From Aquabacterium sp. (GTDB taxonomy: Bacteria > Pseudomonadota > Gammaproteobacteria > Burkholderiales > Burkholderiaceae_C), in the NCBI GenBank assembly GCA_029865965.1, contig JARXAJ010000193.1:1-34057 (forward strand): a stretch of 34,057 bases of DNA. Direction: 5' to 3'. The notes under the pieces are model-generated. The model did no database searches. It was not told where the DNA came from and was given only the letters and a program-made list of their open reading frames with translations. This document shows positions 1-34,057 of this stretch, one piece after another. The translations under genes were made by a program, and so were the position numbers. How positions within the stretch are numbered: position 1 is the stretch's first letter; each line of letters opens with the position of its first letter.

Positions 1-402
1 GGCCCGCGCGGCGGTGCGCACCTTGTCGGTGATGTCCTCGGCCAGCTGGCGCAGGCCGTCGGCCACGCCGATTTTGGGCTTGGCCACGAAGTCGATGGCG
101 CCCAGTTCCAGCGCGCGCAGGGTCACATCGGCGCCGCGCTCGGTCAGCGTGCTCACCATCACCACCGGCATCGGCCGCAGCCGCATCAGCTTGCTGAGGA
201 AGTCGATGCCGTCCATGCGCGGCATTTCCACGTCCAGCGTGATCACGTCGGGGTTGAGGTTGCGGATCATCTCGCGCGCCACCAGCGGGTCGCTGGCCGC
301 GCCGATGCATTCCATGTCGGGTTGGCGGTTGATGATCTCGGCGAGCAGGCCGCGCACCAGCGCAGAGTCATCCACCACCACCACGGTTGTTTTCTTGGTC
401 AT
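1..402 (-). CDS. cheB: CheB chemotaxis methylesterase/deamidase, N-terminal part (runs off window)
   Basis: Reading leftward from the ATG at 402-400, 134 codons are visible and the gene continues past base 1. The visible part is a response-regulator receiver domain. It opens with a beta strand ending in the paired acidic residues ([11 protein letters not shown]11/D12), then has the phospho-acceptor strand ([13 protein letters not shown]) and the conserved Lys region (DFVAKP). CheB removes methyl groups from, and deamidates, chemoreceptor glutamates/glutamines once phosphorylated by CheA. The catalytic methylesterase domain lies outside the window. It follows cheD by 11 nt on the same strand, so cheR-cheD-cheB is probably one transcript. 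The order and the D-x-E-M-P-x-M-D-G signature make the call safe although the protein is incomplete. Confidence 0.93.
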
Positions 403-413
403 TGCGTACTTCT

Positions 414-1109
414 CTAGAACAGGTCGACCGAGCCACCGGCGCTCGACACCGGCGCGGCCTTCTGCGCCGCCAGCCGGTCCTGGGCCACGAAGGCGTCGTT
501 GTGGGTGGGGGCCAGGCGCTTGACCATGGCCTTGCCCGACGCCGGCAGAAAGCACACCTTGCGCGGGTAGATCTCCATCACGTCGCGGCTGACGACGGGG
601 ATGCGCTCGGTCTGCAGGTAGTTGATGACGAACTGGGTGTTGCGCTCGCCCACATTGATGCTGCTCATGCCGCCAATGACCGCGCCGCCGCCGAAGATCT
701 TGGCCTCCAGCGTGTGCCGGGAGGCGCCCTTTTTCATCAGCTCGTTGATCAGCATCTCCATCGCGTAGCTGCCGTAGCGGCCGGAATCGCCCGCGCCCTC
801 GGGCAGCATGAAGTGGTTCATGCCACCGATGCGGCGCTCGCGGTCCCAGATGCAGGCGGCGATGCACGAGCCCAGCGTGGTGGTGATCAGCAGATCTTCG
901 TCATGCACGAAGTACTCGCCGGGAAGCACCTTCACCGAGTCATTGCGGAAGTGCGCGTCCCAGAAGAAGAACGAGGCTTCGCCGGGCTTGCGTGGCGCAG
1001 CCTTCAGGCGGTCGAGCCGGGCCGATCCGCCCAGCGCCGGCGTGCTGGCGCCTGCCGGTGGGAAGGCCTTGGCCGCCGGCGCGCGCGCCGTGGAGGGTGA
1101 GGGCATCAT
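414..1109 (-). CDS. cheD: CheD chemoreceptor glutamine deamidase
   Basis: The 231-residue product has the CheD core: the nucleophile in TLGSCI (C82) and the general base in GGMNHFMLP (H99), followed by a conserved GGGAVI segment. CheD deamidates specific glutamines of methyl-accepting chemotaxis proteins and in some bacteria interacts with CheC or CheY. About 45 Ala/Pro-rich N-terminal residues precede the core, longer than in minimal CheD proteins. Two adjacent ATG codons (1109 and 1106) could start it; an AAGGA lies about 10 nt upstream. It sits between cheR and cheB, the usual chemotaxis arrangement in betaproteobacteria. Confidence 0.93.
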
Positions 1110-1184
1110 GGGCTGGGGTGTCCTTGCTCGACTGGATATCGGCCGACACCGGCCAAACTTCAGCGCCGGTGCGGTGCAAGGCCA

Positions 1185-2093
1185 TCAGACGCGCTGGTAG
1201 ATCGTCTTGCCGCGCAGATGGAACAGGTCACGCGCCTCGGTGAAGTTCTCCGAATGGCCCACGTACAGCAGCCCGCCGGGCCTGAGCACGGCATGCATTT
1301 GCTGCAGCACCTGGCGCTGGGTGGAGGCGTCGAAGTAAATCATCACGTTGCGGCAGAAGATGATGTCGAACGGCTCGCCCAAGCCGCCAGAGCCTGCCCA
1401 TTGCCGGCTCATCAGGTTGAAGGGCCGGAACTCGACGTGCCGGGCCAGATCGGGCTTGACCCGCATGAAGCCGGCGTTGCTGCCCTTGCCCCGCAAGAAG
1501 TGCCGCTGCAGCCGCTCGGGCGACAGGCCGCGGGCATGGGCGTCGTACACGCCGCGCTGGGCGGTGGCCAGCACCTTGGTGTCGATGTCGCTGGCGACGA
1601 TGCGCGTCTGGGCGCTGGTGCCCAGGGCCTCCACGGCGGTGATGGCGATCGAATAGGGCTCTTCGCCGGTGCTGGCTGCGCTGCACCAGATGCGCAAGGG
1701 CTTGCCCGCGTTCCTGCCCGCTGCGGCCTTCAGGTCGTCGACCAGGGCATGGAAGTGGTGCTCCTCGCGGAAGAACGAGGTCAGGTTGGTCGTCAGGCAG
1801 TTGACGAATTCCTGCCACTCGGCGTCGCCAGACGCGCCAGTGTTGGCCTGCAGCCACTGCAGGTAGTCAGCAAAACTGAGATGGCTGGTCTCGCGCAGCC
1901 GGCGCGACAGGCGGCTGTACACCATCGCCTGCTTGCCGGCATGCAGGCTGATGCCGGCGCGCTGGTAGATCAGTTCGCGCACCCGGTCGAAGTCGGCTGC
2001 CGAGAAGCTGAACTCCTGGTCGGCGGCCAGGGGCGTGGCCTGCGCTCGGGCGGGGCGGGCGGCAGGGTTGATGGTCGGCAACATGTCGGTCAT
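1185..2093 (-). CDS. cheR: CheR chemoreceptor methyltransferase
   Basis: The product is an S-adenosylmethionine-dependent protein-glutamate O-methyltransferase acting on chemoreceptors. Visible marks are an N-terminal all-alpha domain (FDRVRELIYQRAGISL), the SAM-binding segment (CSAASTGEEPYSIAI) and the catalytic-domain motif FCRNVMIYFD. The end (GHSENF, then LRGKTIYQRV) is typical of CheR. The frame stays open up to 2252, but the extra residues have no family similarity and would overlap the divergent cyclase gene, so the ATG at 2093 is preferred, giving about 302 residues. No strong ribosome binding site is seen at any candidate start, so the start is less certain than the gene. Confidence 0.92.
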   Translation of the reverse strand: MTDMLPTINPAARPARAQATPLAADQEFSFSAADFDRVRELIYQRAGISLHAGKQAMVYSRLSRRLRETSHLSFADYLQWLQANTGASGDAEWQEFVNCLTTNLTSFFREEHHFHALVDDLKAAAGRNAGKPLRIWCSAASTGEEPYSIAITAVEALGTSAQTRIVASDIDTKVLATAQRGVYDAHARGLSPERLQRHFLRGKGSNAGFMRVKPDLARHVEFRPFNLMSRQWAGSGGLGEPFDIIFCRNVMIYFDASTQRQVLQQMHAVLRPGGLLYVGHSENFTEARDLFHLRGKTIYQRV

Positions 2094-2237
2094 GCCGGCA
2101 GTCTGGCCGGCGCCGGCGGTGTGCATGCACTGAAATGCGGTGCCCGGGCCTGCCATCTCCTGGCGTGTCTGCACATCCGCCGGCTTAGACTGCCTGCCAG
2201 ATCGATCCATCCGCGCCGACTGCCCGCCCTGCCAATC

Positions 2238-2975
2238 GTGGACGCCCCGCATGCCTTCAGCGCCATCCGCGCGACCAGCGAGAGCAGCACATTGCGGCTG
2301 GAATCCGCGCTGGCCCTGTTGCGCCAGGCCGGCCAGGGTGCGCCGGCCGGCGATCCGGCATCACCAGCCTTCCTGCAGACACTGATCGATCAGCTGGTGG
2401 ATCTGTCCAGCCGCGACGCCCTGACCGGCCTGGCCAACCGCCGCAGCTTTGAGCTGGCGCTGGCGCGCGAAGTAGACCGGGTCGCCCGCTCGGGCGAATC
2501 GGCCTTGCTGCTGATGGTCGACATCGACCATTTCAAGCGGGTGAACGACAGCCACGGCCATGGCGTTGGTGACCTGGTCATCCGTGCCGTGGGCCAGGCC
2601 CTGACCGACAGCGTGCGGCCGATGGACCTGGTGGCGCGCATCGGCGGCGAGGAATACGCCGTGCTGCTGCCCAACTGCGCGGCCGCCTTTGGCCCGCAGG
2701 TGGCTGCCCGGGTGCGCCAGCGGGTGGCGCGCAGCAGTGTGGCCCTGGCAGACGGGCAGCAACTGGCTGTCACTTGCAGTGTGGGTGGTGCGTTTGCGCC
2801 GCAATGGGTGCGGTCCACGCCAGGCATCTGGCTGCAGCGGGCCGACCTGCAGTTGTACCGGGCCAAGGCCGAGGGGCGCGACCGGGTCTGCCTGGAACAC
2901 ACCGCCGCGCACGATGTCAGCTTGCCAGAGCGTGACATGCTGCTGGCCAGCCACGCCAGCCAGGACACCGCATGA
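2238..2975 (+). CDS. GGDEF-domain diguanylate cyclase
   Basis: The protein makes cyclic di-GMP from two GTP. The GGDEF domain has the entry motif RDALTGLANRRSFE, the metal site LLLMVDIDHFKRVNDSHGH, the active site GGEEY (about residues 136-140) and an inhibitory I-site R-x-x-D five residues before it (RPMD). It lacks a recognisable sensor domain; only about 55 residues precede the catalytic part, with no membrane segment. The best in-frame start is the GTG at 2238, because no ATG lies between the upstream antisense region and the domain; about 245 residues result. Its stop overlaps the flhG-like start (ATGA), so the two are translationally coupled. The context suggests control of motility by c-di-GMP. 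Confidence 0.88.
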   Translation: MDAPHAFSAIRATSESSTLRLESALALLRQAGQGAPAGDPASPAFLQTLIDQLVDLSSRDALTGLANRRSFELALAREVDRVARSGESALLLMVDIDHFKRVNDSHGHGVGDLVIRAVGQALTDSVRPMDLVARIGGEEYAVLLPNCAAAFGPQVAARVRQRVARSSVALADGQQLAVTCSVGGAFAPQWVRSTPGIWLQRADLQLYRAKAEGRDRVCLEHTAAHDVSLPERDMLLASHASQDTA

Positions 2976-3763
2976 GCCAAGCCGACCAAGCAGGCAGCCA
3001 GCAGCGTGGTGCCGTGATCACCGCCATCACCAGTGGCAAGGGCGGCGTGGGCAAGACCCTGGTGGCCGCCAACCTGGCCGCCGCCCTGGCCCGCGCCGGC
3101 CAGCGGGTGCTGGTGCTCGACGCCGACCTGGGCCTGGCCAACCTGGATGTGGTGCTGAACCTGGCTGCCCGCGTCACATTGCATGATGTGTTCACCGGCA
3201 AGGCCACGCTCGAACAAGCCCTGCAGCCGGCGCCCGCCGGCTTCACGGTGCTGCTGGCCGGGTCGGGCCTGGTCGAGTACAGCCGCATGACACCCGAGGT
3301 GCGCGACAAACTGCTCGATGTCATCGCCCAGGTGCGGCCGCGCTTCGACCAGGTGCTGCTCGACACCGGCGCCGGTATCTCGGACGTGGTGCTGTTCACC
3401 GTGTCGCTGGCTGATGCCGTGCTGATCGTCGCCACGCCCGAGCCCAGCTCGCTGACCGATGCCTATGCCACGGTGAAGGTGCTGGTCACCACCCAGCCGG
3501 CGCGGCCGATGCGCCTGCTGGTCAACCAGGTGCAGCGCGCCGGTGAAGGCCGCGCCGTGGCCACCCAGTTGCAGCAGGTGGTTGACCGCTTCATCTCACC
3601 CGGCCTGCCTGCCCCGGTGCGCCTGCTGCTGCTGGGTGAGGTACCGATGGACGCCGCGGTGCGTGAATCGGTGCAGCGCCGCCAGCTGCTGATGGACGCG
3701 CTGCCTGGCAGCCCGGCTGCGGTGGCGCTGTCGGCTGCAGCCGCCCGGCTGCTGCCACCCTGA
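2972..3763 (+). CDS. flhG: FlhG/MinD-family P-loop ATPase
   Basis: The 263-residue protein has the deviant Walker A of the MinD/ParA class (SGKGGVGKT, residues 21-29), the DADLGLANLD strand typical of FlhG/FleN, and a Walker B-like LLDTGAGIS. FlhG proteins set flagellar number and placement by acting on FlhF and on flagellar transcription. The DADLGLANLDVVL sequence and the chemotaxis neighbourhood favour FlhG over chromosome-partition ParA or MinD. No flhF is next to it and the C-terminal membrane-targeting helix is not obvious, so a dedicated MinD-like role cannot be excluded. Its ATG overlaps the stop of the diguanylate cyclase. Confidence 0.8.
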   Translation: MSQADQAGSQQRGAVITAITSGKGGVGKTLVAANLAAALARAGQRVLVLDADLGLANLDVVLNLAARVTLHDVFTGKATLEQALQPAPAGFTVLLAGSGLVEYSRMTPEVRDKLLDVIAQVRPRFDQVLLDTGAGISDVVLFTVSLADAVLIVATPEPSSLTDAYATVKVLVTTQPARPMRLLVNQVQRAGEGRAVATQLQQVVDRFISPGLPAPVRLLLLGEVPMDAAVRESVQRRQLLMDALPGSPAAVALSAAAARLLPP

Positions 3764-3810
3764 GGCGGTCATCCTGACCCTGGTGGCAGGGGCTGGCACA
3801 CTGCTGGCGC

Positions 3811-4230
3811 ATGGACAACCGCGACACCACCGACGCCGACACCCCGGCGCCCATGCCCCCGTTCGACCGGATGGGCGGCGAGCCCGGCGTGCGCGCCCTG
3901 GTCGACCGCTTCTACGACCTGATGGACCTGGAGCCGGCACTGGCCGGCATCCGCGCGCTGCACCCGGACACCCTGGACGGATCACGTGACAAGCTGCACT
4001 GGTTTCTGTGCGGCTGGCTGGGCGGGCCCAACCACTACACCGACCGTTTCGGCCACCCCCGGTTGCGCGCCCGCCATCTGCCCTATGCCATCGGCATTGC
4101 CGAGCGCGACCAGTGGCTGGCCTGCATGGCCCAGGCCATGGCCGAGCAGGTGGTGGACCCGGCGCTGGCGCAGCGCCTGGCCGAGAGCTTCTTCGGCACC
4201 GCCGACTGGATGCGCAACAAGGGCGGGTGA
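3811..4230 (+). CDS. Group II truncated haemoglobin (TrHbO type)
   Basis: The 139-residue protein matches group II truncated globins: a B-helix Tyr in FYDLM, a CD-region HWFLCGWLGGP segment, the proximal His in RARHLPYAIG and the invariant G8 Trp in RDQWLACM. Such globins bind oxygen and are linked to peroxide or NO chemistry; the specific role cannot be read from sequence. The first 20 residues are Asp/Pro-rich and outside the fold. It lies 47 nt after the flhG-like gene and could share its transcript. No clear ribosome binding site precedes the ATG. Confidence 0.9.
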   Translation: MDNRDTTDADTPAPMPPFDRMGGEPGVRALVDRFYDLMDLEPALAGIRALHPDTLDGSRDKLHWFLCGWLGGPNHYTDRFGHPRLRARHLPYAIGIAERDQWLACMAQAMAEQVVDPALAQRLAESFFGTADWMRNKGG

Positions 4231-4385
4231 ACCGCCGCAAGCCTGATGTGGCGCGGCAGGTCTTGGTCGTCTTCAAGCAGCAGCGGGTTCATCCGGGTTC
4301 ATCGGGGGTACAGCCTGCAGCAGACCGCTGTGGCTTGACCCCAGCCTGAAGACCTGCCCGCCGCCCCAGCGGCAGGTGATGGCCG

Positions 4386-5048
4386 TCAACGCGACAGCCC
4401 GGCCAGCAACACCACCAGCGCCCCCGCGCCGCCCTGCGGCCCGCTGGCCTGGGCGAAGGCGATGACCTCGGCGCTCTGCGCCAGCCAGCGCTGCACCTTG
4501 GCCTTGAGTACCGGCTGGCGCCCGGGCGAGCCCAGGCCCTTGCCGTGCACCACCCGCAGGCAGCGCATGCCGCGGCGGTGGCATTCGCGGATGCTGTCGG
4601 TCAGCATCTGCCGGGCTTCGTCGCGGGTGTAGCCATGCAGGTCGATGTCGCCCTGCAGCGCCCAGTGGCCGCGCCGCAGCTTGGTCACCACATCGGGGCC
4701 GATGCCGGGGCGGCGGAAGCTGAGGCCGTCGTCGGTCAGCAGCAGGGATTCGAGGTTGACCTCGTCTGACAGCGACTGGGCCAGCGCGGCGGCTTCATCG
4801 GCCTCGCGCATGCGGGGCAGCGGCTCGGGGCGCGGCAGGTCCAGCTCGGCCAGGCCGCGGTCGCGCAGCCGGTGCACCGGGCCCACGGCGCGGGCAAACA
4901 CGTCGTGCTGGGCGGCTTGCCGGCGCCGCTGGGCCTGCTGGGCAGCCAGCGCCTGGGCCTGGCGCAGGGCGGCCTCACGGGCGCGGCGCTGCAGTTCGTC
5001 GCGCACCTGGGCCAGGTCGGCCAGGCTCTTGAACCTGGCGCGGTTCAC
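4386..5048 (-). CDS. Smr-domain protein (putative endonuclease)
   Basis: The 220-residue product has a C-terminal Smr domain with the hallmark [11 protein letters not shown] and the HGKGLGSPG loop, after an N-terminal Arg/Gln/Ala-rich helical region (about residues 10-50). Smr domains have nicking or RNA-cleaving activity in proteins such as MutS2 and SmrB; stand-alone proteobacterial forms are linked to RNA cleavage at stalled ribosomes. The start is GTG at 5048, overlapping the radC stop (GTGA), so it is probably translationally coupled to radC. The exact substrate is not inferable here. Confidence 0.88.
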
Positions 5049-5719
5049 AGCAGGCCGCGCTCGGCAAAGCTGACGACCAGGCCGCAGCCCACCACCAGGT
5101 GGTCGAGCACCCGCACGTCTACCAACGCCAGCGCGCTTTTCAGAGTCTGGGTCAGGTGCTCATCGGCGCGCGACGGCTCGGCCACGCCCGACGGGTGGTT
5201 GTGCGCCAGGATCACCGACGCCGCATTGCGCGCCAGCGCCCGCTTGACCACCTCACGCGGGTAGACGCTGGTCTGGCCGACGGTGCCGGTGAACAGCGTG
5301 TCCAGGCTGATCAGCCGGTGCTGGCTGTCGAGGAACAGCACCGCAAACACTTCATGCTGCAGCGTGCCCAGGTGCAGCTGCAGGTAGTCCTTGACCATCT
5401 GCGGAGAATCAAACACCGGCGCGCTGACCAGGCGCTGGGCCAGGGCGCGGCGCGCCATCTCGATGACGGCGGCCAGCTCGGCCCGCTTGGCCGGCCCCAG
5501 GCCCTTGATGCCCTTCAGGCCATCGGCCCCGGCATGCAGCAGGCCGGCATAGCCGCCGGTGCGCACCAGCACGTCGTCGGCCAGCTGCAGCACGCCCCGC
5601 CCGCGCATGCCGGTGCGCAGCAGCAGGGCCAGCAGCTCGGCGTCGGCCAGGCTGGCGGCGCCATGCTGCAGCAGTTTTTCGCGCGGGCGGGCCGCGGCGG
5701 GCAGGTCCTTGATCGACAT
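5045..5719 (-). CDS. radC: RadC-family JAB/MPN domain protein
   Basis: The 224-residue protein is a typical RadC: an N-terminal UPF0758 helix-hairpin-helix part ([15 protein letters not shown]) followed by a JAMM metal site, [14 protein letters not shown], with the two His and the Asp expected for zinc binding. RadC was once thought a DNA repair factor; its biochemical function is not established. The start MSIKDLP is family-typical. It overlaps the Smr gene downstream and is divergent from fkpB, with about 135 nt between the two starts. Confidence 0.93.
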
Positions 5720-5753
5720 GTCGGGTCTGGTTTGGGCGGGTGAGCAGGGTGCG

Positions 5754-5782
5754 GCCGGTACGGCGGGCGGCCCCCGTAGAAT
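5754..5782 (+). promoter_or_regulatory. Candidate sigma-70 promoter for fkpB-ispH
   Basis: A TAGAAT hexamer (5777-5782) lies upstream of fkpB in the radC/fkpB divergent gap; the segment 17 nt before it (5754-5759) is only a weak -35 match. The same TAGAAT -10 form occurs before tRNA-Ser and phaR in this window. Proposed from sequence only. Confidence 0.3.
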
Positions 5783-5854
5783 GAGGCTTCAGTCTATGCG
5801 CCGCTGCGGCGGCGCAGCATCCCCCTTCAGACCTCCATCATCTCCCCCTTAGGC

Positions 5855-6298
5855 GTGAACACCATTCAGGAGGGGTCGTTCCTGACCCTGCACTACCGCC
5901 TTGCCGGCCCCGATGGCGCGGACGTGATCAACACCTTCGCCGACAAGCCCGCCACGCTGTCGCTGGGCGCCGGCCAGTTGGCGCCTGCGATGGAGAGCTG
6001 CTTGCTGGGCCTGGCCGAAGGCAGCCGCCAGACCTTCAGCCTGGCCGCCGGTGAAGCCTTCGGCGAACGCAACCCGCAGATGCTGCAACGCGTCAAGCGC
6101 AGCCTGCTGGCCGAGCTGGGCGACCCGGATGCGGCTTACCATGTGGGCGACGTGGTGCAGTTCCCCACGCCCGACGGCAGCGGCCAGTACGCCGGCGTGG
6201 TGCGCGAAGAAGGCGACAGCTGGCTGCTGTTCGACTTCAACCATCCGCTGGCTGGCCAGCCGGTCACCTTCGAAGTGCAGGTCATCGGCGTCCTTTGA
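5855..6298 (+). CDS. fkpB: FkpB (SlpA-like) FKBP-type peptidyl-prolyl isomerase
   Basis: This 147-residue, GTG-started protein has the FKBP/SlpA arrangement: an N-terminal FKBP half ([32 protein letters not shown]), an inserted IF domain in the middle ([16 protein letters not shown]) and a return to the FKBP fold ending [18 protein letters not shown]. It catalyses proline isomerisation and acts as a cytoplasmic chaperone. It sits 1 nt before ispH, the conserved fkpB-ispH order of many proteobacteria, which supports the call. Confidence 0.92.
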
Positions 6299-6299
6299 G

Positions 6300-7292
6300 A
6301 TGAACCCCATGTCCGCCACTGACCAGACCCTCCGCGTCGACGACATCCTGATGGCCGAGCCGCGCGGCTTCTGTGCCGGCGTCGACCGTGCCATCGAGAT
6401 CGTCGAGCGGGCCATCACCCTGTTTGGCGCACCCATCTACGTGCGCCATGAGATCGTGCACAACACCTATGTGGTCAATGATCTGAAGACCAAGGGCGCC
6501 ATCTTCATCGAGGACCTGGCCGACGTGCCGCCCGGCGCCACGCTGGTCTTCAGTGCCCACGGTGTCAGCCGCGAGGTGCGGGCCGAGGCCGATGCCCGTG
6601 GCTTCCAGGTCTTTGACGCCACCTGCCCGCTGGTCACCAAGGTGCATGTCGAGGTGGCCAAGCTGTCGAAAGAGGGCTTCGAGTTCATCATGATCGGCCA
6701 CAAGGGCCACCCCGAGGTCGAAGGCACCATGGGGCAGCTGAGCGACGGCATCTACCTGGTGGAAGACGTGGCCGATGTGCAGAAGGTGCAACCCCGCGGC
6801 CGCCAGCTGGCGGTGGTGACACAGACCACGCTCAGCGTGGACGACGCCGCCGCCATCCTGGCCGAGGTGAAGCGGGTGTTCCCGCATGTGCGTGAACCCA
6901 AGAAGCAGGACATCTGCTATGCCACCCAGAACCGGCAGGACGCCATCAAGGTGATGGCGCCGCAGGTCGACATCGTCATCGTGGTGGGCAGCCCCACCAG
7001 CAGCAACAGCAACCGCCTGCGTGAGCTGGCCGAGCGCCTGGGCACGCCCGCCTACATGGTCGACATGGCCGACGACCTGCAGCCCGCCTGGTTCGAAGGC
7101 CGCCCGCGCGTGGGCCTGACCGCTGGCGCATCGGCGCCCGACATCCTGGTGCAGCAGGTCATCGCCCGGCTCAAGACCATGGGTGCAGTGTCGGTGCGCC
7201 GCATGGCGGGGGTGGAAGAGACCGTGCACTTTCCGCTGCCCAAGGGGCTGGGCGACAAGTCGATGAGTGCGTTCTCGGCCTCGCGATCCTGA
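6300..7292 (+). CDS. ispH: IspH 4-hydroxy-3-methylbut-2-enyl diphosphate reductase
   Basis: IspH performs the last step of the MEP isoprenoid pathway, reducing HMBPP to IPP and DMAPP with a [4Fe-4S] cluster. The three cluster cysteines are present: C25 (PRGFCAGV), C109 (DATCPLV) and C206 ([10 protein letters not shown]). Substrate-binding His residues occur in [15 protein letters not shown] and [12 protein letters not shown]. The product is about 330 residues, the usual size. ATG 6300 directly follows the fkpB stop; an alternative ATG three codons on (6309) is possible. The frame is open further upstream within fkpB, but that part is not coding here. Confidence 0.96.
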
Positions 7293-8693
<1,401 letters not shown>

Positions 8694-8731
8694 CGCGGGC
8701 TTGACCCAGAGACCACGGGCAACAAGACACC

Positions 8732-8822
8732 GGAGCGGTGGCAGAGTGGTCGAATGCGCCGGACTCGAAATCCGGTAAACGGTTCTCCCGTTTCGAGGGT
8801 TCGAATCCCTCCTGCTCCGCCA
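8732..8822 (+). tRNA. tRNA-Ser (anticodon CGA)
   Basis: The sequence folds as a class II tRNA. The 7-bp acceptor stem GGAGCGG pairs with CTGCTCC (8812-8818), the anticodon loop is CTCGAAA with CGA at 8766-8768, there is a long variable arm, and the T-loop is TTCGAAT. The discriminator is G8819 and the 3' CCA is encoded (8820-8822). It reads UCG codons. It is followed by an intrinsic terminator. Confidence 0.97.
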
Positions 8823-8868
8823 GACCAAGACCTTCGCACCTGCCGGCAGGCGTTGAAGGCGCCCGAAG

Positions 8869-8891
8869 CCCCGCATCATGCGGGGTTTTTT
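8869..8891 (+). terminator. Rho-independent terminator after tRNA-Ser
   Basis: A perfect 7-bp GC-rich stem (CCCCGCA / TGCGGGG) with a 3-nt loop is followed by six T residues (8886-8891). It ends the serS/tRNA-Ser transcript. Confidence 0.9.
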
Positions 8892-8973
8892 GTTATGGGC
8901 TCGATGACTGACAACGGATCATCAGCACGATGAACCCAACGCGGCACCTTGGTATTTCAACGGCCTGTGGGTG

Positions 8974-10620
8974 TTAGGCCTTGGCAAGCCCGAAGCTGTC
9001 GCTCCTGGCCAGTGGCCAGTAGCGGCTGAACACCTCTTGCGGCCACGCGATGTCCCCGCGCTCGGCGGCCAGCAGCGCGCCTGGCGCCACTGCGACGAAC
9101 AGCCGGTCGAGTGAACTCACCTCCTGGTTGCTGACGCGCCGCATGATGTGTGCGGCGCTGAACTGGTCGGGGTGGCTCAAGCCCGCCGCCTGCACCAATT
9201 CCTGCAAGGCTTCCAGGGTCTGGTGATGGAAGTTGGTCACACGCCTGATCTTGTCAGGCACCACCAGCGCTTGCTGGCGCAGCGGGTCCTGCGTGGCCAC
9301 CCCGGTGGGGCAGGCGTCGGTGTGGCAGTGCTGGGCCTGGATGCAACCCAGCGCGAACATGAAGCCGCGTGCTGAATTGCACCAGTCTGCGCCCAGCGCC
9401 ATCGCGCGGGCGATGTCGAAACCGCTGACGATCCTGCCGGCGCAGCCAATGCGGATGCGGCTGCGCAGGTTCAGGCCGACCAGGGTGTTGTGCACCAGGC
9501 GCAGGCCTTCCTGCATCGGTGTGCCCACGTGGTCGCTGAACTCCAGCGGCGCGGCCCCTGTGCCACCTTCGGCACCGTCGACGACGATGAAGTCTGGCAG
9601 CAGGTCGCTCTCGGCCATCGCCTTGGCCAGTGCAAACCATTCCCAGGGGTGCCCGATGCACAGCTTGAAACCCACTGGTTTGCCGCCCGACAGGCTGCGC
9701 AACCTGTCGAGGAACTGCAGCATGCCCAGCGGCGTGGTGAAGGCGGTGTGGGCTGCCGGCGACACACAGTCGACGCCGATCGGGACACCGCGCGCCGAGG
9801 CGATTTCCAGCGACACCTTGGGCCCCGGCAGCACGCCCCCATGGCCGGGCTTGGCACCCTGGCTGAGCTTGAGTTCGATCAGCTTGACCTGCGGGTCGCG
9901 GGCGTTGGCCTCGAACTTGGCTTCGTCGAAGCGGCCCTGCTCGTCGCGGCAGCCGAAGTAGCCCGACCCGATCTCCCAGACCAGGTCGCCACCGTTCTTG
10001 CGGTGGTGCACGCTGATCGAACCCTCGCCGGTGTCGTGCATGAAGCCGCCGGCCTTGGCCCCGCCATTGAGCGCCAGGATCGCATTGGCGCTGAGCGCGC
10101 CGAAGCTCATCGCCGAGATGTTGAACAGGCTGGCCGAATACGCTTGGGTGCAGCGATCGCCGCCGATGCGCACACGGAAGTCATGGCTGGCCAGCGTGCT
10201 GGGCTGCAGCGAGTGGTTGATCCACTCATAGCCGGCTTCACCCACGTCGAGTTGGGTGCCGAAAGGCCGCTTGTCGGATTCGCCCTTGCTGCGCTGGTAG
10301 ACCAGCGAGCGTTGCTGGCGAGAAAACGGTGCCGCCTCGCGGTCACTTTCCAGCAAGTACTGCCGGATTTCGGGGCGCACCCATTCGAACAGGAACCGGA
10401 CATGGCCAATCACCGGATAGTTGCGCAGCAGCGCATGCCGCGTCTGACGCAGGTCTCTGATGCCGATCACCAGGCCGGTGGCACCCAGCAGCGCCAGCCA
10501 GGCCCCTTGTTGCAACAGCAACCAGGACGACAACCCGGCCAGCAAGGCCAGGCTGGCCATCAACAGGGTCAGGTAGCGGATGGGAAAGTATCGGTCAAGC
10601 GCGATCAACCAGGTCGGCAT
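8974..10620 (-). CDS. FMN-binding glutamate synthase-family protein, membrane anchored
   Basis: The product (about 548 residues) resembles the FMN domain of the glutamate synthase large subunit. It has the flavin/substrate barrel (ISAMSFGALSANAI, GGAKAGGFMHDTGEGSIS, VVDGAEGGTGAAP) and three cysteines spaced C-x5-C-x4-C (GCIQAQHCHTDACPTG), as in the [3Fe-4S] site of GltB. The N terminus carries two hydrophobic segments (about residues 15-50), so it is probably anchored in the inner membrane. It lacks the glutaminase domain of GltB, so activity as a glutamate synthase is not assured. ATG 10620 is chosen because AGAAGG lies 6 nt upstream; an ATG two codons earlier abuts that site. Confidence 0.85.
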   Translation of the reverse strand: MPTWLIALDRYFPIRYLTLLMASLALLAGLSSWLLLQQGAWLALLGATGLVIGIRDLRQTRHALLRNYPVIGHVRFLFEWVRPEIRQYLLESDREAAPFSRQQRSLVYQRSKGESDKRPFGTQLDVGEAGYEWINHSLQPSTLASHDFRVRIGGDRCTQAYSASLFNISAMSFGALSANAILALNGGAKAGGFMHDTGEGSISVHHRKNGGDLVWEIGSGYFGCRDEQGRFDEAKFEANARDPQVKLIELKLSQGAKPGHGGVLPGPKVSLEIASARGVPIGVDCVSPAAHTAFTTPLGMLQFLDRLRSLSGGKPVGFKLCIGHPWEWFALAKAMAESDLLPDFIVVDGAEGGTGAAPLEFSDHVGTPMQEGLRLVHNTLVGLNLRSRIRIGCAGRIVSGFDIARAMALGADWCNSARGFMFALGCIQAQHCHTDACPTGVATQDPLRQQALVVPDKIRRVTNFHHQTLEALQELVQAAGLSHPDQFSAAHIMRRVSNQEVSSLDRLFVAVAPGALLAAERGDIAWPQEVFSRYWPLARSDSFGLAKA

Positions 10621-11000
10621 GGGCATCCTTCTGCGGCCCGCAATGCGCGGCCAGGACGGCAACGCCATTGCCAAGCATCCTGACAACCACGTAAACGTGG
10701 TGAATGATCCAAGACACTGTCAGCCGGCAACATGGAGTAGACCTGCGTTGTTCGTACTTTTCTCCTGCGGTTTCCCTAGTTGGCAGGGTGTGGCAAAGGT
10801 GGCCGCTGCGCAAGCGCATCACGTTGTGGCCGTGGGCAGCTTCTGATCGGACGCGCCTGACCGGCGCCACCGGGGGTGGCTTCCTGTCGTGTCAGGTGCA
10901 CCCCAGCCATCCCATCGGGCACCAGCCGGGCTGAACGCGTGCGCAGGCAAGCTGGTCAGGCATCATGCCGACCCACACCGTCTTGCCCTGAGGATGCACC
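10621..11000. other. 380-nt divergent intergenic region with nested inverted repeats
   Basis: This gap separates the divergent glutamate-synthase-like and FAD-oxidoreductase genes. Short open frames cross it, but none has a ribosome binding site or recognisable product. It holds a near-perfect palindrome (10686-10701) nested inside a wider CTGACA/TGTCAG pair. A good ribosome binding site (TGAGGA) lies just before the ATG at 11001. No confident promoter was found. Confidence 0.6.
10680..10723. promoter_or_regulatory. Nested inverted repeats, candidate operator
   Basis: ACCACGT AA ACGTGGT (10686-10701) is a 7-bp palindromic dyad. Flanking it, CTGACA (10680-10685) and TGTCAG (10718-10723) form a second inverted pair. 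The site is about 60-100 nt upstream of the glutamate-synthase-like start. No regulator gene is adjacent, so the binding protein is unknown. Confidence 0.35.
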
Positions 11001-12419
11001 ATGGCCCCGCTTGAAACCGACTACCTCGTCGTTGGCGCAGGCGCCACCGGTCTGGCATTCGCCGACACCCTGCTGCAGCAGGGCAACGCGCACATCACCC
11101 TGGTCGACCTGCATGCCAAGCCCGGCGGGCACTGGAACGATGCGTATCCGTTCGTGGCACTGCACCAGCCGTCGGCCTTTTATGGTGTCAATTCGCTGGC
11201 GCTGGGCACGGGGCGCAAGGACACCATGGGCCACAACGCCGGCCTGTACGAATTGGCCAGCGGTGCCGAGGTGTGCGGCTATTTCCAGCAGGTGATGCAG
11301 CAGCAGTTGCTTGCCAGCGGCCGCGTGCAGCACCTGCCCATGACCCGCTTCCTGGGCATGGCCGATGGCGCGGGCCGCATCGCGTCGGTGCTCTCGGGCG
11401 CCCAGTCGCAGATCACTGTGCGCCGCAAGGTGGTGGACGCCCGCTGGTTCAGCCCCAGCGTGCCCGCCACCACGCGGCCCAAGTTCAGCGTGGCCCCGGG
11501 TGTGCGCCTGGTCACCCCCACCGGGCTGACCCAACTCTGGCAGGCCGGGCAGGACCGCCCCAGCCACTTCTGCATCCTGGGCGCCGGCAAGACGGCCATG
11601 GATGTGGGCGTGTGGCTGCTGTCTTGCGGCGTGCCGCCTGATGCCATCCGCTGGGTGATGCCGCGCGACTCCTGGGTGGTCAACCGGCTCACCACCCAGC
11701 CCGGCGAAGAGTTCTTCATGCAGTCCATCGGTGGCCAGGTGCAGCAGATGAAGGCCATTGCCGAGGCCACCGATGCGGTCGACCTGTTCGAGCGCCTGGA
11801 GGCCAGCGGGCAGATGCTGCGCATCGACCGCATGCAGCTGCCGCGGATGTTCCACTACGCCACCCTGTCCGAAGGCGAGGTGCAACTGCTGCGCCAAATC
11901 ACCCAGGTGATCCGCAAGGGCCGCGTGCAGGCCATCGAGGCCGGCGCGCTGGTGCTCGACCAGGGCCGCGAGGCCATGGATGCCGGCACGCTCTACATCG
12001 ACTGCACCGCGTCTGCCGTGGACGTGCGCGCGATGGAGCCGATGTTCCAGCCCGGCAGGATCCTGCCGCAGCTGGTGCGGGCGCCGCTGGTCAGCTTCAG
12101 CGCCGCCATCTGTGCCTATGTCGAGGCGAACTTCGACGACGATGCAGTGAAGAACCGGCTGTGCACGCCGGTGCCCTTTCCGCGCAGCGTGGGCGGTTAT
12201 GTGGCAGCCACCATGGCCAGCCTGGCCAACCAGATGCGTTGGGGCGAACACAAGGCCATGCGCAGCTGGATCCGCGATAGCCGCCTCGACGGCTTCGGCA
12301 AGATGGTGGCCGGCATCGACCGCAACGACGCCGAGAAGACGGCGCTGCTCGGCGAGTTGCGCCACTATGGCGCTGCGGCCATCGGCAATGCCAAGCGCCT
12401 GATCGCCGCTGCCGATTGA
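11001..12419 (+). CDS. FAD/NAD(P)-dependent oxidoreductase
   Basis: The 472-residue protein has an N-terminal FAD-binding Rossmann motif (YLVVGAGATGLAFAD, residues 8-22) with the following acidic strand end (TLVDLHAKPGGHWND). A second dinucleotide motif is present in the middle (FCILGAGKTAMDVGVWLL). This two-Rossmann layout is that of flavin monooxygenase-like or pyridine-nucleotide oxidoreductases; the GGHW segment recalls the GG-x-W seen in monooxygenases. The substrate cannot be inferred. No signal peptide is seen, so it is cytoplasmic. TGAGGA precedes the ATG, and the gamma-glutamyltransferase-like gene follows 22 nt later, probably in one operon. Confidence 0.82.
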   Translation: MAPLETDYLVVGAGATGLAFADTLLQQGNAHITLVDLHAKPGGHWNDAYPFVALHQPSAFYGVNSLALGTGRKDTMGHNAGLYELASGAEVCGYFQQVMQQQLLASGRVQHLPMTRFLGMADGAGRIASVLSGAQSQITVRRKVVDARWFSPSVPATTRPKFSVAPGVRLVTPTGLTQLWQAGQDRPSHFCILGAGKTAMDVGVWLLSCGVPPDAIRWVMPRDSWVVNRLTTQPGEEFFMQSIGGQVQQMKAIAEATDAVDLFERLEASGQMLRIDRMQLPRMFHYATLSEGEVQLLRQITQVIRKGRVQAIEAGALVLDQGREAMDAGTLYIDCTASAVDVRAMEPMFQPGRILPQLVRAPLVSFSAAICAYVEANFDDDAVKNRLCTPVPFPRSVGGYVAATMASLANQMRWGEHKAMRSWIRDSRLDGFGKMVAGIDRNDAEKTALLGELRHYGAAAIGNAKRLIAAAD

Positions 12420-12441
12420 TCCAACCACAAGGAGACCCACC

Positions 12442-14154
12442 ATGCCCAACTGGCGCACCCTGGCAGCCACACCCTTCACCACTGAAAAGCGCCCGGCCAC
12501 CGGCAGCCGCGGCATGGTGGTCACCAACCACCCGCTGGCGTCGGCTGCCGGTGCCGAGATGCTGGCTGCCGGCGGCAACGCGGTGGACGCTGCTGTGGCG
12601 GCGCTTTTCACGCTGACCGTGGTCGAGCCGATGATGGTCGGCATCCTGGGTGGCGGCTTTGCCAACATCCGCCTGGCCGATGGCAGCCAGACCATCCTGG
12701 AAGGGCAGGGCCGCTGCCCGCAGGCGGTGGGCCCCACCACCTTCACCCCCGACCCCGAGGCCGGCCCCGGCGTGCTGGACGCGGTGGGCCGGCGCAACAG
12801 CGTGGGCCGCGCCGCCGTGGCCGTGCCAGGCAACCTGATGGCCTGGTGCCAGATGCTGCAGCGCCACGGCAGCCTGGCGCTGGCCGATGTGGTCGAGCCC
12901 GCCATCCGCCATGCCGAGCGCGGCTTTGCCGCCACCGCCTACCTGGCCGATTGCGTGGCCGACTGCGCCGCCGACCTGGCGCTGGACCCGGAGATCGCCC
13001 GGGTCTTCCTGCTCGGTGGCCAGCCGCTGCGCGCCGGCCAGCGCGTGGTCAATGCCGCCTATGCCGACACCTTGCGCGCCATCGTGCGCGATGGCCCCGG
13101 CCTGCTCTATGGCGGCGCCCTGGGCCAGGCGCTGGCCGACGACATGCAGCGCCATGGCGCCTACCTGGCGCTGGATGATCTGCGTGGCTACCGCACCAAC
13201 GACATGGCGGTGCTGCGCAGTAGCTACCGTGGCTTCGAGATCACCGGCCCGCCGCCGCCCTGCGCCGGGCCGCTGCACATCGCCCAGATGCTCCACATCC
13301 TGGAAGGCCTGGACACCGCCGGTGCCGGCTTCGGCACGGTCGATGGCGTGCACCGCATCGCCGAGGTGCTGCGCATCGCCTTTGCCGACCGCGCCGCCTG
13401 CACCGCTGACCCCGACTTCGTGCCGGTGCCGGTCGATGCCCTGCTGGCGCCGGCCTATGCCGCCCAGCGCCGCGCCGCCATCGACCCGGCACGCAGCCAG
13501 ACCTGGCAGGCAGGGGTGCAGGCCGGCCCGCTGCGCAGCGCCGGTGGCAACGAAAGCGCCAACACCACGCACATCACCGTGGCCGACCGGGACGGGCGCA
13601 TCGTCTGCGCCACGCAGACCATCAACTCGCTGTTCGGCGCCCGCTACATGGTGCCGGGCACCGGGGCGATCCCCAACAACTACCTGTATGTGTTCAACCC
13701 GCGGCCCGGGCTGGCCAATTCACTGGCGCCGGGCAAGCGGGTCACTTCGTCGATGGCGCCGCTGATCGTGCTGAAGGACGGCCAGCCGCGCTTTGCGTTG
13801 GGCCTGCCCGGCGGGCTGCGCATCTTCCCGTCGGCGCTGCAGGCAGTGCTGAACATCATCGACCACGGCATGTCGCTGCAAGAAGCGGTGGAAGCACCGC
13901 GGGTGTGGACCCAGGGCTTCGGGCTGGAGCTGGAGCCGCATTTCACCGATGCGGTGGCTGACGGGCTGGCCGCGCGCGGCCATGCCATCGAGCGTGTGCC
14001 CAACGTGGGTGGCGGCATGGGCGGCATCGCGTTTCAGCCCAACGGCGACATGGAAGGCGCGGCCTGCTGGCGCGCCGATGGCACGCCCATCGGCGTGGGC
14101 GGCGGCTTCGCCCGAGCCGGCGTGCGCTTTCTGCCTGAGGCGCGCCGGCCCTGA
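12442..14154 (+). CDS. ggt: Gamma-glutamyltransferase-family Ntn hydrolase
   Basis: The 570-residue product has the family opening (MVVTNHPLASAAGAEMLAAG, GGNAVDAAVA). The autoprocessing site is NTTHITVADRDG, where T375 is the expected nucleophile and new N terminus of the small subunit. SSMAP and LPGGLRI correspond to the gamma-glutamyl binding region, with Leu where the E. coli enzyme has Ser (PGGSRI). Family members cleave gamma-glutamyl or related acyl amide bonds. There is no signal peptide, unlike the periplasmic enzyme, so a cytoplasmic acylase role is possible. A strong AAGGAG site precedes the ATG. It converges on the D-aminoacylase-like gene with only 7 nt between stops. Confidence 0.88.
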   Translation: MPNWRTLAATPFTTEKRPATGSRGMVVTNHPLASAAGAEMLAAGGNAVDAAVAALFTLTVVEPMMVGILGGGFANIRLADGSQTILEGQGRCPQAVGPTTFTPDPEAGPGVLDAVGRRNSVGRAAVAVPGNLMAWCQMLQRHGSLALADVVEPAIRHAERGFAATAYLADCVADCAADLALDPEIARVFLLGGQPLRAGQRVVNAAYADTLRAIVRDGPGLLYGGALGQALADDMQRHGAYLALDDLRGYRTNDMAVLRSSYRGFEITGPPPPCAGPLHIAQMLHILEGLDTAGAGFGTVDGVHRIAEVLRIAFADRAACTADPDFVPVPVDALLAPAYAAQRRAAIDPARSQTWQAGVQAGPLRSAGGNESANTTHITVADRDGRIVCATQTINSLFGARYMVPGTGAIPNNYLYVFNPRPGLANSLAPGKRVTSSMAPLIVLKDGQPRFALGLPGGLRIFPSALQAVLNIIDHGMSLQEAVEAPRVWTQGFGLELEPHFTDAVADGLAARGHAIERVPNVGGGMGGIAFQPNGDMEGAACWRADGTPIGVGGGFARAGVRFLPEARRP

Positions 14155-14161
14155 TCGCCGG

Positions 14162-15895
14162 TCAGCCCACCGGCACCACCTGCGGCCCGCGCACCAGCTG
14201 GCCGGGCAGGGCGCCGGTGGCCTCGCCGTGGCGGTAGGTGGGCACGCCCGCCACGATGGTGGCGTCATAGCCGGTGGCGCGCTGCAGCAGCCGCTTGCCG
14301 CCGGCCGGCAGGTCAGCCACCATCACCGGCGCCAGCACCCGCAGGGTGTCCATGTCGATCACGTTCAGGTCGGCGCGGTAGCCGGGCGCCACCACGCCGC
14401 GGTCGAGCAGGCCGACGGTGCGGGCGGTGTCAGCCGTCTGGCGCTTGACCAGCCAGCCCAGGTCGAAGCGCCCGTGCGGCCGGTCACGCCCCCAATGCGC
14501 CAGCATGGTGGTGGGGAAGCTGCCGTCGCTGATCACGCTGACATGCGCGCCGCCGTCGCCCAGCCCGGGCACGGTGTGCGGATGGGCCAGCATGTCGTGG
14601 CAGGCATCCAGGTGGCCATGGGCGTAGTTGGCAAACGGCGCAAACAGGAAGCCCCGGCCGTTGTCGGCCAGCAGCATGTCGTAAGCGGCTTCTGCCGGCG
14701 TCTGGCCACGCTGCTGTGCGATGGCGGTGATGGCCAGTTCGGGCGGCGGCTCGTAGTCAGGCGGGTCGCCGAAGGCATACAGCCGTCTGAAGTCCGAGAA
14801 GCGCGGCAGCAGCGGGTCGGCAGGGCGGCCGTCCAACTGCTGCAGTTCGGCCAGCGCGCGTGCACGCACCGCCGGCTGGCGCATCAGTGCCAGGCGCTGG
14901 TCCAGGCTGAGGTGGTCCATGGCCTGCATGCTGGCGCAGCTGCTGAATGGATGGCGGCTGCCCTGCAGGCCCAGCAGCACGCCGATGGGCCGGGGTGCCA
15001 CCTGCGCCACCATCGGCAGGCCTTGGGCATTGGCGTCGGTGGTCAGCGCCAGCAGTTGGCGCCAGCCATCGGGTGCGCTGTGGCGCTGGCCCAATGAGAA
15101 GGACAGCGGCCGGCCCGAATCACGCACCAGCCGGGTCAGCATCGCGAATTCTTCTTCCAGCGACGGCATGTTGAAGTCGGAGATGAACTGCAACACACCG
15201 CTCCCGGCGTCCTTCAGGCCGGCGGCAATGGCCTGCAGTTCGTCCTCGGTCGCGCGCAGGCTGGGCGTGGGCTCGCCCTTGATGGATCGGTGGTTGACCG
15301 AGCGCGAGGTCGAAAACCCGATCGCCCCGGCGCGCATGGCCTCGGCCGCCAGCTGGCGCATCTGCGCCCGGTCATCGGCCGTGGCGGCTTCCAGCCGGGC
15401 GCCGCGCTCGCCCATCACGAACACCCGCAGCGCGCCGTGCGGCAGCTGGGCGGCGATGTCGATGTCGCGCCGCTGGCCGGCCAGTGCGTCCAGGTAGTCG
15501 CCAAAGCTTTCCCATTGCCAGCTCAGGCCCTCGTGCAGGGCGGTGCCGGGAATGTCCTCGACGCCTTCCATCAGCTCGACCAGGCGGTCGCGGTGGCGGG
15601 CATGCACCGGCGCAAAGCCGACGCCGCAGTTGCCCATCACTGCGGTGGTCACGCCATGCCAGCTGCTGGGCTGCATGCGGGTGTCCCAGCTGGCCTGGCC
15701 GTCGTAGTGGGTGTGGATGTCGACGAAGCCGGGCGTCACCAGCTTGCCCCGAGCGTCGATCTCGTCGCGGCCGGTGCCGGGCACGCTGCCCACGGCGGTG
15801 ATGCGGCCGTGGTCGATGGCCACATCGGCGGTGCGCAACGCGCCGCCACGGCCGTCGGCCAGTTCGCCGCCGCGGATGACGAGGTCATGGCGCAT
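14162..15895 (-). CDS. N-acyl-D-amino-acid deacylase-like amidohydrolase
   Basis: The 577-residue protein belongs to the D-aminoacylase branch of the amidohydrolase superfamily. It has the metal-binding H-x-H in [14 protein letters not shown], the Cys-containing GNCGVGFAP typical of D-aminoacylases, and a late Asp in VISDGSFP. Its ends form the composite beta-sandwich ([11 protein letters not shown] at the start, [11 protein letters not shown] near the end). Relatives hydrolyse N-acyl-D-amino acids; the substrate here is not known. AAAGGA lies upstream of ATG 15895. Neighbouring ggt-family and LysE genes suggest an amino-acid-derivative salvage theme. Confidence 0.86.
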
Positions 15896-15987
15896 GGCTG
15901 GAATCCTTTCGCTGCAACAGGTTCAACCCAGTCTGAGCCCGGTGCCCGGGCCCCGGCCGTCGCCTGGGTGACCGCGCCGCGCCGCCA

Positions 15988-16599
15988 TCAGCGCGTCATC
16001 GGCAGCGCCAAGCCCATCAGCACGAACATGCCGCCACAGGCCCGGTTGAAGCGCCTGCCCAGGCGCTGCAACCAGCCACGCACCCGGTGGGCCATCAGCG
16101 CCAGGCCCCACTCGACCGCGATCTCCACCACCACGAACACCGTGGCCATGATGATGAACTGGGTCAGCAGGTCGCGCGCCGGGTCGATGAACTGCGGCAG
16201 GAAGGCGCCGTAGAACAGCAGCGCCTTGGGGTTGGACACCGCCGTCAGCAGGCCCTGGCGGAACAGCGCGCTGCCAGCGGCCTGTGGTGCGCCAGCCTCG
16301 GGCGCCAGGCTGATGGCCGGCGCGCGCCACAGTTGCACACCCAGCCACACTAGGTAGGCGCCGCCAAGCCACTTCAACAAGGTCAGTGCGCTGGCCGAAG
16401 CCTGCAGCAGCGCGCCGATGCCCAGCATCGACAGGCCGATCAGCAGGGTGAAGCCGGTGGCGCCGCCGGCCACGGTGAACAGCGTGCGGCGGTGGCCGTG
16501 CAGGGCGCCATGCGTCAGCACCAGCAGGCTGTTGGGGCCGGGCGTCAACGACAGGCCGATGGCCGCCGCGAGGTAGAGCAACCAAGTGTGCAGTGCCAT
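15988..16599 (-). CDS. LysE/RhtB-family amino-acid exporter
   Basis: The 203-residue inner-membrane protein has about six hydrophobic segments and the family signature near the N terminus (LSLTPGPNSLLVLTHG) plus the second conserved block VSNPKALLFYGAFLPQF. LysE/RhtB proteins export amino acids such as lysine, homoserine or threonine; the substrate cannot be assigned. It is divergent from the selenium-linked operon, with 97 nt between the two starts, and lies 92 nt upstream of the D-aminoacylase-like gene on the same strand. Confidence 0.9.
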   Translation of the reverse strand: MALHTWLLYLAAAIGLSLTPGPNSLLVLTHGALHGHRRTLFTVAGGATGFTLLIGLSMLGIGALLQASASALTLLKWLGGAYLVWLGVQLWRAPAISLAPEAGAPQAAGSALFRQGLLTAVSNPKALLFYGAFLPQFIDPARDLLTQFIIMATVFVVVEIAVEWGLALMAHRVRGWLQRLGRRFNRACGGMFVLMGLALPMTR

Positions 16600-16696
16600 G
16601 CAGCCAGTCTATGCGGCGCGGGTTGTCGCAGCCGGGACAAACCAGCTGCGGGGCGGATGCCAGCATGCCGCCTCAACCCAACCGAGGCCCACTGCC

Positions 16697-18130
16697 ATGC
16701 CCTTGCCCGATGGCCTGATCGTCGTCGCCAAGCGCGAATGCCCCACTTGCACCCTGGTCGAGCCGCTGCTGGCCCGCCTGGCCGACAGCGGCGACCCAGT
16801 CACCGTGCTGGTGCAGGACGACCCCGCCTACGCCGCCGGCGTGCCGGGTGCGGTGTTCGACAGCACGCTGGAGCAGAGCTTTCGCCTCGGCATTGAATTC
16901 GTGCCCACGCTGATCCGCATGCAGGGCGGGCGCGAGGTGGCCCGCACCCACGGCTGGCACCGGGGCGATTGGCAAGACATCAGCGGCCAGCCCGGCCTGG
17001 GCGCCAACCTGCCCGAGTTGCGCCCCGGCTGCGCCAGCAAGACGCTGGACCCGGGCGTGGCCGAAGACCTGCAGTTGCGCTTCGGCCACACCGGCCTGGC
17101 TGCACGCAACATCACCCTGGGCGACGCCGAAGACCCGATGGAGGCCTGCCACGACCGCGGCTGGACCGACGGCCTGCCCGTGGTGCCGCCCACGCCGGCC
17201 CGGGTGCTGCGCATGCTGGCCGGCACCAGCCGCCGGCCGGATGAGGTGCTGGGCCTGGTGCCGCCCGACCTGGCGCCCTGCACGGTCGAGAAGGTCGCCA
17301 TCAACGCCGTGATGGCCGGCTGCAAGCCCGAGTACATGCCGCTGGTGCTGGCGGCGGTGGAGGCAGCGCTGATCGATGAATTCGGCATGCACGGCGTGCT
17401 GTGCACCACCATGTTCTGCGGCCCGCTGGTGCTGGTGAACGGTCCGCTGGGCCGGGCGGTGGGGGTCAATTCCGGTGTCAATGCGCTGGGCCAGGGCCAC
17501 CGCGCCAATGCCAGCATCGGCCGCGCGCTGCAGCTGGTCATCCGCAACGTGGGCGGCGGCCGGCCCGGCGAGGTCGACCGCGCGACGCTGGGCACGCCCG
17601 GCAAGTACAGCTTCTGCTTCGCAGAGGCCGAGATCCCCGAGTGGGATCCCCTGCATGTGCAGCGCGGCTTTGCGCGGGATGCGTCCACCGTCACCCTGTT
17701 TGCCGGCGAAGGCGTGCAGGGCGTGGTCGATCAGAAGAGCCGCACGCCTGAATCACTGGCCAAGAGCTTTGCTGCCTGCCTGCGGGTGGTCGACCACCCC
17801 AAGCTGGCCATGGCCGGTGATGCGCTGCTGGTGGTGTCGCCCGACCATTGCCGGGTGTTCCTGGAGGCCGGCTGGTCAAAGGCGCGTTTGCTGGACGAAC
17901 TGACCCGCCTGCTCACCGTGCCGGGCGACCAGCTGCTGGCCGGTGCCGACGGCATTGCCGAAGGCCTGCCCGCCGCCATGGCCGGCAAGCCCGTCCCCAA
18001 GTTCCGCCCCGGCGGCCTGCTGATCGTGCGGGCCGGCGGTGGTGCGGGCCTGTTCTCGGCCATCATTGCCGGCTGGGCCGCATCTGGCCCGGTCGGTTCC
18101 ATCCCTGTCACGAAGGAGATCACGGCATGA
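16697..18130 (+). CDS. Thioredoxin-fold/DUF fusion protein, partner of the UGSC selenoprotein
   Basis: The 477-residue protein has two parts. Residues 1-100 form a thioredoxin/glutaredoxin-like domain with a redox C-P-T-C (C15/C18) and a cis-Pro V-P-T (P70). Residues about 145-477 form a larger conserved domain (GWTDGLPVVPPTP, VEKVAINAVMAGCKPEYMP, LVLVNGPLGRAVGVNSG, LGTPGKYSFCFAE) with further Cys in VLCTTMFCGP. I recognise this domain only as one of unknown function seen beside UGSC proteins. No signal peptide. ATG 16697 follows a GAGG. Its stop overlaps the selenoprotein ATG (ATGA), so the two are made together; I infer electron transfer or joint catalysis between C-x2-C and Sec. Confidence 0.75.
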   Translation: MPLPDGLIVVAKRECPTCTLVEPLLARLADSGDPVTVLVQDDPAYAAGVPGAVFDSTLEQSFRLGIEFVPTLIRMQGGREVARTHGWHRGDWQDISGQPGLGANLPELRPGCASKTLDPGVAEDLQLRFGHTGLAARNITLGDAEDPMEACHDRGWTDGLPVVPPTPARVLRMLAGTSRRPDEVLGLVPPDLAPCTVEKVAINAVMAGCKPEYMPLVLAAVEAALIDEFGMHGVLCTTMFCGPLVLVNGPLGRAVGVNSGVNALGQGHRANASIGRALQLVIRNVGGGRPGEVDRATLGTPGKYSFCFAEAEIPEWDPLHVQRGFARDASTVTLFAGEGVQGVVDQKSRTPESLAKSFAACLRVVDHPKLAMAGDALLVVSPDHCRVFLEAGWSKARLLDELTRLLTVPGDQLLAGADGIAEGLPAAMAGKPVPKFRPGGLLIVRAGGGAGLFSAIIAGWAASGPVGSIPVTKEITA

Positions 18131-18663
18131 CAGCCTCACTGGTGTTGCTGGACCCCACCTCGGAGCGGTCACCCGTCGCCCGGGCGTTGTCGGTGCGGCC
18201 CCCGTCCCTGCACGGCATGGCCGTGGCGGTGCTTGATATTTCAAAGGCGCGCGGCAACGTGTTCCTCGACCGCGTGGCCGAGCTGCTCACTGCGCAGGGC
18301 GTCACCGTCAACCGCTACCGCAAGCCCACCTTCACCCGGCCGGCGCCCACCGCACTGCGCCAGCAGATCGCGGCCGAGAACCAGCTCGTCATCGAAGGCC
18401 TGGCCGACTGAGGATCGTGCACGTCGTGCTGTATGCATGACATCGCAGATCTGGAGTCGCGCGGCCTTCCTGGCGTGGGAGTGGCATCGAGTGAATTTGT
18501 GCAGGCAGCGGCGGCGCAGGCCCAATCGCTGGGCATCGACCCGGCGATGGTGTTTGTCGCCCATCCGATCCAGGACCGCAGCGACGACGAGTTGCGCGCC
18601 CTGGCCGATGCCGCCTTGCCTCGCATCGTGCAGCGGCTGGTGGCCGTGCAGGCCGGCAGTTAG
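18127..18663 (+). CDS. UGSC-family selenoprotein (in-frame TGA = Sec95)
   Basis: The frame opens at ATG 18127, meets TGA at 18409-18411 (codon 95) and continues to TAG 18661-18663, giving 178 residues if TGA is read as selenocysteine. The residues at the TGA read U95-G-S-C98-T-S-C101-C102, the U-G-S-C motif of a selenoprotein family whose function is, to my knowledge, unknown. The following part (MHDIADLESRGLPGVGV, VFVAHPIQD) is continuous in style with the first half. selA, selB and tRNA-Sec follow directly, and a SECIS-like hairpin lies in the right place. A conventional reading would give a 94-residue fragment. U-x2-C plus C-C suggests a thiol/selenol redox or peroxidatic site. Expression is probably coupled to the thioredoxin-fold gene. 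Confidence 0.92.
18423..18441 (+). promoter_or_regulatory. Bacterial SECIS-like hairpin
   Basis: GTCGTGC (18423-18429) pairs with GCATGAC (18435-18441): 7 bp including one G-U, closing a 5-nt loop TGTAT. The loop starts 18 nt after the TGA and has G at its second position, as bacterial SECIS models require. The stem covers the codons for S100-D105, with C101/C102 at the loop. A competing 7-bp stem (18415-18421 with 18434-18440) has a larger loop nearer the TGA. It would bind the SelB C-terminal domain. Confidence 0.7.
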
Positions 18664-18690
18664 CGCGGCGCTGGTGCGCGGGTAGCGGCG

Positions 18691-20211
18691 GTGTTGAGCC
18701 CGCCGCCCGCACAACCGGCCCGATCGCGCGCCGGCCTGCCGTCGGTCGACCGGGTGCTGGCCTGGCCCGGCCTGGCCGATGCCCTGGCCGCCCATGGTCG
18801 GCCCCTGGTGCTGGCGGCAGTGCGTGATGCGCTGGCGGCCCAGCGCAGCTTGCTGGCTGCAGCGCCCGCGCAGCGGCCGCCCGATGCCGTCACGCTGCTG
18901 GCCGACATCACCCACCGCATCCAGGCCGCCGTACAGCCCACGCTGCGGCCGGTGTTCAACCTCACCGGCACGGTGCTGCACACCAACCTGGGCCGGGCGC
19001 CGCTGCCGCAGCAAGCGCTGGACGCCATCGCTGCGGTGGCGCGTGGTGCGGCCAACCTCGAATTCGACCTGGGTACAGGTGTGCGCGGTGACCGCGACGA
19101 CGCCGTGGCCGGCCTGCTGCAGCAACTGACCGGCGCCGAAGCCGCCACCGTCGTCAACAACACTGCCGCCGCCCTGGTGCTGGTGCTGGCGGCGCTGGCG
19201 CCCCGGCGCGAGGTGATCGTCTCGCGCGGTGAGCTCATCGAGATCGGCGGCGCCTTCCGCCTGCCCGACATCATGCGCAGCGCCGGCTGCAAGCTGCATG
19301 AGGTGGGCACAACCAACCGCACCCATCTGCGCGACCATGCTGAGGCCATCGGCCCGCGCACCGCCATGCTGCTGAAGGTGCACACCAGCAACTTCGAGAT
19401 CCAGGGCTTCAGCGCGGCGGTCAGCACGGCAGACCTGGCGCCCTTGGCACGGGCCCACGGCCTGCCGCTGGTGGTCGACCTGGGCAGTGGCGCGCTGCTT
19501 GACCTGGCGCGCTGGGGCCTGCCGCACGAGCCCACCGCCGCCGAGACCCTGGCCGCCGGTGCCGACCTGGTGCTGTTCTCGGGCGACAAGCTGCTGGGCG
19601 GGCCGCAGGCCGGCATCATCGTCGGCCGGGCCGACCTGGTGCAGCGGCTGAAGAAGCACCCCTTCAAGCGCGCGCTGCGCTGCGACAAGCTGACCCTGGC
19701 CGCGCTGGAAGCCGTGCTGCGCCTGTACGCCGACCCCGACCGCCTGGCCATGCAACTGCCCACGCTGCGCCTGCTGGTGCGGCCGGTGGCCGACATCCAG
19801 GCCCAGGCGCAGCGGCTGCAGCCGCTGCTGGCCGCCTGGCTGGGCGCGGCCTGGCAGGTGGGCGTGGCCGAGGTGATGAGCCAGATCGGCAGCGGCGCGC
19901 TGCCGGTCGACCGCCTGCCCAGCGCCGCGCTGCACCTGCAGCCGGTGGGTTTGCACCGGGGGGCGGGCAGGGCGCTCGAGGCCCTGGCCGCCGGCCTGCG
20001 GGCGCTGCCCGTGCCGGTGGTGGGCCGGGTGACCGACGGCGCACTGTGGCTGGACCTGCGCTGCCTGGACGACGAGGCCGGTTTTGCCGATCAACTGACG
20101 CGCGCCGCGCCGCCCGCGCTGGCAGCACCGCAGCCACAACCGCAGCCACAACCGCAGCCACAACCGCAGCCACAGCCGCAGCCACAACCGCAGCCACAAC
20201 CGCAGCCATGA
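18691..20211 (+). CDS. selA: SelA, L-seryl-tRNA(Sec) selenium transferase
   Basis: SelA converts Ser-tRNA(Sec) to Sec-tRNA(Sec) using selenophosphate and pyridoxal phosphate. Family blocks are visible: the N-terminal tRNA-binding helices ([13 protein letters not shown]), [20 protein letters not shown], the PLP lysine K300 in [13 protein letters not shown], and [16 protein letters not shown]. The start is GTG 18691, 27 nt after the selenoprotein stop, with no clear ribosome binding site. The product is 506 residues, longer than usual because it ends in about 27 residues of alternating Pro-Gln encoded by a 12-bp tandem repeat. Its TGA overlaps the selB ATG. Confidence 0.96.
20128..20208 (+). 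repeat. 12-bp tandem repeat encoding the Pro-Gln tail of SelA
   Basis: The unit CCGCAGCCACAA is repeated 6.75 times (81 bp). One copy has CAG instead of CAA (codon at 20173). Each unit adds Pro-Gln-Pro-Gln without shifting frame. The last partial copy supplies the A of the selB ATG (20208), so the array runs into the translation junction. Confidence 0.97.
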
Positions 20212-22193
20212 TCATCGCCACGGCCGGCCATGTCGACCATGGCAAGACCACCCTGGTGCAGGCCATCACCGGCATCCATACCGACCGCCAGCCCGAGGCC
20301 CAGGCCCGGGGCATGACCATCGACCTGGGCTTTGCCCACTGGCAGCCGGCGCCCGGCGTGCGCGTGGGCTTCACCGATGTGCCGGGCCATGAACGCCTGG
20401 TGCGCAACATGCTGGCCGGCGTGGCCGCCATCGACCTGGCCCTGCTGGTGGTGGCCGCCGACGACGGCCCGATGCCGCAGACCCGCGAGCACCTGGCGAT
20501 CCTGGCCCTGCTGGGCGTGCCGCAACTGGTGGTGGCGCTGACCAAGACCGACAAGGTGGACCCGGCGCGGTTGGCTGCGGCGTGGGCCGAGGTGGCGGCA
20601 CTGCTGCACGGCGGGCCGTTTGCCGGCGCGGCGGTGTTTCCGGTCGATGCGCTGTCGGGCCACGGCATGGCACCGCTGTGCCAGCATCTGGCGATCACAG
20701 CGGCGGCGCTGGCGCGGCAGCCGGCGTTTGGCTTCTTCCGCCTGGCCATCGACCGCAGCTTTGCGGTGGACGGTGCCGGTCGGGTGGTCACCGGCGCGGT
20801 GCTGGCTGGCACGGTGCGGGTGGGCGATGCGGTGCAACTGCTGCCGCAGGGCAGCGGGCTGCGGGTGCGCGGCCTGCAGGTGCTGGGTGAGGCGGTGGAC
20901 GAAGCCCGCGCCGGCCAGCGCTGCGCCGTCAACCTGGCGGGCACCGACCTGAAACGGGCGGCGCCCGAGCGCGGCGACTGGCTGGTGGCCGAGGGCGCAG
21001 CCGCTGTGAGCGACCGGCTGGATGTGCTGCTGCACTGGCCACCAGACGCCGATGCCGCGCCGGGTCCACGTGCCCAGCTGGTGCTGCACCTCGGTGCGGC
21101 GGCGGTGCCGGCACGGCTGTCGGTGCTGGATGCAGATGCGCCGCAGCCCGGCTGCCCGATGCTGGCCCGGCTGCAACTGGCGCGGCCAGTCAGCGCCGCC
21201 TGGGGCGACCGCTTTGTGCTGCGTGACGGCGCGGCCCACCGCACCCTGGCCGGTGGTCGGGTGGTCGATGCCTTCGGCCCCGCGCGGGGCAGCCGTCAGC
21301 CGCAGCGCCTGGCCCAGTTGGAAGCGCTGGCGCTGGCCGACCCGCTGGCTGCACTGGCGGCCTGGGTGGACGGCGCGCCCGACGGGGCTGACCTGTCGCA
21401 CTTTGCGCAGGCCCGTGGCCTGCAGCTTGTCGAGGCGGCCGTGCTGCACCAACGCCTGGGCCTGCAGGTGCTGGCCGGGCCTGCGGGTCTGTTGGGGCTG
21501 ACCCGGACGCATTGGCTGGCCTGGCAGGTGCGGGTGCTGCAGACGGTGGACGACTGGCATGTGCGCCAGCCCGACAGCCTGGGACCGGACGAGGCGGCAC
21601 TGCGGCGGCAACTGGCGGCAGGCGGCGCGACAAGCGCCACGACAAGCACCACGACAAGCACCCAGGCAAGCACCCAGGCAAGCCCCGGCGCGCGCGGCGC
21701 GCCAGGCCCGTCTGCGCACCCCGTGCTGCACGCCAGCCTGGCCGCAGCCGTGGCCAGCGGCAGCTTGGTGCGCGACGGCCTGTGCCACCGCCGCCCTGGA
21801 CACCGGCCAGTGCTGGCGGTCGACGATGCAGCACTGCTGGCGCGCATCACCCCACTGCTGCAGGCTGGTGGCCTGCGCCCGCCGATCCATGGTGATCTGG
21901 CCTTGCAGCTGGCCCTGTCAGTGCCCGCGCTGCAGGCAGGGCTGGCACGCCTGGTCGAGCGCGGCCTGCTGGTGGCGGTAGCGCCCAACCGCGTCTACCT
22001 GCCCGCCACGGTGCTGCAGTTGGCAGCCGAGGCGCGGGCACTGGCAGCGGCCAGCCCTGACGGCACCTACGACGCCGCCGCCTACCGCGACCGCACCGGT
22101 ATCGGCCGCAACCTGACGGTGCAGGTGATCGAGTTTCTCGACCGAGCCGGCATCACCCGGTTCGACGGCAGGCGGCACCGTCTGCGGGGGTGA
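20208..22193 (+). CDS. selB: SelB, selenocysteine-specific elongation factor
   Basis: SelB is the GTPase that brings Sec-tRNA(Sec) to UGA codons followed by a SECIS. G1 is GHVDHGKTT (residues 7-15), G3 is DVPGH, G4 is TKTD, and the N terminus [13 protein letters not shown] is the SelB form. EF-Tu-like domains 2-3 follow ([14 protein letters not shown]), then winged-helix repeats in the C terminus that bind the SECIS, ending [23 protein letters not shown]. At 661 residues it exceeds the E. coli protein (614), mainly through a Ser/Thr/Gln linker at about 475-494. The ATG lies inside the end of the selA repeat with no ribosome binding site, so initiation is probably by coupling. Confidence 0.96.
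21629..21688 (+). repeat. 12-bp tandem repeat encoding a Ser/Thr linker in SelB
   Basis: Five 12-bp units of the form G(A/G)CAAGC(A/G/C)CC.. lie in tandem with small differences, coding for a low-complexity Thr/Ser/Gln/Ala stretch between C-terminal domains of SelB. The unit length equals that of the repeat in selA, but the sequence differs. Confidence 0.85.
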
Positions 22194-22198
22194 TGCGT

Positions 22199-22222
22199 GG
22201 GGCACACCCGGCCCGGTGCCCC
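22199..22222 (+). other. Hairpin between selB and selC
   Basis: GGGGCAC (22199-22205) and GTGCCCC (22216-22222) form a perfect 7-bp stem with a 10-nt loop, 6 nt after the selB stop. There is no T-run, so it is not a standard intrinsic terminator. It may mark a processing site upstream of the tRNA. Confidence 0.4.
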
Positions 22223-22269
22223 AGGCGACAAGGCGCCCGCCGGCTGCGTGCTACTGTGTGGCGTGTTCT

Positions 22270-22364
22270 GGAAGGGCCAGGTTCCCGGTGGGGCCCTCGG
22301 TCTTCAAAACCGGTGGGGTGCGCCCAGCGTGCCCGGTGGGTTCGACTCCCATGCCCTTCCGCCG
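22270..22364 (+). tRNA. selC: tRNA-Sec (anticodon TCA)
   Basis: The 95-nt gene has all special features of bacterial tRNA-Sec. The 8-bp acceptor stem is GGAAGGGC with GCCCTTCC (22353-22360), and the D-stem is 6 bp (GGTTCC/GGGGCC) with a 4-nt loop. The anticodon loop is CTTCAAA with TCA at 22304-22306. The variable arm is long (GGGTGC/GTGCCC) and the T-stem is 5 bp with loop TTCGACT. The discriminator is G22361. The genome has CCG at 22362-22364 instead of CCA, so the mature end needs repair or addition by the CCA enzyme. No good promoter is seen; a weak TACTGT at 22252 is possible. Confidence 0.97.
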
Positions 22365-22416
22365 GCAAGGTGCGCGCGAACCTGCTGCGTGGGCCGATCT
22401 CGGGCCTGCGCTGCCC

Positions 22417-22434
22417 GCCGTACAGCAGTACGGC
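22417..22434. other. Perfect 7-bp inverted repeat between selC and livF
   Basis: GCCGTAC and GTACGGC flank a 4-nt loop (AGCA) in the convergent gap between selC and the ABC operon. Neither strand has a T-run after it, so its use as a terminator is doubtful. The rest of 22365-22509 holds nothing I can support. Confidence 0.4.
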
Positions 22435-22509
22435 TGCGCTGCTCGACCCGACCTCGACCCGCTTGCGACGGTTCTCGCACACCTTGCCGCACCGCGGCAC
22501 GCACGCAGA

Positions 22510-23220
22510 TCAGCCGTGCACGCCGGTGTACTCGCTCATGATCGCCAGGTCGCCCAGGTGTTCACGCGGAATCTCTTCGCCGAGCTGGCCGCGCTTGATC
22601 ACCAGCACGCGTTGCGACACGGCGGCGATGAACTCCAGGTTCTGTTCCACCAGCACGATGGTGAGCTGCATGCGGTCGCGCAGCGTGGCCAGGGTCTCGG
22701 CAATCTCTTCGATGATCGACGGCTGGATGCCTTCGGTGGGCTCGTCCAACAACAGCAGGCTGGGTTGGCCGGCCAGCGCGCGGGCCAGGGCCAGCAACTG
22801 CTGCTCGCCGCCCGACAGCGACCCGCCCGTGCGGTCGAGCAGCGGCTTCAGACGCGGAAAGTCGGCCAGCAGGCGGTCGATGCCTTCACTGCCCAGCTGG
22901 CCGGTCTTGACCAGGCCCATGCGCAGGTTGTCGGTGACGCTGAGCGCCGGAAAGATCTCGCGCCCTTGCGGCACATAAGCCATGCCCAGGCGGGCGCGGG
23001 CATGGGGCGCGGCGCGGGTGATGTCGGCGTCATTGAGCGTGACCGTGCCCGCCGTGGCGCGCAGCGCGCCGATCAGCGTGCGCAGCAGCGTGGTCTTGCC
23101 CATGCCGTTGTGGCCGAGGATGCCGACTGATTCACCCTGGGCGATCGACAGTGTGATGTCGCGCAACACCGGGATGGCGCCGTAGCCGGCACACAGGCCG
23201 TTTGCTTGCAACATCGGCAT
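22510..23220 (-). CDS. livF: LivF-type ABC transporter ATPase (branched-chain amino acid/amide/urea class)
   Basis: The 236-residue ATPase has Walker A GHNGMGKTT, signature LSGGEQQLLALARAL and Walker B LLLLDEPTEG, and the PQGREIFPALSV segment typical of LivF/UrtE. It energises import with LivG, LivH and LivM. Its ATG overlaps the livG stop by ATGA. It is the last gene of the amidase operon. The amidase and the binding proteins upstream suggest an amide or urea-type substrate rather than leucine. Confidence 0.9.
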   Translation of the reverse strand: MPMLQANGLCAGYGAIPVLRDITLSIAQGESVGILGHNGMGKTTLLRTLIGALRATAGTVTLNDADITRAAPHARARLGMAYVPQGREIFPALSVTDNLRMGLVKTGQLGSEGIDRLLADFPRLKPLLDRTGGSLSGGEQQLLALARALAGQPSLLLLDEPTEGIQPSIIEEIAETLATLRDRMQLTIVLVEQNLEFIAAVSQRVLVIKRGQLGEEIPREHLGDLAIMSEYTGVHG

Positions 23221-23945
23221 CAGTGGGCTTTCTTGCCGAGGTAGATCTGCTGCACAAGCGGGTCGCTCATGATGCGGTCCGGGGTGTCTTCACGCAGGAT
23301 GGCGCCCTGGTGCAGCACCGTCACCTTCTTGGCGATCATGCGGATGAAGTTCATGTCGTGTTCCACCACCACCAGCGCATGCTGGCGGTTGATTTCCAGG
23401 ATCAGCTCGGCGGTGCGGGCCACCTCGGCGTCGCTCATGCCGGCGGCGGGTTCGTCCAGCAGGATCAGCGGTGGGTCGGCGGCAATCACCACCGCAATCT
23501 CGACCCACTGGCGCAGGCCGTGGGCCAGCAAGCCGGCCAGGTTGTCCTTGTGGGCCAGCATTCCCACGCGCTCCAGCGTGTCGCGGGTGATGCGCTCGGC
23601 CTGCTGGTTGCTGTTGATGCGGCGGGCCGACAGCCACACGTTCTCCCACACCGACAGGCCGTTGAACAGGCTGGGCACCTGGGTCTTGATGCCGATGCCC
23701 ATGCGGCCCGGCTCATGCGGCTGCATGTTCGAGATGTCCTGCCCGCGGAACAGGATCTGGCCCGAACTGGGCTTGGTCTGGCCGGTCAGCAGCTTGAAGA
23801 AGGTGCTTTTGCCGGCACCGTTGGGGCCGATGACACAGCGCAGTTCGGCTTCGGCCAGGCTGAAGTTGACGTCGCGGGTGGCATGCACACCGCCGAAGCG
23901 CACGTTCAGCATGCGGGTCTCGAGCAGCGGGACGGGCGTGCTCAT
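23220..23945 (-). CDS. livG: LivG/UrtD-type ABC transporter ATPase
   Basis: The 241-residue ATPase has Walker A GPNGAGKST, Walker B LILLDEPAAGM and the H-motif VEHDMNF. The signature position reads LAHGLRQWVEIAV rather than LSGG, a form found in the UrtD (urea/amide) branch of LivG-like ATPases. That supports an amide/urea transporter. The gene overlaps livF downstream and livM upstream by 4 nt each, so the set is translationally coupled. Confidence 0.9.
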   Translation of the reverse strand: MSTPVPLLETRMLNVRFGGVHATRDVNFSLAEAELRCVIGPNGAGKSTFFKLLTGQTKPSSGQILFRGQDISNMQPHEPGRMGIGIKTQVPSLFNGLSVWENVWLSARRINSNQQAERITRDTLERVGMLAHKDNLAGLLAHGLRQWVEIAVVIAADPPLILLDEPAAGMSDAEVARTAELILEINRQHALVVVEHDMNFIRMIAKKVTVLHQGAILREDTPDRIMSDPLVQQIYLGKKAH

Positions 23946-25006
23946 GGCGCGTTCTCTGCTTGCGGCAGCGCGGTGGCGGGCTGCGGGTCAGCGGGCGCTT
24001 TGCGGCGGCGCCAGGCGGCTTCGAGCACATCGCCGAGGCTGGGCACGATGCCGCGCGGCACCAACAGCACAAACACCACCAGGATGGCGCCCAGCACCAG
24101 GTTGGAATTGAAGGTCTGCTGGGTGCCGATGGCGGTGGTCAGCCACTGGATGGCCACGCAACCCACGACAGGGCCCACCAGCGTGCCCAGGCCGCCCACG
24201 ATCACCCAGATGATGATCTGCGCCGACATCGCCAGGCCGAAGATGGTGGGGCTGGTGAAGGCGCCCCAGTTGGCGAACAGGCAGCCCGCCAGCCCGGCGA
24301 TGGCGCCGCCCAGGGTGAAGCAGGCCAGCTTGTAGGCCCGCGCGTCGTAGCCCAGCAGCAGCACGCGTTGTTCGTTTTCCTTGGCAGCGATGATCACGCG
24401 GCCGATCTTGGATGCGATCACCCACCGCAAGCCGGCGTACACCACCAGCAGGCAGACCATGGCGATGGAAAACAGCGACTGCTGGCTCAGCACTTCATCG
24501 GGGTTGCCCGGGATGTTGAGCGTGGGGATGCCGGGGATGCCGTTGAAGCCGCCCAGCGGCGCGTTGCCGATCTTCCATTCCGGCCCGGCCGTGGAATTGA
24601 CCAGGTTGAACAGGATGAGCGTGACGGTGAGCGTGATCACGCCCATGTACACATCCGACAGGCGGCCGTAGAAGATCACATAACCCAGCAAGGCAGCGAA
24701 CAGGGCCGGCACCACGATGGCCAGCAGGAAGGGCACGGTGCTGTCGCCCATGTTGATCACGGCAATGGCGTAGGTGTAGGCGCCCAGGCCGAAGAAGGCG
24801 GCTTGGCCGAAGCACAGGATGCCGCCAAAGCCCCAGATGAAGCCCAGGCTCACGCCCAGGATGGCCATCACCGCATAGATGGTCAGCTGGATCAGGGTGA
24901 AGTCGTCCACCATGCCCGGCAGCAGGAACAGCAGGGCCGTGCCGATGGCCAATGTCAACGCAGCGCTGTGCCACGAACTCGCGAACTTCACAACACCGAG
25001 CTTCAC
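23942..25006 (-). CDS. livM: LivM-type ABC transporter permease
   Basis: The 354-residue integral membrane protein has multiple hydrophobic segments and LivM/UrtC landmarks: GFGGILCFGQAAFFGLGAY and the coupling loop IAAKENEQRVLLLGYDARAYK. It forms the translocation channel with LivH. The start is GTG 25006, overlapping the livH stop. The C-terminal 30 residues are a charged Ala/Pro-rich tail. Confidence 0.92.
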   Translation of the reverse strand: MKLGVVKFASSWHSAALTLAIGTALLFLLPGMVDDFTLIQLTIYAVMAILGVSLGFIWGFGGILCFGQAAFFGLGAYTYAIAVINMGDSTVPFLLAIVVPALFAALLGYVIFYGRLSDVYMGVITLTVTLILFNLVNSTAGPEWKIGNAPLGGFNGIPGIPTLNIPGNPDEVLSQQSLFSIAMVCLLVVYAGLRWVIASKIGRVIIAAKENEQRVLLLGYDARAYKLACFTLGGAIAGLAGCLFANWGAFTSPTIFGLAMSAQIIIWVIVGGLGTLVGPVVGCVAIQWLTTAIGTQQTFNSNLVLGAILVVFVLLVPRGIVPSLGDVLEAAWRRRKAPADPQPATALPQAENAP

Positions 25007-25869
25007 AGTGACCCCTTGAAGAAACGGCCGGTGATGCCCTGCGGCAGCAGCCGCAGCATGACGATGGCGGCAAACAGCAGCGCCACCTCACCGAACACCG
25101 GCGTGGTGACGAAGGTGGCCACCTGGTTGATGGCACCGAACAGCCCCGACGCACTGACCAGCCCGACCAGAATGGCCGGACCGCCACCGATGACGGTGAT
25201 GAAGGCCTTGGCGATGAAGGCGCCGCCCATGGTGGGCACCACGCCGGTCAGCGGCGCCAACAGTGCACCGGCCAGGCCCGACAGCGCCGCCCCCACAGCA
25301 AAAGTGACCGAATACACCCGGCTGGGGCTGATGCCCAGCGCGTCGGCCATCTCCGGTTTCTGCATCGTGCCGCGGGCGATCAGGCCCCAGGACGTGCGCA
25401 GCAGCACCCAGCGGATGGCCAAGGCCAGCACCACCGCCACGGCGATGATCACCAGCGTGTAGCTGCTGACCGAATAGGCGCCAATGCGGAAGCTGCCCAG
25501 CGGCGCCGACACGCCGGCCGTGGTGTTGCCGGCAATGGACGTGACGATGCCCACCAGCAGCAGCGACAGGCCCCAGGTGGCCAGCATGGTGTCGACCATG
25601 CGGCCGTAGAGCCGCCGGATCACCAGCCGTTCCAGCACCACCCCGATCAGGCCCACGGCCACCGGCGCCACGATGAACATCGCCAGCCAGAGGTTGAGCC
25701 CCAGCCCGTGGGCGGTGATGGTGGCGAAGGCGCCCAGCATCATGAACTCTCCATGCGCCAGGTTGATCACCTTCATCATGCCGAAGATGACGGCCAGGCC
25801 GGCCGACACGATGACCAGGCTGGCCACCGCGTAGAGCACCTGGATCAAGACAACCGCTGCGAGGTCCAT
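25003..25869 (-). CDS. livH: LivH-type ABC transporter permease
   Basis: The product (about 288 residues from ATG 25869) has the LivH/UrtB core FGMMKVINLAHGEFMMLGAF and the coupling segment RGTMQKPEMADALGIS, with many hydrophobic helices. The frame stays open to 25941, but that part overlaps the binding-protein gene and is hydrophilic, so MDLAAVVLIQVLYAV is preferred as start. It follows the binding-protein gene by 17 nt. Confidence 0.91.
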   Translation of the reverse strand: MDLAAVVLIQVLYAVASLVIVSAGLAVIFGMMKVINLAHGEFMMLGAFATITAHGLGLNLWLAMFIVAPVAVGLIGVVLERLVIRRLYGRMVDTMLATWGLSLLLVGIVTSIAGNTTAGVSAPLGSFRIGAYSVSSYTLVIIAVAVVLALAIRWVLLRTSWGLIARGTMQKPEMADALGISPSRVYSVTFAVGAALSGLAGALLAPLTGVVPTMGGAFIAKAFITVIGGGPAILVGLVSASGLFGAINQVATFVTTPVFGEVALLFAAIVMLRLLPQGITGRFFKGSL

Positions 25870-25886
25870 GCTGGGGCCGGCCGTGA

Positions 25887-27110
25887 TCAGACTTTGATGA
25901 CGTATTGCTGGTTGTCGCGCGGGTTCTTCTTCAGGTCGCACACCGCACTTGTGTCGGTGGGTGCCTGCTGCGGGAAGGTCTGCAGGATGTTGAGCTTCTT
26001 GGCCTTCACCTCGGCCACGCTCACGTTCAGGATGCAGTGGTGGGTGGCGGGGTCGATGCTGACCTTGCCGCTGGGGCCCATGATGCTGATGCCTGATTCA
26101 AGCGCCGTGGTGACCTTGCCGATCTCGACGGAGTTGGCCTTCTTCACGCCTTCGGCCCAAAGCTTGAAGCCCTGGTAGGTGCCCATCGCCAGTTCCGTGA
26201 TGTTGGGGTAGTCCTTGCCGAAGCGCTTGTGGAAGCGCTCCTTGAAGGCCTTGTTCTCAGGCGTGTCGATGTTCTCGAAGTAGTTGTACGACAGCAGGAA
26301 GCCGTCGGCCTCTTCGGGCGACAGCACGATGTGCTCATTGCCCACAGCAAACGTGGTCGACGCCAGCGGGATCTTCTTGGTCAGGCCGGCTGCCGCCCAC
26401 TGGCGGTAGAACGACATGTGCGCACCACCCACCAGGGCCGAGACCACCATGTCGGGCTTGGCCGCCTCGATCTTGGCGATGGTCGGACCGAAGGTCGTCA
26501 CATCGAGCGGGAAGAAGTCGATCGAGGCGATGCTGCCGCCGTTTTCCATCGCGAACTTCTTGACCCACTGCGATGTGATCTGGCCGTAGTTGTAGTCGGC
26601 CGCGATGACATAGATTTTCTTGCCCCACTTCTTCATGGCGTAGGGGATCAACTTGCCCACCGTCTGCGCCGGCGTCACGCCGGTGCTGAAGGTGCCGCGG
26701 TCGCACACGCCGCCTTCGTACTGGGTGTTGTAGAAGTACAGGGTCTTGTTGCGGTTGAGCACCGGGCGGATCACCTCGCGTGATGCAGACGTGATGCCGC
26801 CATGCACCACCGCCACCTTGTCCTTCAGGGCTGCCTGCTGCGCAAACTGCGCGTACATCTGCATGTTGCTCTGCGGGTCGTAGCTGACCAGCTTGAGCTT
26901 CTTGCCCAGCAGGCCGCCGGCAGCGTTCTGCTCTTCAATGGCCAGGGTCAGACAGTCCAGCATGGGCTTGCCGTAGATGTCGAGCCCGCCAGACAGGTCG
27001 TGGATGCTGCCCACGCCGATCTCGTCGGCCGCCAGGGCAGACAAGGGCAGGATGGCCGAGCTGCCGGCGAATGCGGCGCCCGATGACTGGATGAATTTGC
27101 GGCGGTCCAT
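25887..27110 (-). CDS. Periplasmic substrate-binding protein of the amide/urea ABC transporter
   Basis: The 407-residue protein begins with a twin-arginine-like signal (MDRRKFIQSSG, then a hydrophobic stretch and a cleavage-like ALAAD near residue 27), so it is probably exported folded by Tat. The mature part is a type I periplasmic binding fold of the UrtA/AmiC/FmdD group (GSIHDLSGGLDIYGKPM, YNYFENIDTPENKAF, FGKDYPNITELAMGTYQGF). These bind short amides or urea. AGGAACC precedes the ATG. It sits between the amidase and the permease genes, so the substrate is likely that of the amidase. Confidence 0.88.
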   Translation of the reverse strand: MDRRKFIQSSGAAFAGSSAILPLSALAADEIGVGSIHDLSGGLDIYGKPMLDCLTLAIEEQNAAGGLLGKKLKLVSYDPQSNMQMYAQFAQQAALKDKVAVVHGGITSASREVIRPVLNRNKTLYFYNTQYEGGVCDRGTFSTGVTPAQTVGKLIPYAMKKWGKKIYVIAADYNYGQITSQWVKKFAMENGGSIASIDFFPLDVTTFGPTIAKIEAAKPDMVVSALVGGAHMSFYRQWAAAGLTKKIPLASTTFAVGNEHIVLSPEEADGFLLSYNYFENIDTPENKAFKERFHKRFGKDYPNITELAMGTYQGFKLWAEGVKKANSVEIGKVTTALESGISIMGPSGKVSIDPATHHCILNVSVAEVKAKKLNILQTFPQQAPTDTSAVCDLKKNPRDNQQYVIKV

Positions 27111-27182
27111 GGTGGTTCCTGTTGTAGTGGCTGGAGAGGACAGGGCAGCCAGCCGCTCAGCGGCCGGCCCAAAGGGGAAAGG

Positions 27183-28700
27183 TCAGATCTGCTTCCAGTC
27201 GCCGGCTTGCTCGAAAGCATACGCAGCGCGGTAGATGGTGGCTTCATCGTAGTGCTTGCCGATCAGCATCATGCCCACCGGCAGGCCACCCACCAGGCCG
27301 CAGGGCACGCTGATGGCCGGGTGGCCGGTGACGTCGAACGGGCAGGTGTTGGGCAGCATCTCGAAGGCGCGTGCCACCACTTCTTCGACCGGCGCGCCAG
27401 GCTTGGGCAGCGGCGTGGCGGTCATCGGCAGCGTGGGCATCAGCAGCAGGTCATAGTCGGACAGCGCAGCGTCATAGGCGGCTTGCAGTTGCCGCGCCAG
27501 GTTCTGCGACTTGGCGTAGTAGTGGCCACGGTAGTGCTGGATGAAGTATTCGCCCAGCACCATGGTCAGCTTCAGCGTCTCCGACAGCTCGTCGGCGCGG
27601 GCCTTCCAGCCGGCATGGAAGTCGACCATGCTGGTGACATACAGCCCCTTCCAGTTGAAGCCGTGGCCGTTGTCCTTCATCATCTGCTGGGTGGCGCCCT
27701 CGGCGGCAATCGGCAGCCAGATGGCCGGGCCCACCAGGTGCATCGGCACCGACACCTCGCTCACCTTGGCGCCCAGTGCGGTGAACACCGCAGCCGCCGT
27801 CTTCACCTTGGCGTCGCTGTCGGCCATGCTCTGCGGCCAGCCGAAGCCTTCTTTCACGATGCCGATCTTCAGGCCGGCCACGCCCTGCTTCATCAGGTCG
27901 GCATAGGGCTTGGATCCCTGGCCGGCATGCTGGCGTGGGTCGAGCCCGTCGGGGCCGGCCAGCACTTCCAGCATCAGCGCGTTGTCGGTCACGTTGGCTG
28001 TCATCGGGCCGGTGTGGTCGATGGTGAGCTCGATGGGCATCACGCCGGTGTAGGGCACCAGGCCGTGGGTGGCCTTCATGCCGACGATGCCGCAGTACGA
28101 CGCCGGCATGCGGATCGACCCACCCTGGTCGCCGCCGATGGCGAGATCGACCTCGCCAGCGGCCACCAAGGCCGCGCTGCCCGACGACGAGCCGCCGGCC
28201 GAGTAGCCCATGCGCCAGGGGTTGTGCACCGGCGCGGGCGAGCTGGTGTGCGAGCCGCCCGAGAAGCAGAAGTACTCGCAGGTGGCCTTGCCGACCACGG
28301 TGGCGCCGGCGTCAAGCAGGCGGGTGACGACCGTGGCATCGACGTTGGGCACATAGCCTTCCAGCGTGGAGGCGCCGTTCATCATCGGCACGCCGGCCAG
28401 GCAGACGTTGTCCTTGAGCACCACGGTCTTGCCCGCCAGCTTGCCCTCGGACTTGCCCTTGATCGTGGTCTTCACATACCAGGCGCCGTACTTGTTTTCC
28501 TCAGCCGCCGGAAAGTAGCCCGGCGTGCGCGGGTAGGTGACGCGCGGCACGTAGTCGGGCAGTGCATCGACCACATCGTAGGCGTCGAAGTTGGCTTGCA
28601 GCAGGCTGTTGTAGACGCCGGCCTGTTCGGGCGACAGGTGGATGCCCAGGCTCAGGGCCACATCTTGCAGCTGGTCGGTGGTGGGGCGCTTGATGGCCAT
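27183..28700 (-). CDS. Amidase (amidase-signature family, nitrile-pathway-like)
   Basis: The 505-residue enzyme carries the Ser-cisSer-Lys triad at K96 (VVLKDN), S171 (AGGSSSGSAA) and S195 (GGDQGGSIRMPAS). As I recall, these are the same positions as in the Rhodococcus enantioselective amidase used after nitrile hydratase, and similarity appears to extend over the whole length. It hydrolyses amides to acids and ammonia; substrate range is not readable. ATG 28700 is chosen because GGAG lies 7 nt upstream; an open frame extends to 28769 without support. No signal peptide. No nitrile hydratase genes are in the window. It heads the uptake operon and is preceded by a good promoter. Confidence 0.9.
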   Translation of the reverse strand: MAIKRPTTDQLQDVALSLGIHLSPEQAGVYNSLLQANFDAYDVVDALPDYVPRVTYPRTPGYFPAAEENKYGAWYVKTTIKGKSEGKLAGKTVVLKDNVCLAGVPMMNGASTLEGYVPNVDATVVTRLLDAGATVVGKATCEYFCFSGGSHTSSPAPVHNPWRMGYSAGGSSSGSAALVAAGEVDLAIGGDQGGSIRMPASYCGIVGMKATHGLVPYTGVMPIELTIDHTGPMTANVTDNALMLEVLAGPDGLDPRQHAGQGSKPYADLMKQGVAGLKIGIVKEGFGWPQSMADSDAKVKTAAAVFTALGAKVSEVSVPMHLVGPAIWLPIAAEGATQQMMKDNGHGFNWKGLYVTSMVDFHAGWKARADELSETLKLTMVLGEYFIQHYRGHYYAKSQNLARQLQAAYDAALSDYDLLLMPTLPMTATPLPKPGAPVEEVVARAFEMLPNTCPFDVTGHPAISVPCGLVGGLPVGMMLIGKHYDEATIYRAAYAFEQAGDWKQI

Positions 28701-28814
28701 GTTGACTCCGGTGTGGGGTGGGTCCTGCGCCGCTGGGCCCGGGGTTGGAACCCCGGCAGGGCACGGCATGCACCGGGGCTTGGCGTGCCATCTGCCACAC
28801 CCCCGGTGTGCGGG

Positions 28815-28830
28815 GGATTCTGGTGTTCGA
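28815..28830 (-). promoter_or_regulatory. Shared promoter element, amidase copy
   Basis: This 16-bp segment matches 30078-30093 at 15 of 16 positions and spans the -10 (CAGAAT, 28817-28822) of the amidase promoter. The copy at the other site covers the proposed -10 of the AmiC-like gene. Confidence 0.6.
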
Positions 28831-28845
28831 TGCTTTCCAAGTCAA
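28817..28845 (-). promoter_or_regulatory. Sigma-70-like promoter of the amidase operon
   Basis: Read on the minus strand, TTGACT (28840-28845) is followed by a 17-nt spacer and CAGAAT (28817-28822). The expected start is near 28810, giving a leader of about 110 nt. The -35 overlaps one arm of an inverted repeat. Confidence 0.65.
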
Positions 28846-28866
28846 GCAAAAACATTGCCTTGGAAA
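28834..28866. promoter_or_regulatory. Inverted repeat TTTCCAAG/CTTGGAAA, candidate operator
   Basis: TTTCCAAG (28834-28841) and CTTGGAAA (28859-28866) are perfect inverted 8-mers 17 nt apart. One arm overlaps the amidase -35. A related box, TTTCCCTGGAAA, lies at 30120-30131 between marR and the AmiC-like gene. MarR binding is inferred. Confidence 0.5.
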
Positions 28867-28891
28867 CCAAATGCCCGAGCTGTGGCCAGGC

Positions 28892-30049
28892 TCACAGGCG
28901 GGTGATCACCTGGAAGACATGGCCGTCGGCGCGGGCCAGGTAGATCGGCGTGTCGTTGACGCCGCCGCCGGCGTACTGCGCCGCCCTGGCGCTCTGGTAG
29001 TGCATCGGTGCCTGGCCCATGGCGTCCCAGGCCTGGTGCGACTGCAAGGCCTGGTTGAACAACGCCGCCAGGAAATGCACGCCTTCGTAAGTGGATTGGC
29101 CAAAGGTGTTGAGCGTGGGCGCGCGCTCGCCGTAGTGGCTGTCGTAGCGCGCCTTGAACGCCAGGTTCTCGTCGGTGTCGAGCGTTGCGAAATAGCCGCT
29201 GGAGACGAACAGGTCGTCGGCGTTCTCTGCACCGATGCCCAGCAGCTCGTTCTCTCCGATCGCGCCCGACAGGCGCAGGATGCCGCGGGCCAGCCCGGCG
29301 CGGCCGAAGGCACGGTTGAACTCCACCGAATCCTGGCCGACCAGCGACACCAGCACGGCGTCGGCCCGGCATTGGCGGATCTGGTCGAGCACCTCGCTGA
29401 AGTCACTGGTGCCGAACGGCAGGTAGGCCTCGCCGACCATTTCGGCGCCGGCATCGGCGATGTAGCGCCGGGCCTGCCGGTGCGACACATGGGGCCAGAC
29501 ATAGTCGTTGCCCACCGCAAACCAGCGCAACGGGCGGCGGTGCACGCCCAGCCAGCGGATGGCAGGGGCCAGCTGGTTGGACGTGACTTCGCCGATGGCA
29601 AACACGCCCGGCGTGGATTCACCGCCCTCATACAGGGGTGTGTAGACAAACGGAATGTGGCCGCCCACCGCCCGCAGGATGCGGTGGCGCACGGCGCTGG
29701 TGTGCAAGCCGATCAGCGCATCGACGGCGTGGTTCTCGACCAGGTCGACCAGGGTGGCCTCGATGTCGGGCGAGTCGTCAGACGCATTGACCGTGATCAG
29801 CCGGCAACTGTGGCCACTGATGCCCGGGCCGCGGTTGAGCTCGGCCACTGCCAGGCGGGCGCAGGCCAGGCCCGACGGGCCCCAGATGCCGGCCGAGCCG
29901 CCCAGTGGCACGCACAGCGCCACCGTCAGCTCGCTCTGGGGCAGGGGCTGGCGCTGGAACGGGCCCGGCCGCACGCGTGGACGCAGCAGTGGGCGGGGCA
30001 TGCCGCGACCACACGCCACATTGCGGGAAACCGGGCTGGATGAGGCCAT
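28892..30049 (-). CDS. AmiC-like amide-binding protein without signal peptide
   Basis: The product (about 385 residues) is a type I periplasmic-binding fold of the AmiC/FmdD/UrtA group (LTVALCVPLGGSAGIWGPSG, GNDYVWPHVSHRQARRY, FSSGYF-like FVSSGYFATLDTDENLAFKARY). The N terminus is Arg/Pro-rich with no hydrophobic core, so it is probably cytoplasmic. In Pseudomonas, AmiC is a cytoplasmic amide sensor that controls the antiterminator AmiR; no AmiR is seen here. ATG 30049 is chosen for the AGGAG 8 nt upstream. It lies between the amidase operon and divergent marR, fitting a sensory role. A transporter-bound role is less likely. Confidence 0.82.
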   Translation of the reverse strand: MASSSPVSRNVACGRGMPRPLLRPRVRPGPFQRQPLPQSELTVALCVPLGGSAGIWGPSGLACARLAVAELNRGPGISGHSCRLITVNASDDSPDIEATLVDLVENHAVDALIGLHTSAVRHRILRAVGGHIPFVYTPLYEGGESTPGVFAIGEVTSNQLAPAIRWLGVHRRPLRWFAVGNDYVWPHVSHRQARRYIADAGAEMVGEAYLPFGTSDFSEVLDQIRQCRADAVLVSLVGQDSVEFNRAFGRAGLARGILRLSGAIGENELLGIGAENADDLFVSSGYFATLDTDENLAFKARYDSHYGERAPTLNTFGQSTYEGVHFLAALFNQALQSHQAWDAMGQAPMHYQSARAAQYAGGGVNDTPIYLARADGHVFQVITRL

Positions 30050-30077
30050 CGAACGAACTCCTGGTGTGCACCAAGTT

Positions 30078-30093
30078 GGATTCGGGTGTTCGA
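30078..30093 (-). promoter_or_regulatory. Shared promoter element, AmiC-like gene copy
   Basis: The 16-bp segment is 15/16 identical to 28815-28830. On the minus strand it holds CCGAAT (30080-30085) as a probable -10, giving a start about 24 nt before the ATG. The matching -35 (30103-30108) is weak, which may mean an activator is needed. Confidence 0.5.
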
Positions 30094-30119
30094 GCATCGC
30101 GCAGCCCGCACCACAGTGG

Positions 30120-30148
30120 TTTCCCTGGAAAGCTATTGTGCGTAAACT
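30120..30148 (+). promoter_or_regulatory. Candidate marR promoter with TTTCC/GGAAA palindrome
   Basis: TTTCCCTGGAAA (30120-30131) is a palindromic box. A weak -35 (TTTCCC) and a TAAACT -10 (30143-30148) with a 17-nt spacer fit a promoter for marR, so the box would overlap the -35 as expected for autorepression. Confidence 0.4.
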
Positions 30149-30160
30149 TCAGAGTGAGAC

Positions 30161-30616
30161 GTGACCGTGAATGCACCTACCATGCCTGAACAAGATATTT
30201 CCGAGTATCTGGCCTACTTGCTGGCATCGGCCAACCGCCGCATGCACCTGGGGCTGGCACAATCCATCGCCGCAGAGGACGTGTCTGAAGAGCAGTGGCG
30301 CGTGCTGCAGGTGCTGTCCGACGAGCAGGGCCGGTCCATGGGTGAGCTGGCCGAGCGGGTGCTGATGAACCACCCGGCGCTCACCAAGAACATCGACCGC
30401 CTGGTCAGCCGCAGCCTGGTGCAACGCGCTGCCGACGCACAAGACAACCGCAAGGTGCTGGTCTACATCAGCGACATCGGCCTGGAGATGGTGCAGCGCC
30501 TGAAGATCAATGTCGACGCCCACCATGGTGCGGTCGAGGAAGCCATGGGCCCGCGCAAGGTTGAGCAGTTGAAGAAGCTGCTCAAGCAGTTCATCGAGGA
30601 GTCAGCCGCCGGCTGA
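30161..30616 (+). CDS. MarR-family transcriptional regulator
   Basis: The 151-residue protein has the MarR winged-helix layout: an N-terminal dimerisation helix, VSEEQWRVLQVLSDEQGRSMGELAERVLMNHPALTKNID as helix-turn-helix region in two parts, and the wing DRLVSRSLVQRAADAQDNRKVLVYIS (D and R residues typical of the wing). The start is GTG 30161, or ATG 30182 seven codons on. It is divergent from the AmiC-like gene, so it probably controls the amide genes and itself. The ligand is unknown; an amide or acid is plausible. Confidence 0.88.
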   Translation: MTVNAPTMPEQDISEYLAYLLASANRRMHLGLAQSIAAEDVSEEQWRVLQVLSDEQGRSMGELAERVLMNHPALTKNIDRLVSRSLVQRAADAQDNRKVLVYISDIGLEMVQRLKINVDAHHGAVEEAMGPRKVEQLKKLLKQFIEESAAG

Positions 30617-30659
30617 TTCGGCCCGGGCAGCAAGGGGAAACCGCAACGGGAAACCCCCG

Positions 30660-30688
30660 TCGGCAGCAGCAGGGGGGCTCCCTAGAAT
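30660..30688 (+). promoter_or_regulatory. Candidate promoter of phaR
   Basis: TCGGCA (30660-30665), a 17-nt spacer and TAGAAT (30683-30688) precede phaR by about 30 nt. Confidence 0.5.
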
Positions 30689-30717
30689 GGAGCGTCGTAC
30701 CCCAGGAGTTGTGCCCG

Positions 30718-31308
30718 ATGCCATCCCAACGCCGCAGCGCTGCCAAGCCGGCTGCTGAAGCCACCGCTGCAGGCACCTTGCGGGTGCTCAAGAAGTACCC
30801 CAACCGCAGGCTTTACGACACCCGCACCAGCAGCTACATCACGCTGACCGACGTCAAGCAGATGGTGCTGGAGGCCGAGACCTTCGAGGTGCGCGACGCC
30901 AAGACCGGCGAAGAGATCACCCGCAGCATCCTGCTGCAGATCATCCTGGAAGAAGAAACCGACGGCATGCCGATGTTCACCACCCAGATGCTGGCCCAGG
31001 TGATCCGCTTCTACGGCCATGCCATGCAGGGCATGATGGGCTCGTACCTGGAGAAGAACCTGCAGACCTTCGTCGACCTGCAGGGCCGGTTTGCCGAGCA
31101 GAGCAAGGGCCTGTACGACCCGAAGAGCTTCACGCCCGAGATGTGGAGCCAGTTCATGACCGGACAGGCGCCGCTGATGCAGGGTCTGATGGGCAACTAC
31201 CTGGAACAGAGCAAGAACCTGTTCGTGCAGATGCAGGAACAGGTGCAGGAGCAGATGCAGGCTGGCGCGCTGTTCCCGGTCATCCCGGGGCTGATGCCCA
31301 AGAAGTGA
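30718..31308 (+). CDS. phaR: PhaR polyhydroxyalkanoate synthesis repressor
   Basis: The 196-residue protein has the PHA-accumulation regulator DNA-binding domain ([19 protein letters not shown], about residues 25-45) and a C-terminal part rich in Met/Gln that is family-typical. PhaR binds PHA granules and DNA and represses phasin genes in the absence of polymer, so it links this organism to PHA storage. ATG 30718 has AGGAG 9 nt upstream. It is followed by rimO, an order seen in Burkholderiales. Confidence 0.93.
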
Positions 31309-31339
31309 GGCGCCGGGCGTTGTCGCGGACAATCGCGGC

Positions 31340-32749
31340 ATGACCGCACCCCAGACCCTGGCCCCTGCGGCCGCCCCCAAGATCGGCTTTGTCTCGCTGG
31401 GCTGCCCCAAGGCGCTGACCGATTCCGAACTGATCCTCACCCAGCTCAGTGCCGAGGGTTACACCACCAGCAAGCGCTTCGAGGGCGCCGACCTGGTGAT
31501 CGTCAACACCTGCGGCTTCATCGACGATGCAGTCAAGGAAAGCCTGGACACCATCGGCGAGGCGCTGGCCGCCAACGGCCGGGTGATCGTGACCGGCTGC
31601 CTGGGCGCGCGCACCGGTGATGACGGCGGCAACCTGGTGCGCGGCATGCACCCCAGCGTGCTGGCCGTCACCGGCCCGCATGCCACGCAGGAGGTGATGG
31701 ACGCGGTGCACCTGCATTGCCCCAGGCCGCATGACCCGTTTGTCGACCTGCTGCCCGAGGTGCGCAGCCAGTTCCGTGGCGCAGCAGGCATCAAGCTGAC
31801 GCCGCGCCACTATGCCTACCTGAAGATCAGCGAGGGCTGCAACCACCGCTGCACCTTCTGCATCATCCCCAGCATGCGCGGTGACCTGGTGTCGCGCCCG
31901 GTGGGTGACGTGCTGGCCGAGGCGCGGGCCTTGTTCGAGTCCGGCGTGAAGGAACTGCTGGTGGTCAGCCAGGACACCAGTGCTTATGGTGTGGACCTGA
32001 AGTACCGCACCGGTTTCTTCGACGGCCGGCCGGTCAAGACCCGCATGACCGAGCTGTGCGCCGCGCTGGCCGAACTGGCCCGCCCGCATGGCGCCTGGGT
32101 GCGGCTGCACTATGTCTACCCGTATCCACATGTGGACGAACTGCTGCCGCTGATGGCCAGCGGGGCAGTGTTGCCCTACCTGGATGTGCCCTTCCAGCAC
32201 AGCCACCCCGATGTGCTGCGCCGGATGAAGCGCCCGGCCAGCGGTGAGAAGAACCTCGACCGCCTGCTGCAATGGCGCGCCGCCTGTCCTGAGCTGGTGG
32301 TCCGCTCGACCTTCATCGCCGGCTTTCCGGGCGAGACCGAGGCCGAGTTCCAGCACCTGCTGGATTTCGTGCAGGAGGCGCAGATCGACCGCGCCGGCTG
32401 TTTTGCCTATTCGCCGGTCAACGGTGCGGCGGCCAACGACCTGCCCGGCGCGCTGCCGGCCGAACTGCGTGAAGAGCGGCGCGCGCGTTTCATGGCGGTT
32501 GCCGAGCAGGTGTCGATCGCCAGGCTGCAAAGGCGTGTGGGCGCCACCATGCAGGTGCTGGTCGACCATGCGCCGGCGCTGGGCCGCAAGGGCGGCACCG
32601 GGCGCAGCTACGCCGACGCGCCTGAAATCGACGGCACGGTGCGCCTGCTGCCGCCCGAGAAGGCCAGCAAGACGCTGAAGGCCGGTGAATTCACCCGCGC
32701 CCGCATCGTGGCCACCGACGGCCATGACCTGGTCGGCCAGCCGGTTTGA
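31340..32749 (+). CDS. rimO: RimO ribosomal protein S12 methylthiotransferase
   Basis: RimO adds a methylthio group to an Asp of ribosomal protein S12. The N-terminal UPF0004 domain holds cluster cysteines in [21 protein letters not shown] and TGCLGAR. The radical-SAM motif is C167-NHR-C171-TF-C174. A C-terminal TRAM domain ends the protein. At 469 residues it is of normal length. It follows phaR by 31 nt. Confidence 0.96.
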
Positions 32750-32806
32750 CAGTCTGCGAGCCTGTGAATTCTTCGCGCATGCCCGCTCCACCCCGCAAAG
32801 ACACCG

Positions 32807-33991
32807 ATGAGCACCCCATCCAACGCCCCGCAAGACCTGACCACGCAGCTGCTGCACCACCCCTACCAGCCGCCTGACACCTGGGATGCCGTGCCGCCGG
32901 GCGTATTCAAGGCGTCGACGGTGATCTTCCCCGACACCCAGGCGCTGCGCAGCCGCAACTACACCGCCAAGACCGGCTACACCTACGGCCTGCGCGGCAC
33001 GCCCACCACCTACACGCTGGAAGAGCGGCTGGCGGCGCTGGAGGGTGGGCGCTTTTGCATCCTGTCGCCCAGCGGGTTGGCGGCCATCACCAATGTCAAC
33101 CTGGGTCTGTTGCGCCAGGGCGATGAGCTGCTGCTGCCGGCCAATGTGTACGGGCCATCCAACGACATGGCGGTGAACGTGCTGTCGCGTTGGGGCATCG
33201 GCCACCAGTTCTATGACCCGATGGATGCCGCTGACCTGGCCGCCAAGATCGGCCCCGCCACCAAGCTGGTGTGGCTGGAGGCGCCGGGCTCGGTGACGAT
33301 GGAGTTCCCCGACCTGCCGGCCCTGGTGGCAGTGGCCAGGGCGCGCAACGTGCTGGTGGCGCTCGACAACACCTGGGGCGCCGGCCTGGCCTTCCGGGCC
33401 TTTGATCTGGGCATCGACATCGTGATGCAGGCCCTGACCAAGTACCCGTCTGGCGGAGCTGATGTGCTGATGGGCTCGGTCATCACCCGTGACGAAGCCT
33501 TGCACCTGCAGTTGCTCAAGCTGCATGGCCAGCTGGGCATCGGCGTGGCCGCCAATGATGCCGAATTCATCCTGAAGGGCTTGCCCACCATTGCGCTGCG
33601 CTACCACGCGCACGACGCCGCCGCCCGCCAGCTCGCCGCCTGGCTGGGCACCCAGCCGGCGGTGCGCCAGGTGCTGCACCCGGCGCTGCCCGGCTCCCCC
33701 GGCCATGCCCACTGGGCGGCGACCTGCACGGCGGCGGCGGGGCTGTTCTCGGTGATGCTCGATCCGGCGCTGACGACCGCCCAGGTGGACGGCTTCGTCG
33801 ATGCGCTGCGGCTGTTCAAGATCGGCTATTCCTGGGGCGGACCGGTCAGCCTGGTGGTGCCCTACGACCTGGGCGCCATGCGCGCTGACCGCTCGGCGCT
33901 GCCGGGCCACCTGGTGCGGTTCTCCATCGGCCTGGAATCGGTGGCCGACCTGCAGGCCGACCTGGCGCAGGCGCTGGCCACGCTGCGCTGA
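32807..33991 (+). CDS. metC: Cystathionine beta-lyase (Cys/Met metabolism PLP enzyme)
   Basis: The 394-residue protein belongs to the Cys/Met metabolism PLP family. It has the opening YGLRGTPTTYTLEERLAALEGG, SPSGLAAITNVNL, a PLP-binding Asp in VALDNTWGAGLAF and the PLP lysine K212 in ALTKYPSGGADVLMGS. The SWGGPVSLV segment near the end is usual for MetC. It cleaves cystathionine to homocysteine, pyruvate and ammonia; related enzymes in the family cannot be fully excluded. No strong ribosome binding site was seen. It is 57 nt after rimO. Confidence 0.9.
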   Translation: MSTPSNAPQDLTTQLLHHPYQPPDTWDAVPPGVFKASTVIFPDTQALRSRNYTAKTGYTYGLRGTPTTYTLEERLAALEGGRFCILSPSGLAAITNVNLGLLRQGDELLLPANVYGPSNDMAVNVLSRWGIGHQFYDPMDAADLAAKIGPATKLVWLEAPGSVTMEFPDLPALVAVARARNVLVALDNTWGAGLAFRAFDLGIDIVMQALTKYPSGGADVLMGSVITRDEALHLQLLKLHGQLGIGVAANDAEFILKGLPTIALRYHAHDAAARQLAAWLGTQPAVRQVLHPALPGSPGHAHWAATCTAAAGLFSVMLDPALTTAQVDGFVDALRLFKIGYSWGGPVSLVVPYDLGAMRADRSALPGHLVRFSIGLESVADLQADLAQALATLR

Positions 33992-34057
33992 CCCGGGGCC
34001 GGTGCCGCGCTGCGGCATGCCGGGCGCGGCAGCGCGCTCAACTGCGCAGCCCGGGCC

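Follow-up and report, generated by a model that had tools for sequence, protein, structure and literature searches.

A UGSC-family selenoprotein gene of Aquabacterium sp. and its constant partner gene, a candidate thioredoxin-fed two-component enzyme

A stretch of 34,057 nucleotides from Aquabacterium sp. (GenBank assembly GCA_029865965.1, contig JARXAJ010000193.1), referred to here as the window, carries a gene of the UGSC selenoprotein family placed between an upstream gene, designated the partner gene, and the genes selA, selB and tRNA-Sec (Table 1). The frame of the UGSC gene is open from end to end across a single TGA, as a preliminary description of the same DNA had proposed, and two family models span that codon: PF24696 of Pfam matches residues 7-172 of the product with 143 bits (cut-off 25), and NF041046 of NCBIfam matches residues 30-171 with 149 bits (cut-off 125). 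When the TGA is read as selenocysteine (Sec), the translation contains U95-G-S-C98-T-S-C101-C102, in which the family motif [U/C]-G-[S/G/A]-C is present as U95-G-S-C98. The stop codon of the partner gene (18128-18130) and the ATG that opens the UGSC gene (18127-18129) share bases in the sequence ATGA; the start listed for the partner gene is an inferred one, the longest open reading frame beginning at 16586. The window gene is the one UGSC match in its own genome assembly.

Table 1. Features of the UGSC locus, in positions of the window
Feature	Position	Strand	Description
Partner gene	16697..18130	+	N-terminal thioredoxin-like domain with C15-P-T-C18, followed by a core of ~350 residues without a Pfam family
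UGSC-family selenoprotein gene	18127..18663	+	178 residues, Sec95; single in-frame TGA, stop codon TAG
Sec95 codon TGA	18409..18411	+	Aligns with Cys codons of relatives
SECIS hairpin GUCGUGC-UGUAU-GCAUGAC	18423..18441	+	Seven pairs, all formed in the window gene; five-base loop with GU
selA, selenocysteine synthase	18691..20211	+	TIGR00474, 576 bits
selB, Sec-specific elongation factor	20208..22193	+	TIGR00475, 340 bits
tRNA-Sec (selC)	22270..22363	+	ARAGORN, anticodon tca

The view that this gene encodes a selenoprotein is borne out by the family matches across the TGA, by relatives with Cys in place of Sec, by a SECIS hairpin, and by selA, selB and tRNA-Sec, which, as the preliminary description had stated, follow directly downstream on the same strand. 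As a check, the preliminary description proposed a search for homologues with Cys-G-S-C that align over both halves of the protein, and such homologues are plentiful. When bacterial and archaeal genomes were scanned for the pattern DCGSC, relatives in which Cys replaces Sec came to light at 56 loci, from genera including Elioraea, Methylobacterium, Bradyrhizobium, Sphingobium, Natrialba and Advenella; 55 of these 56 matches start no later than query residue 28 and align across the TGA over both halves, while that of the remaining locus (L118) covers residues 88-174. Were the TGA a true stop, with the second half a relic or a product of sequencing error, standard annotation would finish at residue 94; this explanation is extremely improbable given the recurrence of this TGA, at an unchanged site, in numerous genes from several genomes, the hairpin that follows it, the adjoining selA, selB and tRNA-Sec, and the conservation in both halves of the protein. 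The sequence evidence thus supports the assignment of the window gene to the selenoproteins of the UGSC family, with its TGA recoded in a SECIS-dependent manner. It had also been anticipated that a standard reading would yield a 94-residue stump and lose or mislabel the second half; the stump indeed results when the TGA is taken as a stop, but the loss is not inevitable, since both NCBIfam and Pfam contain UGSC models and the gene need not escape annotation. Similarly, the proposed dense cluster of Sec with three neighboring Cys residues holds for the family only in part, as Cys98 is kept in 130/130 distinct sequences, whereas Cys101 (56/130) and Cys102 (29/130) are not family features.

As expected of a bacterial selenoprotein gene, the in-frame TGA of the window gene precedes a hairpin whose apical loop (UGUAU) contains a G; a conserved G in the SECIS apical loop is described in PMC1794560. 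Over the 39 bases past the Sec/Cys codon, folding is most stable in TGA genes, with mean z values of -2.49 for TGA (43 rows), -0.41 for TGC (52 rows) and 0.26 for TGT (6 rows). The seven-pair stem, which starts 11 bases past the TGA, has all its pairs in 35 of the 42 distinct TGA genes, as compared with 6/48 TGC genes and 0/6 TGT genes. Within the stem, 286 of 294 cells pair in register, a share that drops to 16-52% once one arm is shifted by 1-3 bases; one pair is swapped between genes, being G-C in 28 and C-G in 14, and loop positions 2-3 are GU in all 42 distinct TGA genes. Most of the TGA rows are paralogues of three genomes (G131, G293 and G055) and not independent events, 41 of the 43 originating from the G-numbered genomes, one from the genome-contig collection and one from the window, whereas 57 of the 58 Cys rows come from the genome-contig collection, whose scan used a Cys pattern and therefore favors Cys forms. 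The SECIS figures are accordingly to be read as contrasts and not as independent trials. In the counts of SECIS elements, codons and gene adjacency, UGSC hits below 100 bits were left out.

The order of partner, UGSC, selA, selB and tRNA-Sec recurs in another genome of the survey (G240, locus L122). In addition, selA, selB and tRNA-Sec lie near UGSC in G591 (L126), and selB and tRNA-Sec lie near it in a Myxococcales contig (L113). A search for selD in the host genome, whose assembly is 88% complete, gave no match, whereas selD is present in 10/10 other UGSC genomes tested; this could mean either that a contig is missing or that selenium is supplied in an unusual way. A short tandem repeat at 20120-20208, coding for Pro-Gln repeats, bridges the end of selA and the start of selB.

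Of 300 genomes belonging to the same order, 37 contain a UGSC match, as do 5 of 398 genomes drawn from the phylum, the host genome being counted in both; among the listed genomes of the same family other than the host, the count is 0/11. Copy number varies widely. The 5.7 Mb genome G293, of the same order, holds 58 UGSC matches, some of them partial, of which 57 exceed the cut-off; 51 have exactly one TGA, 3 have a further stop and 4 have no TGA. Other genomes carry 26 (G055), 24 (G140), 19 (G005 and G263 each), 18 (G131), 9 (G046) and 2 copies (G240). The lower-scoring group of matches in G293 lies mostly in frames of about 580-635 amino acids. In the family tree, the window sequence pairs with that of G240 (support 99/97) within a clade of 37 rows (100/100). 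Inside this clade, midpoint rooting places the TGA-gene rows outside a group of 27 Cys rows, so that Sec was probably replaced by Cys in that group. Cys-type UGSC genes with a partner close by were also observed in haloarchaea (L091, L093 and L094), the one of L093 being plasmid-borne.

The most constant feature of the family is its neighbor. Of the 101 UGSC copies that score 100 bits or more, 100 are adjoined by a relative of the partner gene on the same strand within 400 nucleotides, upstream of UGSC in 61 cases and downstream in 39, with L137 as the only exception. This pairing spans Pseudomonadota, Bacteroidota, Actinomycetota, Myxococcota, Binatota and haloarchaea. In 13 of the 101 copies, the two genes are fused in frame with no stop between them, and these fusions come from four genomes only (8 in G293, 2 each in G131 and G055, and 1 in L113); L108 and L156 were not counted as fusions, having a stop inside the matched segment. 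It is therefore strongly supported by adjacency and fusion that UGSC works together with its neighboring partner, and from the same observations the two proteins may be supposed to form a physical complex. The upstream partner gene, on which the preliminary description is silent, is the stronger clue to function. In the survey of Zhang and Gladyshev (2008; PMC2398784), UGSC is described as fused to a domain named "Unknown_1", and this domain probably corresponds to the partner family.

Among 33 partner members, none gave a confident Pfam match in the core. The hits obtained were thioredoxin-type or TraF families in some of the 33, together with three single weak ones (E 0.03-0.06). The motif CxTC is present in 19 of the 33, exactly those with at least 471 residues, including that of the window, and all 19 adjoin UGSC genes of the 37-row clade of the window sequence. 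A looser test for the thioredoxin extension over adjacent pairs found it in 32 of 100 partners, namely at 7/31 TGA-G-S-C genes, 25/57 Cys genes and 0/12 genes with G-G-C or G-A-C motifs. Invariant residues of the partner include Cys209, Arg276 and Lys303. A sequence search of the PDB gave no relatives of the partner core. The AF2 model of the partner (pLDDT 90.4) has thioredoxins among its Foldseek matches, and the best matches of the core are class I fumarate hydratases, which are weak (E about 1e-3, TM about 0.2); an assignment of the core as a class I fumarase was set aside, the match lying below any confident level. The partner was also considered as a second selenoprotein and rejected, as TGA occurs in 34/109 partner hits and nearly all of these are normal C-terminal stops, and the context of the in-frame TGA in four hits (L105, L108, L149 and L156) was read as upstream run-on. 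Kinship of the partner with GrdE, GrdB or PrdB was likewise not retained, the profile scores being 14.4 against one GrdE sequence (probability 0.1%), 23.1 against one GrdB and 18.4 against the PrdB-like set.

The structure of UGSC itself was modeled from 16 sequences with Cys in place of Sec. The model (pLDDT 91.7) shows the order beta-alpha five times, with residue 95 between strand 87-93 and helix 96-111, and flavodoxin stands first of 46 Foldseek matches in the PDB at E <=0.001. Flavodiiron proteins, receiver domains and LarB follow, along with receptor constructs and catalases; no thioredoxin is among the 50 matches listed, and a sequence search of the PDB gave no credible UGSC relatives. 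A flavodoxin-like alpha/beta fold is thus predicted, with Sec95 opening the helix after the third strand; the likeness to flavodoxins, flavodiiron proteins and receiver domains, which are among the best matches, is structural, with TM-scores of 0.3-0.5 by query length. A thioredoxin-like fold, suggested for UGSC in PMC2398784, was not upheld, as the model matches flavodoxins and a thioredoxin-domain profile scores just 13.7. Invariant over 130 distinct UGSC sequences are Lys66, Sec/Cys95, Gly96, Cys98 and Asp105, and nearly so are Lys40 (128/130) and His146 (123/130).

Profile comparison points to a characterized relative. When a UGSC profile of 136 rows is aligned with a GrdB/PrdB-like profile of 19 rows, the score is 49.9 (P 2.4e-6, probability 89%), with the Sec columns of the two aligned and 77 columns covered. 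Controls remain at or below 26.5 for 18 neighbor-cluster profiles and 19.3 for 60 column shuffles, and at 14.8 for the reversed profile; with UGSC columns 95-98 masked, the score is 36.5 (P 2.6e-4), and a smaller first UGSC profile had given P 4.3e-5 and probability 69%. L048, a different gene, was left out of the GrdB/PrdB-like set, and L034, L035 and L038 lay outside the first UGSC set. This comparison suggests that the Sec half of UGSC and the Sec domain of GrdB (PF07355) are remotely related, with Sec-x-x-C at an equal place in both and in the PrdB-like proteins. UGSC is, however, much shorter than GrdB and has no match to the Pfam GRDB model: the window protein matches only the UGSC model at E <=0.1, 0/16 UGSC members scanned match GRDB at E <=1 while 16/16 match UGSC, and PF07355 has no match in the host genome (G000). 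The architecture of glycine reductase is also not shared, since the partner shows no profile relation to the GrdE and GrdB sequences compared or to the PrdB-like set. A phmmer search of the PDB found no GrdB structure.

Genes of the GrdB and PrdB type are themselves present in UGSC-carrying genomes. In G293, a glycine/betaine-reductase-type cluster with the GRDA, GRDB and Gly_reductase families lies at 2704-7551 of L152 (G293:C148), with an in-frame TGA in both GrdA and GrdB. PrdB-like genes with an in-frame TGA (U-P-x-C) were observed at L040-L047, L049-L053, L056, L057 and L065, many of them bearing a long additional C-terminal part.

The gene neighborhoods of 96 loci were surveyed within 5 kb, the labels thioredoxin reductase, DctA, BKACE and HAD being taken from scans of representatives, and the labels TctC, CaiB, acyl-CoA dehydrogenase, MmgE/PrpD and regulators being read from sequences. 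TctC-like receptors (38/96) and CaiB-like CoA-transferases (20/96) point to a catabolic setting; DctA (6/96) and BKACE (5/96) are less frequent. For TctC, such proximity is weak proof of linkage, because G293 possesses at least 150 TctC-type solute receptor genes. Thioredoxin reductase lies near 12/96 loci (L083, a Cys-type locus of Methylobacterium brachythecii, and L129 belonging to one genome), no Sec locus being among them, and TIGR01292 is above cut-off in all 3 members scanned of these 12. In the window, gamma-glutamyltransferase and amidase lie above family cut-offs, and an amidohydrolase, a LysE/Rht-like exporter and a urea-type-like ABC transporter below them; these neighbors might hint at amide or peptide-like substrates. 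The gamma-glutamyltransferase, amidohydrolase-like and exporter-like genes occupy 12442-16599, and the ABC transporter and amidase genes 22513-28769. Betaine or carnitine was considered as a substrate because, in Bacteroidota, UGSC is neighbored by BKACE and a dehydrogenase; this idea is not supported, since the single dehydrogenase scanned falls far under the carnitine dehydrogenase cut-offs and an AcnX-type protein lies nearby.

The best reading of these data, to which a rough probability of 0.5 is assigned, is that UGSC and its partner form a thioredoxin-fed two-component enzyme of reductive cleavage, with paralogues for different imported organic acids; both the chemistry and the substrate are conjectural. 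UGSC would be the selenol subunit and the product of the adjoining gene, upstream in the window, the other subunit. Electrons would pass from NADPH through thioredoxin reductase to thioredoxin, here a domain of the partner, and reduce the Sec95-Cys98 pair, a path to which the CxTC motif of the partners and the nearby thioredoxin reductases point; thioredoxin is given as the electron donor of glycine reductase in PMC13188914. The selenolate could then attack a small organic acid, bound by the partner core, at an activated carbon and expel a leaving group, as modeled on glycine/betaine reductase, after which thioredoxin would re-reduce the resulting Se-S bond. If the paralogues differ in substrate, the tens of copies in some genomes would be explained. 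Counted against this reading are the many partners without a thioredoxin domain, the small number of loci, with no Sec locus among them, that have a thioredoxin reductase nearby, the remoteness of the relation to GrdB, and the restriction of fusions to four genomes. More tentatively, and with somewhat less than even confidence, the pair may constitute a separate class, in which a small GrdB-like selenol subunit and a subunit of no described family make up a selenium-dependent, thioredoxin-fed enzyme diversified in substrate to the extent of about fifty selenoproteins in one bacterium.

Two other accounts of the pair have to be weighed against the reductive cleavage enzyme. That the pair is a non-reductive enzyme, such as a lyase, dehydratase or isomerase, whose partner core performs catalysis while Sec or Cys serves in acid-base or covalent roles and thioredoxin only keeps the selenol reduced, would fit the fumarase matches of the partner model, the Bacteroidota neighbors of BKACE and AcnX type, and the replacement of Sec by Cys in many lineages; it is nevertheless considered unlikely, as the low level of the fumarase match, the fused thioredoxin domain together with the nearby thioredoxin reductases, which suggest that electrons are consumed, and the relation to GrdB all tell against it. 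Less likely still is that UGSC acts as a general thiol/selenol:disulfide oxidoreductase or peroxide-handling protein of thioredoxin-like fold to which the partner merely passes electrons. The UxxC motif, the thioredoxin domain of some partners and the grouping of UGSC with Prx/Trx/Grx-like proteins in PMC13188914 speak for such a role, whereas the confidently predicted flavodoxin-like fold and the score of 13.7 against a thioredoxin domain, compared with 49.9 against GrdB, argue against it. The invariant Lys66 and Asp105, with the nearly invariant Lys40 and His146, suggest a substrate pocket, and the tens of paralogues present in certain genomes are ill-suited to a housekeeping antioxidant.

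The window protein is a further member of a known family, and no feature places it outside. UGSC has appeared in the literature from 2008 at the latest with its function not assigned, and with 255 Sec genes it was one of the selenoprotein families best represented in ocean metagenomes, according to PMC2398784; the earlier statement that the motif appears in surveys without a known function agrees with that source and with PMC13188914. At the time of PMC5029168, the largest bacterial selenoproteome comprised 39 genes, according to that paper, which gives the values 26 and 33 for UGSC, in columns taken as organisms and genes. The copy number of G293, whether counted as 58 matches or as the 51 with exactly one TGA, exceeds those 39 genes, and no later claim to the largest bacterial selenoproteome was found in a limited literature search. 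What is added here to the known family is the constant partner, the flavodoxin-like fold, the relation to GrdB, the thioredoxin reductase neighbors and the 58-copy genome. The constant partner and the predicted fold, together with a likely electron path and a distant but characterized relative, turn a protein family labeled "function unknown" into a candidate two-protein enzyme open to purification and assay.
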